From contig JAUMYP010000003.1 of NCBI GenBank assembly GCA_030528565.1, positions 63,082-121,477 on the forward strand: DNA of 58,396 bases, written 5' to 3'. This document shows, in pieces, positions 1-58,396 of the stretch. Numbering within the stretch: position 1 is the stretch's first letter; every line of letters begins with the position of its first letter. The translations under genes were made by a program, and so were the position numbers. The DNA is from Pseudomonadota bacterium. GTDB taxonomy: Bacteria > Pseudomonadota > Gammaproteobacteria > Xanthomonadales > Xanthomonadaceae. The notes beneath the pieces were generated by a model. The model made no database searches, had not been told where the DNA came from, and saw only the letters and a list, made by a program, of their open reading frames with translations.

Positions 1-1
1 C

Positions 2-493
2 GCCAGCGGCGGCTATGTGCACTGGCAAAACCTGCGCCATGCCCGCGCCATCGCCCAACTGCGCGAGGCCGAAACCCGCATCGCCGCCTACCAGCAGGAA
101 ACCCGGCGACTGCAACACGCCCTGGCCGAGGCCGAACGCAATGAGCGCGTCATCACTCAATACGTGGACCGCGTGCGCACCGTGCGCGAGCGCGGCCAAA
201 CCCTCATCCAAAAGGTACCCGTCTATGTCACTGAAAATTCCGATGCTGGCTGCACTGTCCCTGCTGGCTTTGTCCGCCTGCACGACGCCGCCGCCCAAAA
301 CCTGCCCGCCCCCGCAGACCCTGCCCAAACCCCCGGACATCCTGATGCGCCCGCCCCCGGCATTGCGCTCTCTGACATTGCCACCACCGTCGCCGGCAAC
401 TACACCACCTGCCACGCCACCGCCGAACAACTGACCGCCCTGCAAGACTGGCTGCGCGGTATAGAGACAACCACAGAGGGCAGCGATGAATAA
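2..493 (+). CDS. Inner-membrane spanin (Rz/LysB-like), 5' partial
   Basis: The open frame enters from the left edge, so the start codon and most of the membrane anchor lie outside the window; 163 residues are visible. They begin with a small-residue stretch that looks like the end of a transmembrane segment. A long charged, Gln/Glu/Arg-rich helix follows over roughly the next 60 residues, as in periplasmic coiled-coil i-spanins. A lipoprotein gene is nested in another frame (225-434), the standard Rz/Rz1 arrangement, and tail completion gene R begins just before this stop. Spanins join the inner and outer membranes to complete lysis. The family call rests on architecture and position; sequence similarity was not tested. 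Confidence 0.8.
   Translation, partial: ASGGYVHWQNLRHARAIAQLREAETRIAAYQQETRRLQHALAEAERNERVITQYVDRVRTVRERGQTLIQKVPVYVTENSDAGCTVPAGFVRLHDAAAQNLPAPADPAQTPGHPDAPAPGIALSDIATTVAGNYTTCHATAEQLTALQDWLRGIETTTEGSDE
225..434 (+). CDS. Outer-membrane spanin lipoprotein (Rz1/LysC-like), embedded
   Basis: This 69-residue gene lies entirely inside the i-spanin gene in a different frame. It starts with a short basic N-terminus and a hydrophobic signal ending in the lipobox L16-S17-A18-C19, then runs as a strongly proline-rich mature chain. A lipobox followed by a Pro-rich tail is the signature of o-spanins, which sit in the outer membrane and bind the i-spanin across the periplasm during lysis. In P2 the equivalent is lysC embedded in lysB. 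The start at 225 is chosen because it gives a complete lipoprotein signal; the same frame is open further upstream but adds no signal-like sequence. Confidence 0.85.
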   Translation: MSLKIPMLAALSLLALSACTTPPPKTCPPPQTLPKPPDILMRPPPALRSLTLPPPSPATTPPATPPPNN

Positions 494-959
494 ACCCAAC
501 CAACTTCGCGCCCATTTGGCCACGGCCATCCCCGAGCTTGCCCGCGACCCGGAGCGGCTACTGGTATTCATCACCGACGGACACCTGGCCGCCACCTACG
601 TGCCCGGTTTGTCGTTCGAATACCGCTATACCCTGCGGCTGGTGGTCACCGACTTTACCGGCCACCCGGACGTGCTGTTTGTGCCGCTGCTGGAATGGCT
701 CACCCGCCATCAGCCGGAGCTCCTGGCCAACCCGGCCAACCGCGAGCAAATCGCCTTTGAAACCGAAATCCTGCACAACCACAATGTCGATGTGGAAATC
801 CGCCTGCCGCTGACCGAATCCGTCCGTGTGGCCAAGCGTGCCGGTGGCGGCTTTGACATCGAGCACCTGCCCGAACCCGTGCCCGAGGAACGCCTGCACG
901 CAGGCCGCTGGCAGCTGTACCTGAAGGACGAACTCATCGCCGAATGGGATGCCGCATGA
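486..959 (+). CDS. R: Tail completion protein R (P2 gpR-like)
   Basis: A 157-residue protein of the P2 gpR family, needed to finish the contractile tail and join it to the head. The N-terminal half has the pattern of this family: an early Arg-rich helix, then a strand-rich region with Phe-Glu-Tyr-Arg-Tyr, and a conserved central stretch ending in Phe-Glu-Thr-Glu. It overlaps the end of the spanin gene by 8 bases, and its own stop overlaps the start of S (ATGA at 956-959), so translation is probably coupled. The neighbours lysB/lysC-R-S reproduce the P2 order. Confidence 0.9.
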   Translation: MNKPNQLRAHLATAIPELARDPERLLVFITDGHLAATYVPGLSFEYRYTLRLVVTDFTGHPDVLFVPLLEWLTRHQPELLANPANREQIAFETEILHNHNVDVEIRLPLTESVRVAKRAGGGFDIEHLPEPVPEERLHAGRWQLYLKDELIAEWDAA

Positions 960-1408
960 GCGGCGAGCTGACCCAGCTGGAAACCTGGGCGGCGCCGATG
1001 CTGGCTGCCTTGAGTGCCAGCGAACGGCGCAAACTGGCACGCAACATCGGCACCGAGCTGCGCCGCAGCCAGCGCCAGCGCATTGCCGCCCAGCAGAACC
1101 CGGACGGCAGCGCCTACGCGCCACGCAAGCGCCAGCAAAAGGGCAGCATCCGCCGCCGTGCCGCCGCGATGTTCGGCAAAATCCGCCAAGCCCGCTTTAT
1201 GAAAGTCAAAGCCGACCCCAGCGGCGTGGCCGTCGGCTTTACCGGCCATGTCGCCCGCATCGCCCGCGTCCACCAATACGGCCTGCGCGATGCCCCACGC
1301 AAAGGCGGCCAGCGGGTGCGCTACGAGCAACGCGAGCTGCTGGGCTTTGCCGATGCCGACATCGACCGCATCCGCGACCTGCTGCTTGACCACCTGGCCG
1401 GAGCGTAA
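956..1408 (+). CDS. S: Tail completion protein S (virion morphogenesis, P2 gpS-like)
   Basis: A 150-residue, Arg-rich protein of the phage virion morphogenesis family (P2 gpS), working with gpR in tail completion. Typical features are the N-terminal acidic helix, the basic Arg/Gln segment around residues 20-40, a Pro-Arg-Lys segment near residue 60, and a C-terminal segment after Val-His-Gln-Tyr-Gly-Leu. An upstream ATG at 944 is also in frame. I prefer 956 because its ATGA overlaps the stop of R. A 61-bp gap separates it from J; in P2 the genes V and W would lie here. Confidence 0.9.
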   Translation: MSGELTQLETWAAPMLAALSASERRKLARNIGTELRRSQRQRIAAQQNPDGSAYAPRKRQQKGSIRRRAAAMFGKIRQARFMKVKADPSGVAVGFTGHVARIARVHQYGLRDAPRKGGQRVRYEQRELLGFADADIDRIRDLLLDHLAGA

Positions 1409-1469
1409 CCCCGCCAATGACATGCGGCACCGCTCGCAAAGCCAACCCGCGCCCGGCAGGCTTGCGCGC

Positions 1470-2369
1470 ATGAGTGCCGACGCCACATTTACCTCGGTTG
1501 ACCTGTCCAAGCTACCCGTCCCGGCGGTCATCGAGCAAATCGACTACGAAACCATCCTCTCCTCCATGCTCGCCCGACTGCGCGAGCTTGACCCGCAGTT
1601 CACCGCGCTCACCGAATCCGACCCGGCCTACAAAATCCTTGAAGTCGCCGCCTGGCATGTGATGCTGGAGCGCCAGCGCGCCAATGACTCCTGTCACGCA
1701 CTGATGTTGGCCTATGCCAAGGGCAGCGACCTCGACCACCTGGGCGCACTGTTTGGCGTGCGCCGCAAGTTGCTGCAACCCGGCGACCCGGCACGCGACA
1801 TTCCGGCGCTGTACGAGGATGACACCGAGTTCCGCCGCCGCATCCAGCTCGCGCCGGAGGGCTTTTCCGTGGCTGGCCCCGAGGGAGCTTATGTGTTCCA
1901 TGCGCTGTCTGCCGATGCCGATGTGCTCGATGCCAGCGCCACCAGCCCCAGCCCCGGGCAGGTGCGTGTCACGGTGCTATCACGGCACGGCACAGGCGCA
2001 CCCAGCAGCCAGATGCTGCAAAACGTGCGCAACCGGCTGACCGATGACAAAGTCCGCCCGCTGACCGACCAGGTCACGGTGCAGGCCGCAGAAATCATCC
2101 AGTACAGCGTTTCGGCGGTGGTGTACACCTACGCCGGCCCCGACAGCACCCTGGTACTCGACGAAGCCAAACGCCGCCTTGACAAATACATCGATGAGTC
2201 ACGCCGTCTTGGCCGCGACATCCCTCGCTCGGGCATTTACTCCGTGCTGCATACCGAAGGCGTGCAGCGCGTAGAGCTGACCCAGCCCGCTGCGGATATC
2301 GCCGTCAGCCGCACCCAGGCGGCGCACTGCAACAGCATCCATGTCCTGCATGGCGGAATTGATGAATAA
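1470..2369 (+). CDS. J: Baseplate assembly protein J (P2 gpJ-like)
   Basis: A 299-residue baseplate J family protein that builds the edge of the contractile-tail baseplate. The N-terminus shows the family pattern of a short Leu-Pro-x-Pro segment followed by an acidic helix. The Asp-Leu-Asp-x-Leu-Gly-x-Leu-Phe-Gly-Val-x-Arg motif lies near residue 90, followed by a Phe-Arg-Arg-Arg-Ile-Gln and Glu-Gly segment. The frame is open far upstream, but 1470 is the first start giving a normal N-terminus and length. Its stop overlaps the start of I. Confidence 0.95.
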   Translation: MSADATFTSVDLSKLPVPAVIEQIDYETILSSMLARLRELDPQFTALTESDPAYKILEVAAWHVMLERQRANDSCHALMLAYAKGSDLDHLGALFGVRRKLLQPGDPARDIPALYEDDTEFRRRIQLAPEGFSVAGPEGAYVFHALSADADVLDASATSPSPGQVRVTVLSRHGTGAPSSQMLQNVRNRLTDDKVRPLTDQVTVQAAEIIQYSVSAVVYTYAGPDSTLVLDEAKRRLDKYIDESRRLGRDIPRSGIYSVLHTEGVQRVELTQPAADIAVSRTQAAHCNSIHVLHGGIDE

Positions 2370-2922
2370 GCCCGTCCCCAGCCTGCTGCCGCCCAATGCC
2401 AGCCGTGCCGAACGGGCGCTGGAGGCCGCCATCTGCGAGCCAATTGCCGCCATTCCCGCACCGCAGCGCACCCTCTGGAACCCCGACACCTGCCCGGCCA
2501 GCCTGCTGCCGTGGCTCGCCTGGGCGATGTCCGTGGATACATGGAAACCCTGGTGGCCGGAACACATCAAGCGCGCCATCCTGCGCTCAGCCATCGCCAT
2601 CCAGCGCCGCAAGGGCACGGTGGACAGTGTCCGGCAGCTGATTGGCGCCTTCGGTGGCCGCATGATGCTCACTGAGTGGTGGCAGCAAACCCCGGCGGGC
2701 ACGCCGCATACGTTTGCGCTGGTGCTGTCGGTCGCGGGCCTGGACCGCGTGGAAAACACGGCGGAATTTGTCGAGGACATCATCCGTGAAGTGCGCCGGG
2801 TCAAACCGGTGCGCAGCCATTTCACCTTCACCCAGGGCGTGGATACCACCGGAAGCATGGGACTTGCCGCCATCACCCGGCCGGTGCTTTACCGCCGCCT
2901 GCATCTTGAGACTGCCGCATGA
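2362..2922 (+). CDS. I: Tail protein I (P2 gpI-like)
   Basis: A 186-residue baseplate protein of the P2 tail protein I family. The N-terminus carries Leu-Leu-Pro-Pro-Asn followed by an Ala/Glu-rich helix. A Cys-Pro-x-x-Leu-Leu-Pro-Trp-Leu-Ala-Trp-Ala motif near residue 43 and an Arg-Arg-Lys-Gly-Thr motif follow, all usual for gpI. Two earlier in-frame ATGs exist (2341 and 2350). I chose 2362 because it overlaps the stop of J and gives the usual family N-terminus. The stop overlaps the fibre start (ATGA at 2919-2922). Confidence 0.93.
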   Translation: MNKPVPSLLPPNASRAERALEAAICEPIAAIPAPQRTLWNPDTCPASLLPWLAWAMSVDTWKPWWPEHIKRAILRSAIAIQRRKGTVDSVRQLIGAFGGRMMLTEWWQQTPAGTPHTFALVLSVAGLDRVENTAEFVEDIIREVRRVKPVRSHFTFTQGVDTTGSMGLAAITRPVLYRRLHLETAA

Positions 2923-4976
2923 GCGATATCCGCATCACCATCACCCAGGCCGGGCGCGCCGCGCTCGTCAATGCCCAGCACACCGGCACCGCTGCCCGGC
3001 AAATCGTTGCCATCGGCGTAACCGCCCAGGTCTTTACCCCCAACCCGGGCATGAGCCAGCTGCCCGGCGAGATCAAACGCCTGAGCACCATCGGCGGTGC
3101 TGCCGTCGCCGCCGACACCCTGCATGTCACCCTGCAGGACATGAGCCAGGACAGCTACACCCTGCGCGGCTTTGCCCTGTATCTGGATGACGGCACCCTG
3201 TTTGCCCTGCACGGCGGCGCGGGGACCATCATGGAAAAATCCGCCCAGGCCACGCTGATGCTGGCCGCCGATATCCACCTGGCCGACCTGGGCACCACGG
3301 CGCTGCACATCGGCCCGACCAACTTCACCAACCCGCCGGCCAGCACAACCGTGGCTGGCGTGGTGCGCTTTGCCACGATGGCCGAAACTGCAGCGGGCAA
3401 CATGACAAACCGCGCCATCAGCCCGGCCACCCTGAAAGCGGAGACCCAAAAGCTGGCACTCTCGAGCCACACCCATGGCATATCCCAAGTCGCTGGGCTG
3501 CAAACCGAACTAGATCGTAAAGTTGGCAAAATGCAAACTGTCGATGACATCAGCCAACGTATCGACAGTGGCCATTACCAAACTTCCCAGCCCGGCCCCG
3601 GCTGGCCTGCCGGGGCACAAGGCTGGTGGCATCTGCTGTCTGTCACCCACAGCAACCCGAACAATTATTTTGCGCTACAGCTCGCCAGCTCACATGGCTG
3701 GCGAGATTCGGAATATTACATCCGTTGCACATCAAATAACGGCAATGCGTCGTGGGACAGGCTCTGGCATAGCCGCAACTTTGACCCGGCCAGCAAGGCC
3801 AATGCCAACCACGGCCACGGTATTGGCCAAATCACCGGACTCACTGACGCACTGGCAGGCAAGGCCGCTGCCAGCCACACTCATACCTGGAATGAAGTCA
3901 CCGGCAAGCCAGCAACAGCACTACGCTGGCCCGGCTGGGCAGAAGTCACCGGCAAACCCACTGCATTCCCGCCGCAGCCGCATGTGCATGCGGCCAGCGA
4001 CATTACCAGCGGCGTGCTGGCCAGCGCCCGGATACCGAAGCTGCCCATCAGCCACATCAACGGACTGGAGGGCGAACTGGCCAACCGGATGATGTACCGC
4101 GATAGTATCAACGGCTATTTGCCTACGGATGCCAACACCCTGGGCATTACCGCAGGCGCGATGGTACACAACGGGCCAAACAACCCAAGCAGCGACTGGA
4201 CACAGATGTTTTCAAACATCGCCGACCGCTTCGGCTGGCAACTTGCCGCCCCCTGGCACGAGGCCAATCTGTACGTCCGCAGCAAAGTTGCCAACACCTG
4301 GCGCCCTTGGCGCAAACTCTGGGACAGCGGCAACTTTGACCCGTCGGGCAAAGCTGATGCCAACCATGGCCACGGCATCGGCCAAATCACCGGACTCACT
4401 GACGCACTGGCAGGCAAGGCCGCTGCCAGCCACACTCATACCTGGAATGAAGTCACCGGCAAGCCAGCAACAGCACTACGCTGGCCCGGCTGGGCAGAAG
4501 TCACCGGCAAGCCCCAGACATTCCCGGCCGCCAGCCACACCCATGCCATGTCCGACATCACCGGGCTGGCGGCAGCACTTGACCCCGGCCACCAGCACGC
4601 AGAAACCGGCTGGGCCAAACTGCCCGGCGGACTGATTTTGCAATGGGGGCGTTATGTCCCCGGCCAGAGCGGCAGCGGCGGCGGCGGCGGCGGTGGTGGT
4701 GGTGGTGGTGGTGGTGGTCCGGGGCAGCCACTTTTGCAGTTACAGCCTGCCAGCAACCAGGCAGGTGGTCACCCAAAAATCCATTTCCCCATCCAGTTCC
4801 CGCAGACCTGTTTTGTAGTCACCACCACCGACCTCAACCCCGCTGCATCACACAACAGCGACGCATACAGCCAGCTGTACAGCTATGACAAGACCGGGTT
4901 TGTAATCTTCGTGCAAAACCCGCATGGGGGCAGCACCCTGTTCCAGGGCTGCACCTGGTTCGCCATCGGTTGCTAA
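2919..4976 (+). CDS. H: Tail fibre protein (P2 gpH-like N-terminus, gp53-like C-terminal knob)
   Basis: A 685-residue fibre. Residues 1 to about 165 match the baseplate-binding N-terminal region of P2 gpH-type fibres. The shaft holds repeated segments built around Ser-His-Thr-His and Gly-Ile-Gly-Gln-Ile-Thr-Gly-Leu, including a 131-bp perfect direct repeat (3825-3955 and 4380-4510). Residues 587-600 are 14 consecutive glycines. The last ~90 residues resemble the gp53-like tip domain, starting at Gly-Trp-Ala-Lys-Leu-Pro-Gly-Gly-Leu-Ile and ending in Phe-Ala-Ile-Gly-Cys. This tip should determine host receptor binding. No fibre-assembly chaperone gene (P2 G) follows. Confidence 0.92.
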   Translation: MSDIRITITQAGRAALVNAQHTGTAARQIVAIGVTAQVFTPNPGMSQLPGEIKRLSTIGGAAVAADTLHVTLQDMSQDSYTLRGFALYLDDGTLFALHGGAGTIMEKSAQATLMLAADIHLADLGTTALHIGPTNFTNPPASTTVAGVVRFATMAETAAGNMTNRAISPATLKAETQKLALSSHTHGISQVAGLQTELDRKVGKMQTVDDISQRIDSGHYQTSQPGPGWPAGAQGWWHLLSVTHSNPNNYFALQLASSHGWRDSEYYIRCTSNNGNASWDRLWHSRNFDPASKANANHGHGIGQITGLTDALAGKAAASHTHTWNEVTGKPATALRWPGWAEVTGKPTAFPPQPHVHAASDITSGVLASARIPKLPISHINGLEGELANRMMYRDSINGYLPTDANTLGITAGAMVHNGPNNPSSDWTQMFSNIADRFGWQLAAPWHEANLYVRSKVANTWRPWRKLWDSGNFDPSGKADANHGHGIGQITGLTDALAGKAAASHTHTWNEVTGKPATALRWPGWAEVTGKPQTFPAASHTHAMSDITGLAAALDPGHQHAETGWAKLPGGLILQWGRYVPGQSGSGGGGGGGGGGGGGGPGQPLLQLQPASNQAGGHPKIHFPIQFPQTCFVVTTTDLNPAASHNSDAYSQLYSYDKTGFVIFVQNPHGGSTLFQGCTWFAIGC
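3825..3955 (+). repeat. Fibre shaft direct repeat, copy 1
   Basis: This 131-bp segment is identical base for base to 4380-4510. It encodes a histidine-rich shaft module containing Gly-Leu-Thr-Asp-Ala-Leu-Ala-Gly-Lys and two Glu-Val-Thr-Gly-Lys-Pro motifs. Perfect identity at third codon positions points to recent duplication or gene conversion inside the fibre gene. Confidence 0.97.
4380..4510 (+). repeat. Fibre shaft direct repeat, copy 2
   Basis: Second copy of the 131-bp perfect repeat in the fibre gene, 555 bp (185 codons) downstream of the first, so recombination between the copies would stay in frame. It leads into the glycine run and the C-terminal knob. Confidence 0.97.
4677..4718 (+). 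repeat. (GGC)5(GGT)9 triplet tract encoding 14 glycines
   Basis: Five GGC codons followed by nine GGT codons run without interruption in the fibre frame, just before the C-terminal knob. A triplet tract can gain or lose codons by slippage without breaking the frame, so it could act as a variable-length flexible hinge. Confidence 0.95.
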
Positions 4977-5055
4977 ACCCCATGCCAAACGTAGCCACGC
5001 GCCTGACACTGGCAGGCGCTGGCGCACACGCGCGGGCAGCACACACACTGCCGGC

Positions 5056-5610
5056 ATGGACACCGCCGCCGATATCCCGCGCCAGCTCAATAACCTGATC
5101 CAAATCGGGCAGGTGTCGGCCGTGGATACAGCCCGCGCCCTCTGCCGGGTCAAAACCGGTGACATCCACACCGACTGGATTGCCTGGCTGGTACCACGCG
5201 CAGGCCAAACCCGCGACTGGTCAGCGCCCAGCCCCGGCGAGCAGGTACTGCTACTCTGTCCCGGCGGCGACATGCACGCGGCCATCGCCTTGCGCGGCCT
5301 GTACTCCAGCGCCCATGCCGCGCCGGAACAGGCTACAAGCAAACACGTCACCGAATACCAGGACGGTGCACGCATCGAATACGACCACGAAAGCCACTGC
5401 CTCACGGCCACCCTGCCCGCTGGCGGCACGGCACAGCTAACCGCCGATGGCGGCATCACCCTGACCGGCGATGTCACTATCCAGGGCAATGTGCAGGTGA
5501 GCCAGACACTGACCGCGCAAACCGATGTTATCGGCGGCGGCATCAGCCTCAAAGGCCATAAGCACGGTGGCATCCAGCCCGGCAACGGCAAAACCGGGGC
5601 ACCGCAATGA
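5056..5610 (+). CDS. V: Baseplate spike protein V (membrane-piercing, P2 gpV-like)
   Basis: A 184-residue central spike protein. The N-terminal OB-like part contains Gly-Gln-Val-Ser-Ala-Val-Asp and the Pro-Gly-Glu-Gln-Val-Leu-Leu-Leu motif. A strand-repeat region follows with alternating Thr/Val/Gly. The C-terminus ends in Gly-His-Lys-His-Gly-Gly with His168 and His170, matching the His-x-His site that binds iron at the tip of P2 gpV. The frame is open from 4924, inside the fibre gene. I place the start at 5056, the first ATG giving the family N-terminus, although its ribosome-binding site is weak. In P2 this gene precedes W and J; here it follows the fibre. Confidence 0.92.
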   Translation: MDTAADIPRQLNNLIQIGQVSAVDTARALCRVKTGDIHTDWIAWLVPRAGQTRDWSAPSPGEQVLLLCPGGDMHAAIALRGLYSSAHAAPEQATSKHVTEYQDGARIEYDHESHCLTATLPAGGTAQLTADGGITLTGDVTIQGNVQVSQTLTAQTDVIGGGISLKGHKHGGIQPGNGKTGAPQ

Positions 5611-5951
5611 GGGGCATGTCCGCCCGCACCGGCCAAGCCATCAGCGGCGATGCCCATCTGGCGCAGTCGGTTGCCGACATCCTGACCACGCCTGTCGGCA
5701 CCCGCATCATGCGCCGCGACTACGGCAGCCCGCTGCCACTGCTGGTGGATGCCCCGGCCAATGCCGCCACTACCGTGCGCCTGTATGGCGCGGCCGCCAC
5801 CGCACTGCAACGCTGGGAACCGCGCCTGACCCTCACCCGTATCAGCCTGTGGCGTATCGATAACGGCCAATACCAGCTCGACATCGACGGCATCCGCCGC
5901 GACCTCCCCACCCGTCCGCAGGCACGCCTGCATATCCCCATCACCCACTGA
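5607..5951 (+). CDS. W: Baseplate wedge protein W (gp25-like, P2 gpW)
   Basis: A 114-residue protein of the gp25/lysozyme-like wedge family, a baseplate component that contacts the sheath initiator position. The recognisable core is a helix leading into Leu-Thr-Thr-Pro-x-Gly-Thr-Arg-x-Met-Arg-Arg-Asp-Tyr-Gly-Ser, then Glu-Pro-Arg-Leu near residue 71. Its start overlaps the stop of V (ATGA). A second ATG nine bases in is also possible. It is followed after 11 bp by the sheath gene with a good ribosome-binding site. Confidence 0.93.
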   Translation: MRGMSARTGQAISGDAHLAQSVADILTTPVGTRIMRRDYGSPLPLLVDAPANAATTVRLYGAAATALQRWEPRLTLTRISLWRIDNGQYQLDIDGIRRDLPTRPQARLHIPITH

Positions 5952-5962
5952 CAGGAGCTCCC

Positions 5963-7129
5963 ATGTCCGACTACCACCACGGCGTGCGCGTCATCGAAGT
6001 CAATGACGGCCCGCGCCCCCTGCGCACCGTATCCACCGCCGTGATCGGCGTGGTCTGCACCGGCCCCGAGGCCGATGCCGGCACCTACCCGCTCAACAAG
6101 CCGGTACTCATCACCGACCTGGCCACGGCCATTGGCAAATCCGGCAGCAGCGGCACCCTCAAGCCCACCCTGCAGGCCATCTACGACCAGACCAGCGCCC
6201 TGGTGGTGGTCGTGCGTGTCGAGGCCGGCAGCGATGATGGCACCACCACCAGCAACGTGGTCGGCAACAGCGAAAACGGCCAGTACACCGGCATGCAAGC
6301 CCTGCTGGCCGCCGAGGCACAGCTGGGCGTTAAACCGCGCATCCTGGCCTGTCCCGGCACCGATACCCAGCCGGTGGCCACCGCGCTGGCCGTGGTCGCC
6401 AAAAAGCTGCGCGCCATGGCCTATGTCAGTGCCGGGACCAGTGCGAAGAAGGAAGAAGCCGCGCAGTACCGCGAGAACTTCAGCGCCCGCGAGCTGATGA
6501 TTATCTGGCCGGATGCAATGGCCTTCGACACCGGCGCGAAAGCCGTGCAACCGGCCTATGCCACCGCCCGCGCCGTCGGCGTGCGCGCGCGCATTGATGC
6601 GGAAATGGGCTGGCACAAAACCATTTCAAACGTAGAAATCAACGGCATCACCGGCATCAGCCGCGATATCCACTTTGACCTGCAAGACCCGGCCACCGAC
6701 GCGGGCTATCTCAACAGCAAGGCCGTCACCACCCTGGTACGCCATAACGGCTTCCGCTTCTGGGGCAGCCGTACCTGCTCGGATGACCCGCTGTTTGCCT
6801 TTGAGAGTGCCACCCGCACCGCCCAGGTGCTGGCCGACACCATCGCCGATGGCCTGGCCTGGGCGATTGACAAGCCCATGCATCCGAGCCTCATCAAGGA
6901 CATCCTCGAGACCATCAACGCCAAGTTCCGCGAGCTGAAAGCCTTGGGCTACATCATCGACGGCCATGCCTGGTACGACGAGGTCGCCAACAGCGAGGCC
7001 ACGCTGGCAGGCGGCAAGCTCTACATCGACTACGACTACACCCCCGTCCCGCCGCTGGAGTCGCTCACCCTGCGCCAGCGCATCACCAGCCGCTACCTGG
7101 CCGAGTTCGCCAGCCGCGTCAACGCATAA
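5963..7129 (+). CDS. FI: Tail sheath protein FI
   Basis: A 388-residue contractile sheath protein. It begins with the family pattern His-His-Gly-Val-x-Val-x-Glu-Val. The mid region carries Ala-x-Pro-Gly type turns, and the C-terminal half has Trp-Gly-Ser-Arg-Thr-Cys and Ile-Thr-Ser-Arg-Tyr-Leu motifs typical of P2 FI. An AGGAGC ribosome-binding site lies 7 bases before the start. Sheath subunits stack around the tube and contract to drive the spike through the envelope. The tube gene follows immediately. Confidence 0.97.
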   Translation: MSDYHHGVRVIEVNDGPRPLRTVSTAVIGVVCTGPEADAGTYPLNKPVLITDLATAIGKSGSSGTLKPTLQAIYDQTSALVVVVRVEAGSDDGTTTSNVVGNSENGQYTGMQALLAAEAQLGVKPRILACPGTDTQPVATALAVVAKKLRAMAYVSAGTSAKKEEAAQYRENFSARELMIIWPDAMAFDTGAKAVQPAYATARAVGVRARIDAEMGWHKTISNVEINGITGISRDIHFDLQDPATDAGYLNSKAVTTLVRHNGFRFWGSRTCSDDPLFAFESATRTAQVLADTIADGLAWAIDKPMHPSLIKDILETINAKFRELKALGYIIDGHAWYDEVANSEATLAGGKLYIDYDYTPVPPLESLTLRQRITSRYLAEFASRVNA

Positions 7130-7138
7130 GGAGCCCCC

Positions 7139-7648
7139 ATGGCACTGCCCCGCAAATTGAAAAACTTCAACGTCTTTGGCGATGGCGAAAGCTATCTTGG
7201 CCAGGTGGTCGAAGTTAAACTGCCCACCCTCACCCGCAGCATGGAAGACTACCGAGGCGGCGGCATGTCCGGCCCAGTCAAAATCGACAATGGCCAGGAA
7301 GCCATCGAGCTGGAGCACAAGTACGGCGGCCTGATGCGCCCCATCCTGCGCCAGTACGGCATCACCCGCCACGATAGCGTGATGCTGCGCTTTGCCGGTG
7401 CCTACCAGCGCGATGACACCGGCGGCGTGGATGCCGTCGAAATCGTCATCCGTGGCCGCCATAGCGAGATTGACGCAGGCACCGCCAAAGCCGGGGACGA
7501 TACCGAGTTCGCGGTCAAGACCGCCGTCAGCTACTACAAGCTGACCATCAACGGTGTAACGGAAATCGAGATTGACCTCATCAACATGATTGAAACCGTC
7601 GGCGGCATCGACCGCCTGGCCGAACAACGCCGCGCCATTGGCGTGTAA
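7139..7648 (+). CDS. FII: Major tail tube protein FII
   Basis: A 169-residue tube protein of the P2 FII family. The N-terminus Met-Ala-Leu-Pro-Arg-Lys-Leu-Lys-Asn-Phe-Asn-Val-Phe is almost diagnostic. The central Gly-Gly-Gly-Met-x-Gly-Pro-Val and the C-terminal Tyr-Tyr-Lys-Leu-Thr-Ile-Asn-Gly segment also fit. AAGGAG lies 6 bases before the start. The product forms the inner tail tube through which DNA passes. Confidence 0.97.
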   Translation: MALPRKLKNFNVFGDGESYLGQVVEVKLPTLTRSMEDYRGGGMSGPVKIDNGQEAIELEHKYGGLMRPILRQYGITRHDSVMLRFAGAYQRDDTGGVDAVEIVIRGRHSEIDAGTAKAGDDTEFAVKTAVSYYKLTINGVTEIEIDLINMIETVGGIDRLAEQRRAIGV

Positions 7649-7660
7649 TCCACCAACCCG

Positions 7661-7728
7661 CCCTACCCCAAACCCGTAGGGTGGGCACGTCTGCCCACCG
7701 CCCAACTATCCGGAAATACCGGATAGTT
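7661..7728. terminator. Cluster of three inverted repeats between FII and E
   Basis: The 100-bp gap between FII and E holds three hairpins in a row: CCCTAC/GTAGGG (7661-7682), GTGGGCA/TGCCCAC (7681-7698), and a 10-bp perfect stem AACTATCCGG/CCGGATAGTT with a 5-base loop (7704-7728). None is followed by a real T run, so termination is only one possibility. Messenger processing or reduced expression of E relative to FII is equally plausible. Confidence 0.4.
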
Positions 7729-7748
7729 GCCCCAACACTGGAATCACC

Positions 7749-8078
7749 ATGAGCAAAACCACCATCCCCACTGCACCGGCCGCCCCCGGCAGCGCCAGCA
7801 TCGCCCTGAAAACCCCGCTGCAACGCGGCGAACAAACCATCACCGAAATCACCCTGCGCGAGCCACGCGCCGGCGAGCTGCGCGGCATCGCCCTCTACGA
7901 CCTGCTGCGCCTGGACGTGGCCGAACTCACCACCCTCCTGCCACGCATCACCACGCCCACCCTCACCGCTGCCGATGTCGGCAACCTCACCCTGCCCGAC
8001 CTGATGGACATCGCCGGAAAAGTCGCCGGTTTTTTCGCCCCACAGGCGGAAGCCCCCTCGCCGTCCCAAGAGGCGTAG
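7749..8078 (+). CDS. E: Tail assembly chaperone gpE (short product)
   Basis: A 109-residue protein of the P2 gpE tail assembly chaperone family, thought to coat the tape measure during tail building. The recognisable core is Glu-Ile-x-Leu-Arg-Glu-Pro-Arg-Ala-Gly-Glu-Leu near residue 37 and Leu-Pro-Asp-Leu-Met-Asp near residue 83. A slippery heptamer at 8030-8036 lies near the 3' end and allows a -1 shift to make the longer E+E' product. In P2-type tails this gene sits directly before the tape measure; here about 5 kb of accessory genes intervene. Confidence 0.88.
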   Translation: MSKTTIPTAPAAPGSASIALKTPLQRGEQTITEITLREPRAGELRGIALYDLLRLDVAELTTLLPRITTPTLTAADVGNLTLPDLMDIAGKVAGFFAPQAEAPSPSQEA

Positions 8079-8203
8079 AAGACGCCTATGCCGACATCGC
8101 CACAGTGTTCCACTGGCCGCCACAGGCAATGGACGGCATGACGCTCATCGAGCTGATGCAATGGCGCGAACGCGCCCGTGAACGCAGTGAAGCGCAACAC
8201 TGA
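7749..8203 (+). CDS. E+E': gpE+E' -1 frameshift fusion
   Basis: After residue 96 of gpE the ribosome can slip back one base and continue from 8036 in the -1 frame to the stop at 8203, giving about 151 residues. The extension carries the hallmark of the P2 GpE' family: Asp-Ile-Ala-x-Val-Phe-His-Trp-Pro-Pro, then Met-Thr-Leu-x-Glu-Leu-Met-x-Trp-Arg-Glu-Arg-Ala-Arg. No sensible independent start precedes this motif, so frameshifting is the expected mode, as in P2 and, by analogy, lambda G/GT. Confidence 0.87.
8030..8036 (+). other. Programmed -1 frameshift slippery site T_TTT_TTC
   Basis: Six T residues followed by C are phased in the gpE frame as T TTT TTC, a textbook X_XXY_YYZ heptamer (GGT TTT TTC GCC in frame zero). 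Slipping by -1 lets both tRNAs re-pair with TTT and enters exactly the frame that encodes the conserved E' domain. Confidence 0.88.
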
Positions 8204-8213
8204 GCCTGATACG

Positions 8214-9212
8214 ATGACAGTCCCTATCTCTTCCCCAAAAGCTCACATGCGCCACAGCAAAATCCGGATGATTCGCTTTATGGAGTTGCGCCTTGGTCAC
8301 GGCGAAGGCGCACTGCATTATGACTCTTGGAATTTAGAGACATTGCTTCAACAAGCCAGCCGAAACGGATTTTATGCCCGCAAGGTCAAAGAGGGCGCAG
8401 AAAAGGTTGTCCGCATTCGGGATCTTAAAATCCAAGAATCACAGGGCAAGCGCTATGCCTCGCTCCTGCTGGTACACGCCAATGCAGGCTATATCGATGC
8501 CAGTTATGAAAATATCCAGACAGCCCAATCCAGAACCATCAAAAAGAACGAAGGTGAAGGTTATCGAACTGAAGCCCATCTGGTAATTGATTTGGGCTAC
8601 ACACAACATGGCAAAGAGCAGCGCTACCGCTGCGTGCTGGAAGAATCTCCCGGTCTTGGCCCCTCAATCATCAACAGTAGGCTGCGTTCCGCACTGAATA
8701 AAGCTGGGACAAGGAAAGGCACCGTCCCCAATACTGGAGAAGAAATCACTTGGTACCCCGTGGTCTATCTGGACGGGCTTTTGAATGGCGACCTGATCGC
8801 TGAAATTGAAAAAGGCGAATTACTGAACTTTGAACTACTCAAGGAAAATCCAGAATCTGGTGGACTTGACGAAATCGAAGAAATTGAAGTCAGACATCAG
8901 GTACTTCGTATAGATGTCTTGGACTCCCCGAAAAAGGGCATGTTTGCCCGATTGGTATCCAAAATTCGCAGCCTGGCTTTCAAGCAGGATTATGAAAAGT
9001 TGCGTATTCGCTACAAAGAGCAGAATACAGACCGAGTAAGGTCAGCCGTCATTGATATTCCAGATGACATGGATGACCCCAGCAGCGCCATTGAAAAAAG
9101 CGTGACCCGGACTGCCATGATAAAGCTGGAGGAGCCGATGAACTGGGATCACGACACCGTAGAAACCCAGCTGACAGAAAAAATGATTAAGCATCTGCAA
9201 CAAGAACCCTGA
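8214..9212 (+). CDS. Uncharacterised soluble protein of accessory two-gene unit 1
   Basis: A protein of about 332 residues that I do not recognise. It is acidic and mixed in composition, with no membrane segment or signal peptide. It contains a Glu-rich stretch near residue 225 (Leu-Asp-Glu-Ile-Glu-Glu-Ile-Glu-Val). Its DNA is visibly richer in A and T than the tail genes around it, which suggests a separate origin. Starts at 8178 (GTG, overlapping E') and 8247 are also possible; 8214 lies 10 bp after the E' stop. It is followed after 7 bp by a four-helix membrane protein, with which it probably functions. The layout matches the pair at 17537-19101. A superinfection-exclusion or defence role is my inference only. 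Confidence 0.7.
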   Translation: MTVPISSPKAHMRHSKIRMIRFMELRLGHGEGALHYDSWNLETLLQQASRNGFYARKVKEGAEKVVRIRDLKIQESQGKRYASLLLVHANAGYIDASYENIQTAQSRTIKKNEGEGYRTEAHLVIDLGYTQHGKEQRYRCVLEESPGLGPSIINSRLRSALNKAGTRKGTVPNTGEEITWYPVVYLDGLLNGDLIAEIEKGELLNFELLKENPESGGLDEIEEIEVRHQVLRIDVLDSPKKGMFARLVSKIRSLAFKQDYEKLRIRYKEQNTDRVRSAVIDIPDDMDDPSSAIEKSVTRTAMIKLEEPMNWDHDTVETQLTEKMIKHLQQEP

Positions 9213-9219
9213 CTTGCCG

Positions 9220-9792
9220 ATGATATTTCGCAATACCCGCATGGCCATCAAAGTGCTGAAGCAACTGCTTCACCCTATTGGCTATTTGTGGATCAAAACC
9301 AGACACGGTGAAAAGCGGCTGGTGGATTGGGTATTCCCGACAATGGCAGCACTCACCGTCACTAGCATCTGGGCGGCTTGGCCTGGACTGATTCCACTGC
9401 GTGGAACAGAAGGTGTTGTAACCGGCATCGGCAGCATCATGCAAGTCTTGGTCGGCTTCTATGTCGCCGCCTTGGCGGCTGTAGCGACCTTCCCATCGCC
9501 TGCACTGGATCAAGAGGCCATCGGCATGAGCCGAGCAGGCCAGCCCATCAAACGTCGCGTATTTCTGGCCGCGTTGTTTGGCTATCTGGCATTCCTTGGG
9601 TTATGCCTGCTGGTCATGTCCCTTTTCAAGAAACTGCCAACAGCTTTGGCACTGGAAACCGCGCAGCTCGCCCGCTATGCCGTCCATGCACTCCTGTTTT
9701 TGCACCAGCTTATTTTCTGGCAAATGGTATTCATCACCCTGCTGGGTCTGTATTACTTGACTGATCGCATCCACCGCAACGAGGCCGGGTAA
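9220..9792 (+). CDS. Four-helix membrane protein of accessory two-gene unit 1
   Basis: About 190 residues with four predicted membrane helices, around residues 36-55, 63-88, 107-130 and 146-172. They are separated by short basic or polar loops, and the N-terminus is basic. I do not recognise the family. It follows the soluble protein by 7 bp and ends in a hairpin terminator, so the two form a closed unit inserted in the tail operon. TTG at 9214 and ATG at 9241 are alternative starts. A small multi-helix protein paired with a larger cytosolic partner is the usual shape of membrane-acting phage-exclusion systems, but nothing in the sequence proves this. Confidence 0.7.
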   Translation: MIFRNTRMAIKVLKQLLHPIGYLWIKTRHGEKRLVDWVFPTMAALTVTSIWAAWPGLIPLRGTEGVVTGIGSIMQVLVGFYVAALAAVATFPSPALDQEAIGMSRAGQPIKRRVFLAALFGYLAFLGLCLLVMSLFKKLPTALALETAQLARYAVHALLFLHQLIFWQMVFITLLGLYYLTDRIHRNEAG

Positions 9793-9808
9793 GCCCGGCC
9801 TTGTCTTT
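9783..9808. terminator. Hairpin terminator after accessory unit 1
   Basis: A 7-bp perfect stem GGCCGGG/CCCGGCC with a 4-base loop that contains the TAA stop of the membrane protein, followed by TTGTCTTT. A second, 20-bp perfect palindrome (9822-9841) follows and overlaps the stop of the convergent antitoxin gene. Together they would end both converging transcripts. Confidence 0.65.
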
Positions 9809-9839
9809 GCCTGCGATGCAAGATGGGCAGGCCTGCCCA

Positions 9840-10136
9840 TCACCCCCGCGCGGCCTGCGGGTGCGTGTCCAGCCACTCGCGCAAGGCATCATTCATCCGC
9901 GTCTGCCAGCCCGCGCCACCGGCGCGAAAGGCTTCCACAATGTCCCGGTCAAAGCGCACCGTGGTGGATACTTTGTTGCTGCCCGGCGGGCGACCGATAC
10001 GGCGCAACCCCGCAAGCAATTGCGGCGGCAACACCTCATGCGCCGGACGAAAGCTCGCCAATTCCTCGTCGGTCAGGTCTTCGCGCAACTCGCCATCGGG
10101 CGTCGTGAAAGGACGTTTTTCAGCGACCGTTTTCAT
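9840..10136 (-). CDS. brnA: BrnA-family antitoxin (pair 1)
   Basis: A 98-residue protein of the BrnA antitoxin type. The N-terminal half is acidic and disordered-looking. The C-terminal half has a ribbon-helix-helix pattern beginning Val-Ser-Thr-Thr-Val-Arg-Phe-Asp-Arg-Asp-Ile and ending Trp-Gln-Thr-Arg-Met-Asn-Asp-Ala-Leu-Arg-Glu-Trp-Leu. BrnA binds and neutralises the BrnT ribonuclease and represses the operon through the ribbon. The gene overlaps the 3' end of brnT by 17 bp, the usual brnT-brnA order. Confidence 0.88.
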   Translation of the reverse strand: MKTVAEKRPFTTPDGELREDLTDEELASFRPAHEVLPPQLLAGLRRIGRPPGSNKVSTTVRFDRDIVEAFRAGGAGWQTRMNDALREWLDTHPQAARG

Positions 10137-10389
10137 AGTGTTTCACCTCTCGTTTGTTGGCTTTGCGAAAGCTGATGACGTGGAGCACATCACCGCGCAT
10201 CGTGAAAACCAGCGCATGAATCCGCGCGCCTACCCGGCCATAGGCCAAATAGCGCACCTCGCCATAATCCCGCCGGTCATCGATGCGCACCAACGCCGTA
10301 TCAAAATCAAAGCCAACGACCTCATCAAAAGAAGGGCGGCCTTGCGCAAGATTGGCGGCATTCTTGGCGGGGTCGTAGCTGATTTCCAT
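10120..10389 (-). CDS. brnT: BrnT-family ribonuclease toxin (pair 1)
   Basis: An 89-residue BrnT toxin. It shows the family pattern: an early Asp-Pro-x-Lys-Asn, then Pro-Ser-Phe-Asp-Glu-Val-Val, Tyr-Gly-Glu-Val-Arg, the strand His-Ala-Leu-Val-Phe-Thr-x-Arg, and Val-Ile-Ser-Phe-Arg-Lys-Ala-Asn-Lys-Arg-Glu. BrnT is a RelE-like ribonuclease that blocks translation when freed from BrnA. I start it at 10389; the frame extends 12 codons further but the family begins here. The pair is on the opposite strand to the tail operon and probably has its own promoter between 10390 and 10500. Confidence 0.88.
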   Translation of the reverse strand: MEISYDPAKNAANLAQGRPSFDEVVGFDFDTALVRIDDRRDYGEVRYLAYGRVGARIHALVFTMRGDVLHVISFRKANKREVKHYENGR

Positions 10390-10504
10390 ATCCGTTATTG
10401 TAGTAACAAAAACAAGAAGGGTCAAGACTTTCCGTCACTACCCTTGACCCCCCCCAACCCCGGCAAACTGCGCAGCAAGGAGACTCAAAACTCCCAATAG
10501 CAAG

Positions 10505-10640
10505 CGGATACCGCACCCGTCAGTCCTGCGGTATTTTTGTGCCCGGCTTCTGCGTCGGGAGGGTGACGGATACAACACCCCGCACGGGGAAAGAAGTCCG
10601 CCCGGCTTGCTACGGGTTTTGAGCCTCCCGACACCCCCGG
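10505..10640 (+). ncRNA. Candidate structured phage RNA / leader upstream of 10689
   Basis: This gene-free stretch is full of nested pairing. The stem ATACCGCA/TGCGGTAT is followed by T5 (10508-10538), a good intrinsic terminator. Its loop contains CCGTCA (10517-10522), complementary to TGACGG at 10564-10569. A 9-bp stem GTCGGGAGG/CCTCCCGAC (10554-10562 with 10624-10632) encloses the hairpin CCCCG/CGGGG (10578-10589) and CCCG/CGGG followed by TTTT (10601-10620). The layout suggests a small regulatory RNA or attenuator. I could not identify the family with certainty. The remainder of the 300-bp gap is otherwise featureless. Confidence 0.5.
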
Positions 10641-10688
10641 CTGCCATCGCATGGGTACGCCTGCCCACCGGATAGCTACAATGCCCGC

Positions 10689-10943
10689 ATGGCTATCCGC
10701 ATCACATTCCCCACGCCCACAGACTCCCCGACCGGAAAAGCAGAAGTCCGTGTCCGCTACGGCATCCACCGAAATGACATCACCGGGCGAGCATATCCTG
10801 TACTGACATACAGAGGACCACGCACAACAGTGCTCACGCCGGAAGCATGGCAACGCTATGTCATGTGCGGCGCAACTGTGACAGCCGACACAGAAAGGGA
10901 AAAATCCATTGTTAAAGAGATTTTAGGGGTTGACATTAGCTAG
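10689..10943 (+). CDS. Small hypothetical phage protein
   Basis: An 84-residue protein I do not recognise. It reads as a compact strand-rich domain, with Arg-Ile-Thr-Phe-Pro, Val-Arg-Val-Arg-Tyr-Gly, and an acidic C-terminus. It starts shortly after the structured RNA region and after a repeat resembling 7692-7728, so those elements may control it. The stop lies just before the small membrane protein at 11022. No function is suggested. Confidence 0.6.
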   Translation: MAIRITFPTPTDSPTGKAEVRVRYGIHRNDITGRAYPVLTYRGPRTTVLTPEAWQRYVMCGATVTADTEREKSIVKEILGVDIS

Positions 10944-11021
10944 CTAATGTTGCACCATATGCCCATGGTCAGGGCTGTTCCTGACCTGCCTATCCCCGGC
11001 ATAGGGGTTGGAGACACCAAA

Positions 11022-11186
11022 ATGGGAAACAATATGGACGCAGCAACGAGCAAAAAACTTGAAGCGGAAATCGCCAAGCTCATCGCAGAAACCAACAAAA
11101 TCAACGCAGAAGCAAAATGGTATCCGTTTGTGGTTTTGGCTGGCGTATTCGGCGCTGCCTTGGCCGTGGTCAAGCTGCTGGTCTAA
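11022..11186 (+). CDS. Small single-pass membrane protein
   Basis: A 54-residue protein. A charged helix rich in Lys, Glu and Ala (about residues 5-28) is followed by one C-terminal membrane helix of about 20 residues (Phe-Val-Val-Leu-Ala-Gly-Val-Phe-Gly). A GGAG ribosome-binding site lies 8 bases before ATG 11022. An upstream start at 10947 exists but the added sequence looks non-coding. The coiled-coil plus terminal anchor layout is common among small phage proteins of unknown role. A 12-bp perfect hairpin follows directly. Confidence 0.65.
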   Translation: MGNNMDAATSKKLEAEIAKLIAETNKINAEAKWYPFVVLAGVFGAALAVVKLLV

Positions 11187-11195
11187 ATATATCTG

Positions 11196-11222
11196 GATAC
11201 CCCGCACATTGTGCGGGGTATC
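11196..11222. terminator. 12-bp perfect hairpin after the small membrane protein
   Basis: GATACCCCGCAC and its exact complement GTGCGGGGTATC are separated by three bases. The stem is very stable but there is no T run on either side, so it may be a factor-dependent or weak terminator, or an RNA processing site. The next gene starts 10 bases later. Confidence 0.5.
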
Positions 11223-11231
11223 TCCCCTGCC

Positions 11232-11462
11232 ATGGCAAAAACCCCTTCCCAAATTGTTGCAAAAAGTCGCGCCAAAGCCATTGCCGAAGGTGCACGGCGG
11301 ATTGGCCCATTGCTTATCAAAGACGCTGCGGCCATTGCGGCACTTGAACACCTCACCCAGCTTCATGGAAGCCAACGCGCAGCGATTGAGCAGGCGCTCA
11401 AAGGAAGCACCCAAAACCTTGATATTGGCGAGCCAATGTCTCAATACACACACGCCCGATAA
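11232..11462 (+). CDS. Small basic hypothetical phage protein
   Basis: A 76-residue helical, Ala/Lys-rich protein starting Met-Ala-Lys-Thr-Pro-Ser-Gln. It has a basic first half and a Leu-rich second half. I do not recognise the family. Its start is a few bases after the 12-bp hairpin, and no strong ribosome-binding site is visible, so translation may depend on upstream structure. Coding is supported mainly by codon pattern and its tight fit between neighbours. Confidence 0.5.
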   Translation: MAKTPSQIVAKSRAKAIAEGARRIGPLLIKDAAAIAALEHLTQLHGSQRAAIEQALKGSTQNLDIGEPMSQYTHAR

Positions 11463-11504
11463 CGGGCAACGGCTATCCCCACCGAATCGGGGTTGGAGAA
11501 AACC

Positions 11505-11747
11505 ATGCACAACAACACACGCGCTTTCAGTAGCGCCCACGCCGCCAATGACGCTGGCTCCCGCCACGACCTGTTCACCCTGTACAAACAGGTAGGCAGC
11601 ATTGCCCGGCTTTCCGTCCCGCAACTGGCCTGGCTGGTGGCCGAGCTGCAACACCGCCCCTTCAGCCAACTGACCGTCGCCGAACTGCTGGCCCTGATTG
11701 AACGCACCCGCACCCTGCCGCATGTGCTGCCCGGAGGTGTGCAATGA
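11505..11747 (+). CDS. Hypothetical phage protein, paralogue of 25275-25538
   Basis: An 80-residue protein. Residues 20-75 match the product of 25275-25538 along their length: Arg-His-Asp-Leu-Phe, then Gln-Leu-x-Trp-Leu-Val, Gln-Leu-Thr-Val, Glu-Leu-Leu-Ala-Leu-Ile-x-Arg, and Thr-Leu-Pro. It ends in Gly-Gly-Val-Gln because the ribosome-binding site and start of the next gene are embedded in its last codons. The function is unknown; the family appears to be a small helical phage protein. Confidence 0.7.
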   Translation: MHNNTRAFSSAHAANDAGSRHDLFTLYKQVGSIARLSVPQLAWLVAELQHRPFSQLTVAELLALIERTRTLPHVLPGGVQ

Positions 11748-12313
11748 GCACCCAGTCCTGCACCCGGCAGAGCGTTATCGAGGCGTACCAACGTCTGGGC
11801 AATGTCCGCGCCACCTGTTCCGAAACCGGCGTATCGCCCTATGTGGCAGTCATTTGGCTGACCCAGGCCAAAGTGCTCAAGCCCAGTGACAGCAGCCGCT
11901 ATGGCTGCGCCAGCAGTCGCCGGGGCGCCATGGCCGAACAGGAATTCCAGCGCCTGGTGCCGCAGGCCATTTCCGCCAACCGCAACGTGGCCGAGCATAC
12001 CCCCGGCTTTGACTTCATGCTGGGCGAGCTCACCATTGACGTGAAGTTCTCCAGCCCCAGCCCCACCGACGGCAAATGGCGCTGGCGCATGCCCGGCAAC
12101 AAAGCCCTGCAACCGGATTTTGTGGTGGTGTTCCTCTCCAATGACAGCGAGACCCTGAATGCCGGTTATCGTATGTTGCTGTTGCCGGTACTGCTGTTCC
12201 CCGGCCAGACCGGCATCACCCTCACCCCCAAACGGCTGCATGAACACCCGCTGCTGGAATTTGAAATCCAGCCCGATGCGCTGGCCGGGCTGTTGCAGGG
12301 AGGTGTGCAATGA
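11744..12313 (+). CDS. HTH plus nuclease-like protein (putative PD-(D/E)XK fold)
   Basis: A 189-residue protein. The first ~45 residues look like a helix-turn-helix of the kind that reads a growing series (Val-Ile-Glu-Ala-Tyr-x-Arg-Leu-Gly-Asn, then Thr-Cys-Ser-Glu-Thr-Gly-Val-Ser). The second half contains Asp90 followed by a strand with Asp99-Val-Lys101, which fits the D...(D/E)xK core of restriction-endonuclease-like folds. A Pro-Asp-Phe-Val-Val-Val-Phe-Leu strand follows. It may be a DNA nuclease or a catalytically altered relative. It is coupled to its neighbours on both sides (ATGA overlaps). Confidence 0.6.
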   Translation: MSTQSCTRQSVIEAYQRLGNVRATCSETGVSPYVAVIWLTQAKVLKPSDSSRYGCASSRRGAMAEQEFQRLVPQAISANRNVAEHTPGFDFMLGELTIDVKFSSPSPTDGKWRWRMPGNKALQPDFVVVFLSNDSETLNAGYRMLLLPVLLFPGQTGITLTPKRLHEHPLLEFEIQPDALAGLLQGGVQ

Positions 12314-12606
12314 GCCGTGTCCTTGCCGTGGTCTTTGAAGAAGACGACCTGCGCGACCTGCGCCAAATCTGGCACGCCTTCGATGCCATCAGCACGCTGG
12401 CCTCGCACCCGATGGAAGCCAACCTGCGCACCATCGGCGCGCTGGCCGATATCGCTGGCAGGCAGCTCGGGCAACTCCTGGCCGGCAAACCCCTGGGCAG
12501 CGGCTGGGAGCCCTACCTCGATGACATCCCGGACGACATCCCCCGCGATGACACCGACATGGACGAGTGGCTGGCCGCGATGGACACCCCACCCGCCCAC
12601 GCGTAA
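12310..12606 (+). CDS. Acidic hypothetical phage protein
   Basis: A 98-residue acidic protein whose start overlaps the stop of the nuclease-like gene. The first 65 residues look helical. The C-terminus is very rich in Asp (Asp-Asp-Ile-Pro-Asp-Asp-Ile-Pro-Arg-Asp-Asp-Thr-Asp-Met-Asp), resembling acidic DNA-mimic or partner-binding tails. I do not recognise it. A stable hairpin (12622-12641) follows. Confidence 0.65.
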   Translation: MSRVLAVVFEEDDLRDLRQIWHAFDAISTLASHPMEANLRTIGALADIAGRQLGQLLAGKPLGSGWEPYLDDIPDDIPRDDTDMDEWLAAMDTPPAHA

Positions 12607-12621
12607 GCGTCCCTGTCACAG

Positions 12622-12641
12622 CCCCGGCCACTTGGCCGGGG
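12622..12641 (+). terminator. Hairpin after the 11232-12606 gene group
   Basis: The stem CCCCGGCC/GGCCGGGG has a 4-base loop and is followed by TTGCCCC. It is stable, but the T run is poor. Its place at the end of a tightly coupled gene group supports a terminator. Confidence 0.55.
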
Positions 12642-12706
12642 TTGCCCCCTCGCGCGAGGCTGGTGCATCCCTCTGAACCGGCTTTGCACAATGGCATACT
12701 GGCACC

Positions 12707-13141
12707 ATGATTATCTTTATCCTTGGCATCGCCGTCCTGGCCGTATTTTTTATCTGCATCATTGGCTTCGCCATGGCAGTAGGCAATGTTTTCAGCTCGC
12801 TGTACACCTGCATCTTTGGGGAAAGCGAAACTTGCAGCCGCTACACCATCCCCGAGTTTTCGGAGGACAACAGCACGCCCACCCAAAAGCCGGAGGGCTT
12901 TCTGGCGGCTTCGCAGCGCATGAGCGCCTTGCAGGAAAAGCACCGGGCAGAGATGAAAGCCGCAGAGCGGGCGCGCTGGGCACGCAAGACCCCTGCCGAA
13001 CAAGCCGAGGCTATCCGGCTGCGCAAAAAGATGATTTACAACATGCTGGGGCACGAGCATCCGCTCCTGCCACATGCCGAACGTCTGGCAAAAGCCGAGG
13101 CCATCTATCAAGAGCGGCTGCAAAGCGGCTATTACGGCTAG
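12707..13141 (+). CDS. Single-pass membrane protein with charged cytosolic tail
   Basis: A 144-residue protein. The first ~33 residues form one strongly hydrophobic helix (Met-Ile-Ile-Phe-Ile-Leu-Gly-Ile-Ala-Val-Leu). The rest is polar, with a long Glu/Arg/Lys/Ala helix between residues 65 and 110. I do not recognise it. It is the last gene before the tape measure and follows a hairpin, so it may be its own small unit. Confidence 0.6.
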   Translation: MIIFILGIAVLAVFFICIIGFAMAVGNVFSSLYTCIFGESETCSRYTIPEFSEDNSTPTQKPEGFLAASQRMSALQEKHRAEMKAAERARWARKTPAEQAEAIRLRKKMIYNMLGHEHPLLPHAERLAKAEAIYQERLQSGYYG

Positions 13142-13196
13142 CCGCCTTCGCCCCCACGCGGGCTGATGCCGCTGCCTCTATACCGGAGGTGGCCGC

Positions 13197-16121
13197 ATGA
13201 AATCGCTGCAACTGCAAGTGATGCTAGAGGCTATCGACAAGGCCTCTGCCCCTTTGCGAAAAATCATGGCGGGCAGCAACGAGGCAGCCAAGGCGCTTAA
13301 GGCCAGCAAGCAAGCGCTGAAAGAGCTGGAAAAAACCCAAGAAAACATCAAAGGCTTTGTCAGCCTGAAGAAGGAGCTTGGCGACACCAGCCGCAGGCTG
13401 GACGAAACCCAAAAGAAAATCCGCGAAATCGCCCGCACCCAAAAGACCGAGGGTTACGAAAGCAAGACCTACGAAGCCACGCTGCGCAAGCTGAAAGAAG
13501 AGGCCAAGTCACTCACCGCCGCAAAAAGCAAGCAGCAACAGCAGCTACAACAAATGCGCGGCACACTGGAAGCTGCGGGTATAAAAACCCGCCACCTGGC
13601 CGAGCATGAAAAGCGCCTGCGCGCTGACATTACTGCCACGAATGCCGCCATTGACCAACAGAAAAAACAGCTGGACGAATTGGGCAAAGCACACGCGCGG
13701 ATGAAAGCGTACAGGGATTTTGGCAGCAAAATGCACCGTGGCGGCATGGTGGCCATGGGGCATGGTGCGGCGCTGATGTACGGCGCGCAACGCACCACAA
13801 TGGCCGCGCTCGCCCCCGCCCGCGAGGCCATCGGTTTTGAGTCGGCCATGGCCGATGTGCGCAAGGTGGTGGACTTTGACACGCCGGAGCAGTTCCAGCA
13901 GATGCAGCGCGACATCCGCGCCCTGAGCATGGAATTGCCGATGGCTGCCAGCGAGATTGCGCAGATTATCGCCGCCGCAGGGCAGGCCGGGATTGCCCGT
14001 GACGAGCTGCGCCAGTTTGCCCGCGATGCGGTGCAGATGGGCGTGGCTTTTGACACCACAGCAGAGGCGTCCGGGCAGACCATGGCCACCTGGCGCACCG
14101 CCTTCCGCATGGACCAGACAGAAGTGGTGGAGCTGGCCGACCGCATCAACTATCTGGGCAATACTGGCCCTGCCAGCGTGCATAAAATCAGCGAGGTGGT
14201 GAACCGTATTGGTGCGCTTGGCGAGGTGGCCGGGCTGCAATCGGGGCCATTGGCGGCGCTGGGCGCGACTGTGGCGGGCATGGGCATTGAGTCAGAAGTC
14301 TCCGCCACCGGCATCAAGAACCTGCTGCTGACACTCTCGGCAGGCGAGGCCGCCACCAAGAAGCAGAAAAACGCGCTGGCCGCGCTGGGGCTGGATGCCG
14401 CCGCCATGGCACAAGCCATGCAAAAGGACGCACCAGCGGCCATCCTCAGCGTGCTGGAAGCGGTGCAAAAGCTGCCGCAGGCCGCGCAGGCGGCCACGCT
14501 GACGCAGCTATTTGGGCGCGAATCCATCGGCGCGATTGCCCCGCTGCTGACCAACCTGACACTACTGCGGGAGAACCTGGCCAAGGTGGGCGATGCCAGC
14601 CAGTACGCCGGCAGCATGGGCAAGGAATACACCTCCCGCGCGGCCACCACCGCCAATGCGCTGCAATTGCTCAAGAACAAGGGTGCGGCGCTGGCGATTA
14701 CCGTCGGCAGCGTACTGCTGCCGCAGATTGTCGCCATCAGTGAGAAAGTCGGGGGCTGGCTGGAAAAAGCCGTGGCCTGGGCAGAAGCCAATCCGCGGCT
14801 TGCCGGTGGCCTGGCCAAGCTGGCGATTGCTGGCGGCGCTGTCACCGCCGTCATTGGCGGGCTGCTTACCGTGGGCGGCTTTGCGGCAATGATGGTCGGC
14901 CAACTGGTCAAAGGCTTTGCCCTGCTTTCCGGCGGTAATGGCCTGGCCGGTCTGGGCGCGACAGCGGCACGATTCTTTGCCCCGCTGCTGGGCGGGCTGA
15001 AAGCCATTGGCGCCGCCGTGGCGGCGTTTGCGGGCAGCATCAGCGCCCCAGTCATTGCCGTGGTCGCCGCGATTGCCATCATCGCGGCACTGGTATGGAA
15101 ATACTGGCAGCCCATCAAAGCGTTTTTCGTCGGCATCTGGGATGGCCTGATGGAAGGGCTTGCCCCGGTGAAAGACGCAGTGATGTTTGCGCTGGAGCCG
15201 CTGATGCCGTTGTTCTCTGATATTGGCCGCATCATCAGCGATGTCATTGGCTGGATTAAGGACTTTCTGACCCCGCTTGATGCCAGCGCTGAAACCCTGA
15301 CCACTGTCAGCAATGCAGGCAAGGCAGTGGGCTATGCCATCGGCACCCTACTGGGAGGGGCAATTCAATTCGTCATGCTCGTGCTCAATACCCTGTTCAC
15401 GATACTGAAAACCGTGTTTGACTGGTCGCCGATGGGTTTACTTGTTCGCCACTGGACACCGATTACCGGTTTTTTCAGCGGGCTGTGGAATAGCATCAGC
15501 AGCCTGATGTCCGGCTGGACTATGGGAATGATGCAGTTCGGTACCGACTTAATCATGGGACTGGTCAACGGCATCCGCAGCAAAATCGGAGAGGCCGTCG
15601 ATGCCATCGCCAGTGTCGGCACCCGCATCCGCGAGTTTTTTACCGGCCCCACACAAATGGACATCAACAGTCCCAGCCGCACCTTTGCCCGTTACGGCAG
15701 CTACATCATGCAGGGTCTTGGTATCGGTATGGAGGGCGAATCCGCCACCCCGCTGGCCGCAGTGCGTCGGCTCGGCAATCGTCTGCGTACTGCCGGTGCC
15801 GGGCTGGACATGGGGCTGGGTCGCAGTGCCGATGGCCCCCTGCAACGGATACGGCAACTGGGGCAGCAACTGGGCAAGGCCGGTGCCGGGCTGGCGCTGG
15901 GCGGCACACTGGCGCTACCGGCTGCCGCGCTGGATGCCCGCGCCCCGCTCGCCCCTGCCGGGCAGGGCAGCATGGCACAGCACCACAGCTACCAGATTCA
16001 TATCACCGTGCAGGGCAACGGCCATGCGCCGGATATTGCCACTGCGGTGCGGCAGGAAATCGAACGCATCGAGCGCGAGCGACGGGCCCGCGCCCGGGCG
16101 CGCTACCACGACGATTATTGA
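13197..16121 (+). CDS. T: Tail tape measure protein T
   Basis: A 974-residue tape measure of the TP901/P2 gpT type. Residues 1-170 are coiled coil (Lys/Glu/Gln-rich). The conserved core around residues 215-330 includes Phe-Glu-Ser-Ala-Met-Ala-Asp-Val-Arg-Lys-Val-Val and Ala-Ala-Ala-Gly-Gln-Ala-Gly-Ile-Ala. Several hydrophobic segments lie between residues 515 and 640 and again near 705-760, as expected for a protein that may line a membrane channel during ejection. A GGAGG ribosome-binding site precedes the start. The length sets the tail length. It is separated from E/E' by the accessory genes. Confidence 0.95.
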   Translation: MKSLQLQVMLEAIDKASAPLRKIMAGSNEAAKALKASKQALKELEKTQENIKGFVSLKKELGDTSRRLDETQKKIREIARTQKTEGYESKTYEATLRKLKEEAKSLTAAKSKQQQQLQQMRGTLEAAGIKTRHLAEHEKRLRADITATNAAIDQQKKQLDELGKAHARMKAYRDFGSKMHRGGMVAMGHGAALMYGAQRTTMAALAPAREAIGFESAMADVRKVVDFDTPEQFQQMQRDIRALSMELPMAASEIAQIIAAAGQAGIARDELRQFARDAVQMGVAFDTTAEASGQTMATWRTAFRMDQTEVVELADRINYLGNTGPASVHKISEVVNRIGALGEVAGLQSGPLAALGATVAGMGIESEVSATGIKNLLLTLSAGEAATKKQKNALAALGLDAAAMAQAMQKDAPAAILSVLEAVQKLPQAAQAATLTQLFGRESIGAIAPLLTNLTLLRENLAKVGDASQYAGSMGKEYTSRAATTANALQLLKNKGAALAITVGSVLLPQIVAISEKVGGWLEKAVAWAEANPRLAGGLAKLAIAGGAVTAVIGGLLTVGGFAAMMVGQLVKGFALLSGGNGLAGLGATAARFFAPLLGGLKAIGAAVAAFAGSISAPVIAVVAAIAIIAALVWKYWQPIKAFFVGIWDGLMEGLAPVKDAVMFALEPLMPLFSDIGRIISDVIGWIKDFLTPLDASAETLTTVSNAGKAVGYAIGTLLGGAIQFVMLVLNTLFTILKTVFDWSPMGLLVRHWTPITGFFSGLWNSISSLMSGWTMGMMQFGTDLIMGLVNGIRSKIGEAVDAIASVGTRIREFFTGPTQMDINSPSRTFARYGSYIMQGLGIGMEGESATPLAAVRRLGNRLRTAGAGLDMGLGRSADGPLQRIRQLGQQLGKAGAGLALGGTLALPAAALDARAPLAPAGQGSMAQHHSYQIHITVQGNGHAPDIATAVRQEIERIERERRARARARYHDDY

Positions 16122-16129
16122 GGCACCCC

Positions 16130-16540
16130 ATGCACCTGATGGCATACGGCACGTTTGTTTTTTCGCTGGCCACAGCGGCCTTCAACGACTTGCAGCGGTC
16201 CAGCGCCTGGCGGCATCCGGCCACCGAGCGGATCGGCGCACGCGCGGCGCGGCAATTCCTGGGCGTGGGTGAGGAAACCCTGACCCTGAACGGGGTGATT
16301 GCCCCACCCCTGACCGGGGATTTTGCCTCGCTTGATGAGCTGCGGGCGCTGGCAGACGAAGGCCGCCCGGCGGCGCTGGTGGATGGTGCCGGGCGCGTGT
16401 ATGGCAGTTATGTCATCACCGCGCTCAACGAAACCGCCAGCCTGTTTTTCGCCGATGGCGTGCCGCGCCGCATCGAGTTCAGCCTCTCACTTGTGCGGGT
16501 GGATGATGAAGACACCGCACAGGCGGAGGGCAGCCCATGA
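16130..16540 (+). CDS. U: Tail protein U (P2 gpU-like)
   Basis: A 136-residue P2 gpU-family protein, involved in tail termination and late tail assembly. It starts Met-His-Leu-Met-Ala-Tyr-Gly-Thr-Phe-Val-Phe, close to the family N-terminus, and has the usual Gly-x-Gly-Glu-Glu-Thr-Leu-Thr-Leu-x-Gly segment near residue 45. The frame also offers TTG 12 bases earlier; 16130 has the better ribosome-binding site. Its stop overlaps the start of D. Confidence 0.93.
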   Translation: MHLMAYGTFVFSLATAAFNDLQRSSAWRHPATERIGARAARQFLGVGEETLTLNGVIAPPLTGDFASLDELRALADEGRPAALVDGAGRVYGSYVITALNETASLFFADGVPRRIEFSLSLVRVDDEDTAQAEGSP

Positions 16541-17535
16541 GTGCGCAACCCGATTACCCCATTCCCGCCTGGCGCGTGGTGCTCGATGGCAAAGACCTGA
16601 CCGACCGCATCGCACCGCGCCTGATTGACCTGACCCTCACCGAGTGCCGGGGCGGCGAGGCCGACCAGCTCGACTTGCGCATCCACGACCACGACGGCCG
16701 CATGGCACTGCCCAAGCGCGGCGTGACGCTGACCGTGGCGATTGGCTGGCGCGATACCGGATTGATAGACAAAGGCAGCTTCCGCGTGGACGAGGTGGAG
16801 CACAGCGGCGCGCCGGACATCATCACTATCCGCGCCCGCAGTGCCGACCTGACGCAAAAAATCCGCACCCGGCGCGAGCGCTCATGGCACGAGGTCACAC
16901 TGGGCAAGGTGCTGCGCGGCCTGGCCGGTGAGCATGGCCTTAAAGCGCAAATCGACGCGAAACTTGCCGACATCGCCATCCCGCATCTTGACCAGACCGG
17001 CGAGAGCGACGTGCACCTGCTGCAACGGCTGGGCAAGCAATACGATGCCGTGGCCACCGTTAAAAACGGCACGCTGCTGTTTGCCCCCATCGGCAGCGGT
17101 ACCACCGCCAGCGGCGCCCCCTTGCCGCAGCCACGTATCACCCGGCAAAGTGGCGACGGCCACCGCTGGCATGTCGCCGACCGGGAAAGCTACAGCGGCG
17201 TGAGCGCCAGCTGGGGCGACAAAAACGCCGCCCGCAAACGCACCGTAACGGTGGGCAACAAGACCAACGCCAAGCGCCTGCAACACAGCTACAGCAGCGC
17301 AACCGCAGCCCGGCAGGCCGCCCAAGCCGAATGGCAGCGCATCCAGCGCAGCAAGGCCAACTTCTCGCTACGTCTGGCGCTGGGCCGCGCCGACCTCTAC
17401 CCCGAGCAGCGCGTCACCGTGGGCGGATTCAAACCGGAAATCGACGGTACGAAATGGCTGATCGAAAAGACCACCCACACCCTGACCGGCAGCGGCGGAT
17501 TCACGACACAGGTGGAGATGGAGAGGGCGGGCTAA
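16537..17535 (+). CDS. D: Late control / tail hub protein D (P2 gpD-like)
   Basis: A 332-residue protein of the P2 gpD family (baseplate hub; historically late control gene D). The N-terminus has the family pattern Pro-x-Trp-Arg-Val-Val-Leu-Asp-Gly-x-Asp-Leu-Thr. A Trp-x-x-Thr-Leu-Gly-x-Val-Leu-like motif follows near residue 110. The C-terminal part carries the Lys-Trp-Leu-Ile-x-x-Thr-Thr-His segment. It is the last tail gene; the next genes are on the opposite strand and converge with it across one base. Confidence 0.95.
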   Translation: MSAQPDYPIPAWRVVLDGKDLTDRIAPRLIDLTLTECRGGEADQLDLRIHDHDGRMALPKRGVTLTVAIGWRDTGLIDKGSFRVDEVEHSGAPDIITIRARSADLTQKIRTRRERSWHEVTLGKVLRGLAGEHGLKAQIDAKLADIAIPHLDQTGESDVHLLQRLGKQYDAVATVKNGTLLFAPIGSGTTASGAPLPQPRITRQSGDGHRWHVADRESYSGVSASWGDKNAARKRTVTVGNKTNAKRLQHSYSSATAARQAAQAEWQRIQRSKANFSLRLALGRADLYPEQRVTVGGFKPEIDGTKWLIEKTTHTLTGSGGFTTQVEMERAG

Positions 17536-17536
17536 A

Positions 17537-18085
17537 TCAGTCTTTGTGCTCTGTGTCCGTTCTGGGCAATTGCGCCCCCAAGCCACGAAGTGCATCCGTG
17601 TAAGCCATAAGTGATGTTTCTTGGTCAGCTTTACGTTTGAGCATGTCGGCGGGCACCAAGGTCAATATAACCGTCCACACCTGCCATAGGGTCAAACAGA
17701 CCAATACCGTGAATGACAGCGCCCGTACAACTTCAATATGTGCTTGAAGCCATGCGAACTGCCTCAGTACCGGGGCGATGATGCCCACCAACAGCACAAT
17801 GCACAAAATCACACTGCTATTCACTACGGGTGCAAATAGCTGGCTGAATCGCTCGCCTGCCGCTTTGGCATTACTGTTGCCATTACCCAGCAATCGCAAG
17901 CGATCGGGATAAACGATGGCAAGCCACGCTCCTACCACTGCAAAGATGATGGCCGCAGTAGTGCGCAAGGCCTCATAAAGCGGCCACTGTGCGGCAAAAG
18001 GAATGCTCCGGCCAAACCAGGCAGCCATTCCCACCGCGACAAGTGTGATGCAGCAAGCAAGTAAAATCCGTGCGATTCTGGTCAT
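17537..18085 (-). CDS. Four-helix membrane protein of accessory two-gene unit 2
   Basis: A 182-residue protein with four predicted membrane helices, near residues 6-24, 40-60, 88-108 and 120-142. A polar cytosolic stretch lies between helices 2 and 3, and the C-terminus is charged. I do not recognise the family. The start overlaps the stop of the soluble gene (ATGA at 18082-18085), so the two are translationally coupled. Size, helix count and gene order mirror the 9220-9792 product. It is the last gene of the repressor-headed operon, hence likely expressed during lysogeny. Confidence 0.72.
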   Translation of the reverse strand: MTRIARILLACCITLVAVGMAAWFGRSIPFAAQWPLYEALRTTAAIIFAVVGAWLAIVYPDRLRLLGNGNSNAKAAGERFSQLFAPVVNSSVILCIVLLVGIIAPVLRQFAWLQAHIEVVRALSFTVLVCLTLWQVWTVILTLVPADMLKRKADQETSLMAYTDALRGLGAQLPRTDTEHKD

Positions 18086-19101
18086 GGCAGCATTGTAAGC
18101 ACCGTATTCCTATACTTTGTGAGTAACGAAAGCAGGGACTTTGTATTGATTTGGCCGCTGTTTATATCACGCTCAACATCAAGATGAAGCTCACCTTTCA
18201 CCCTGACACCACTCAGCCAGTAAATGGTGGAATCTCCTTGCAAGGTGAATCCATAATCGCTCTGCGCTGACTCATTGCTCTGCTTCCATTCGTTAATCAA
18301 AGCAAGCATGCCATCACGGTCAATGGCGGTCTGCATGGTGAACTTCACCGTGGCATTAGCCTGCTCGTCAACGCCTTTACTCAGCTTGAGGAACTCAAGG
18401 ACCGACTGCCAAGCACTGGTACTTCCATACCCCTTGTGCCCCAATTTGATTTTTCTATGGACATGGGTAACTCTAGACGAATTATTAAGCAGGAACTGGA
18501 TATTAGTCGCATGCGTATAACTCATCGTTCGGAAACGTGGGTAAACATCAGTGCGGACAGGACCGTTGCTATCCTTTCGATAGCCCCGCACTTCGAGAGA
18601 ACTAGATTCGCCGGAGTCAGAATGACTGGATGCTGTCGCCAAAAATTGCTCAATGTATTCGCGCAAGTCACTTTGCCCAAGTAGCGGAGAATCGAAGCGC
18701 AAAGTCGCCAACACCCCAAGTGAAGGAATAGCCAGAAAATAAGTGGGATAGCCTGGAATGGTTCCATGAGCAACAGCATTCATCACCATCTTGGCCTTCC
18801 CTACCGGCTGATTGGCCGGAATGGACGCCAACTTGTTATCAGAATTGGCCGGCACTTCATTCCATAACGTAATCAGCACCATATCGCCAGATTGCTCTAC
18901 CCCAGCCAGATACACGCCTAAAACCTTGCTGTTATCGGATGCCTGCAGTAGCTTGGTTTTGCTGACATCAAGACCCTTTGACCATTTAGCCAGCTCTGCC
19001 AACGTATTGACAAAGTTCCCGAACTCTGGAGCCGCATTACCACGCTTATAAAAACCACACTGCTGCACACGATAAAAAGCGAAGGAAACCTTTTCAGTCA
19101 T
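18082..19101 (-). CDS. Uncharacterised soluble protein of accessory two-gene unit 2
   Basis: A 339-residue cytosolic protein with no signal or membrane segment. The N-terminal region alternates strands and helices, then shows a segment Thr-Tyr-Phe-Leu-Ala-Ile-Pro-Ser-Leu-Gly and Ser-Pro-Leu-Leu-Gly near residues 115-140. The C-terminal part contains Val-Arg-Val-Lys-Gly-Glu-Leu-His-Leu-Asp. By eye the order of these elements resembles the 8214-9212 product, but identity is too low for me to claim homology. It is more A/T-rich than the tail genes and coupled to a four-helix protein. Exclusion of other phages is a reasonable hypothesis for this position. Confidence 0.7.
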   Translation of the reverse strand: MTEKVSFAFYRVQQCGFYKRGNAAPEFGNFVNTLAELAKWSKGLDVSKTKLLQASDNSKVLGVYLAGVEQSGDMVLITLWNEVPANSDNKLASIPANQPVGKAKMVMNAVAHGTIPGYPTYFLAIPSLGVLATLRFDSPLLGQSDLREYIEQFLATASSHSDSGESSSLEVRGYRKDSNGPVRTDVYPRFRTMSYTHATNIQFLLNNSSRVTHVHRKIKLGHKGYGSTSAWQSVLEFLKLSKGVDEQANATVKFTMQTAIDRDGMLALINEWKQSNESAQSDYGFTLQGDSTIYWLSGVRVKGELHLDVERDINSGQINTKSLLSLLTKYRNTVLTMLP

Positions 19102-19139
19102 ACTGCCTTTTCCTTATTGGCGATTATTCAACGGTTGAT

Positions 19140-19619
19140 TTAACGCTTGTCTCTCGGCATGTATATGTCTTTCCACATGGAGTCATGCGCGTCAGGCTCG
19201 CCGCGTGAATCCAGAATCGTGCCGATTTGATGAAGCTGTTTTTGTTCCAGGCGAACGATGCCAAGCTGCTCGTCAATCACGGCGCCGACACAGGCGCGTG
19301 AGCTGACCCATCCCATCCCTGCTGTTACGGCGCAATGCGCCAAGAAGCCAAGTGCTGTGATGCCGTTGATTCCTTCCCCAGATACAACAGCGATGGCGTA
19401 GGGGATGGCGCAGGCAAACCAAAACAACAGCCGCAGGTTCCACACCTTTAACTGCCGCTTATCAATACAGCGCCGAAGGTCTAAACGCAGTTGGCGCAGC
19501 TCATCACTGCCAACGTGTATCAAGCTCTGGTCAACCCCCACGCTCAACACCGCATTTTCTATATGAGTATTCCCCAAAGTATTTATACCGATATGGCTTT
19601 TTGAAAATTTAGCCTTCAC
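19140..19619 (-). CDS. Small two-helix membrane protein in the repressor operon
   Basis: A 159-residue protein. A soluble N-terminal part with a Leu/Arg-rich amphipathic helix (about residues 40-60) is followed by two membrane helices (about 62-80 and 88-108) and a soluble C-terminus. It starts with GTG at 19619, chosen because GGAG lies 8 bases upstream. The DNA is relatively A/T-rich. No family is recognised. It lies between the BRCT-domain protein and unit 2 in the same direction, so it may belong to either. Confidence 0.6.
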   Translation of the reverse strand: MKAKFSKSHIGINTLGNTHIENAVLSVGVDQSLIHVGSDELRQLRLDLRRCIDKRQLKVWNLRLLFWFACAIPYAIAVVSGEGINGITALGFLAHCAVTAGMGWVSSRACVGAVIDEQLGIVRLEQKQLHQIGTILDSRGEPDAHDSMWKDIYMPRDKR

Positions 19620-19649
19620 CCAATATCTCCATTCCCCAAGTGCAATTCG

Positions 19650-20642
19650 TTACAAGTACGGCAAACTGATAAGCAGCTCCATAAACTCTTCCTCATCCAT
19701 CACTTCAATACCAAGATCCAACGCCTTGGCCACTTTCGATGGCCCGGCATTGGCGCCTGTCACCAAGTAGTTCAGCTTTGCACCAACGGTTTTGCTGACG
19801 CTCAGGCCGGCTTCTTCGGCCATCTGCTCCAGGCGGCTGCGGTCTGCGTGTTTGAAGCCGGTAAACACCACTGTACGAACATCCCGCCGCTTTGCCGTGG
19901 ACGAGGTAGCACGGGAACTGGAGACAGGCTTTTTTGTTGCTGAGCGCCCAAGCCAGTTTTTGCGCCATTTGTCCACACTTACCAGCTCACCCGTATCGAT
20001 GCGGATGATGTCGCCCACGATGCGGTCATAGCGGAACGTGACACGTTTTTGGCGCAGGTAGCAGTACCCCGAAAAACGCTCCGGCCACGCCTTGCTCACC
20101 CGCACTTCGCGCTCGCTGTGCTCACCGGCTGCATTGACATAGGCAAAGGCCACATGTTCATTCAGCCAGCCACTGGCCTCATCCTCGTCATCATCATCAT
20201 CGCGATACGCCTGCACGATGGCCTGATATCGAGATGCGTTTTGCGTAGCGCCCCTATCCGGTGCCGGGGTGGGTGCGGGGGTGGGTGCCGGTTCCAAGGC
20301 AGGTATCGGGGGCGGTGTTATGGTCGATTGGACAGAGCCGGTTGCCAATACATGCGCTGCTGTCTCCGGGCGGGGACGCTTTGAGTAGACCCAAATGCCA
20401 CAAGCTACTGCCACCCCCAGATACAACACCCCGCCCTGCAAAAGCGATAACCCAATGCTCAGTATTGTAAATGGCAACCAAAGTATGAATGCCAAAAAGC
20501 TACTGGCGAGAAAGGCTTTTAAGAGACTTTGGGTTGCCCGGTAGCGGTCAATGAACAAAGACGCCCAAATAACGGCAGATGCCCCCAAATTGCTTAAAGC
20601 CCACAGTTGGGCTTGAAATGAATAAGGCTCTATATCCGTCAC
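19650..20642 (-). CDS. Membrane-anchored protein with WYL-like and BRCT domains
   Basis: A 330-residue protein with an unusual layout. There are membrane helices in residues 12-95, a Pro/Ala linker (repeated Ala-Pro-Thr-Pro), an Asp-rich patch, and a strand-rich domain around 165-225. That domain contains Gly-Tyr-Cys-Tyr-Leu-Arg-Gln-Lys-Arg-Val-Thr-Phe-Arg-Tyr-Asp-Arg-Ile, as in WYL-type domains. The C-terminal BRCT domain starts near residue 255 with Val-Val-Phe-Thr-Gly-Phe and later Leu-Asn-Tyr-Leu-Val-Thr-Gly-Ala-Asn. BRCT domains bind phosphopeptides or DNA ends. The start overlaps the repressor stop (20639-20642), so it should be co-expressed with the repressor in the lysogen. Confidence 0.78.
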   Translation of the reverse strand: MTDIEPYSFQAQLWALSNLGASAVIWASLFIDRYRATQSLLKAFLASSFLAFILWLPFTILSIGLSLLQGGVLYLGVAVACGIWVYSKRPRPETAAHVLATGSVQSTITPPPIPALEPAPTPAPTPAPDRGATQNASRYQAIVQAYRDDDDDEDEASGWLNEHVAFAYVNAAGEHSEREVRVSKAWPERFSGYCYLRQKRVTFRYDRIVGDIIRIDTGELVSVDKWRKNWLGRSATKKPVSSSRATSSTAKRRDVRTVVFTGFKHADRSRLEQMAEEAGLSVSKTVGAKLNYLVTGANAGPSKVAKALDLGIEVMDEEEFMELLISLPYL

Positions 20643-21070
20643 TTCTTCCCCCCTACCCTTGGAGCAAATGTTTCCATGCTTATGTCACCCACGACATTGG
20701 CACCAATATTTCCACCCCGAATAACTTGTTTGACCTTGGTACCTTTCGCCGCCGGGGGAGCCGCTTTTTGAGCCTCGGATACGGTGCCCAGCATCCGCAA
20801 AGTAGCGGCTTTGACCTCCGGGCTGGCGGTGCGGAAAGCGTGCAGCAGGGCGCTTTCTTCGTCGTTGCGTGCCGATGGCCGTCCGGTCAGCACATAGCTG
20901 GCATCGATGCCCAGGGCTTCCAGTGCCAGTAGATAAGCTGCACCAGGCTGATTCAAATTCTTCTCGAAATTAATTTGCCCAGTGCGACCAATGCCACACC
21001 GCTCAGCAAATTCAGCCTGTGACAGGCTCTTGGCCTTCCTGACCTCACGCAAACGCACTCCAATCGACAA
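20639..21070 (-). CDS. Prophage repressor (Cro/CI-type HTH)
   Basis: A 143-residue repressor. Residues 3-60 form an XRE helix-turn-helix: Arg-Leu-Arg-Glu-Val-Arg-Lys-Ala, then Ser-Leu-Ser-Gln-Ala-Glu-Phe-Ala-Glu, and Leu-Glu-Ala-Leu-Gly-Ile-Asp-Ala-Ser-Tyr-Val-Leu-Thr-Gly. The C-terminal half is a linker and an oligomerisation-like tail with Gly-Asn-Ile-Gly-Ala-Asn-Val-Val-Gly-Asp. No LexA-type Ala-Gly cleavage domain is seen. I start it at TTG 21070, preceded by AGGGGAAG. The gene faces the rightward early operon across a short operator region and heads a leftward operon of accessory genes. Confidence 0.87.
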   Translation of the reverse strand: MSIGVRLREVRKAKSLSQAEFAERCGIGRTGQINFEKNLNQPGAAYLLALEALGIDASYVLTGRPSARNDEESALLHAFRTASPEVKAATLRMLGTVSEAQKAAPPAAKGTKVKQVIRGGNIGANVVGDISMETFAPRVGGKK

Positions 21071-21085
21071 GGTGCACTTCCCCTA

Positions 21086-21115
21086 TTGACATGTCCAGTT
21101 GACTGAACATATTCT
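21086..21115 (+). promoter_or_regulatory. Rightward early promoter with operator dyad in its spacer
   Basis: TTGACA (21086-21091) and TATTCT (21110-21115) are separated by exactly 18 bp. Those 18 bp are a near-perfect dyad, TGTCCAGTTGACTGAACA, with arms TGTnCAGT/ACTGnACA. A repressor dimer on this dyad would cover the promoter core between the -35 and -10. The promoter points at the gp16-like gene and the early operon, and the repressor gene reads away on the other side. No second clear copy of the dyad is seen nearby. Confidence 0.75.
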
Positions 21116-21152
21116 TAGCCGAACACAAACAACAATAACGGATTGCCTCCCT

Positions 21153-21383
21153 ATGCAACAAGATGCACAGAAAAAGCCTGTCCGCACCCCGGAAGAAGCC
21201 CGTGCCTGGCTGGCGCGGCAGGGCATCTCGCAATCGCAATTTGCCCGGCAAATCGGCGTGCATCCGATGACGGTACAGCGCGTGCTGACTGGCGAATGCC
21301 AGGGCTTGTACGGCCATGGACACAAGGCCGCCGTGCTGCTGGGCATCAAGGATGGCGTGATTGCGGGGGAGGAAGCCGCGTAA
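21153..21383 (+). CDS. BcepMu gp16-family phage DNA-binding protein (Cro-like position)
   Basis: A 76-residue helix-turn-helix protein that fits the BcepMu gp16 family: Arg-Thr-Pro-Glu-Glu-Ala-Arg-Ala-Trp-Leu, then Gly-Ile-Ser-Gln-Ser-Gln-Phe-Ala-Arg-Gln-Ile-Gly, Val-Gln-Arg-Val-Leu-Thr-Gly, and Gly-His-Lys-Ala-Ala-Val-Leu-Leu-Gly-Ile-Lys. It is the first gene after the early promoter and divergent from the repressor, the place of Cro or Cox in other temperate phages. The start at 21153 gives the family N-terminus; the frame is open upstream through the promoter. Confidence 0.85.
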   Translation: MQQDAQKKPVRTPEEARAWLARQGISQSQFARQIGVHPMTVQRVLTGECQGLYGHGHKAAVLLGIKDGVIAGEEAA

Positions 21384-21388
21384 TGCGT

Positions 21389-21817
21389 TCAGTCGAAAAT
21401 CATCACATTGGGCTGGGCTTTGCCGCCCCCGTAGCGGGTCTGGCACAGGGGGCAGCACCAGGCACCCCGGTTTTGCAGCACGGCCTTGCGACCGGCATCA
21501 AAACAGGGCTGGCACAGGTAATGCGGTGTGGCCGCCTGGATGGCCTGGTACACATACACGCCGCCGCCCAGGTCGGCCAATTGGTAATTGCCCCGGTCTG
21601 CCAGTTGTGCCGTCAGGCTGTGTATCTGTGTGTGCAGTCTGTCCATTTCTTGCTGGCTCAACAGCAGTTGCTCGTGGGCTTGCAGCAGCTTTTGGTAAAG
21701 CTCGACAAGCCGGGCGGCGTTTTCGGTGAAGTCTCGGGCGTCCATCATGCCTTTGGCAAGGGTGGTGGCACTCACCAATGTGGAGAGTGCCGTGTTTAAC
21801 GAAGATACGAAATCCAT
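21389..21817 (-). CDS. Phage protein with C-terminal zinc-ribbon motif
   Basis: A 142-residue protein. The N-terminal ~75 residues form a coiled coil (Leu/Gln/Glu-rich, containing Leu-Tyr-Gln-Lys-Leu-Leu-Gln-Ala-His-Glu). Next comes Asn-Tyr-Gln-Leu-Ala-Asp-Leu-Gly-Gly-Gly-Val-Tyr-Val-Tyr, then two Cys pairs (Cys-Gln-Pro-Cys and Cys-Pro-Leu-Cys) that would bind zinc. This layout is common in accessory phage genes of Proteobacteria but has no known function. It is convergent with the gp16-like gene and starts at ATG 21817; longer readings upstream look non-coding. Confidence 0.72.
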   Translation of the reverse strand: MDFVSSLNTALSTLVSATTLAKGMMDARDFTENAARLVELYQKLLQAHEQLLLSQQEMDRLHTQIHSLTAQLADRGNYQLADLGGGVYVYQAIQAATPHYLCQPCFDAGRKAVLQNRGAWCCPLCQTRYGGGKAQPNVMIFD

Positions 21818-21907
21818 CGGGTGTGCCTCGGTTTTGGGGTGGTGGTTTGGCGATTGCCACTTTAACCCGGGCATACCCGTCCCTTGTGCTCCACTTACGG
21901 AGGCCGC

Positions 21908-22345
21908 ATGAGACGCGGCCCGGCCATGCAATGCCCGCACTGTGGCGGTATCGCCCGGGCGCGCAGCAGTCATCCGCTGACCCGCACGTATCGCGAGGTC
22001 ACCTACCAGTGCATGCGCCTGCTCTGCGGGCATGTCTGGGTGGCGGGTCTAGAGGCACTGCGCACGCTCTCGCCAGCGGGCTTGCCGCACCCGGAAGTGA
22101 ATCTGCCGCTGTCGCGGCATCTGCCGGAAATCTTTGAACCATCCCAACAACTTGACCTTCTGGAGGCCATCGCCGATGAGCGCCGTCAACAATTCAGAAT
22201 CCGAATCCATGCTGCCCGCGCTCGCCGAACGGTTTTACGCCACCCATGGCGGGCTGCAACTGGCCTGCGACGAGTGGCGTTTGCTGGCGCTGTGCGCCGA
22301 GCATCTGCAACAGCTACGGCCGGTCTACAGCCAGGCCGAGTGTGA
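21908..22345 (+). CDS. ogr: Ogr/Delta-like late transcription activator, 3' end uncertain
   Basis: The first ~45 residues hold the Ogr/Delta zinc-finger signature C-x2-C-x22-C-x4-C (Cys9, Cys12, Cys35, Cys40). This protein class binds upstream of P2-type late promoters and contacts RNA polymerase to turn on tail and lysis genes. GGAGG precedes the start at 21908. After about residue 80 the frame runs on without a stop into the next gene and ends only at 22345, giving 145 residues. Ogr proteins are usually 70-80 residues, so a frameshift near 22150 or a genuine long overlap must be considered. Confidence 0.75.
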   Translation: MRRGPAMQCPHCGGIARARSSHPLTRTYREVTYQCMRLLCGHVWVAGLEALRTLSPAGLPHPEVNLPLSRHLPEIFEPSQQLDLLEAIADERRQQFRIRIHAARARRTVLRHPWRAATGLRRVAFAGAVRRASATATAGLQPGRV

Positions 22346-22532
22346 GGCCGCCGCGCAACAGGGCTGGTCTGCCTGGCAAGACCGCAACCGGCGCGCCTGG
22401 GTGGATATTGACCACAGCACCAGCCAGTGCGTGGTGCTGAACGATACCGCCAGCGGCCAGCGTTACCGGATACCCGTGGACATGCTGCTGGCGGCGGTTG
22501 AGCGGTTCCAGCCGCAGCCGCTCACCGGCTAA
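22176..22532 (+). CDS. Hypothetical phage protein
   Basis: A 118-residue protein with Glu/Leu-rich helices in the first half and a strand-rich second half (Ala-Trp-Val-Asp-Ile-Asp-His-Ser, then Gly-Gln-Arg-Tyr-Arg-Ile-Pro-Val). No family is recognised. The start at 22176 has GGAGG at the right distance and codes better than the Ogr frame it overlaps for 170 bp. A longer version from 22134 is possible but lacks a ribosome-binding site. Confidence 0.65.
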   Translation: MSAVNNSESESMLPALAERFYATHGGLQLACDEWRLLALCAEHLQQLRPVYSQAECEAAAQQGWSAWQDRNRRAWVDIDHSTSQCVVLNDTASGQRYRIPVDMLLAAVERFQPQPLTG

Positions 22533-22566
22533 GCCCCCACTTTTCCTGACTTCCCGACGTTTCCGT

Positions 22567-22584
22567 CCGCTGCCCAGGCAGCGG
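22567..22584. terminator. Hairpin between 22532 and the antirepressor gene
   Basis: CCGCTGCC and GGCAGCGG pair perfectly across two bases in the 86-bp gap. There is no following T run, so this is at best a weak terminator or a control element for the antirepressor gene, whose ribosome-binding site AAAGGAG lies about 25 bases downstream. Confidence 0.35.
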
Positions 22585-22618
22585 AACGCCCTGCCTTTGC
22601 CTGAAAAAGGAGTTCGCC

Positions 22619-23212
22619 ATGCACACCGAAAACCGCCCCGTCCCGGTCAACCTGATTCATTTCCACGGCCTGCACCTGATGGTGGTGGCGCATGAGGGGG
22701 TGGAGTATGTCCCGGCCAAACCCTTTGCCAAGCTCGCCTGTATCGACTGGAAAAGCGCCCGCAGAACGCTTTTTAACGAAGAAAACGTCGTTTTGTACGG
22801 CACCAGGGTTATTTCGACCCCCAAAATCTGGGGTGCAGGGGGTGATATCACCCCCCAGGAAGGTGTTTTCTTGCGCCTCGACCGTGCCAGGATGTTTTTA
22901 GCGCGCATCAATACATCCCGAATGCGCGCCCACGGTAATAGCCTGGGCGCCGACCAGGTGCTGGCCTTGCAAATCGAATGGGCAAAAGTCCTGCACCAGT
23001 ACGAAACCACTGGCGAAGCCCGCAAGAGCCACCGCAAGTCCGCCATCAGCGAGGTGCTGGCGCTGCAACGCGCCCGCGATGCCACCGGCAACCGGGCAGA
23101 ACGTGACGCGCTGACCTGTCTGCTGCATGCCACCATGGCCGAACTGGGCGCGCCGGTCATCGAGCCGGAAAGCCCGCAAGCCACCCTGCCGCTGCAAGGA
23201 GGTGTGGCATGA
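22619..23212 (+). CDS. Antirepressor-type protein with P22_AR_N domain
   Basis: A 197-residue protein. Residues 10-120 match the N-terminal domain of P22 antirepressor-like proteins: Val-Asn-Leu-Ile-His-Phe-His-Gly-Leu-x-Leu-Met-Val-Val, then Gly-Val-Glu-Tyr-Val-Pro-x-Lys-Pro, Ile-Asp-Trp-Lys-Ser-Ala, and Val-Phe-Leu-Arg-Leu-Asp-Arg. Such proteins bind or interfere with repressors. It ends in Gly-Gly-Val-Ala, formed by the embedded ribosome-binding site of the next gene, which it overlaps by 4 bp. Being in the early operon upstream of C4-like RNAs fits an antirepressor role. Confidence 0.85.
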   Translation: MHTENRPVPVNLIHFHGLHLMVVAHEGVEYVPAKPFAKLACIDWKSARRTLFNEENVVLYGTRVISTPKIWGAGGDITPQEGVFLRLDRARMFLARINTSRMRAHGNSLGADQVLALQIEWAKVLHQYETTGEARKSHRKSAISEVLALQRARDATGNRAERDALTCLLHATMAELGAPVIEPESPQATLPLQGGVA

Positions 23213-23778
23213 GTGCGCAACCGTTGAACGATGTCCAGGCATGGGTCAATCCGTTTGAATTTGCCCAGCACTCGGTGCGTACTGCCATCGGGCCAGATGG
23301 GCAGATATGGTTCTGTGCCCGGGATGTCTATGCCGCCCTGGGATTGGTCTGGAAAGGCGGGCAAGGGAGTCTGAAAAACACCCCTGCAGACTGGCAAGGG
23401 GTCTGCTATCTCCAGACCCCCGGCGGCTTCCAGCGCACGATTTTGCTGAACGAGGCTGCGGTTTATCAGACCGCTTTTCGCTCCAGCCGACCCGAAGCAC
23501 TGGCTTTCACCCGCTGGGTTTGTGCCGAAGTCTTGCCCGCCCTGCGCAAGCAGGGGCATTACGGACGACTGCCCACCCGCGAGCGGCTAGCGCTTTCCAA
23601 ACAATTGGTCAGCACCACGCAAGCCCTGACCAACAGCCGCGATGCGCTCGCTCGCGCCCTGCTGCTGGATGAGCTGCGCGAGCTGTGTTCCCTGCTGGGC
23701 AGGACGCTGCCAGATATCGGCTTGCTGGGGCAAGACTGGCGACAAGCCGCCCTGCCGCTGGGCGGAGGTGTGGCATGA
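23209..23778 (+). CDS. BRO-N domain protein (antirepressor family)
   Basis: A 189-residue protein with a BRO-N domain in residues 12-105: Asp-Gly-Gln-Ile-Trp-Phe-Cys-Ala-Arg-Asp-Val-Tyr-Ala-Ala-Leu-Gly, then Phe-Gln-Arg-Thr-Ile-Leu-Leu-Asn-Glu-Ala-Ala-Val-Tyr, and Phe-Thr-Arg-Trp-Val-Cys-Ala-Glu-Val-Leu-Pro-Ala-Leu-Arg-Lys-Gln-Gly. BRO-N is the DNA-binding part of many phage antirepressors. The C-terminal part is a Leu/Arg-rich helix region. It ends in Gly-Gly-Val-Ala with an embedded start codon (23775) that now leads into no rightward gene. Confidence 0.87.
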   Translation: MSAQPLNDVQAWVNPFEFAQHSVRTAIGPDGQIWFCARDVYAALGLVWKGGQGSLKNTPADWQGVCYLQTPGGFQRTILLNEAAVYQTAFRSSRPEALAFTRWVCAEVLPALRKQGHYGRLPTRERLALSKQLVSTTQALTNSRDALARALLLDELRELCSLLGRTLPDIGLLGQDWRQAALPLGGGVA

Positions 23779-23797
23779 GTGCGCTACATCACATCAC

Positions 23798-24076
23798 TCA
23801 CGCCGCGTCCTTCAATGCCGCCGCCAGCGTTGCCTCGCTCACGCCCTGCCTGCGCAAGGCTTCAATCAGGCGCGCTTCCGGGCTGAACACATACCGCGCC
23901 TCATCACGACGCAAGCCCTCACTCACATACGCCTTGAGCAAAGCCTGGTATCCGCTCATGCCCTTGTGCGGCGCAATGGCTTTCAGCGATGCCACCACAT
24001 CCACCGGCACCCGCAGCGTGATGCTGGTCATCGGGCGGTCTTTCTTCAAACGGGCTTTCAACTGTTCAGGCATCAT
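23798..24076 (-). CDS. CopG/BrnA-type antitoxin (pair 2)
   Basis: A 92-residue protein with a ribbon-helix-helix pattern: Thr-Ser-Ile-Thr-Leu-Arg-Val-Pro-Val-Asp-Val-Val, then Gly-Met-Ser-Gly-Tyr-Gln-Ala-Leu-Leu-Lys-Ala-Tyr. A C-terminal helical tail follows. It lies directly after a brnT gene on the same strand and overlaps it by 11 bp, so it should neutralise that toxin. It is more CopG-like than the antitoxin of pair 1. The second Met (24073) is an equally good start. Confidence 0.83.
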   Translation of the reverse strand: MMPEQLKARLKKDRPMTSITLRVPVDVVASLKAIAPHKGMSGYQALLKAYVSEGLRRDEARYVFSPEARLIEALRRQGVSEATLAAALKDAA

Positions 24077-24362
24077 GGTCTTGGCGCTCCCTGGGCGTGG
24101 CTTTGCGAGCCGAAATCAAACGGATGGCATCGTCTTCCAGCACGATGTGCACCACAAACAGCAACCGGCCTTGCACGTCATAGCCAATCACCGCATCGCG
24201 GGCTTCATCGTTGCGGCTGGCATCCACCACCCGCAAAAACGGGTCAAAGAACACCTCAGCGGCCTGCTCAAACCGTATCCCATCATGCCTTTGGATATTC
24301 AAGCGGGCTTTTTCATCGTGCCAGACAAAGCGCACGCCGTTGAGTTCAAAGTGGATGTCCAT
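24066..24362 (-). CDS. brnT: BrnT-family ribonuclease toxin (pair 2)
   Basis: A 98-residue BrnT toxin: Phe-Val-Trp-His-Asp-Glu-Lys-Ala-Arg-Leu-Asn-Ile-Gln-Arg-His, then Phe-Glu-Gln-Ala-Ala-Glu-Val-Phe-Phe-Asp-Pro, Arg-Leu-Leu-Phe-Val-Val-His-Ile, and Ile-Arg-Leu-Ile-Ser-Ala-Arg-Lys-Ala-Thr-Pro-Arg-Glu-Arg. It resembles canonical BrnT more closely than the toxin of pair 1. It is antisense to the early operon and inserted between the BRO-N gene and the C4-like region. A leftward promoter probably lies in 24363-24400. Confidence 0.9.
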   Translation of the reverse strand: MDIHFELNGVRFVWHDEKARLNIQRHDGIRFEQAAEVFFDPFLRVVDASRNDEARDAVIGYDVQGRLLFVVHIVLEDDAIRLISARKATPRERQDHDA

Positions 24363-24401
24363 GGCTGCAATCCTAGTTTTTCGTATTTACATTGTCAATA
24401 C

Positions 24402-24430
24402 TTGACACCCTTCCACGCCGTGGGCATCAT
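24402..24430 (+). promoter_or_regulatory. Putative promoter of C4-like RNA, copy 1
   Basis: TTGACA (24402-24407), 17 bp, then CATCAT (24425-24430; four of six consensus positions). The same arrangement, TTGACG-N17-CATCAT, precedes copy 2 at 24755-24783. The structured RNA begins a few bases after each -10. Confidence 0.55.
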
Positions 24431-24436
24431 CAGCCC

Positions 24437-24522
24437 CGCAGCGGCAAATTCCGCTGCCGGGATTGGCGTCCCGAATACCAAAGGCGCAACAGCGCCCATC
24501 GCACCGATGCCCGGCGCTTTTT
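24437..24522 (+). ncRNA. C4-type antisense RNA, copy 1
   Basis: Three elements in a row: the stem GCAGCGG/CCGCTGC with loop CAAATT (24438-24457), the stem CGGGA/TCCCG with loop TTGGCG (24458-24473), and GGCGC/GCGCC (24483-24496). The last can refold into a terminator stem GCGCC-CATCG/CGATG-(CCC)-GGCGC followed by T5 (24492-24522). Bases 24459-24469 are complementary to ACGCCAACCC at 24611-24620 in the leader downstream. Position behind antirepressor genes and in front of a small leader gene matches C4 of P1/P7-type phages, an antisense RNA that blocks antirepressor-operon expression. Confidence 0.8.
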
Positions 24523-24610
24523 CTTTGCCCGGCATCGCCGGGCGTGCCTGCCACTTTTATGGCGGGCAGTGCGCGGGAGCCGCAAGGCTCACCGGATGCC
24601 TTTGGCCGGT

Positions 24611-24688
24611 ACGCCAACCCGCACTGTCCGCCACCTCAATTGGCGTTGGGCGCGGCGGACTCCATCAACCAAAGGAGTCCCAATCATG
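24611..24688 (+). promoter_or_regulatory. C4 target and ribosome-binding-site switch, copy 1
   Basis: The C4 target ACGCCAACCC (24611-24620) can instead pair internally with TTGGCGT (24640-24646). GTCCGCC (24626-24632) can pair with GGCGGAC (24654-24660). The latter overlaps GGACTCC (24657-24663), which can pair with GGAGTCC (24674-24680) and so hide the ribosome-binding site of ATG 24686. These foldings exclude one another, as expected for a translational switch. Confidence 0.72.
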
Positions 24689-24754
24689 AACACCAATACC
24701 CTGCCCGCCGCTGGCGGCCTGATGGGCTATTTCATCAGCGAAGACGACCACCGC

Positions 24755-24783
24755 TTGACGCCCTTCCCCGCCGTGGGCATCAT
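24755..24783 (+). promoter_or_regulatory. Putative promoter of C4-like RNA, copy 2
   Basis: TTGACG (24755-24760), 17 bp, CATCAT (24778-24783), the same spacing and -10 as copy 1 with one change in the -35. Confidence 0.5.
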
Positions 24784-24789
24784 CCGCCC

Positions 24790-24874
24790 TGCACGCGCAA
24801 ATTCGCGTGCCGGGTTTAGCAGCCCGATGCAAAAGGCGCAACAGCGCCCATCGCACCGATGCCCGGCGCTTTTT
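24790..24874 (+). ncRNA. C4-type antisense RNA, copy 2
   Basis: The stem GCACGCG/CGCGTGC with the same CAAATT loop (24791-24810) has paired changes relative to copy 1, preserving all seven pairs. The second stem CGGGT/GCCCG has loop TTAGCA (24811-24826). The terminator stem with T5 (24844-24874) is the same as in copy 1. Bases 24811-24822 are complementary at 11 of 12 positions to CTGCTAACCCCG at 24975-24986, the corresponding site of its own leader, but not to the copy 1 target core. This is covariation seen directly in the sequence. Confidence 0.8.
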
Positions 24875-24974
24875 GTTTGCCCGCCCATCGGTGGCGGCTT
24901 GTTGCGTAGCGCAACCCGTTTTATGGCGGGCGGCGCGGGGAGGGCTTGCGCCCTGCCGGTTCCTTTTGCCCGGT

Positions 24975-25053
24975 CTGCTAACCCCGCGTCGTCCGCCACC
25001 CCGTTTAGCAGCGGCGCGGCGGACTCCATCCAGCAAAAGGAGTCCCAATCATG
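24975..25053 (+). promoter_or_regulatory. C4 target and ribosome-binding-site switch, copy 2
   Basis: The target CTGCTAACCCCG (24975-24986) can pair internally with TTAGCAG (25005-25011). GTCCGCC (24991-24997) can pair with GGCGGAC (25018-25024), which overlaps GGACTCC (25021-25027), the partner of GGAGTCC (25039-25045) around the ribosome-binding site of ATG 25051. The architecture equals copy 1 although the target sequence differs. Confidence 0.72.
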
Positions 25054-25278
25054 AACACCAACACCCTGCCCGCCGCTGGCGGCCTGATGGGCTATTTCAT
25101 CAGCGAAGACGACCACCGCCAGCTGTCCCGGCTGGCGCTGCTGGCGCGCTTTCTGGCCGATACCAGCAAGGATGCGGCCATCACCGAGGCCGCCGAATGT
25201 GTGGCCAGCGCCGCAGGCGGCATTCTCGACAACGCCATCTTTGGCAGTGACTGGGTCGATATGGGGGTGCCGGCATGA
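25051..25278 (+). CDS. Small phage protein controlled by the C4-like region
   Basis: A 75-residue protein starting Met-Asn-Thr-Asn-Thr-Leu-Pro. A helical body rich in Ala/Leu follows (Leu-Ala-Leu-Leu-Ala-Arg-Phe-Leu-Ala-Asp-Thr), then an acidic end. AAAGGAG precedes it and lies inside the conserved RNA switch. By position it corresponds to the gene directly after C4 in P1-like operons (icd), but the sequence does not let me assign that role. The stop overlaps the next start (ATGA at 25275). Confidence 0.75.
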   Translation: MNTNTLPAAGGLMGYFISEDDHRQLSRLALLARFLADTSKDAAITEAAECVASAAGGILDNAIFGSDWVDMGVPA

Positions 25279-25538
25279 ACCTGCATCTCTTGCCTGCGGC
25301 CAATGATGACGGCCCCCGCCACGACCTGTTCAGCATCATCCAGCGCCTGGACAGCTTCCAGTACCTTACCCTGCGGCAGCTGGAATGGCTGGTGCCGCAA
25401 CTGGAAGGGCGCAACATTACCCAGGTTACCCTGGGCGAGCTGCTGGCGCTGATTGACCGCGCCCATACCCTGCCGCGTCTGGTGGAAAGTGGCCATGCCT
25501 GCCCACCCTGCGCCCATGGGCAAGGGGGTGTGGCATGA
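25275..25538 (+). CDS. Hypothetical phage protein, paralogue of 11505-11747
   Basis: An 87-residue protein. Residues 14-65 align without gaps to the 11505-11747 product: Arg-His-Asp-Leu-Phe-Ser-Ile, Gln-Leu-Glu-Trp-Leu-Val, Gln-Val-Thr-Leu-Gly-Glu-Leu-Leu-Ala-Leu-Ile-Asp-Arg, and His-Thr-Leu-Pro. Having copies in two separate clusters suggests a conserved phage family. The last codons carry the next gene's ribosome-binding site and encode Gly-Gly-Val-Ala. Confidence 0.7.
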   Translation: MNLHLLPAANDDGPRHDLFSIIQRLDSFQYLTLRQLEWLVPQLEGRNITQVTLGELLALIDRAHTLPRLVESGHACPPCAHGQGGVA

Positions 25539-25804
25539 GCCGGTTACGGACTGCCAAAGCCTTGCCGCCCAGGGCGGGCTGTTTCTGCGCAGCACTGGTG
25601 CGGCCTGGCAGCGCCCTGGCCTCGCGTTGCGGCAGTGATACCCCGGTATGGGGCATCTTCGAGATTGACCCGGCCTTGGGGTTGTGCGAGCTGCGCTTTG
25701 GGGATGGAAGCTGGCTGGCTATCGGGCCTGAAGACCTGGCTGATGTGATTGTCCTGCCCGAGCTGGACGATGAGGCATTGGGGGAGTTGTTCGATGCGCG
25801 CTGA
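25535..25804 (+). CDS. Hypothetical phage protein
   Basis: An 89-residue protein with a basic N-terminal third and an acidic C-terminal two thirds (Phe-Glu-Ile-Asp-Pro-Ala-Leu-Gly-Leu-Cys-Glu-Leu-Arg-Phe-Gly-Asp-Gly). Its start is coupled to the gene before, and its 3' end overlaps the primase start by 11 bp. I do not recognise the family. Confidence 0.65.
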   Translation: MSRLRTAKALPPRAGCFCAALVRPGSALASRCGSDTPVWGIFEIDPALGLCELRFGDGSWLAIGPEDLADVIVLPELDDEALGELFDAR

Positions 25805-28442
25805 CCTGCTGCGGGATGTGTTGCCAAGGTTGCTGGCTGATTATGACTTCAAGGAAAAGGGCGAGTGGTTGCAGCAAGGGCGGTGCCCAGCCTGCGGCAA
25901 GCGCGAGCTGTATGCGAAGGCGGATAGTCCGTGGCTGCTGAAGTGTGGCCGCGAGAACAAATGCGCGGCGCAGCTGCATATCAAGGACCTGTACCCGGAT
26001 TTGTTCGAGCGTTGGTCGGAGCGCTTTCCGGCCAGTGCCGAAAGCCCGACGGCGGCAGCGGATGCTTACTTGCGCGATGGCCGGGGCTTTCCGCTGGCGC
26101 GGCTGGCCGGTTGTTATACGCAGGAATATCACCATGACCGCAAGCGCGGTATCGGCAGTGCCACGGTGCGCTTTGCGCTGCCGGGGGGCGGCTGGTGGGA
26201 GCGGATTATCGACCAGCCGCAGCGCTTTGAGCGCAAGGCCAATTTTGCCTATGGCAAGAGCTACCACGGGCAGTGGTGGCAGTTGCCCGGCGGGCTGGAA
26301 GCGGGCGATGAGCTATGGCTGGCCGAGGGGATTTTTGATTGCATCGCACTGGAGCTGGCCGGGCTGCCGGCACGCAGCCTGATGAGCTGCAATAATTACC
26401 CGGACCAGGCGCTGGCGGCGCTGAAGGCGGCCTGCCAGGCCAGCGGGCAGCCACTGCCAAAGCTGGTGTGGGCGCTGGATGATGGCGCGGCCGGGACACG
26501 CTACATGAAGCAGTGGCATCAGCGGGCGCGGCAAGCGGGCTGGGAGAGTACGGCGGCCTATATCCGCGATGTGCGCGGCGCCAAGCGGGACTGGAACGAG
26601 GCCTGGCAACGCGGGCAGATGACAGAAAAGGACTTTGCCCGCTACCGCTACAACGGGGCGCTGCTGCTGGCCGAGAATGCGCAGGAAAAGGCGCTGCTGA
26701 TGTATGAGCGCCGTGGGCGCAGCAGCTTCCATTTCGGTTTTGAAGACCAGTTGTATTGGTTTGAGCTGGATCTGGACAAGTACAACAAGGCCAGGGCCAA
26801 GCTGGAAGATGATGATGACGGGCGCACGGACAAGGAGCTGCGCGAGGCGGCGCTGGTGCAGAGCGGGATGGTGCGGGAGATTGCCAATTGCCTGCCGGTG
26901 CCGCTGTATTACCAGCGCGATTCGCTCACCGATGAGAGCTGGTACTACTTCCGGGTGAGCTTTCCGCATGCCGGGCGGCCGGTGAAGAACACGTTCACCA
27001 GCAGCCAGTTGAACTCGGCCAGCGCCTTCAAGGAACGGCTGCGCAGTATCGCGCCGGGGGCGTCGTTTTCCGGCAATACCTTGCAGCTTGACCGGATGCT
27101 GGAGGAGGAAATCTTCAATATCAAGGTGGTGGACACCCTGCCCTATGTCGGCTACAGCCTGGAACACGACGCCTATGTGTTTGGCGATGTGGCGGTAAAA
27201 GAAGGCCGGGTGCACCGGCTCAATGACGAGGATTATTTCGACCTGGGCGCGCTGTCGCTGAAGACGCTCAACAAGAGCATCGGCCTGTGCATCAGCCCGG
27301 ATGCGCCAGTACGGCAGGACTGGGTGCCGCTGTTATGGCAGTGCTATGGCCCCAAGGGGCTGGTGACGCTGGCGTTCTGGGCGGGAAGCCTCCTGGCCGA
27401 GCAAATCCGCGCCTGGCACAAGCAGTTTCCGTTCCTGGAAATGAGCGGCGAAGGCGGCACCGGCAAGTCCACGTTGATTGATTTTCTATGGAAGCTGGTC
27501 GGGCGCACCGGGCATGAGGGAATTGACCCGAGCAAGTCGTCACTGGCCGGACGGATGCGGCATATGACGCAGGTGTCCAATTTGCCGGTGGTGCTGATTG
27601 AGTCCGACCGTGGCGAGGAAGGCCATGCCAGGCGGTTTGATTTCGAGGAGCTCAAACCGCTGTTCAATGGGCGCATCGGGCGCTCAATCGGCGTGAAGAA
27701 TGCCGGCAACGATACCCACGACCCGCCGTTTCGCGGCACGCTGGTCATCGAGCAAAACGCGCCGGTGGAGGGCAAGCCGCAAGTACTGACCCGCATCGTG
27801 CAGATGACCTTCGACAAGTCGCGGCATTCACCGGAAAACAAGCGCGCTGCCGATGTGCTGACACAGATTCCGGTGGAGTCAGTATCAGGCTTTGCGCTGA
27901 CCATCGCCAGGCAGGCCGATGCACTGGTGGCACAGGTGAAGGAGCGGTTCCACGGGCATATGCAGGCACTCCTGGCCAGGCCGGACGTGCGCGAGGTGCG
28001 GATTGCCGAAACCCACGGCTTGCTGATGACGCTGCTGGATGTACTGGCACCAACGCTGGGGCTCAATACGGCACAGGTGACCGAAACGCTGGCTCTGCTG
28101 GGCGAGCTGGCCGCGCAGCGGCAGGCCGCCATCAATGCCGATCACCCTTATGTGGTGGAGTTCTGGGAGCGCTTTGATTACCTCGATGGCAAGCCGCTGG
28201 CCAATGGCGACCGCATCGATCTTGACCATAGCCGGGATAGCGGGCTGATTGCCGTCAATCTGGTGGAGTTCGAGAGCTGTTTGAGCCGCAACGGCCTGCA
28301 TCTGCCCTGCCCGACCACCGAGCTGAAACGACTGCTGCGCACCAGCAAACGGCGGCGCTTTATCGAGGCCAGCCGTTCGGTTAACTCCATCACCGGCAAC
28401 GGCACCCGGCGCTGCTGGATCTTCCAGCGGGAGGGCGCATGA
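25794..28442 (+). CDS. Primase-helicase (P4 alpha-like: zinc finger, TOPRIM, P-loop ATPase)
   Basis: An 882-residue replication protein. A zinc-binding site is formed by Cys31, Cys34, Cys51 and Cys57. The TOPRIM primase core has Glu178 (Leu-Ala-Glu-Gly-Ile-Phe-Asp) and Asp229-Asp230. The helicase part has a Walker A motif Gly-Glu-Gly-Gly-Thr-Gly-Lys-Ser-Thr (552-560), a Val-Val-Leu-Ile-Glu-Ser Walker B-like strand, and an Arg-rich C-terminus. It would prime and unwind phage DNA during replication. P2 itself uses a rolling-circle protein, so this module is P4-like. ATG 25794 is chosen; earlier starts overlap the previous gene more. Confidence 0.92.
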   Translation: MRADLLRDVLPRLLADYDFKEKGEWLQQGRCPACGKRELYAKADSPWLLKCGRENKCAAQLHIKDLYPDLFERWSERFPASAESPTAAADAYLRDGRGFPLARLAGCYTQEYHHDRKRGIGSATVRFALPGGGWWERIIDQPQRFERKANFAYGKSYHGQWWQLPGGLEAGDELWLAEGIFDCIALELAGLPARSLMSCNNYPDQALAALKAACQASGQPLPKLVWALDDGAAGTRYMKQWHQRARQAGWESTAAYIRDVRGAKRDWNEAWQRGQMTEKDFARYRYNGALLLAENAQEKALLMYERRGRSSFHFGFEDQLYWFELDLDKYNKARAKLEDDDDGRTDKELREAALVQSGMVREIANCLPVPLYYQRDSLTDESWYYFRVSFPHAGRPVKNTFTSSQLNSASAFKERLRSIAPGASFSGNTLQLDRMLEEEIFNIKVVDTLPYVGYSLEHDAYVFGDVAVKEGRVHRLNDEDYFDLGALSLKTLNKSIGLCISPDAPVRQDWVPLLWQCYGPKGLVTLAFWAGSLLAEQIRAWHKQFPFLEMSGEGGTGKSTLIDFLWKLVGRTGHEGIDPSKSSLAGRMRHMTQVSNLPVVLIESDRGEEGHARRFDFEELKPLFNGRIGRSIGVKNAGNDTHDPPFRGTLVIEQNAPVEGKPQVLTRIVQMTFDKSRHSPENKRAADVLTQIPVESVSGFALTIARQADALVAQVKERFHGHMQALLARPDVREVRIAETHGLLMTLLDVLAPTLGLNTAQVTETLALLGELAAQRQAAINADHPYVVEFWERFDYLDGKPLANGDRIDLDHSRDSGLIAVNLVEFESCLSRNGLHLPCPTTELKRLLRTSKRRRFIEASRSVNSITGNGTRRCWIFQREGA

Positions 28443-28594
28443 ATCCGAATTCACCGGAGTTTTATCAGCTACTGGAAGTGCTGGCCGAAATCGAGGTGCG
28501 GAATTATCTGTACCCACAGGCCAGCAATGACGGGGGTTCTGGCGGTTGTGAACCAAATCACCCCGATTCCCAAGCCACCGGGGAGGCGGCATAG
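28439..28594 (+). CDS. Tiny hypothetical protein between primase and integrase
   Basis: A 51-residue reading frame whose ATG overlaps the primase stop (ATGA). It begins Met-Asn-Pro-Asn-Ser-Pro-Glu-Phe-Tyr-Gln-Leu-Leu-Glu-Val-Leu, an amphipathic helix, and ends in a polar Gly/Ser/Pro/Asp tail. GGAGGG precedes it in the primase gene. It is short, but coupling and codon use support translation. It ends 7 bp before the integrase start. Confidence 0.6.
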   Translation: MNPNSPEFYQLLEVLAEIEVRNYLYPQASNDGGSGGCEPNHPDSQATGEAA

Positions 28595-28601
28595 TCGCCC
28601 G

Positions 28602-30107
28602 ATGAGAACCGCCGCCTACGCCCGTTACAGCTCTGATATGCAGAGCGCCGCGTCGCTTGATGACCAGCTGCGCAACTGCCGCACCTATTGCGCCCGCATG
28701 GGCTGGCGCGAGCCGGTGGAATACTGCGATGCCGCCATATCCGGCGCCCGTAATGACCGCCCCGGTTATATGCGCCTGCTGGCAGATGCCAAGCAGTTTG
28801 ACGTGATTTTGGTGGACGACCTCTCGCGGCTTTCACGCGATAGCCTGGAAATGAACCGGGTGCTGCGGGCACTGGAATTTGAACGTATCCGCGTCATTGG
28901 CGTGAGCGATGGCGTGGACACCAGCCGCAAAGGCCATCAGGCCGAAGTCGGGCTGCGCGGCATCATGTCCGAGCTGTACCTGGCTGACCTGGCCGACAAG
29001 ACCCGGCGCGGCCTGACCGGCAAGGCACTGGCCGGAAAATCCGCCGGCGGCCTGCCCTATGGCTACCGCATCACACGCACCGGCGAGCGTGAAATCGACC
29101 CGGCGCAGGCCGCCGTGGTGCGCCGCATCTTTGCCGACTACATTGCCGGGCAATCCGCCCGGCAGATTGCCCATGCACTGAACCGTGAAGGCATCCCGTC
29201 AGGGCGCGGCAAGTCCTGGGCGGTTTCGGCCATCCAGCCCGACCACAAGCGCGGCATCGGCATACTGGCAAACCCCATCTACAAGGGGCTGCAAATCTGG
29301 AACCGCTCCACCTGGGTGAAAAACCCGGAAACCCGCCTGCGCGTGCGCCGGGACAACCCGGAAAGCGAGTGGATTACCTCCGAACACCCGGAGCTGGCCA
29401 TCGTCACTCCGGAGATATGGGCGGCTGCCCGTGCCGCCTGCCAGCGGCGCAGCGTCAAGTCTGGCGGACTCGGCAAGCGCCCCGTGAACCTGCTATCCGG
29501 GCTACTGCGCTGCAAAGAATGCAGCGGCCCTATCGTCGTTGTCGATGCCACCTACTACGGCTGTGCCACGGCCAAAGACCGTGGCACCTGTGGCAACACG
29601 CTCAAGGTCAACCGCAAGCAGGCAGAAGCGGCCATGCTTGCCCACGTGCGCGAGCTTTTGCTGTCGGACGAATCAATGGCTGCCTGGCAGGCGGCCATTG
29701 CCCGGCAATTGCGCCTGCAACAAGGCCAGTCCCAAGAAGCCAAGCGCCGCCTGCAGGCCACGCTGAAGGAGCGCGACAACATCCTCGCCGCCCTCCGGGC
29801 AGGCATCATCACCCATAGCACCAAGGCGGAACTCGAACGCATCGAGGCACTGTGTGAATCTCTGGAGCAGCAGGCCAATGCCCCACTGCGGGTGATAACC
29901 GACATCCGCCCGCGCCTGCAAGCCCTGGCCGACAACCTTGCCAGTGTCTCCAGCCGCCACCCCAAAGCCCGTGAAGCATTGCGCGCTGCCATCGGCTCGG
30001 CGGTGCTGACAAACAAAAACGGCGTGACCGGAGCATTGGTCACGCCATCAATACTTCTAGAAGTGGTAGCGGGGGCAGGATTTGAACCTGCGACCTTCGG
30101 GTTATGA
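28602..30107 (+). CDS. Large serine recombinase (prophage integrase)
   Basis: A 501-residue large serine integrase. The N-terminal catalytic domain has Tyr-Ala-Arg-Tyr-Ser10 (catalytic serine), Asp-Asp-Gln-Leu-Arg, and Asp-Asp-Leu-Ser-Arg-Leu-Ser-Arg-Asp. The recombinase domain contains Gly-Gly-Leu-Pro-Tyr-Gly-Tyr. A zinc ribbon (Cys304, Cys307, Cys321, Cys330) and a long coiled coil (about 345-440) follow. The gene runs into the tRNA-fMet gene, where the last ~14 codons are antisense tRNA sequence (Phe-Glu-Pro-Ala-Thr-Phe) and the stop overlaps the anticodon. Starts upstream of 28602 are less likely. Confidence 0.92.
   Translation: MRTAAYARYSSDMQSAASLDDQLRNCRTYCARMGWREPVEYCDAAISGARNDRPGYMRLLADAKQFDVILVDDLSRLSRDSLEMNRVLRALEFERIRVIGVSDGVDTSRKGHQAEVGLRGIMSELYLADLADKTRRGLTGKALAGKSAGGLPYGYRITRTGEREIDPAQAAVVRRIFADYIAGQSARQIAHALNREGIPSGRGKSWAVSAIQPDHKRGIGILANPIYKGLQIWNRSTWVKNPETRLRVRRDNPESEWITSEHPELAIVTPEIWAAARAACQRRSVKSGGLGKRPVNLLSGLLRCKECSGPIVVVDATYYGCATAKDRGTCGNTLKVNRKQAEAAMLAHVRELLLSDESMAAWQAAIARQLRLQQGQSQEAKRRLQATLKERDNILAALRAGIITHSTKAELERIEALCESLEQQANAPLRVITDIRPRLQALADNLASVSSRHPKAREALRAAIGSAVLTNKNGVTGALVTPSILLEVVAGAGFEPATFGL
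30011..30046 (-). terminator. Intrinsic terminator for leftward tRNA/nuo transcripts, inside the integrase gene
   Basis: On the minus strand a 9-bp perfect stem GGCGTGACC/GGTCACGCC with an 8-base loop is followed by GTTTTTGTTTG. It lies 18 bases beyond the CCA end of tRNA-fMet and would stop transcription from the tRNA and nuo operon before it enters the prophage. On the plus strand the same DNA codes for integrase residues. Confidence 0.82.
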
Positions 30108-30140
30108 GCCCGACGAGCTGCCAGACTGCTCCACCCCGCA
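30064..30140 (-). tRNA. tRNA-fMet (CAT), initiator; prophage attachment site
   Basis: A 77-nt gene with encoded CCA. The anticodon CAT is at 30104-30106. The three G-C pairs in the anticodon stem (TCGGG...CCCGA) and the D-stem GAGC/GCTC mark an initiator tRNA. Position 1 is T and position 72 is T, so the top of the acceptor stem is unpaired, as required of initiators, but with an unusual mismatch. The prophage integrase gene overlaps its 3' half. In relatives the order is nuoN-tRNA-fMet-rimP, so rimP should lie beyond the prophage. Confidence 0.93.
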
Positions 30141-30200
30141 GCAGAGATGCGAAATTATAGGCAGCTTGCAGAAATTTGCAAGCCCTTTTTGCAAGATTTT

Positions 30201-31676
30201 TTACGCGCCGGTGATGAAAGCCCGGTAACACCAGTCAAGCAGCGGGTTGACTGCCACCGCGATGCCCAGCAGCAGCAAGGCATTGACGGCGAAGCTGGTG
30301 CGCATCAGTGCGCAGCTGCGCGGGTTGGCAAGTTCGGTAACGCCTTCTTCCGGTGTTTCCAGATACATGGCCTTCAAGATGCGCAGGTAGTAGAACATGC
30401 CGATGACGGCGCAGACGATACCGACAATGGCAAGCCAGAGCAGGCCTTCGTTGACGGCGGCGGCAATCACCGCCAGCTTGGCGAAGAAGCCGATGAACGG
30501 CGGCAGGCCGGCCAGCGAGGCCACCACGCACAGTACCAGGAAGGCCATCCACGGGTTGCGTTTGCCCAAACCGCGATAGTCGGCGATTTCATCGGCCTCG
30601 AAGCCCTTGCGCGACATCAGGATGATGAGGCCGAACGAGGCCAGCGAAGTGAAGGCATAGGTCACGGCGTAGAACATCGCCGCGCCATAGCCTTCTGCAT
30701 TGCCGACCGCCACGCCCATCAGCAGGAAACCGATATGCGAGACGGTGGAATAGGCCAGGAGGCGCTTGAGGTTGCTCTGCCGCAGCGCCATCAGGTTGCC
30801 GACAATCAGCGAAAGCCCGGCAATGCCAGCGACCATCGTGCCCCAGACTTCCGCATGCGGGGCGAGTGCGCCGAGCAAACGATAGGCCATGACGAAGGCG
30901 GCCAGCTTGGGCGCGGCGCCAATGAACTGGGCCACCGGGGTCGGTGCGCCCTGGTAAACATCGGGCAGCCACATATGGAACGGGGCGGCACCGAGTTTGA
31001 AGGCCACACCCGCCACCATGAAGGCCGCGCCGGTCATCAGCATCAGGGTATCGCCGCTATCGGCGGAAGCCTCCAGCAGCGCGTCCAAATCCAGTGTGCC
31101 GGTGGCGCCATAGACCAGTGACATGCCGTACAGCAGCAAGCCCGAGGCCAGTGCACCCAGCACGAAATACTTCATGCCCGCTTCGGTGGCGACCGGGCTG
31201 TCGCGGTTGACGGCGACCAGCGCGTAGGAGGAGAGCGCCAGCATTTCCAGGCCGACATACACCATGATGAGGTTGGCCGAGGAGGCCAGCACCATCATGC
31301 CCAGGGTGGCAAACAGCATCAGTACCGGCACTTCGCCCTTGTAGATGCCGCGCTCTTTCAGATATGGCAGTGCGTAAACAAAGCCCAGCGCCGACACCAG
31401 GCAGACAAAGCCCTTGGCAAGGTCGGCCACGCCATCGCGGATGAACATGCCGTTCAATACCGACCCCTGGTGTGCCGGGTGGCCGCCCGCGCCGCTGAAC
31501 ACCAGCACGGCCACGACCAACAGCAATGCCATCGACAGCCAGTGGGTGATGCCCTTCTGCTTGCTGTCAAGGAACAGGTCAAACAGCAGCAGGGCGAATG
31601 CACCCGCAGCCAGTACCAGCTCCGGCAGCAGATGCCACAGTTCAGCGGAATCGAAAACGTGTTGCATGGTTTCCAT
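30201..31676 (-). CDS. nuoN: NADH-quinone oxidoreductase subunit N
   Basis: A 491-residue proton-pumping membrane subunit of complex I with about 14 helices. The antiporter-like fold is visible in Leu-Leu-Ala-Tyr-Ser-Thr-Val-Ser-His-Ile-Gly, which carries the conserved discontinuous helix, and in Glu-Met-Leu-Ala-Leu-Ser-Ser-Tyr. It is the last gene of the operon, 3 bp after nuoM. ATG 31667 is an alternative start with a closer ribosome-binding site. Confidence 0.97.
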   Translation of the reverse strand: METMQHVFDSAELWHLLPELVLAAGAFALLLFDLFLDSKQKGITHWLSMALLLVVAVLVFSGAGGHPAHQGSVLNGMFIRDGVADLAKGFVCLVSALGFVYALPYLKERGIYKGEVPVLMLFATLGMMVLASSANLIMVYVGLEMLALSSYALVAVNRDSPVATEAGMKYFVLGALASGLLLYGMSLVYGATGTLDLDALLEASADSGDTLMLMTGAAFMVAGVAFKLGAAPFHMWLPDVYQGAPTPVAQFIGAAPKLAAFVMAYRLLGALAPHAEVWGTMVAGIAGLSLIVGNLMALRQSNLKRLLAYSTVSHIGFLLMGVAVGNAEGYGAAMFYAVTYAFTSLASFGLIILMSRKGFEADEIADYRGLGKRNPWMAFLVLCVVASLAGLPPFIGFFAKLAVIAAAVNEGLLWLAIVGIVCAVIGMFYYLRILKAMYLETPEEGVTELANPRSCALMRTSFAVNALLLLGIAVAVNPLLDWCYRAFITGA

Positions 31677-31679
31677 TGA

Positions 31680-33197
31680 TTACTGTCCGAGCTTGCTGAA
31701 GGTGAGTTGCTTGACCAACTGGGCGATGGAGGGCTCCATCAGGTCGGTCAGCGGCTTGGGATACAGGCCAATGGCCATCACGCCCACGGCGAAGGCAAAC
31801 AGCACCAGGCCTTCGCGCAGACCGATGTCCTTGAGCTCGGCCACCTGCGGGTTGGTCACTTCGCCCCAGATGATGCGCTTGGTCAGCCACAGGCTGTAGG
31901 CCGCGCCGGTAATCAGGGTGGTGGCCGCGCCAATCGCCAGCCACGGGCTGTGCTGGAAACTCGCCAGAATCACCATGAACTCACCGACGAAGCCAGAAGT
32001 CGCCGGCAGGCCGGAATTGGCGAAGGCAAACAGCACGAAGAACAAGGCGAACCACGGCATGGTATTGGCGACGCCGCCGTAGTCACGAATCATGCGGGTA
32101 TGCATGCGGTCATACAGCACGCCGACGCAGGAGAACATCGCGCCGGAAATGAAGCCGTGCGAGACCATCTGCACCATCGCGCCCTGCAAGCCCAGGCGTG
32201 CGGCATCCTCATGTCCGCCATCGCGCATCAACCCCAAGGCGATGAAGGTGCCCAGGGTGACAAAGCCCATATGCGCAATCGAGGAGTACGCAATCAGCTT
32301 TTTCATGTCCTCCTGCACCAGCGCCACCAGCCCCACATAGATGATGGCGACCATCGACAGCAGGATGACCAGCCAGGCCAATTCATGGCTGGCATCAGGG
32401 GTAATCGGCAGGTTGAAGCGCAGGAAGCCATAGCCGCCAATCTTCAGCATGATGGCCGCCAGCACTACCGAGCCTGCGGTCGGCGCTTCGACGTGGGCAT
32501 CGGGCAGCCAGGTATGCACCGGCGCCATCGGCACCTTGACCGCGAAGGCGGCGAGGAAGGCAAGGAACAGCCAGGTCTGCTCAGCCATCGACAGCGGCAG
32601 TGCCGCCATGTCAGCCAGCTGCCAGCTGCCGCCCTTGAGGTACAGGTAAATCAGGCCGACCAGCATGAATACCGAACCCAGGAAGGTGTACAGGAAGAAC
32701 TTGACCGAGGCATAGACGCGGCGCGGGCCGCCCCAGACGCCGATGATGATGAACATCGGAATCAGCATCGCCTCGAAGAACACATAGAACAGCAGTGCGT
32801 CGGCAGCGGCGAACACGCCAACCATCATGCCTTCGAGAATCAGGAACGCGGCGTAATACTGGTTGACTCGCTCATCAACCGAGCCCCAGGCGCCCAGCAG
32901 CACCAGCACGCTGGTGATGGTGGTGAGCACAATCAGCGCCACGGCGATGCCATCGGCACCCAGGTGATAGAAGATGTCCCAGGCCGCAATCCAAGCTTTC
33001 TTTTCCACGAACTGCAGGCCGGGGTTGGCATAGTCAAAGCCGGTCAGGAGCTGCAGGGAAAGCGCCAGCGTGATGAGCGAGACCACAAGCCCCGTCCAGC
33101 GGGCTGCATTGGCTGGCATCCGCCCCATGGCAAGCAGGGCTGCGCCGCCCAGGATGGGCAGCCAAATCAACAGACTGAGCAAAGGCAATTGACTCAC
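31680..33197 (-). CDS. nuoM: NADH-quinone oxidoreductase subunit M
   Basis: A 505-residue membrane subunit of complex I, Mrp-antiporter-like, pumping one proton path. Diagnostic segments include Phe-Glu-Ala-Met-Leu-Ile-Pro-Met-Phe with the key Glu, Pro-Val-His-Thr-Trp-Leu-Pro-Asp-Ala-His-Val-Glu-Ala-Pro-Thr, and Leu-Ile-Ala-Tyr-Ser-Ser-Ile-Ala-His-Met-Gly. Length is normal. It lies between nuoL (52 bp upstream) and nuoN. Confidence 0.98.
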   Translation of the reverse strand: MSQLPLLSLLIWLPILGGAALLAMGRMPANAARWTGLVVSLITLALSLQLLTGFDYANPGLQFVEKKAWIAAWDIFYHLGADGIAVALIVLTTITSVLVLLGAWGSVDERVNQYYAAFLILEGMMVGVFAAADALLFYVFFEAMLIPMFIIIGVWGGPRRVYASVKFFLYTFLGSVFMLVGLIYLYLKGGSWQLADMAALPLSMAEQTWLFLAFLAAFAVKVPMAPVHTWLPDAHVEAPTAGSVVLAAIMLKIGGYGFLRFNLPITPDASHELAWLVILLSMVAIIYVGLVALVQEDMKKLIAYSSIAHMGFVTLGTFIALGLMRDGGHEDAARLGLQGAMVQMVSHGFISGAMFSCVGVLYDRMHTRMIRDYGGVANTMPWFALFFVLFAFANSGLPATSGFVGEFMVILASFQHSPWLAIGAATTLITGAAYSLWLTKRIIWGEVTNPQVAELKDIGLREGLVLFAFAVGVMAIGLYPKPLTDLMEPSIAQLVKQLTFSKLGQ

Positions 33198-33249
33198 TGG
33201 GCAGCCTCCCCGGTTGTCGGCATCAGGTTCATCATTTCAATCTTCATGT

Positions 33250-35304
33250 TCAGTTCGCAGTGCGGATGAGCCAGGCAAGCAGCACAATCAGGCCCAGAAT
33301 CATGGCAAAGGCATAGCTATAGAGGCGGCCAGTCTGCGCGCGGCGCACCAGTGCGGCGATGCCGCCGACGCCCCTGGCCGAGCCTTCCACTGCACCGCGG
33401 TCAATCACCGTGGCATCGAACCAGCGGAACAGCTTGCCAAGCAGCAGGCTGCCACCGGCAAAACCGTTAATCCACAATTTGTCGAAGCCGTATTTCTCTT
33501 CAAGGATGCGAATCGGCAGCTTGAACACACGCGCCGCCTTGTCGGCCAGCTCGGGCTTGATGAGGTACATCAGCGTCGCCAGCGCAAAGCCCGCGAAGGC
33601 CAGCCAGAACGCCGGGGTGACAAAGCCGTGCAGGGCGAAGGCCACCGGGCCATGCCAGTCATCGGCGGCGATTTTCGCCAGCACGTCGCGGGCTTCATTG
33701 ACAAAGATGATGTTGGCAAAGAAGCCATCCTGCGGCACCTTGCCACTCCAGTCGGTGTCAAACAGCATCGGCCCGGCGGTGAAGAAGCCAATCAGAATCG
33801 AGGGGATGGCCAGCAGAATCAGCGGCAGGGTCACCACCCAGGGCGATTCGTGCGGCTCATGCGCGCCATGGCCGTGGTGCTCATCGTGATGTGCATCATG
33901 ATGATGGGCATCGGCATGCGCATCACGGAAACGCTCGGGGCCGAAGAAAGTCAGGTACAGCAGGCGGAAACTGTAGAAGCTGGTGACGAAGGCGCCGAGC
34001 AGCACCGCCCAATAGCCGTACTGGGCGATAAAGCCGCCATTGGCGTGCGCGTTTTCCGCTGCGGCGACGATGATGGCGTCCTTGGAGTAATAGCCACTGA
34101 AGAACGGTGTAGCCACCAGTGCCAGGGTGCCAATCACGCTGGTGATGAAGGTAACCGGCATGTATTTGCGCAGGCCGCCCATCTTGCGCATGTCCTGCTC
34201 GTGGTGCATGCCGATGATGACCGAGCCGGCCGCCAGGAACAGCAGCGCCTTGAAGAAGGCGTGGGTCATCAGGTGGAACACCGCAGCCGAATACGCCGAC
34301 ACGCCCAGCGCCACGGTCATATAGCCCAGCTGCGACAGCGTGGAATAGGCCACCACGCGCTTGATGTCGTTCTGCACCATGCCAATCAGGCCGGTCCAGA
34401 ACGCGGTGGTGGCGCCGATGAACAGCACGAAATTGAGTGCGGTCAGCGACATCTCGAACATCGGCGACATGCGCGCGACCATGAAGATGCCAGCGGTCAC
34501 CATGGTGGCGGCGTGAATCAGCGCGGAAATCGGCGTCGGCCCTTCCATCGAGTCCGGCAGCCAGACATGCAGCGGCACCTGCGCGGATTTGCCCATGGCA
34601 CCGATAAACAGGCAGATGCAGATAAAGGTGACCGCCGACCAGCTCTCAAAGCCGGGTACGGTTTGCCCGTCCAGCACCGAGAGCTTGGCGAATACGGTGG
34701 CGTAATCGAGCGAGCCGAACCAGTACAGGATGCCGCCGATGCCGAGCAGGAAGCCGAAGTCGCCGACGCGGTTGACCAGGAAGGCCTTGAGGTTGGCAAA
34801 GATGGCGGTGGGCTTTTTGAACCAGAAACCAATCAACAGGTAGGACACCAGACCCACCGCTTCCCAGCCGAAGAACAGTTGCAGGAAGTTGTTGCTCATC
34901 ACCAGCATCAGCATGCTGAAGGTGAACAGCGAGATATAGCTGAAGAAACGCTGGTAGCCCGGGTCTTCTTGCATATAGCCGATGGTGTAGAGATGCACCA
35001 GGAGCGATACGAAGGTGACCACCACCATCATCATCGCGGTGAGCTTGTCCACCATGAAGCCGACATGGGCGGAATAATTGCCGATTTCAAACCAGGTGTA
35101 GATGTTCTGGTTATAGGCGGCTGCGCCCTGCCCCACCAATTGCCAGAGCACATGCACCGAGAGTGCACAGGCCACGGCGACACCGGCGATGGTGACGGTA
35201 TGCGCGCCCGCGCGCCCGACCTGGCGGCCAAACAGGCCAGCAATTATCGAGCCGAGCAAAGGCGCCAGCACAATCGTCAGGAGTTGGGTTGTCGATAGGG
35301 TCAT
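33250..35304 (-). CDS. nuoL: NADH-quinone oxidoreductase subunit L
   Basis: A 684-residue subunit, the largest antiporter-like member, including the long lateral helix of the membrane arm at the C-terminus. The core has Trp-Glu-Ala-Val-Gly-Leu-Val-Ser-Tyr-Leu-Leu-Ile-Gly, His-Val-Trp-Leu-Pro-Asp-Ser-Met-Glu-Gly-Pro-Thr, and Val-Val-Ala-Tyr-Ser-Thr-Leu-Ser-Gln-Leu-Gly. Around residues 485-510 there is a His/Asp-rich loop (Asp-Ala-His-His-His-Asp-Ala-His-His). I start at 35304, the family Met; the frame is open 17 codons further. Confidence 0.98.
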   Translation of the reverse strand: MTLSTTQLLTIVLAPLLGSIIAGLFGRQVGRAGAHTVTIAGVAVACALSVHVLWQLVGQGAAAYNQNIYTWFEIGNYSAHVGFMVDKLTAMMMVVVTFVSLLVHLYTIGYMQEDPGYQRFFSYISLFTFSMLMLVMSNNFLQLFFGWEAVGLVSYLLIGFWFKKPTAIFANLKAFLVNRVGDFGFLLGIGGILYWFGSLDYATVFAKLSVLDGQTVPGFESWSAVTFICICLFIGAMGKSAQVPLHVWLPDSMEGPTPISALIHAATMVTAGIFMVARMSPMFEMSLTALNFVLFIGATTAFWTGLIGMVQNDIKRVVAYSTLSQLGYMTVALGVSAYSAAVFHLMTHAFFKALLFLAAGSVIIGMHHEQDMRKMGGLRKYMPVTFITSVIGTLALVATPFFSGYYSKDAIIVAAAENAHANGGFIAQYGYWAVLLGAFVTSFYSFRLLYLTFFGPERFRDAHADAHHHDAHHDEHHGHGAHEPHESPWVVTLPLILLAIPSILIGFFTAGPMLFDTDWSGKVPQDGFFANIIFVNEARDVLAKIAADDWHGPVAFALHGFVTPAFWLAFAGFALATLMYLIKPELADKAARVFKLPIRILEEKYGFDKLWINGFAGGSLLLGKLFRWFDATVIDRGAVEGSARGVGGIAALVRRAQTGRLYSYAFAMILGLIVLLAWLIRTAN

Positions 35305-35365
35305 GTCGGAATCACCGTGTTGCCGGAAGCGGCCACTTGTGTTGTCAGGTTGCAAAGCGGGCTTG

Positions 35366-35683
35366 TCAGCCCTTCAGCGAATCGAGCTTCATCACTTCAA
35401 TGGTGCGGCGGCTGCGGAACAGCGCCACCAGGATGGCCAGGCCAATCGCCGCTTCGGCCGCCGCCACGGTGAGGATGAAGAACACGAAAATCTGCCCCTG
35501 CGGGTCCACCATATGCCGCGAGAACGCCACGAAGTTGATGTTCACCGCCAGCAGCATCAGTTCAATCGACATCAGCAGGATGATGACGTTTTTGCGGTTC
35601 AGGAAAATACCGGCGACGCTGATGCAGAACAGCACCGCGCCCAGCGCCAGGTAATGCCCAAGGCCTACGGGGATATCGAACAT
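35366..35683 (-). CDS. nuoK: NADH-quinone oxidoreductase subunit K
   Basis: A 105-residue, three-helix subunit of the proton channel near the quinone site. Two buried glutamates are visible in [10 protein letters not shown] and [10 protein letters not shown]. The start overlaps the stop of nuoJ by one base. Confidence 0.98.
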
Positions 35684-36312
35684 CAGTTGGCCTCCTCTTG
35701 TTGGCTGGCGGCAGGCTTGACCGCCTCCATCTTCACCATGCGCAGGCGGTCACGCGACTTGACTGCGGCTTGTTCGGACGGGTTCTGGTGGCGTGCGCCC
35801 TGGCGCACGCGCAGCGCCAGCATCACCGCAGCAATCACCGCCACGGTCAGAATCACTGCCGCAAGCTCAAAGGGCAGCAGGAATTTGGTGTACAGGGTTT
35901 CGGCCAGCCATTTGCTGTTGGCGATACCGGCGTTTTCCACCGTATCGGCGGAGAAGCCGCCGAGCTTGGCCTTGATGCCGATAAGGGTGAGGATTTCCAC
36001 CAGCATCACCACCGCCACCACCAGCCCCACCGGCAGATAGCGCACAAAGCCCTCGCGCATCGGCGTGGTGTCGATATCCAGCATCATCACCACGAACAGG
36101 AACAGCACCATCACCGCGCCGACGTACACCAGAATCAGGGCCACGCCGAGGAATTCGGCACCGGCAATAATCCAGGTGCAGGCCACCGAGAAGAAGGTCA
36201 GCACCAGCAGCAGCGCCGCATGCACCGGGTTTTTCACGCTGATGACGCCAACGGCCGACATCACCGCCAGGGCAGCGAACACATAGAAAGCGGACAAGAT
36301 GATGGTTTCCAT
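35683..36312 (-). CDS. nuoJ: NADH-quinone oxidoreductase subunit J
   Basis: A 209-residue five-helix subunit. The conserved segment [19 protein letters not shown] contains the pi-bulge helix. The C-terminal ~35 residues are a polar tail rich in Arg, Lys, Gln and Glu, longer than in E. coli. The start at 36312 is the usual family Met; an in-frame extension upstream overlaps nuoI and is unlikely. Confidence 0.97.
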
Positions 36313-36319
36313 GTCGTCC

Positions 36320-36808
36320 TCAGCGGTAAGGCGCATCAGCGGCGCGGCGCTCGGCGATTTCGGTTTCCAGACGGTCACCGATGGCCAGCAGGGTGGGCTT
36401 GGTCAGGATGTTCTGACCGCGCTTGTCAAAGTGATATTCGTACACATGGGTTTCCACAATCGAGTCCACCGGACAGGATTCTTCGCAGAAACCGCAAAAA
36501 ATACACTTGAACAGGTCGATTTCGTAGCGCGTGGTGCGGCGGGTGCCGTCGGCGCGACGCTCCGAGTCAATGGTGATGGCCAGCGCCGGGCAGACCGCCT
36601 CGCACAGTTTGCAGGCGATGCAACGCTCTTCGCCATTGGGATAACGGCGTAGCGCATGGATGCCACGGAAGCGCGGCGACTGCGGGGTCTTTTCCATTGG
36701 GTACATCAGCGTGTACTTGTCACGGAAAAGATATTTCAGGGTCAGCCCCAGCCCTTGCAGCAATTCCCACAACAGCAGGCTCTTGAAGTAATTGGCGATG
36801 CGATTCAT
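36320..36808 (-). CDS. nuoI: NADH-quinone oxidoreductase subunit I (two 4Fe-4S clusters)
   Basis: A 162-residue iron-sulphur subunit carrying clusters N6a and N6b. The ligands are Cys63, Cys66, Cys69 and Cys73 in the first motif and Cys102, Cys105, Cys108 and Cys112 in the second. The N-terminal amphipathic helix sits on the membrane. It passes electrons to cluster N2 in NuoB. Confidence 0.98.
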
Positions 36809-36811
36809 GGC

Positions 36812-37903
36812 TTACACCCCTGCCTTGATGACACCGAAGAACACCAGCAAGGCGGCCACGGCAATCCAGGCGATACAAATCGGGATAAATACTTTCCAGC
36901 CCAGGCGCATGATCTGGTCATAGCGATAACGCGGGAACGAGGCGCGGAACCAGATGAAGCAGCTCATGAAGAAAAACACCTTGGCAAACAGCCACGGCCA
37001 GCCACCGGCCCAAATCCAGTTGATGGCCCAGTGCACATCGCCCAAATCCAGCCAGCCTTGCAGCGGCGAGAGCCAGCCGCCCAGGAAGAACAGCGCGGTC
37101 AGGAAGCTGACCAGAATCATGTTGGCGTATTCGGCCAGGAAGAACAGCGCGAACTGCGAGCCGGAGTATTCCACCATGTGGCCGGCGACGATTTCCGACT
37201 CGCCTTCCACCACGTCGAACGGCGCGCGGTTGGTTTCGGCCACGCCGGAGATGAAATACACCACGAACAGCGGCAGCAGCGGCAGCCAGAACCATTCGAA
37301 GAAACCGGCATTGCCGGCCTGCGCCTCGACAATCGCGCTGAGGTTCAGGCTGCCTGCGGCAATCATCACCCCGACCAGGGCAAAGCCCATGGCGATTTCA
37401 TAGCTCACCACCTGCGAGGCCGAACGGATGGCACCCAGGAAAGCATATTTGGAGTTGGATGCCCAACCGGCCAGAATCACCCCGTACACGCCCAGCGAGG
37501 TCATCGCCAGCAGGTACAAAAGACCGGCATTGGCATTGGACAGCACCACTTGCGCGTCAAACGGAATCACCGCCCAGGCCGCGAACGAAGGCCCCAGCAC
37601 AATCAGCGGCGCCAGGATGTAGAGCAGCTTGCTGGCCTGGGTGGGTTGCACCACTTCCTTGAACAGCAGTTTGAATACGTCGGCAAACGCCTGGAAAATG
37701 CCAAAGCCCACATACATCGGCCCGTGGCGCACATGCATCCAGCCAATCAGCTTGCGCTCCCACACCACATAGAAGGCCACGGTGATAATCACCGGCATGG
37801 CGATGCTGAGGATTTTCAGCACAATCCACAGCAGCGCACCGATATCGCCCAGCGACAGCAACCACTGGTGCAGGGAATCAATCATCGCAGTCACCGGATT
37901 CAT
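36812..37903 (-). CDS. nuoH: NADH-quinone oxidoreductase subunit H
   Basis: A 363-residue membrane subunit forming the quinone-binding chamber. Markers are [15 protein letters not shown] in the first loop, [16 protein letters not shown] in the third loop, and [11 protein letters not shown]. The start overlaps the nuoG stop by 4 bp. Confidence 0.98.
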
Positions 37904-40146
37904 ACGGCTTTGGCCTCCACACGGCTTGCGGCCAGCGGCGCAGTCGCGCCATAGCCCGATTCCACCCAGACCACCCCTTCGGCAATGCGCTCACTGAGCA
38001 GCACTTGCAAGGTGGCAGTCCCGGCAGCGGTCGAGAACCGCCCCATCGCGCCATGCGCAAGCCCCGCCGCAGCGGCAGTGGCCGGATGCAGTACGGCGTA
38101 TTCGCCCACAGTCAGCGGATGCGCCTGCAAGGCCGGAGCGCGGCGCACGGTGGCATCGACGCGATAGATGGCTTGCGATACGGCAAGCTCCAGCCCCGGC
38201 TTGCCGGAGGCGGCGACATTGCTGGCGCTGACTTTGACGCTGCGCGGCTTCATGCCTGCACGCAACTGGGCAAGGTCGATAAAGGCAAACCCCGGCAGTT
38301 GCAGGGCATCGGCCAGCGCACGCAGCACCCGCCAGCCTTCGCGGGCTTCGCCCTGCGGCTTGCCGCCAGCCTGGGCAAACTGCACGCTGCCATCAAGATT
38401 GGTGAGGCTGGCCTCCATCTCCGGCAGCAGGGCGATGGGCAGAATCACATCGGCCACCGCGCGGGTGGAACGGCAGGCGTAATGGCTGAAAGCCACGGTC
38501 CTGGCATTGCCCAGCGCGCGCATCGCCACGCCCTGGTCGGCAAAATCCAGACCCGGCTCGATGCCGTAAATCAGATAGGCAGCGCGGGCTTCGCGCAGCA
38601 TGTCCTGGGTGCTGCGCGCACTGGGCAGCACGCCGTACTGCGCCAGCCCCACCGCATTGGCGCCCTGCGGAATACGGCACAGGCGCGCGCCAGTGCGGGC
38701 GCAGAAGTCAGCGGCAGCGGCGCGAATCGCCGAAGCATGTGCGCCGTTTTCGGCAATGCCGCCGATAATCAGCGCCACGCGCTCGGCCTGGCCGACATCC
38801 AGCGCAGCCAGCGCATCGGCCAGTTGCGAAGGGGCGACGATGGCCTTGCCCGCCGCCTCGAAGGTGAACTCGAAGTCCACCGGATTGATGACATGGATGC
38901 GCGTGCCCTGCTTCCAGGCCTTGCGCAGGCGCTGGTGCAGCAGCGGCAGTTCATGGCGCAGATTGCTGCCCAGCAGCACGATGACTTCGGCCTGCTCGAT
39001 ATCTTCCAGCGCCACGCCAAAGGGTTCGGCCACGGCGGCATCAGCAAGGTCGTGCTGGCTCAGGCGATGGTCGAGATTGCCGCAGCCAAGCGCCTCAGCC
39101 AAGCTCGCCAACACCGCGCCTTCTTCGTTGCTGGTGGCCGGATGCACCAGCATGCCCAGCGCATCGCCACGGTTTTCTTGCAGGATTTGCGCGGCAGCGG
39201 CCAGGGCTTCATCCCAGCTTGCTTCGCGGAAGGCTTCCGGCTCGCTGCCCTCGGCCACGCGAATCATTGGCTTCAACGCCCGGTCGTCGGCATACAGCCC
39301 CTGGTGGGCATAGCGGTCGCGGTCGGACAGCCAGCACTCGTTGACCAGTTCGTTGTCACGCGGCACCGCGCGCAGCACTTCGCCCCGGCGCACATGCAGG
39401 AACAGATTGCTGCCCATGGCATCGTGGAAGCCGACAGACGGTTTGGCGACCAGCTCCCAGGGACGCGCCTTGAACTGGAACACCTTGTTGGTGAGCGCGC
39501 CCACCGGGCAGACATCAATCACGTTACCGGACAGCTCGGTGGTCAGCGGCTTGCCATCATAGGTGCCGATTTGCAGGTTTTCGCCACGCTGCATGCCGCC
39601 CAGCTCGTAAGTGCCGGCGATTTCCGCAGTAAAGCGGATGCAGCGGGTGCACTGGATGCAGCGGGTCATCTCGGTGGCGACCAGCGGTCCCAAGTCTTCG
39701 TCGGCCACCGAACGCTTGGTTTCGGAATAGCGGCTGATGCCACGGCCATAGCCCATCGACACGTCTTGCAGCTCGCACTCGCCGCCCTGGTCGCAGACCG
39801 GGCAGTCCAGCGGGTGGTTGATGAGCAGGAACTCCATCACATTGCGCTGCGCCTTCAGCGCCTTGTCGCTGCGGGTGAACACCTTCATGCCATCCATCAC
39901 CGGGGTGGCGCAGGCCGGCAGCGGCTTGGGGCTCATGCGCCCGCCCATTTCCGCCTCCACCATGCACATCCGGCAGTTGGCGGCAACCGGCAGCTTTTCG
40001 TGATAGCAAAAACGCGGAATCGGAATGCCGGCCTTGTCGGCGGCATGGATAATCATGCTGTTCTTGGGCGCGGCCAGCTCGACCCCGTCAATAAAGACGG
40101 TGACGTGGTCCGGCGGCAGGTTCGGTTTTTCCGGTTGCGCACTCAT
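37900..40146 (-). CDS. nuoG: NADH-quinone oxidoreductase subunit G
   Basis: A 748-residue iron-sulphur subunit of the peripheral arm. The N-terminal 2Fe-2S ferredoxin domain has Cys-Arg-Met-Cys-Met-Val-Glu. The His/Cys motif [14 protein letters not shown] and the pair Cys-Ile-Gln-Cys-Thr-Arg-Cys bind 4Fe-4S clusters. The remainder is a molybdopterin-oxidoreductase-like domain, shorter than in E. coli and like other xanthomonads. Overlaps by 4 bp join it to nuoF and nuoH. Confidence 0.97.
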
Positions 40147-41504
40147 GCAGCCACCTTCTCGATTACCTTGCCATCGCGGATGTCGTCCACCAGGAAACGC
40201 TTGTTGACGATGGCGTATTCAAACTCGTCCCAGAAGTGATGCAGGAAGCCCTGCACCGGCCAGGCCGCAGCCTCGCCGAAGGCGCAGATGGTATGGCCTT
40301 CAATCTGTCCGGCCGCCGCCCGCAGCATATGCAGGTCATCAAGCGTGGCTTCCAGATTGGCGATGCGGCTCAGCATCCGGTACATCCAGCCGGTGCCCTC
40401 GCGGCAGGGCGTGCACTGGCCGCAGGACTCCTTGAAATAGAAGCGCGAAATGCGCTGGCAGGCGCGCACCATGCAGGTGGTTTCGTCCATCACAATCACC
40501 GCACCAGAGCCCAGACCGGAACCGGCCTTGCCGATGCTGTCATAGTCCATGGTGCAGCCCATCATGATGTCGGCGGGCAGCACCTTCATCGACGAGCCAC
40601 CGGGAATCACCGCCTTGAGCTTGTTGCCATTGCGCACGCCTCCGGCCATTTGCAGAAGCTCGGCAAACGGTGTGCCGAGGCGAATCTCGAAATTGCCGGG
40701 GTTGTTGACATGGCCGGACACCGAAAACACCTTTGGCCCGCCATTATTGGGGATGCCAAGCTCCGCGAACCATTCCGGGCCATTGCGGATGATGGCCGGC
40801 ACCGAGGCATAGGTTTCGGTATTGTTGATGGTGGTCGGCTTGCCGTACAGGCCGAAATTGGCCGGGAACGGCGGCTTGAAGCGCGGCTGCCCCTTCTTGC
40901 CTTCCAGCGATTCCATCAGTGCGGTTTCTTCGCCGCAGATATAGGCGCCCGCACCCAGTGCGCCGTAGATATCAATATCCACGCCGCTGCCGAGGATGTT
41001 CTTGCCCAGCCAGCCATGCGCATAGGCTTCCTGCAAGGCCGACTCGAAATGCTCGAACGGCTCGTGGTGGAACTCGCCGCGCAGATAGTTATAGCCCACC
41101 GTGCAGCCGGTGGCGTAGCAGGCAATCGCCATGCCCTCCACCACCGCATGCGGGTTGTAGCGCAGGATGTCGCGGTCCTTGCAGGTACCAGGCTCGGACT
41201 CGTCCGAGTTGCACAGCATGTATTTCTGGCCATCGCCCTTGGGCATGAAACTCCACTTAAGCCCCGTGGGAAAGCCCGCGCCGCCACGGCCACGCAGGCC
41301 GGAAGCCTTGACCATCTCGATAATGTCCGCAGGCGGGATTTTTTCTTCCAGAATCTTGCGCAGCGCCACATAGCCGCCGGTCTTGAGATAGTTCTCATAC
41401 GACCAGGGCTTGTCGAAATGCAGCGTGGTATAGACCACATTGTGCGCCTGCGGCGCAGGCCCGACCGGGCCGTAGCCCTCCGAATAATACGAATGTCCGG
41501 CCAT
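40143..41504 (-). CDS. nuoF: NADH-quinone oxidoreductase subunit F (FMN, NADH binding)
   Basis: A 453-residue subunit that takes hydride from NADH. The FMN/NADH site shows [10 protein letters not shown], the [13 protein letters not shown] motif, and the 4Fe-4S motif [12 protein letters not shown]. It starts one base after the nuoE stop and overlaps nuoG by 4 bp. Confidence 0.98.
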
Positions 41505-41505
41505 G

Positions 41506-42033
41506 TTATTTCAACCCGTCCAGAAGCTCGTCCACCTTCTCGGTGGTGAGTTTTTCGTGGTAGTGACCGTTGATGACCACCACCGGCGCACCGCAGCAGG
41601 CTGCCACGCATTCTTCCTCGCGCTTCAAATACACCCGGCCATCGGCTGTGGATTCGCCCAAGCGGCAGCCGAGTTTCTTTTCTGCGTGCTCAACCAGTTT
41701 TTCCGCGCCATTCAACCAGCAGCTGATATTGGTGCAGAACGCCACATTGTGGCGGCCGACCTTCTCGGTCTCGAACATCGAATAGAAGGTGGCGACTTCA
41801 TACGCCCATACCGGCGGCAGCCCCAAGTACTTGGCCACCGCAGCGATGATTTCATCCGACAGCCAGCCGCCGTTCTGCTCCTGCGCCGCGTGCAGCCCCT
41901 GCAATACCGCAGAACGCTTGCGCTCGGGCGGAAACTTGCTCAGCCAGTGGTCGATATGCGCGCGGGTTTCGGCCGACAGCACCAGCATCGGGTCAACATT
42001 GCGCGCGTTTTCGAAATTGCCGGTGGCTTTCAT
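41506..42033 (-). CDS. nuoE: NADH-quinone oxidoreductase subunit E (2Fe-2S)
   Basis: A 175-residue thioredoxin-fold subunit that holds cluster N1a with Cys100, Cys105, Cys142 and Cys146. The N-terminal half has [11 protein letters not shown]. The start overlaps the nuoD stop (ATGA at 42030-42033). Confidence 0.98.
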
Positions 42034-43346
42034 CGGTCAACCTCACCAAACACGATGTCATAAGTGCCAATCATCGCCACCACGTCGGCCAGCATATGGC
42101 CCTTGACGATGGCGTCCATCGACGAGAGATGGGCAAAGCCCGGAGCGCGCAGCTTGCAGCGGAACGGCTTGTTGGCGCCGTCCGACACCAGCCAGCAGCC
42201 GAATTCGCCCTTGGGCGCTTCCACTGCCGCATAGGTTTCACCCGCTGGCACCGAATAGCCTTCGGAGAACAGCTTGAAGTGGTGAATCAGGGCTTCCATG
42301 TCGTCCTTCATCGCTTCGCGGCGCGGCGGCGACACTTTCTTGTTGTCCAGCATCACCGGACCTGGATTTTCCTTCAGCCACTTCACGCACTGGGCGATGA
42401 TGCGGTTGGACTGGCGCATCTCGGCGATGCGCACCAGATAGCGGTCATAGCAATCGCCATTGACGCCCACCGGGATGTCGAAATCGACTTCGGCGTATTT
42501 GGCATAGGGCTGCTGCTTGCGCAGGTCCCAGGCCACGCCCGAGCCGCGCAACATGGCGCCGGTCATGCCCCAGGCATAGGCTTGCTCCGGCGAGACTACG
42601 CCGATGCCGACGGTACGCTGCTTCCAGATGCGGTTGTCGGTGAGCAGGGTTTCGTATTCGTCCACGCGCTTGGGGAAGTCGCGGGTAAAGGCTTCCAGAT
42701 AATCCAGCAACGAGCCTTCGCGGGCTTCGTTGAAACGCTTGAGCTTGCCGCCCTTGCGCCATTTCGATTCCTTGTACTGCGGCATGCGCTCGGGCAGGTC
42801 GCGGTACACACCACCGGGACGGTAATAGGCCGCATGCATGCGCGCGCCGCTGACCGCCTCGTAGGCATCCATCAGCTCCTCGCGTTCGCGGAAGGCATAC
42901 AGCATCACTGCCATGGCGCCCAGGTCGAGCGCGTTGGAGCCGACCCACATCAAGTGGTTCAGGATGCGGGTGATTTCATCGAACAGGGTGCGAATCCACT
43001 GCGCGCGCTCCGGCGCTTCCACGCCCAGCAGGGTTTCGATGGCGCGCACATAGGCATGCTCATTGCACATCATCGACACATAGTCGAGCCGGTCCATATA
43101 ACCAATGGACTGGTTGAACGGCTTGGATTCGGCCAGTTTTTCCGTGCCACGGTGCAAAAGCCCGATATGCGGGTCAGCGCGCATGATGGTTTCGCCGTCC
43201 ATCTCCAGAATCAGGCGCAGCACACCGTGCGCGGCCGGGTGCTGCGGGCCGAAGTTCAGCGTGTAGTTGCGGATTTCCTGGCGGGCTTCTTCGGCATTGC
43301 TGGCCAAGAGGCCATGCGGCGGCAAATGGGAGTTGGCGTGATTCAT
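42030..43346 (-). CDS. nuoD: NADH-quinone oxidoreductase subunit D
   Basis: A 438-residue subunit of the quinone site, separate from NuoC here. Markers are [14 protein letters not shown], His-Arg-Gly-Thr-Glu-Lys near residue 66, and the conserved Tyr-Met-Asp-Arg-Leu-Asp-Tyr-Val. An N-terminal extension of about 20 residues precedes the core. The start overlaps the nuoC stop. Confidence 0.98.
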
Positions 43347-44110
43347 CGCGTAGCGCCCCCCAGTTTCAGGTCTTTGTTTTCGCCTTCGGCCGTGGCAAAG
43401 CGCGCATCATCGCGTACCACGCGCGGCACGCCCACGCGCGGCTCCACCGAAGTCACCGGCTCATACACCACGCGCTGTTTCTCGGCGTCGTAGCGCACTT
43501 CGACATTGCCAATCAGCGGGAAGTCCTTGCGGAACGGATAGCCGACAAAACCGTAGTCGGTGAGGATGCGGCGCAAATCCGGGTGGCCACGGAAGATGAT
43601 GCCGAACAGGTCAAAAGCCTCGCGCTCGAACCAGTTGGCGCCCGGCCAGACGCTGGTCAGCGAATCGACCATCGGCATATCGTCATTGGCGCAGAACTCG
43701 CGCAGGCGCAGCCGCTGGTTGCGGCTGATGGACAGCAAATGCGCCACCACGGCAAAACGCTGCGGCGGACGGGCATCAACGCGCTCGATGGCCTGCGGCT
43801 GCGGCGCCTGCTCGCTCATCGCCTGCCCCCATTTGAAACGGCCGACGTTGGCGCCTTCCACACCACGGCTAAAGCCGCGCGAGGACACATCGGTGTCCCA
43901 TTCATCGCTGCCATAGCCCATATAGTCAATGCCGCTGATGTCGATGCATTGCTCAAAGCCGAATTCATCGCGCAATGTGCGGGCAACAGCCAGCCACTGC
44001 CCGGCAGGCGCGTCCAGGGTGATTTCGCCACGCGGCTCGGCCACCCGCACATGGCAGTCCGGAAGGCGCTCGCGCAGGGCGTCTGCGAAGTTCGCGGAAT
44101 TGGAGTTCAT
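43343..44110 (-). CDS. nuoC: NADH-quinone oxidoreductase subunit C
   Basis: A 255-residue subunit with the 30-kDa family signature: [16 protein letters not shown] and [12 protein letters not shown]. A stretch after residue 60 ([11 protein letters not shown]) is an insertion seen in xanthomonad-type NuoC. The C-terminus is Lys/Asp rich. Confidence 0.97.
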
Positions 44111-44121
44111 GCCTTTGATGC

Positions 44122-44703
44122 TCAGGAATGCACAAGGGAATGCGCAGCTTCGGCCTGTTTTTTGCCGAACACCGTGCTGCGGCGGATTTTCTTTTGCAAC
44201 TGCAAAATGCCGTAGGTCAGCGCCTCGGCGGTGGGCGGGCAGCCCGGCACATACACATCCACCGGCACCACGCGGTCACAACCACGCACCACCGAATAGG
44301 AATAGTGGTAATAGCCGCCACCATTGGCGCAGCTGCCCATGGAAATCACCCATTTCGGGTCGGGCATCTGGTCGTACACCTTGCGCAGCGCCGGCGCCAT
44401 CTTGTTGACCAGGGTACCGGCGACAATCATCACGTCCGACTGCCGCGGCGAGGGACGGAATACCACGCCAAAGCGGTCCATGTCGATGCGCGCACAGCCG
44501 GCATGCATCATTTCCACCGCGCAGCAGGCCAGGCCAAAGGTCATCGGCCACATCGAGCCGGTGCGCGCCCAGTTCCACAGCGCGTCCATGCTGGTGGTGA
44601 CAAAACCCTGCTGCATCACCGGGTTGTCATGCTCGGGGCGCAGCAAGTCGTCCAGCCGCCCTTCCGGCAGCGGATTGAAGAATGGCGTATGGCTTACTCC
44701 CAT
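44122..44703 (-). CDS. nuoB: NADH-quinone oxidoreductase subunit B (cluster N2)
   Basis: A 193-residue subunit that binds the terminal 4Fe-4S cluster N2 next to quinone, with the tandem cysteines Cys60-Cys61 plus Cys125 and Cys155. The motifs Trp-Pro-Met-Thr-Phe-Gly-Leu-Ala and [11 protein letters not shown] are standard. The start at 44703 overlaps nuoA by 10 bp; a longer in-frame reading into nuoA is not the family N-terminus. Confidence 0.98.
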
Positions 44704-45050
44704 TCGAGCGCCCCCCTCTTCCAGACATAAACAAAGCCGAGGAACAACATGCCGACAAACAGGCCCATGGTGACCAGGCTGCGCGCGCCCAGCTCCATGA
44801 ATACCTGCGTCCACGGCACGATGAAGATGATTTCCAGGTCAAAGACGATGAACTGGATGGCGATGAGGTAATAGCGCACGTCGAACTGCATGCGCGCATC
44901 CTCGAAGGGCAGGAAGCCACACTCGTAAGGAGAGAGTTTCTCGGCGTTAGGCTTTTTCGGGCCCACCAGGTTGCCGATAACGATTAGCGCAACGCCAATC
45001 CCGGTGGCAACAATCAAAAACAGCAGAGTCGGCAAATATTGTGCCAGCAC
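44694..45050 (-). CDS. nuoA: NADH-quinone oxidoreductase subunit A
   Basis: A 118-residue three-helix subunit, first gene of the operon. It has [11 protein letters not shown] in the loop that closes the quinone tunnel and Phe-Val-Asp-like/Phe-Asp-Leu-Glu-Ile-Ile-Phe in helix 2. It lies 88 bp downstream of tRNA-Leu, with a hairpin between them. Confidence 0.98.
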
Positions 45051-45102
45051 GGCTAGTCTCGTCGGCTAGGCCGCGCGAGGTACGCGGCGTGGCTAAATAC
45101 AT

Positions 45103-45128
45103 ATCCGGGTCCCTTTCGAGACCCGGAT
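45103..45128 (-). terminator. Hairpin between tRNA-Leu and nuoA
   Basis: A 9-bp perfect stem ATCCGGGTC/GACCCGGAT with an 8-base loop. On the minus strand it is followed by ATGTATTTAG, a poor T run. It may end the secG-tRNA transcript or attenuate readthrough into nuo; the nuo promoter itself is not obvious to me. Confidence 0.5.
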
Positions 45129-45138
45129 ACGGTGTAAA

Positions 45139-45223
45139 TGGTGCCCAAGAGGGGACTCGAACCCCTACGACCTAAGCCGCTACCACCTCAAGGTAGTGCG
45201 TCTACCAATTCCGCCACCTGGGC
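45139..45223 (-). tRNA. tRNA-Leu (GAG)
   Basis: An 85-nt class II tRNA with encoded CCA. The acceptor stem is GCCCAGG/CTTGGGC, the anticodon loop CTTGAGG gives anticodon GAG, and the variable arm is long. It lies between secG and nuoA, the same neighbour (secG) as leuU in E. coli, and is probably processed from the secG transcript. Confidence 0.95.
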
Positions 45224-45279
45224 ATGTTTCCCGAAGCACACTGACCGCACTGCGGGAAGCAAACTATTGTAATCCGAAA

Positions 45280-45705
45280 TTATCCTTCTTGTGCGCTTTT
45301 TTCAGCAGAATTTTCTGCTTTGGGCACATCGGGCGTTGCCGCCGGCGACTCGGCAGGCGCAACCGGCGCGCTGGGGATGGCCGGCGCTGCGTTTTCAGCG
45401 GGCACCGCCGCTTCCTGCGGCAGGTTTGCCATCACGCCCAAATCTCCCCCTTGCTGCCCGGCATTGCGCGCGCCCTGCATATGCAGCCAGGCCATGCCAA
45501 GGGTCATGCCGAAAAAGGCAATCGCCAGCCATTTGGTGGACTTGGACAAGAAATTGGAAGCGCCGCGCGCACCAAACACGGTGGCCGAGGCGCCGCCGCC
45601 AAAACCCGAGCCTGCCGCAGCACCAGCGCCGCGTTGCATCAGGATGAGTGCAATCATCGCAATAGCGACCAGCACATAAACGATATTGAGAATCCAGAGC
45701 AGCAT
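45280..45705 (-). CDS. secG: Protein-export membrane protein SecG
   Basis: A 141-residue SecG, an accessory subunit of the SecYEG channel. Two membrane helices (about 2-22 and 52-72) flank the conserved loop Leu-Met-Gln-Arg-Gly-Ala-Gly-Ala-Ala-Ala-Gly-Ser-Gly-Phe-Gly-Gly-Gly. The C-terminal ~65 residues are a long Ala/Pro/Glu-rich tail. It is 3 bp after tpiA and upstream of tRNA-Leu. Confidence 0.96.
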   Translation of the reverse strand: MLLWILNIVYVLVAIAMIALILMQRGAGAAAGSGFGGGASATVFGARGASNFLSKSTKWLAIAFFGMTLGMAWLHMQGARNAGQQGGDLGVMANLPQEAAVPAENAAPAIPSAPVAPAESPAATPDVPKAENSAEKSAQEG

Positions 45706-45708
45706 GTA

Positions 45709-46467
45709 TCAAACTTCCGTCAGGCACTCGCTGGCTGCGATGATGCCGTTGAATTCGGCGGCCACCAGCGCGGCGCCACCCACGAGACCGCCATCGACAT
45801 CCGGCTGCGCGAACAGCTCGGCGGCGTTACCGGCCTTGACACTGCCGCCGTAAAGAATCGGCAGCAAGCTGGCAATATTAGCATCCCGGCGGGCCGCTTC
45901 GCTACGGATGAAGGCATGCACCGCCTGGGCTTCTTCCGGTGTTGCGGTTTTGCCGGTGCCAATCGCCCAGACCGGCTCATAGGCGACGATAGCCCCGGCC
46001 AGCGCCTCATCGCCCAGATGGGCAAACACCGCATCCAGTTGCTCAGCGATGCGCTCTTCAGTTTGCCCGGCTTCGCGCTCGGCCAGGGTTTCGCCCACAC
46101 ACAGCACCGGCACGATACCGGCGGCCTTGGCGGCGGCAAATTTCTGCGCCACCACGGCGCTGCTTTCGCCGTGATACTGGCGGCGCTCCGAATGCCCCAC
46201 CAGGGTGTGGCTGGCGCCGATGTCTTTGAGCATCTGCGCGGAGATTTCGCCGGTATAGGCGCCTTTTTCATGCGCACTGACATCCTGCGCGCCAAAACCG
46301 ATGCCCGGATACTTGCCGACCAGCTCGGCCAGATACAGCGCGGGCGGGAACACCAGTACCTCGACCTTGCCAGGGACTTGCGGCAGCTCAAGCGCCGCCA
46401 GAAGCTCGCGGGCAAAGCTGCGGCTGCCATTCAGTTTCCAGTTACCGGCAACGATTTTTTTGCGCAT
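45709..46467 (-). CDS. tpiA: Triosephosphate isomerase
   Basis: A 252-residue glycolytic enzyme interconverting dihydroxyacetone phosphate and glyceraldehyde 3-phosphate. Catalytic residues are visible: Lys11 in Gly-Asn-Trp-Lys-Leu-Asn, His92 in Gly-His-Ser-Glu-Arg-Arg, and Glu164 in Ala-Tyr-Glu-Pro-Val-Trp-Ala-Ile-Gly-Thr-Gly. The phosphate loop Leu-Tyr-Gly-Gly-Ser-Val is present. The start at 46467 has an AGGAGC site upstream. It is followed by secG, as in many gammaproteobacteria. Confidence 0.98.
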   Translation of the reverse strand: MRKKIVAGNWKLNGSRSFARELLAALELPQVPGKVEVLVFPPALYLAELVGKYPGIGFGAQDVSAHEKGAYTGEISAQMLKDIGASHTLVGHSERRQYHGESSAVVAQKFAAAKAAGIVPVLCVGETLAEREAGQTEERIAEQLDAVFAHLGDEALAGAIVAYEPVWAIGTGKTATPEEAQAVHAFIRSEAARRDANIASLLPILYGGSVKAGNAAELFAQPDVDGGLVGGAALVAAEFNGIIAASECLTEV

Positions 46468-46486
46468 GTCAGCTCCTTCAGATATT

Positions 46487-47437
46487 TCAGGCCAGTTTGA
46501 TTTCACGCAGGCGCTCCATCAGATAGCCGTGCGCGGTGATGGGTTCGGGATAGCGGTTGGGATTGTCGGCGCTGACGCACTGCGGCAGCACATCAATCAG
46601 AAAGTCCGGGTTCGGGTGCAGGAAGAACGGCGTGGAATAGCGCGGCTGGCGGGCCTCATCGCCCGGCGGGTTGACCACCCGGTGCGTGGTGGAGGGATAC
46701 ACATGATTGGTCAGGCGTTGCAGCATGTCGCCGATATTGACCACGATGGTGCCGGGCGCGGCGGTGTACGGCACCCACTCGCCCTTGCGCGAGAGCACTT
46801 CCAGCCCGGCGGCGCTGGCGCCGACCAGCAGGGTAATGAGGTTGATGTCCTCATGCGCACCGGCGCGCACATTGGGGATATCGGGCGTGGTGATGGGCGG
46901 GTAATGAATCGGGCGCAGGATGGAATTGCCGCTATCGGTCTTGTCGGCAAACCAGTCTTCGGGCAGGCCGAGCGAAAGCGCCAGCGCCGAGAGCACCTGC
47001 GAGCCGAGCTTGTCCAGTGCCTGATACAGGGCATAGCCGTTTTCCCGGAAGCCCGGGATTTCTTCTGGCCAGACATTGGCGGGCATCACTTCGGCATGCC
47101 TGGATGCGCGGTCGATTTCCCGGCCGATATGCCAGAACTCCTTCAAGTCGTGATGCTGCGCACCCTTGGCGGTTTCAATGCCAAACGGGGTATAGCCGCG
47201 CGCCCCGCCCTGGCCTTGCAGGTGATAGCACTTTTTGACGCTTTCTGGCAGGGCAAAAAACGCCTGAAAGTCGGCATAGGCCGCATCGACCAGTTCGTCG
47301 GCAATATCATGGCCGCAAATACCGGCAAACCCCCACTCGCGGTAGGTGGCCGCCAGCTCCTGCACGAATGCGGCGCGGTCTTCGGCGCTTGCCGGGTTAT
47401 TGAAGCGGCGGATATCAAGCGTGGGGATATGGCTCAT
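46487..47437 (-). CDS. 2-oxoglutarate/Fe(II) oxygenase of the isopenicillin N synthase family
   Basis: A 316-residue enzyme of the plant-type 2-oxoglutarate-dependent dioxygenase fold. The N-terminal DIOX_N part includes Trp-Gly-Phe-Ala-Gly-Ile. The iron ligands are His195, Asp197 and His252, and the co-substrate motif Arg266-x-Ser268 is intact. The substrate is unknown; relatives act on small metabolites such as amino-acid derivatives or nucleobases. It lies between glmM and tpiA on the same strand. Its role next to essential genes is probably coincidental. Confidence 0.9.
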   Translation of the reverse strand: MSHIPTLDIRRFNNPASAEDRAAFVQELAATYREWGFAGICGHDIADELVDAAYADFQAFFALPESVKKCYHLQGQGGARGYTPFGIETAKGAQHHDLKEFWHIGREIDRASRHAEVMPANVWPEEIPGFRENGYALYQALDKLGSQVLSALALSLGLPEDWFADKTDSGNSILRPIHYPPITTPDIPNVRAGAHEDINLITLLVGASAAGLEVLSRKGEWVPYTAAPGTIVVNIGDMLQRLTNHVYPSTTHRVVNPPGDEARQPRYSTPFFLHPNPDFLIDVLPQCVSADNPNRYPEPITAHGYLMERLREIKLA

Positions 47438-47507
47438 GGCGATGGTATTCAAAAGCAAAACAGGCGCGCTATTCTAGTCCGTACGCCCCGGTCCGGATTG
47501 CGGAAAA

Positions 47508-48866
47508 TCAAGCTGCGGCCGCTGCGGCCTGCACTGCCGCCGCCAGCGTATCCAGGGTGTCCTGCATCAGCGCGGCCTCATCGGCCTCCACCGTCACCCG
47601 CACCACCGGCTCGGTGCCCGATGGCCGCAGGAATGCGCGACCACGCCCGGCGACGCGCTGTTGCGCCTGGGCAAGCGCGGCCTTCACCGCAGCCGCTTCC
47701 GTCACCGCCACACCGGGCGCGATGCGGATATTGCGGGTTTCTTGCGGCAGCTTCTCCATCCCGGCCAGCGCATCGGCCAGCGAGATATCACGCTCGCGCA
47801 ATACCTCCAGCACTTGCAGCGCGGCGATGATGCCGTCCCCGGTGCTGGCGCGGTCAAGGCAGAGCAAATGCCCGGAAGCCTCGCCGCCCAGGATGCCCTG
47901 CTTTTGCAGCAGCATCTGGTGCACATGACGGTCGCCGACCTTGCTGCGCAGAAAGCCGATGCCAGCCCCGGCCAGGGCACGCTCAAGGCCGTAATTGCTC
48001 ATCAGGGTGCCGACCACCGGCCCTTTCAGGCGGCCTGTGTTTTGCCAGTGGGCGGCCAGCACCCAGAGCAGGTCATCGCCATCGCGCACCTGCCCCTGGC
48101 CATCGACAAACAGCACCCGGTCGCCATCGCCATCAAAGGCGATACCCAGCGCCGCGCCGCGTGCCTGTACTTCCGCGACCAGCGCCTGCGGGTGGGTGGA
48201 GCCAACACCATCGTTGATATTCAGGCCATTGGGGGAGACACCGATGGCATCTACCCGCGCGCCCAGCTCGCGCAGCACCAGCGGCCCTAGCTTGTAGTTG
48301 GCGCCATTGGCCGCGTCCACCACCAGATGCAGGCCGTTGAGGTCAAAGCCGCGCGGCACCGAGTTCTTGCAGGCTTCCACATAGCGGCCAATCGCGTCCT
48401 CGGTACGCACCGCCCGCCCCAGTTGCTCGGAGGGCACGGTGGAAAACGGCTTTTCCAGCGCCGCTTCAATCGAAAGCTCATCGGCATCACCGAGCTTTTC
48501 GCCATCGGCAGAAAAAAACTTGATGCCATTGTCATGATGCGGGTTGTGCGAGGCAGAAATCACGATGCCGCCATCAGCGCGCAGCGAACGGGTCAGATGC
48601 GCCACCGCAGGCGTGGGCATCGGCCCCATCAGCTCCACATCCACGCCTGCGGCGGAAAGCCCCGCCTCCAGCGCCGCCTCGAACATATAGTTGGAAATGC
48701 GCGTGTCCTTGCCGATGACCACTTTCGGCTTGCGCCAGCCCTCGCCACGACGCTCGCGCAGCGCATGGCCGTAAGCATTGCCAAGGCGCAGCACAAAATC
48801 TGCGGAAATCACGCCATCGCCGACCCGGCCACGGATGCCATCGGTGCCGAAATATTTGCGCGCCAT
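47508..48866 (-). CDS. glmM: Phosphoglucosamine mutase
   Basis: A 452-residue enzyme converting glucosamine 6-phosphate to glucosamine 1-phosphate for peptidoglycan and LPS. The phosphoserine is Ser106 in Ile-Ser-Ala-Ser-His-Asn-Pro. The metal loop Asp-Gly-Asp-Gly-Asp-Arg, the sugar loop Gly-Gly-Glu-Ala-Ser-Gly-His and the phosphate loop Arg-Pro-Ser-Gly-Thr-Glu-Pro are all present. Ten bases separate it from accD upstream. Confidence 0.98.
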
Positions 48867-48875
48867 GCCTGCTCC

Positions 48876-49766
48876 TTATGCCACCAGTTCGCTGTCTTCC
48901 GGCGGCTGCGGCTGCTGCATCAGAAGCGCCGCCAGTACCGCGATACGCTCGCGCATTTCACGGCGGTCACAAATCTGGTCAATCGCGCCATGCTCCAGCA
49001 AAAACTCGCTGCGCTGGAAGCCTTCGGGCAGTTTTTCGCGCACGGTTTGCTCAATCACCCGCGGCCCGGCAAAGCCAATCAGCGCCTCCGGCTCGGCGAT
49101 ATTGATATCACCCAGCATGGCAAAGCTGGCCGACACCCCGCCGGTGGTCGGATGGGTCAGCACCGAGAAATACGGCAGCCCCTTGGCACGCAAGCGCCCC
49201 AGCGCCGCCGAGGTCTTGGCCATCTGCATCAGCGAAAACAGGCTCTCCTGCATGCGCGCGCCGCCACTGGCAGAAAAGCACACGAACGGCGCGCCGATTT
49301 CTGCAGCGCGCTCGGCGCCCAGGGTGAAACGCTCGCCAACCACCGAACCCATCGAGCCGCCCATGAAGGCAAAATCAAAGGCACTGGCCACAATCGGGCG
49401 ACCCTTGAGCTTGCCTTCCATGGTCACCAGTGCATCACGCTCGCCGGTGGATTTCTGCGCGGCCTTGATGCGCTCGGCATAACGCTTCTGGTCGCGGAAT
49501 TTGAGCACATCGGTCGGCCCCAGCTTGCCGCCCAGCTCGCGGCCCGTGCCGATATCCAGAAAGGTCGCCAGACGCGCGCGGGCGCGAATGGGCATATGGA
49601 AGCTGCATTTGGGGCAGACCTCCTGATTGGCCTCCAGTTCCGGGCGATACAGCACCTCACCACAGCGCCGGCATTTCTCCCACAGCCCCTCGGGCACACT
49701 GCGCTTGCGCTCGCTGGCGGTTTCGGTGCGGATGCGCGGACTGGTAAGTTTCTTGAGCCAGGACAT
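48876..49766 (-). CDS. accD: Acetyl-CoA carboxylase carboxyltransferase subunit beta
   Basis: A 296-residue subunit that with AccA transfers CO2 from biotin to acetyl-CoA. The zinc ribbon has Cys32, Cys35, Cys51 and Cys54. The carboxyltransferase core shows [12 protein letters not shown] and [10 protein letters not shown]. The start at 49766 gives the usual Met-Ser-Trp-Leu N-terminus. In xanthomonads trpA normally precedes it; here the upstream DNA is an IS-ridden island. Confidence 0.98.
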
Positions 49767-49946
49767 TGCATGGACTCCTGCTGGTAAAGCGCGGCAGTTT
49801 AGAACTTGCTCAGGGCCTTTGCCTAGTACCTGCAAGTAAGGCCAATACTACTTTCAGGTACATATGCCCCACCCGTAAGCTTCCCCAATCACCAGACAGG
49901 GGCGCACGGATGCAGCACCTACTTGAACGTCGACGCGCATCGCGTG

Positions 49947-50410
49947 AGGAACAGTGATACTGCCGGTCATAAAGGCTATGACGCAGACAAGAAGGTATCG
50001 GGCATCAAGCGCCACATCGCAGTCGATAGCCTGGGCTTACCCCATGCCATTGCAGTGACCACCGCCAATGTTACCGACCACAAGGGGCATTGGCAGCGCT
50101 TGCACGCTGCAAGTGCAGTTTGAGCCGGATGCAAGCCCTGCCATGTGACAGCGGCTATACGGGCAAGCCCTTCGCACAGGGAGTGCGGAACACTCTGGGC
50201 GAGCATGTGATGGTGCAGATAGCCAGGCGCAGCCAGCTGCATACCTTCAAAGTCATGCCAAAACGCTGGATCGTCGAGCGCAGTTTTGCCTGACTGGAGA
50301 AAAACAGAAGACTGTGGAAGAACTGCGAGCGCAAGCTCAACACCAACTTGCAGTTCATCCACTTGGCTTTCCTGGCGCTCATCCCCAAAAGATTATGAAC
50401 AGGCTCTTAG
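49947..50410 (+). pseudogene. IS5-family transposase remnant with terminal repeat
   Basis: Two frames together encode the C-terminal half of an IS5-type DDE transposase: Gly-His-Lys-Gly-Tyr-Asp-Ala-Asp-Lys-Lys-Val and Lys-Arg-His-Ile-Ala-Val-Asp-Ser-Leu-Gly-Leu, then after a frame break near 50115 Asp-Ser-Gly-Tyr-Thr-Gly-Lys and Pro-Lys-Arg-Trp-Ile-Val-Glu-Arg-Ser-Phe-Ala. A stop replaces the conserved Trp next. The end GAACAGGCTC (50397-50406) looks like a terminal inverted repeat. The 5' half and left end are missing. Bases 49767-49946 hold nothing I can support. Confidence 0.85.
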
Positions 50411-50580
50411 AGGGGAATGATGCAACAAACGACTTGGTTAACCATATTAAGTCTTCGAGTCCAGCGTCAGACCTATACAGCGGCCCTGATCTGACCAACG
50501 ATGGAGTCGTTACGCACTGGCACGTCTACTACAATTCAAGAAGCAGCTTGCCTGAGCTACCTTCACTATCAGTCAAATGA
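50411..50580 (+). pseudogene. Possible 3' fragment of an unknown gene after the IS end
   Basis: Directly after the IS end an open frame encodes about 56 residues, including Asp-Leu-Tyr-Ser-Gly-Pro-Asp-Leu-Thr-Asn-Asp-Gly and His-Trp-His-Val-Tyr-Tyr-Asn-Ser. It has no credible start of its own; the only upstream ATG is in the IS end. It may be the tail of a gene cut by the insertion. Composition is A/T-rich like the following lipoprotein gene. Confidence 0.35.
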
Positions 50581-50600
50581 TGGCAATGATAGAGGATTTT

Positions 50601-51038
50601 ATGAGCAGACTCCTTAATATTTTATTTTCCCTTTTTATTTTGGCGGGCTGCACCACATCCATTCACTCAAAAGAAACGTCGTTAAAAAAGCTAGCACAAG
50701 CAAGTGTGGCGCTAGCAAATGAAATCAATAAGGATGGAGTAAGCGAATCTGAGTACGCCAAAATTGTCAACATATATGGGCTCCGCGAGCTGAAAGGAGT
50801 TGTTTTATCAACTGGCTCTGCCGTTGCCTTTGACCTTGAAGAGATACACTGCATCCCTTCAAATCTACTAGAAAGTGAACTGAAAGCATCCGGATACAAA
50901 GCTCTTGACTTCTCTACACCCTACCCTAGTCCTCCAAATGGACGAATCAGCCTAGGCTCCAGCGACTCAAATATTCATATACATATATTTCAGAATATCG
51001 ACATGAATTGCGTGAAGTCAGTTAGCATCAACAAGTAA
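50601..51038 (+). CDS. A/T-rich putative lipoprotein
   Basis: A 145-residue protein with a lipoprotein signal: a short basic start, a hydrophobic core and lipobox Leu14-Ala15-Gly16-Cys17. The mature part is polar, contains Ile-His-Cys-Ile-Pro-Ser-Asn and ends in a Ser/Asn-rich segment. No family is recognised. AGAGGA lies 6 bases before ATG 50601. The codon use and low GC differ sharply from the surrounding chromosome, so it is probably acquired DNA. Its place after a gene fragment recalls toxin-immunity remnants, but that is speculation. Confidence 0.65.
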   Translation: MSRLLNILFSLFILAGCTTSIHSKETSLKKLAQASVALANEINKDGVSESEYAKIVNIYGLRELKGVVLSTGSAVAFDLEEIHCIPSNLLESELKASGYKALDFSTPYPSPPNGRISLGSSDSNIHIHIFQNIDMNCVKSVSINK

Positions 51039-51070
51039 TTATCAAGGACACCCCTGCGCAAGCCTCCCCG

Positions 51071-51199
51071 TCAAGCATACATTTCAAAAGTAGAACTTTC
51101 GGCGAGGTGATTGCGGTGCTCAGCGGGGGTCAGATTGCCGAGTGAGTCGTGTGGACGTGTCTCGTGATAACGAGCAACTGCCAGACGTGCTGGGAGGAT
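51071..51199 (-). pseudogene. IS3-family transposase 3' remnant
   Basis: The minus strand encodes the C-terminal end of an IS3-type OrfB integrase: Ala-Arg-Tyr-His-Glu-Thr-Arg-Pro-His-Asp-Ser-Leu-Gly-Asn-Leu-Thr-Pro-Ala-Glu-His, and a stop at 51071-51073. About 40 codons remain; the catalytic part is gone. Confidence 0.85.
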
Positions 51200-51465
51200 T
51201 ACATTTTGTGGTCTTTGCCATTCTTATGCTACCCAATGGCTTGCATCGCAAAGGGTACCAAGAAGAATCCTTGAATAGGCTCTAAGCCTCCAAACAAATA
51301 CCCAGCGCCTTGCGCAAGGGGATAGAAAGTTCCGGGCGCGCTGGCAGGCTTGTCCAACATCCGCGCACCCGGCCAATGCCGCCCGCCACGCCATCGGCGT
51401 TTTTGACCATTGCCGCAGCACTAAAATCAGCTCAATGCTTGGGGCATGAATAGCGGCAGACACAA
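51200..51465. other. Gene-free stretch in the decayed island
   Basis: I see no supported gene here. A 79-codon minus-strand frame exists but has no ribosome-binding site and odd composition. The region is probably scar sequence left by insertion and deletion events. Confidence 0.5.
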
Positions 51466-51972
51466 TCAGTGCCCGGTATATTCACAAGTCGGCAGATGCC
51501 GGCCAATATCCCTGATATCCGGGGTGCTGCACTGCCACTCCACAAAGCTGTGCTGATGAATGCCGGGTACATAGACCAGTGTGCCTTTGCTGTGCGCATC
51601 ATCAATGACAATCGTGACAGTGCTGCTGCCATCTATTTTCACGGCTTTTATCCTTGAGCTGGGTGTCCAGTCGTGAGCAAGATTGAGATCGCTCAATGAG
51701 GTGGGCAACCGCTGATGCTCGGCATAAAACTCGGCAATCATGGTCTTGAGGTAAGTCGCCCCGTTGGCGCCCGCCCGGATGCTTTCGCTGTCATAAGCCA
51801 GTTGCTTCAGCTCGCGCATCTGCTCTTCATTTTTTATGCTCATTTCCTGCCGGATATAGTCGAGCGTCCGCTGTTCGGCCTTGTTGCTATAAACAAAGTC
51901 ATAGAACAGCAGCGATATCAGCGCCGCCAGCAGAACCGCCACGGCAACAAGCAAATAGTGGGTGGTTTTCAT
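51466..51972 (-). CDS. Pilin-like protein with atypical N-terminal anchor
   Basis: A 168-residue protein with one N-terminal membrane helix (about residues 5-27). An amphipathic helix follows, then a domain resembling the C-terminal head of type IV pilins: Met-Ile-Ala-Glu-Phe-Tyr-Ala-Glu-His-Gln-Arg-Leu-Pro, Trp-Gln-Cys-Ser-Thr and a final Leu-Pro-Thr-Cys. The usual prepilin cleavage site (Gly-Phe-Thr-Leu-x-Glu) is absent, so it is not processed as a standard pilin. It may be a pseudopilin-derived or pilus-accessory protein. It sits between scar DNA and the trpF relic. Confidence 0.62.
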   Translation of the reverse strand: MKTTHYLLVAVAVLLAALISLLFYDFVYSNKAEQRTLDYIRQEMSIKNEEQMRELKQLAYDSESIRAGANGATYLKTMIAEFYAEHQRLPTSLSDLNLAHDWTPSSRIKAVKIDGSSTVTIVIDDAHSKGTLVYVPGIHQHSFVEWQCSTPDIRDIGRHLPTCEYTGH

Positions 51973-52025
51973 GGGGTTTCCTTGAACCTCCGGCATTGGC
52001 TGAATGCTCGCCACCATTGGCATCG

Positions 52026-52283
52026 GCCCGCCGTGTTTTCACGGTCGGCACGATGCACGGCAGCGATAAAGGCAAGCATCTTATCTCCATACTTGATGCC
52101 GGTGGCAAGCTCCACGCCGGAGGCCGCATCTGTCTCATCGCCATGAAACTGCAAAAAATCCGGGGCGATATATGCCACCACGGCAACGACTTCATCACGC
52201 GGATTGTCCACGGACAGCGCCACCGCAGCCGTCTGCGGGGTAATCGCCGCACGCAATGTTCGGCCTTGGCAAGCGTCAGGCAA
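52026..52283 (-). pseudogene. trpF: trpF relic (phosphoribosylanthranilate isomerase)
   Basis: The minus strand encodes a fragment matching the middle of TrpF: Ala-Val-Ala-Leu-Ser-Val-Asp-Asn-Pro-Arg-Asp-Glu-Val, then Ile-Ala-Pro-Asp-Phe-Leu-Gln-Phe-His-Gly-Asp-Glu. The N-terminal barrel strand with the catalytic Cys and the C-terminal half are missing or out of frame. The location directly after truA is where trpF is found in xanthomonads, followed by trpB, trpA and accD. trpB and trpA are absent from the window. Confidence 0.75.
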
Positions 52284-52339
52284 CGCGTGCTTTTCCTGGC
52301 AAAATCAGCCCCGTTTGATGCCGCTGGGCTCAGTCAATG

Positions 52340-53119
52340 TCATGCCCTGGCGGTGACTTCATCCGGCAGGCCGTGGCTTGCCGCATACAGCGGATGCAAA
52401 AAGCACAGGCCAGAAGCGGCTGCGGTTGGCCCGGCCTTGCTGCGGTCGCGGCCTCTAAGCAGCTCGGCCAGCCATTCGACCGGCTTTTCCCCTGCGCCGA
52501 CCGGAATCAGCGAGCCGACGATATTGCGCACCATGTGGTGCAGGAAAGCATTGGCCTGCACTTCCACCTGCACTTCATCGCCGTGGCGGCAAACGCTGAT
52601 GTGCTGCATTTCCCGGCGCGGGTGCGTGGCCTGGCAGTGCACGGTACGGAAGGCGGAAAAATCCTGCTCGCCAAGCAGGGCCTGCGCCGCCTGCTGCATG
52701 CGCCCGGCATCCAGTGGACGGCGCTCCCAGCCCAGATAGTCACGTTCGATACCGGGGCGCACCGGGCGGTTCAGGATGCGATAGCGATAGCGCCGGGCAT
52801 GGGCAGAAAAGCGCGCACTGAAGTCATCGGCCACCGGCACGCACCAGCGCACCGCCATGTCGGCAGGCAGTTGCGAGGTAATGCCCAGCATCCAGGCACG
52901 CGCATCGCGCGCTGCATCCGAGTCGAAATGCACCACCTGGCAGCGCGCGTGCACGCCAGCATCGGTACGGCCTGCGCATACCGTATCGACCGGGTGATTG
53001 GCCACGCGGGCAATGGCGTTTTCCAGCGTCTGTTGCAGCGTCGGGCCGTTATCGCCCAGCCGCTGCCAGCCCAGATAGCGGCTACCCTGATACTCGATAC
53101 CCAGCGCCCAGCGCGCCAT
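52340..53119 (-). CDS. truA: tRNA pseudouridine(38-40) synthase
   Basis: A 259-residue enzyme that makes pseudouridine at positions 38-40 of the tRNA anticodon arm. The catalytic aspartate is Asp53 in Gly-Arg-Thr-Asp-Ala-Gly-Val-His-Ala. The motifs Tyr-Arg-Tyr-Arg-Ile and [12 protein letters not shown] are present. The start overlaps the fimV stop (ATGA). Confidence 0.97.
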
Positions 53120-55116
53120 CAATCCAGCTCATCCAGCAATTGCTGTGCCTGCGCCGCCTGAACGGCCTCGCCATCACTTATGACTTGTTGCAGCAACAAA
53201 CGGGCCGTGGGGTAGTCCCCCAGTTCGATATAGGTGCGCGCCAGCAGCAGGCGGCCATCTTCGAAATCAGCTTCAGGCGATGCCTCCCCGGCCGGCTGCG
53301 CAATACCGGGGCTTGCAGGCTGTTCATCCTGCCCGGGCACCGCAGGCACGGCATCGGGCAATACCGGCTGCGCCTGGCTTGCAAAGCCCTCCACCCGCGG
53401 CTCACCCGCATCGGCCGGGAATGTCCATGCGCCCACCCTGGCCGGGTCATCGGTCAGCGGCTTGAGCGCCACCGTATCGCCGCCATCGCCATTTTTTTCC
53501 CATTCGTGGCTGGCGCTGCCGACCCATGAGGGCAGATGCCACAGGGTATTGCTGGTGTCCGGGCTGCGGGTTTTAGCCGTTTTTTCCCCGCTACCCTGAA
53601 ACTCGTCCCAGGCCGCAGCCTCGCCGTCACTCAAGGGCAGTTCCGGGGTGATGGCAGCTTCATCAGGAGCTGCCTTGTCCGGCTCGAAAGCGCCGGCGAA
53701 CTCATCGGCCAGTGAATGTTTGTCCGCAGCCGCTGCGACCGGCGCGCCTGCCCCGCGCTTGACTGCGGCATTCCAGGCGGCCTGCTTGCGCTGGCGCAGC
53801 AGCCATGCGGCGAACACGATAGCGGCCAGCAACAGCACGCCAAGCGCCGACCATAGCAAGAATCCACCTGCATTATTGTCGCTGGCGGCAGCGCGAGCCT
53901 CTGCCTGTGCTTTGAGCTGCTGCTGCACTTGCGCCAGCTCGCCGTCCTTCATCTGAATCAGCTGGTTTTGCTGCTCCTTGAGTTTTTCAAGCTCAGCCAC
54001 GCGCGATTTGAGCTCGGCCACTTCCGCATCACGGGCGGCAATGGTTTCCTGCGCTTCTTGCAGTTGTTGTGCCATCAATGAATCTCCTTTGCCGCCCGTT
54101 CCCGACAGGCTGGCGGCAGCGGTGGCCGAAGCGGCCGCCGGTGCAATTTCAAGTCGCGCACTGCGGCGCGTATTTGCCGTATTTGAATGCTTGCCGCGCG
54201 CAGCAGAGTTATCACTCACGGCACTGGCCACGTCCACCGCGCGGCCACGACGGCCAGAACGCGAGCGCCATTGCGAGAGCTGCGCGGCCATCGCCTTGAC
54301 TTCGGCAGAGTCAAAGCCGCCGCTGGCCGCATCGCCTACCGGCAGTTGCAGCACTGCGCCTTCGCGCAGGCGGTGCGGGTTGCCATTGATAAAGGCCTGC
54401 GGATTGGCCAAGAGCAAGGCCGCCATCACCGTCTGCAAATCCTGTCCCGGCTGTTTCATGGCGGCGGCGATGCCCGAAAGCGTCTGCCCGCGCTGCACCG
54501 CAGGCAGAGCCTGTGCCGCGACGGCGGCAGTGGCCGCAGCGGCGGAGCCGGGCAGTGCAGCGGGCATTGCCGTGGTCGTCGCCGCTGTGCTGGCGCTGGC
54601 CGCAGTCTCCGCTTCCGGCAGCGGCGCCTGGCTGATGCCGCTTTGCGCATCGCGCACGATGGTATTGGAGGGCGCGCCTTCGGCCACTTCGATGTCCGGC
54701 ACTGCGGCCGCTGCCACGCTTTCCGGCGCCGCCACCAGCACCGAATACTCGCGCACCAGACGGCCTTCGCCCCAGTCCACTTCCAAGAGGAAGGTCAGCA
54801 TCGGAATCGCCACCGGGCCGGGGCTGCTGACGCGAATCACCGGCTTGCCCTCGGCATCGCGTACCAGCGAGAACTGCAAATCCGACACCAGGCTGTCCGG
54901 CAATGGCAGGCCCACGCGCAGGAAAGTTTCCGGCGAGGCCAGCCGCGCCTGCAGGCGCTCCAGCTCGGCGGGGTCAGTGGTAATCACCGGGATTTCGGCC
55001 AGCAATGGCTGGCCCTGACCGGACTTGAGCTTCAACTGTCCAAGTCCGAGCGCCCAGGCAGGGGCCGCCAGGGCAACAAATGCTGTCAAGACAAGTGTTT
55101 GCAGTAACTTCTTCAT
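53119..55116 (-). CDS. fimV: FimV, peptidoglycan-binding pilus/polarity protein
   Basis: A 665-residue protein. A signal peptide ([11 protein letters not shown]) is followed by a periplasmic N-terminal domain and a LysM domain (about residues 205-260: Gly-Gln-Thr-Leu-Ser-Gly-Ile-Ala). A coiled coil (about 350-400), one membrane helix (about 410-432), an acidic region, and a C-terminal TPR-like FimV domain ending [10 protein letters not shown] complete it. It supports type IV pilus assembly and cell-pole organisation. The order asd-fimV-truA is conserved in pseudomonads and xanthomonads. Confidence 0.96.
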
Positions 55117-55140
55117 AGATGGCGGCAACTCTAGCCGGAC

Positions 55141-56160
55141 TTATGCCCCATTTGCAATCAATTCAGCTATCTGTACCGCATTGAGCGCCGCCCCCTTGCG
55201 GATGTTGTCGGCGACAATCCACAGATTGACCGCACGCGGATGCGATTCATCCTGGCGGATGCGCCCCACATACACCGCATCATTGCCCGAGGCATGGGTG
55301 ACCGGGGTCGGATAGCCGCCAGCGCGCGGCTCATCCACCACTTCCACCCCCGGCGCCCTGCGCAACAACTCGCGCACCGCCGCCGCCGTGACCGGCTCGC
55401 GGGTTTCCACATTCACCGCCTCGCTATGGCCGTAGAACACCGGCACGCGCACTGCGGTCGGGTTCACCTGGATGCTGTCATCGCCCAGAATCTTGCGGGT
55501 TTCCCAGACCAGCTTCATTTCTTCGCGGGTATAGCCGTTGTCCAGAAACTCGTCGATATGCGGAATCAGGTTGAAGGCAATCTGTACCGGGAATTTCTCA
55601 GGCGCGGCGCCCTGGAAATTCAAAAGCTGCGCGGTCTGCCTGCCCAACTCCTCCATCGCGCTGCGCCCGGCGCCGGATACTGACTGATAGGTCGCCACAT
55701 TGATGCGGGTGATGCCAAAGGCATCATGGATGGGCTTGAGCGCCACCAGCATCTGCATGGTCGAGCAATTGGGGTTGGCGATGATACCGCGCGGACGGTT
55801 TTTGAGCGCCTCGGGATTGACCTCGCTCACCACCAGCGGCACGTCATCGTCATAGCGGAAGGCCGAGGAGTTATCAATCACCACCGCGCCCTTTGCCGCA
55901 AACTGCGGCGCATATTGCTTGCTGATGCTGCCGCCCGCCGAGAACAGCGCGATATCCACCCCGGACGGGTCGAAGCCCGCCAAGTCCTGCACTTCCAGCT
56001 CGTCATCGCCAAAGGTCAGCAGATTGCCCGCCGAGCGTTCACTGGCCAGGGCGATGACATTGGCCGCCGGGAAACGGCGCTCGGCCAGGATGGACAGCAT
56101 GGTTTCCCCCACCGCGCCGGTCGCGCCGACAACGGCGATATTGAATTGCTTGTTGCTCAT
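55141..56160 (-). CDS. asd: Aspartate-semialdehyde dehydrogenase
   Basis: A 339-residue enzyme that reduces aspartyl phosphate to aspartate semialdehyde for Lys, Thr, Met and diaminopimelate. The NADP loop Val-Gly-Ala-Thr-Gly-Ala-Val-Gly and the nucleophile Cys132 in Asn-Pro-Asn-Cys-Ser-Thr are present. Gln-Ser-Val-Ser-Gly-Ala-Gly completes the active site. It is upstream of fimV with a 24-bp gap and 6 bp after aroC. Confidence 0.98.
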   Translation of the reverse strand: MSNKQFNIAVVGATGAVGETMLSILAERRFPAANVIALASERSAGNLLTFGDDELEVQDLAGFDPSGVDIALFSAGGSISKQYAPQFAAKGAVVIDNSSAFRYDDDVPLVVSEVNPEALKNRPRGIIANPNCSTMQMLVALKPIHDAFGITRINVATYQSVSGAGRSAMEELGRQTAQLLNFQGAAPEKFPVQIAFNLIPHIDEFLDNGYTREEMKLVWETRKILGDDSIQVNPTAVRVPVFYGHSEAVNVETREPVTAAAVRELLRRAPGVEVVDEPRAGGYPTPVTHASGNDAVYVGRIRQDESHPRAVNLWIVADNIRKGAALNAVQIAELIANGA

Positions 56161-56166
56161 TGTGTT

Positions 56167-57261
56167 TCACTCACGGGAAGAAGGAATACGCGGGGCGACC
56201 TCGCCCACATCGCCGCACTGGGCGCGATGGCGCAGGGCATGGTCCATCAGCACCAGCGCCAGCATCGCCTCGCAAATCGGCGTGGCGCGGATGCCCACGC
56301 AGGGGTCATGGCGACCAGTGGTGATGATGTCCACCACCGCGCCGTCAACATCCACACCGGGGGCGGCCAGCCGCAGGCTGGAAGTGGGCTTGAAGGCGAC
56401 CTGCACCCTGATGGGCTGGCCGCTGCTGATGCCGCCGAGAATGCCGCCAGCATGATTGCTGGCAAAGCCGTCCGGATACATCAGGTCGCGGTGCTCGCTG
56501 CCCTTCTGCCGAGCCGCCGCGAAACCGGCACCGATTTCCACGCCCTTGACCGCATTGATGGAAAACATCGCCGCGCCGATATCGGCCGACAATTTGCCGT
56601 AAACCGGCTCGCCCCAGCCCGGCGGCACGCCGCTGGCGCTGACCGCCACCACGGCGCCGACCGAATCGCCGGATTTGCGCAGCGCATCCATATACGCCTC
56701 AAGCTCGGGCAATTGCGCCGCATCCGGCCAGAAAAACGGGTTTTGCTCCACCGCCGCCCAGTCATGCTGCGCCGGGGTCAGCTCGCCCAGTTGCGCCAGA
56801 TGCCCGCGCACCATCACGCCATAACGCCCGGCCAACCATTTCTTGGCGATGACGGCAGCCGCCACCCGCACCACAGTTTCGCGCGCACTGCTGCGCCCGC
56901 CGCCGCGCGCATCGCGGATGCCGTATTTCTGCCAATAGCTGTAGTCGGCATGACCGGGGCGGAACTGCCGGGCAATGGCGGCGTAATCGCCGCTACGCGC
57001 ATCGGTATTGCGAATCAGCAAAGCCAGCGGCGTGCCGGTGGTCTTGCCCTCGAACACACCGGAGAGGATTTCCACCTCATCCGCCTCGCGGCGCTGCGAG
57101 GTATGCCGGCTGCGGCCGGTGGCGCGGCGCGCCAGGTCGGCGCTGAAATCTTCTGCGGCAATGGGTATTCCGGGCGGGCAGCCGTCAATCACGCAGCCAA
57201 TCGCCACGCCATGCGATTCGCCAAAGGTGGTGACGCGCAGCAGCCGCCCGAAGCTGTTCAT
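56167..57261 (-). CDS. aroC: Chorismate synthase
   Basis: A 364-residue FMN-dependent enzyme forming chorismate, the last common step of aromatic synthesis. Markers are [10 protein letters not shown] at the start, [10 protein letters not shown] in the middle, and Asp-Pro-Cys-Val-Gly-Ile-Arg-Ala-x-Pro near the end. The start overlaps the prmB stop by 4 bp. Its presence with a lost trpF raises the question where chorismate-derived tryptophan is made. Confidence 0.98.
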
Positions 57262-58199
57262 GCGCGCGCGGCAGCCAGTTCCGCAATACGGGCATGATGC
57301 GCCACCAGGTCGGCGCGCTCGGCGACGAAAATCCCCATCTGCCCGACGCGAAATTCCACCCAGGCCAACGGCAGCTCCGGCAGCAGCTCGCAAAGCGCCT
57401 TTTCGGCCTCGCCGACTTCGCAAATCAAAAGGCCATCCTCGCTCAAATAGTCCGGGGCATCGCGCAGGATGCGCAGCGCCAAATCCAGGCCATCATCGCC
57501 AGCACGCAGGCCAAGCTCCGGCTCGTGGGCGTATTCCGGCGGCAGCGCATCGGTTTCGGCGTGGGTGACATACGGCGGATTGGTAACAATCAGCTCGTAT
57601 TTCTCACCGGCCACGGCGCTGAACAGGTCGGAGCGCAACAGGCGCACGTTATCGGCCAGCAGCCGCGCCTTGTTTTCTTCGGCAAGGCTGAGCGCCTCCG
57701 GGCTGATGTCCACCGCATCCACCTGCCAATCCGGGCGGTAATGCGCCATGGCAATGGCAATACAGCCCGAGCCGGTGCAGATATCCAGTGCGCGCCTCAC
57801 TTCGCGCCCGCCCAGCCACGGCTCGAAGCCCGACTCAATCAGCTCGGCAATCGGCGAGCGCGGCACCAGCGCACGCTTATCGGTCTTGAATGACAGCCCG
57901 GCAAACCAGGCCTCGCCGGTCAGATAGGCCGCCGGGATGCGCTCCTCGATGCGACGGCGGAACAAGTCCAGAATCGCACGTTTTTCAGCTTCCACCAGCC
58001 GCGCCTGGCCATACACCGGCGAGAGGTCATGCGGCATGTGCAGGGCATGCAGCACCAGCTGCGTGGCCTCGTCGATGGCATTGTCATAGCTATGGCCGAA
58101 AGTCAGCCCGGCCGCATTGAAACGGCTGGCGCCGTAGCGGATGAAATCAATCAGGGTGTGCAACTCGGGGGGGCTTTCTGGATTCACGGTATCAATCAA
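57258..58199 (-). CDS. prmB: Ribosomal protein uL3 glutamine methyltransferase
   Basis: A 313-residue SAM-dependent N5-glutamine methyltransferase acting on ribosomal protein L3. The SAM site is Asp-Ile-Cys-Thr-Gly-Ser-Gly (139-145) and the catalytic motif Asn-Pro-Pro-Tyr spans 207-210. The N-terminal helical part Arg-Tyr-Gly-Ala-Ser-Arg-Phe is characteristic of PrmB rather than PrmC. TTG 58199 or GTG 58187 may start it; neither has a strong ribosome-binding site. Confidence 0.95.
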
Positions 58200-58257
58200 G
58201 GCACTGGGGGCGGTGCGAAAGTATAGAGCCGGGCGCCGGTAATGGGGATTGCACTCA

Positions 58258-58273
58258 GAGCCTGTTCAAAGTC
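58258..58273 (+). mobile_element. IS-end-like sequence
   Basis: GAGCCTGTTCAAAGTC resembles the complement of the GAACAGGCTC end of the IS5-like remnant at 50397-50406, in the opposite orientation. It could be the end of another IS or a solo end left after excision. No transposase lies within the window on this side. Confidence 0.5.
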
Positions 58274-58315
58274 TCTCAGCACTTGACAGCGAAGCCCGGC
58301 TGTCGATGCTTTCCC

Positions 58316-58396
58316 TGACCCCTGACCCCGGACCCCGGCCCCCAGAACCCAGACCCCAAGACCCAGTCCCCCACCCCCCCAACCCACACCCCCCCA
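58316..58396. repeat. C-rich degenerate tandem repeat at the right edge
   Basis: About 80 bases of imperfect repeats of the form GACCCC, CCAGAACCC and CCCCAAGACC, with runs up to seven C. Such low-complexity repeats occur between genes in some xanthomonads. Six-frame readings here are compositional artefacts. Confidence 0.7.

Follow-up and report, generated by a model that had tools for sequence, protein, structure and literature searches.

Two stacked, predicted C4/P4-type immunity cassettes with different recognition words ahead of a prophage replication operon

We think it fairly likely that a prophage in the 58,396-nucleotide stretch of Xanthomonadaceae DNA analysed here (hereafter, the window) carries two complete, stacked C4/P4-type immunity cassettes before its replication operon, of which the second would be the switch of the prophage and the first an add-on, the two having been joined recently. 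This reading is built on the anatomy of the units, the matching of their recognition words, the separate nearest relatives of the two cassettes and the presence of a second stack in another species, all of which can be read from the sequences.

Anatomy of the units and their prophage setting

The prophage, part of which falls within the window, has genes for a contractile tail (tail sheath, tape measure and tail fibre), and the two units, of about 364 bases each, are arranged head to tail 5' of its primase gene. As judged from sequence, each unit consists of a promoter-like site, a leader target, a C4 RNA, a second target and a start codon, in that order and on the forward strand. The promoter-like sites are located at 24402..24430 (TTGACA-17-CATCAT; 10 of 12 consensus positions) and 24755..24783 (TTGACG-17-CATCAT; 9 of 12), and there are three sites of this kind in 961 bases, both strands included, compared with a mean of 0.3 after shuffling. 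An initial sequence-only reading of this DNA had proposed two tandem C4-type units with promoters, and the units and their promoter-like sites are borne out; its naming of the RNAs is not, as C4 and leader were interchanged. The RNA called C4-like is an IsrK/SeqA-type leader, i.e., the target (24438..24524; RF01394, 57.8 bits with a cut-off of 50, together with folding), while the element called a leader is the true C4 RNA (24555..24638 in unit 1 and 24919..25003 in unit 2). That reading had also suggested scanning with the Rfam C4 covariance model (RF01695), which matches both copies above its gathering score of 45, at 67.9 bits for unit 1 and 78.1 bits for unit 2; in both, a' and b' are complementary to upstream and downstream targets.

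The unit 1 leader has its word loop at 24462-24469, a second word at 24478-24484, an antiterminator-like hairpin at 24483-24496 and a terminator-like stem with a T run at 24492-24522. The unit 2 leader (24791..24874), identified by alignment to the unit 1 leader, has no Rfam match of its own above the cut-off, RF01394 being reached by the unit 1 leader alone. It has a stem-loop (24791-24810), the word TTAGCAG (24816-24822), a second word GCAAAAGG (24829-24836), an antiterminator-like hairpin (24835-24848) and a terminator-like stem with a T run (24844-24874). The b' loop and a' word of C4-1 are CCTTTGG (24599-24605) and ACGCCAACC (24611-24619), and those of C4-2 are CCTTTTGC (24962-24969) and CTGCTAACC (24975-24983), the a' words reading ACGCC(AACC) and CTGCT(AACC), respectively. 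Each a' word has its complement twice within its own unit, in the leader loop and directly after the C4, and each b' loop matches its own leader just 5' of GGCGC and also the ribosome-binding site likely to serve the next frame. The downstream targets (24640..24677 and 25005..25042) hold the two sites that follow the C4 RNAs: a third complementary site, TTGGCGT at 24640-24646 and TTAGCAG at 25005-25011, which the sequence-only reading had missed along with the second recognition word, and then CCAAAGGAG (24669-24677) and GCAAAAGGAG (25033-25042), each across the likely ribosome-binding site. The stems GCAGCGG/CCGCTGC and GCACGCG/CGCGTGC are present as that reading had described them, as are the differing loops, ATTGGCGT and TTTAGCAG, and their matching complements, ACGCCAACC and CTGCTAACC. 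The arrangement follows the P4-type order of SeqA-like leader, CI/C4 RNA, SeqC and replication gene.

A gene-start repeat (24675..24757) is identical at 80 of 83 bases to 25040-25122. From the duplicated start codon, a frame is open for 122 codons (24686..25054), with a TGA stop at 25052-25054 that overlaps the start codon at 25051; it comprises the first 23 codons of a 75-amino-acid gene and then continues through unit 2. The notion that both units control the same gene fails on this point, as copy 1 keeps just those 23 codons. The complete 75-amino-acid gene (25051..25278, forward strand) is the first of the presumed operon. It matched no Pfam or PHROG family, and no relative was found in viral contigs, where close relatives only were sought, or in 89 other genomes; hence, the donor phages could not be traced through it. 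Two small genes of 87 and 89 amino acids follow (25275..25804, forward strand), also of no Pfam or PHROG family, the former being akin to the gene 3' of the second unit of a prophage of Pseudoxanthomonas taiwanensis (L060; 41% over 51 amino acids). A DNA primase-type replication protein is encoded next (25749..28442, forward strand; phrog_1139, 1037.5 bits), the listed TTG start of which is mechanical, so that the true start may be further on. The serine integrase of the prophage (28527..30107, forward strand) adjoins a tRNA gene (30067-30140, reverse strand). Unlike P1 and P7, there is no antirepressor operon directly 3' of unit 2, where three small proteins without a family are followed by the primase. 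In a cassette locus of another species of the genus (L056), the cassette precedes a gene whose product resembles, by eye, a P22_AR_N antirepressor.

The primase was considered as a marker for the cassette and rejected: in the DNA examined around related primases, a C4 was present in only 3 of 80 viral and 6 of 54 genome loci, and the cassette therefore does not travel with the primase. Elsewhere in the window, two consecutive antirepressor-like genes (P22_AR_N and Bro-N; 22619-23778, forward strand) lie upstream of the immunity units, and the first of them resembles, by eye, a 241-amino-acid frame located between the two units of a Silanimonas locus (L144). Between these genes and unit 1, on the reverse strand, are a BrnT-like toxin gene (82.9 bits) and, directly upstream of it, a CopG-antitoxin-like partner (21.6 bits, under the Pfam cut-off of 28), at 23798-24362; this pair has a promoter-like site at 24398-24370, diverging from that of unit 1. 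A match to the Rfam sRNA-Xcc1 family (61.5 bits, cut-off 53) occurs between the tail genes at 10554-10640 on the forward strand.

Recognition words and pairing specificity

The matching of words seen in the window extends to a survey of 140 distinct C4 units, the two in the window included, which were deduplicated by sequence, so that related phages are counted more than once. An a' word was readable in 133 units, with 7 left out of the a' statistics; 2 of the 140 were left out of the b' statistics. The complement of a unit's own a' word was found in 126 of 129 leaders (mean of 17.1 and maximum of 30 in 1000 shuffles of words among units) and in 114 of 133 downstream targets (mean 14.6, maximum 25, 1000 shuffles). 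Words from other units fitted in 69 of 3096 leader trials and 69 of 3192 downstream-target trials. Continuous Watson-Crick pairing of b' over 7 or more bases was present in 96 of 134 leaders (0.716) and 102 of 137 downstream targets (0.745), as against shuffled means of 4% and 6%, respectively, over 60 shuffles. The 133 parsed units have 25 different a' words, ACGCC occurring 25 times and CTGCT 19 times. A census of promoters, performed without a control, found a -35/-10-like pair upstream of 92 of 134 units. The genome from which the window comes has a third C4 unit (G000:C48:29436-29519; L002, L055), with the word CTGTC, different from both window words, and a different b' loop.

A natural pair of loci illustrates how such words differ. 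L056 and L057 belong to two further species of the genus represented by the window. Over 253 alignment columns 3' of the first leader stem, they show 15 mismatches and 3 gaps, and 6 of these mismatches represent one two-base swap repeated at all three word sites (TTTGACAG, CTGTC and TTTGACAG versus TTTAGCAG, CTGCT and TTTAGCAG). The survey leads us to read C4/CI-type immunity as a two-word code written at three sites, such that immunity groups might be predictable from sequence, and the L056/L057 pair makes this code directly testable.

Energy calculations for the window favour cognate pairs, with one weak pair. For the core duplex, C4-1 is predicted to bind leader 1 at -33.9 kcal/mol versus -21.7 kcal/mol for leader 2, and C4-2 to bind leader 2 at -32.9 kcal/mol versus -19.8 kcal/mol for leader 1, a preference of 12 to 13 kcal/mol for the own leader. 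At the downstream targets, the own and crossed energies are -24.1 versus -16.9 kcal/mol for C4-1 and -24.3 versus -21.4 kcal/mol for C4-2. When opening costs and short windows were included, the leaders gave -7.0 (own) versus -3.0 (crossed) for C4-1 and -5.3 versus -1.3 for C4-2. Downstream, again with opening costs, C4-1 scored -5.9 with its own target and had no crossed interaction, while C4-2 scored -5.2 with its own target versus -5.0 with target 1, the crossed score arising through an unrelated site. The second C4 of L060, scored with opening costs, paired better with leader 2 of the window (-6.4) than with its own leader (-5.0). Nested co-folding of the full-length RNAs, a method that cannot model loop-loop contacts, predicted almost no binding, or none, in nearly every pair, whether cognate or crossed; loop-level models alone favour the cognates, with exceptions among the pairs. 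The proposal that the two units are orthogonal is, in these models, supported at both leaders of the window and weak for C4-2 at downstream target 1.

Proposed mechanism and origin of the stack

In both leaders, the sequences GGCGC-AACA-GCGCC and GCGCC...GGCGC-TTTTT have one arm in common, which by folding would allow a choice between antiterminator and terminator. The predicted probability of the terminator stem increases from 0.36 in the free unit 2 leader to 1.0 when the C4-bound core is masked, and from 0.76 to 0.999 in the unit 1 leader, which thus prefers the terminator even when free; the free-state result varies with the ends of the segment folded. A simple terminator scan flagged neither leader terminator, and one of the two L060 leaders formed no terminator when masked. 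An arm shared between terminator and antiterminator, by a strict 5-base rule, was observed in 76 of 136 leaders; hence, this feature is not universal.

We infer that each cassette is transcribed from its own promoter into an RNA that includes the leader, that the C4 is cut from this same transcript and that a target remains at the next start codon. The C4 would pair through a' and b' with its own leader, favouring the intrinsic terminator there, and would also pair with its own downstream target, covering the ribosome-binding site; the operon would thereby be kept off in the lysogen. Unit 2 would be the switch of this prophage, because it lies next to the genes and has a promoter-like site to itself; unit 1 would then not be needed for silencing. 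Unit 1 differs in its word pair and retains only a gene stub; it would be an add-on supplying a second C4, C4-1, which would most likely silence incoming phages that have ACGCC-word cassettes. The stack itself would reflect a recent joining of two cassette lineages.

Evidence for this joining comes from the relatives of each cassette. The two units are 76% identical over 287 bases (175 bits), while the nearest relative of unit 1 is L421 (85% over 228 bases, 242 bits) and those of unit 2 are from its own genus, namely L005 (87% over 273, 331 bits) and L011 (88% over 221). The cassettes are thus closer to outside relatives than to each other, yet the 83-base gene start is nearly identical, which argues that the joining was recent. 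As far as sequence comparison can tell, the stack probably stems from the joining of two lineages, for which unequal recombination between phages sharing the 75-amino-acid gene is the simplest route; a search with this gene in viral contigs and 89 other genomes found no donor phage. A second stack is present in Pseudoxanthomonas taiwanensis DSM 22914 (Lysobacteraceae), in the related prophage L060, whose adjoining tRNA stretch is 94% identical to that of the window. Its two units are 875 bases apart and have the words CTGCC and ACGCC, and the first unit is followed by a stub of the gene that lies next to the stack. This next gene is related to the second gene of the window and not to the 75-amino-acid gene, and as the next genes differ, the two stacks look independent.

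Other close pairs were found in the search for further single or tandem units that the sequence-only reading had advised. Apart from the L006 pair of G099, two units with the same word occur in Silanimonas sp. (L144). In L320 (11024-11464) and L325 (9762-10203), the tandem C4 RNAs share one word and the upstream copy is an orphan C4 for which no target was found. Viral contigs contained 49 loci that fitted a tandem pattern, and 2 of them, in similar phages, had a real tandem C4, with the same word twice. Two C4 RNAs on the same strand within 4 kb were seen in 6 of 106 C4 loci identified by the covariance model, with L168 not counted beside L060 (the window, L059, L060, L144, L320 and L325), a figure that is not a rate, as L059, L060, L320 and L325 were fetched because a pair had been seen or sought. 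C4 RNAs are present in at least 73 of 398 genomes of the order, and some genomes have at least 10 matches (among L371-L490). Among 395 genomes of the family, a spacing pattern matched the window and one further locus (L367), which has no C4; read backwards as a control, it matched more genomes than the pattern itself, so that the pattern alone proves nothing. Tight stacks are rare, one having been verified among the 395 family genomes, and more may lie beyond the C4 matches listed for the order; such rarity would suit a transient intermediate no less than a device under selection.

Explanations other than joining and add-on immunity differ in how well they account for these observations. The sequence-only reading had the units arise when one unit was duplicated locally in tandem, after which each RNA and its target would have diverged together on the spot, with the stems as an example of compensatory change. 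We consider this very improbable for the window, where both cassettes have closer relatives in other genomes than in each other and the stem GCACGCG of unit 2 is shared with L056, from another species of the genus. The head-to-tail layout would be expected from such a duplication, and the G099 pair, 2.8 kb apart, does look like one, with near-identical flanks and with differences that cluster at or near the words; however, unit L006 of that pair has no exact a' word match in either target. A better case can be made for the stack as a passing by-product of unequal recombination between related phages, in which the unit 1 RNA brings no advantage and will be lost. This has an appreciable chance of being right, although we rather doubt it: the rarity of stacks and the near-identity of the gene-start repeats (80 of 83 bases in the window and 79 of 86 in L060), which points to a recent origin of both stacks, would agree with it, but the unit 1 elements that were tested are intact (promoter-like site, both words, C4 fold and both targets) and stacks or close pairs occur in several lineages (L060, L059, L144 and L320/L325).

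The 122-codon frame raises the main rival as regards function, that the stack is a serial gate. Translation from the duplicated start through unit 2 would block its terminator and C4-2 and hand over at the stop-start overlap, so that relief of either C4 turns the operon on, giving two sensors and one output. Besides the overlap at 25051, the counterpart frame in L060 (292 codons) runs to 7299 and overlaps a start at 7292, identical bases directly precede both start codons in the window, and each of the two units of G099 is followed by a short leader frame (27 and 28 codons). Nevertheless, shuffling the bases left the window frame open in 679 of 5000 cases, so that its openness may be chance; for L060 the count was 21 of 5000, but an opposite-strand open frame of 161 amino acids can keep the frame open there. 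The stacks also differ in reading-frame offset, with 365 versus 871 bases between start codons, and we regard the serial gate as unlikely.

Returning to the stack of switch and add-on, the words suggest that dual immunity, with one prophage blocking two kinds of competing phage, is plausible. Natural co-occurrence was assessed in 86 units from 30 genomes, drawn from 120 fetched (among the matches listed) plus 5 added by hand, after dropping units with an unreadable word or loop, or with a word that had no leader match or seemed misread, and genomes left with one unit. Among the matches listed, 22 of 125 within-genome pairs shared an a' word compared with 12.8 expected by shuffling, that is, more and not less. 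All of these 22 pairs, again among the matches listed, differ in the b' loop, though few matches would be expected, and no pair shared both words where 0.45 was expected, a comparison with little power. As genomes do not avoid a shared a' word, natural co-occurrence gives no proof of immunity groups. If dual immunity is correct, stacked cassettes with different words would make one prophage immune to two groups by RNA alone. Our wider proposal, which we offer tentatively and with belief somewhat short of even, is that prophages may capture a second cassette, complete and of a different word pair, which works as a plug-in immunity module: the prophage's own switch would use one code, and the captured C4 would act in trans against phages using another. 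With a code made of just two short words, each written at three sites, very small changes made in concert would be enough to shift an immunity group, and stacks would be a record of past competition between phages.

Relation to known immunity systems

RNA immunity of the C4/CI type has been elucidated in a small number of phages. In P1 and P7, the icd and ant genes follow C4; in the window, small genes without a family and a primase follow instead. The C4 of these phages (RF01695) has the same fold, a' and b' words and targets as those described here, with b' across the ribosome-binding site, whereas here there are two complete tandem cassettes with different words. PMC5320573 describes P1 and P7 as separated by 4 bases in a' and its targets, with a' giving specificity and b' covering ribosome-binding sites, repression of Ant synthesis by c4 RNA is mentioned in PMC8546580, and a separate motif, 'c4-a1b1', appears in a table of PMC2864571.

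The immunity region of satellite P4 has SeqA, a CI RNA with SeqB, and SeqC, and shares with the window a leader target, an antisense RNA and a downstream target. It differs in that the cassettes here are in tandem and the element has its own tail genes, which is why we take the element to be a prophage rather than a P4-like satellite. PMC4825925 states that the P4 CI RNA terminates transcription through SeqA and SeqC, keeping the replication genes off, and describes IsrK as a structural homologue of P4 SeqA, with an RNA, STnc1160, processed downstream. IsrK of Salmonella Gifsy-1 (RF01394) has the same leader fold with a terminator, but the window has two such leaders, which differ in their loop words.

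C4 cassettes, their words and heteroimmunity are already known. A literature search, which had most subscription journals outside its reach, found no description of complete cassettes that are stacked and differ in their words, and it is this stacking that looks new. A further parallel is with the Group 1 C4-like sRNAs of Acinetobacter baumannii, for which protection against superinfection is proposed, in PMC5320573, as one of two roles. There, too, a genome has many C4-like RNAs with varied a' loops; here, complete cassettes with both targets lie back to back in one prophage.
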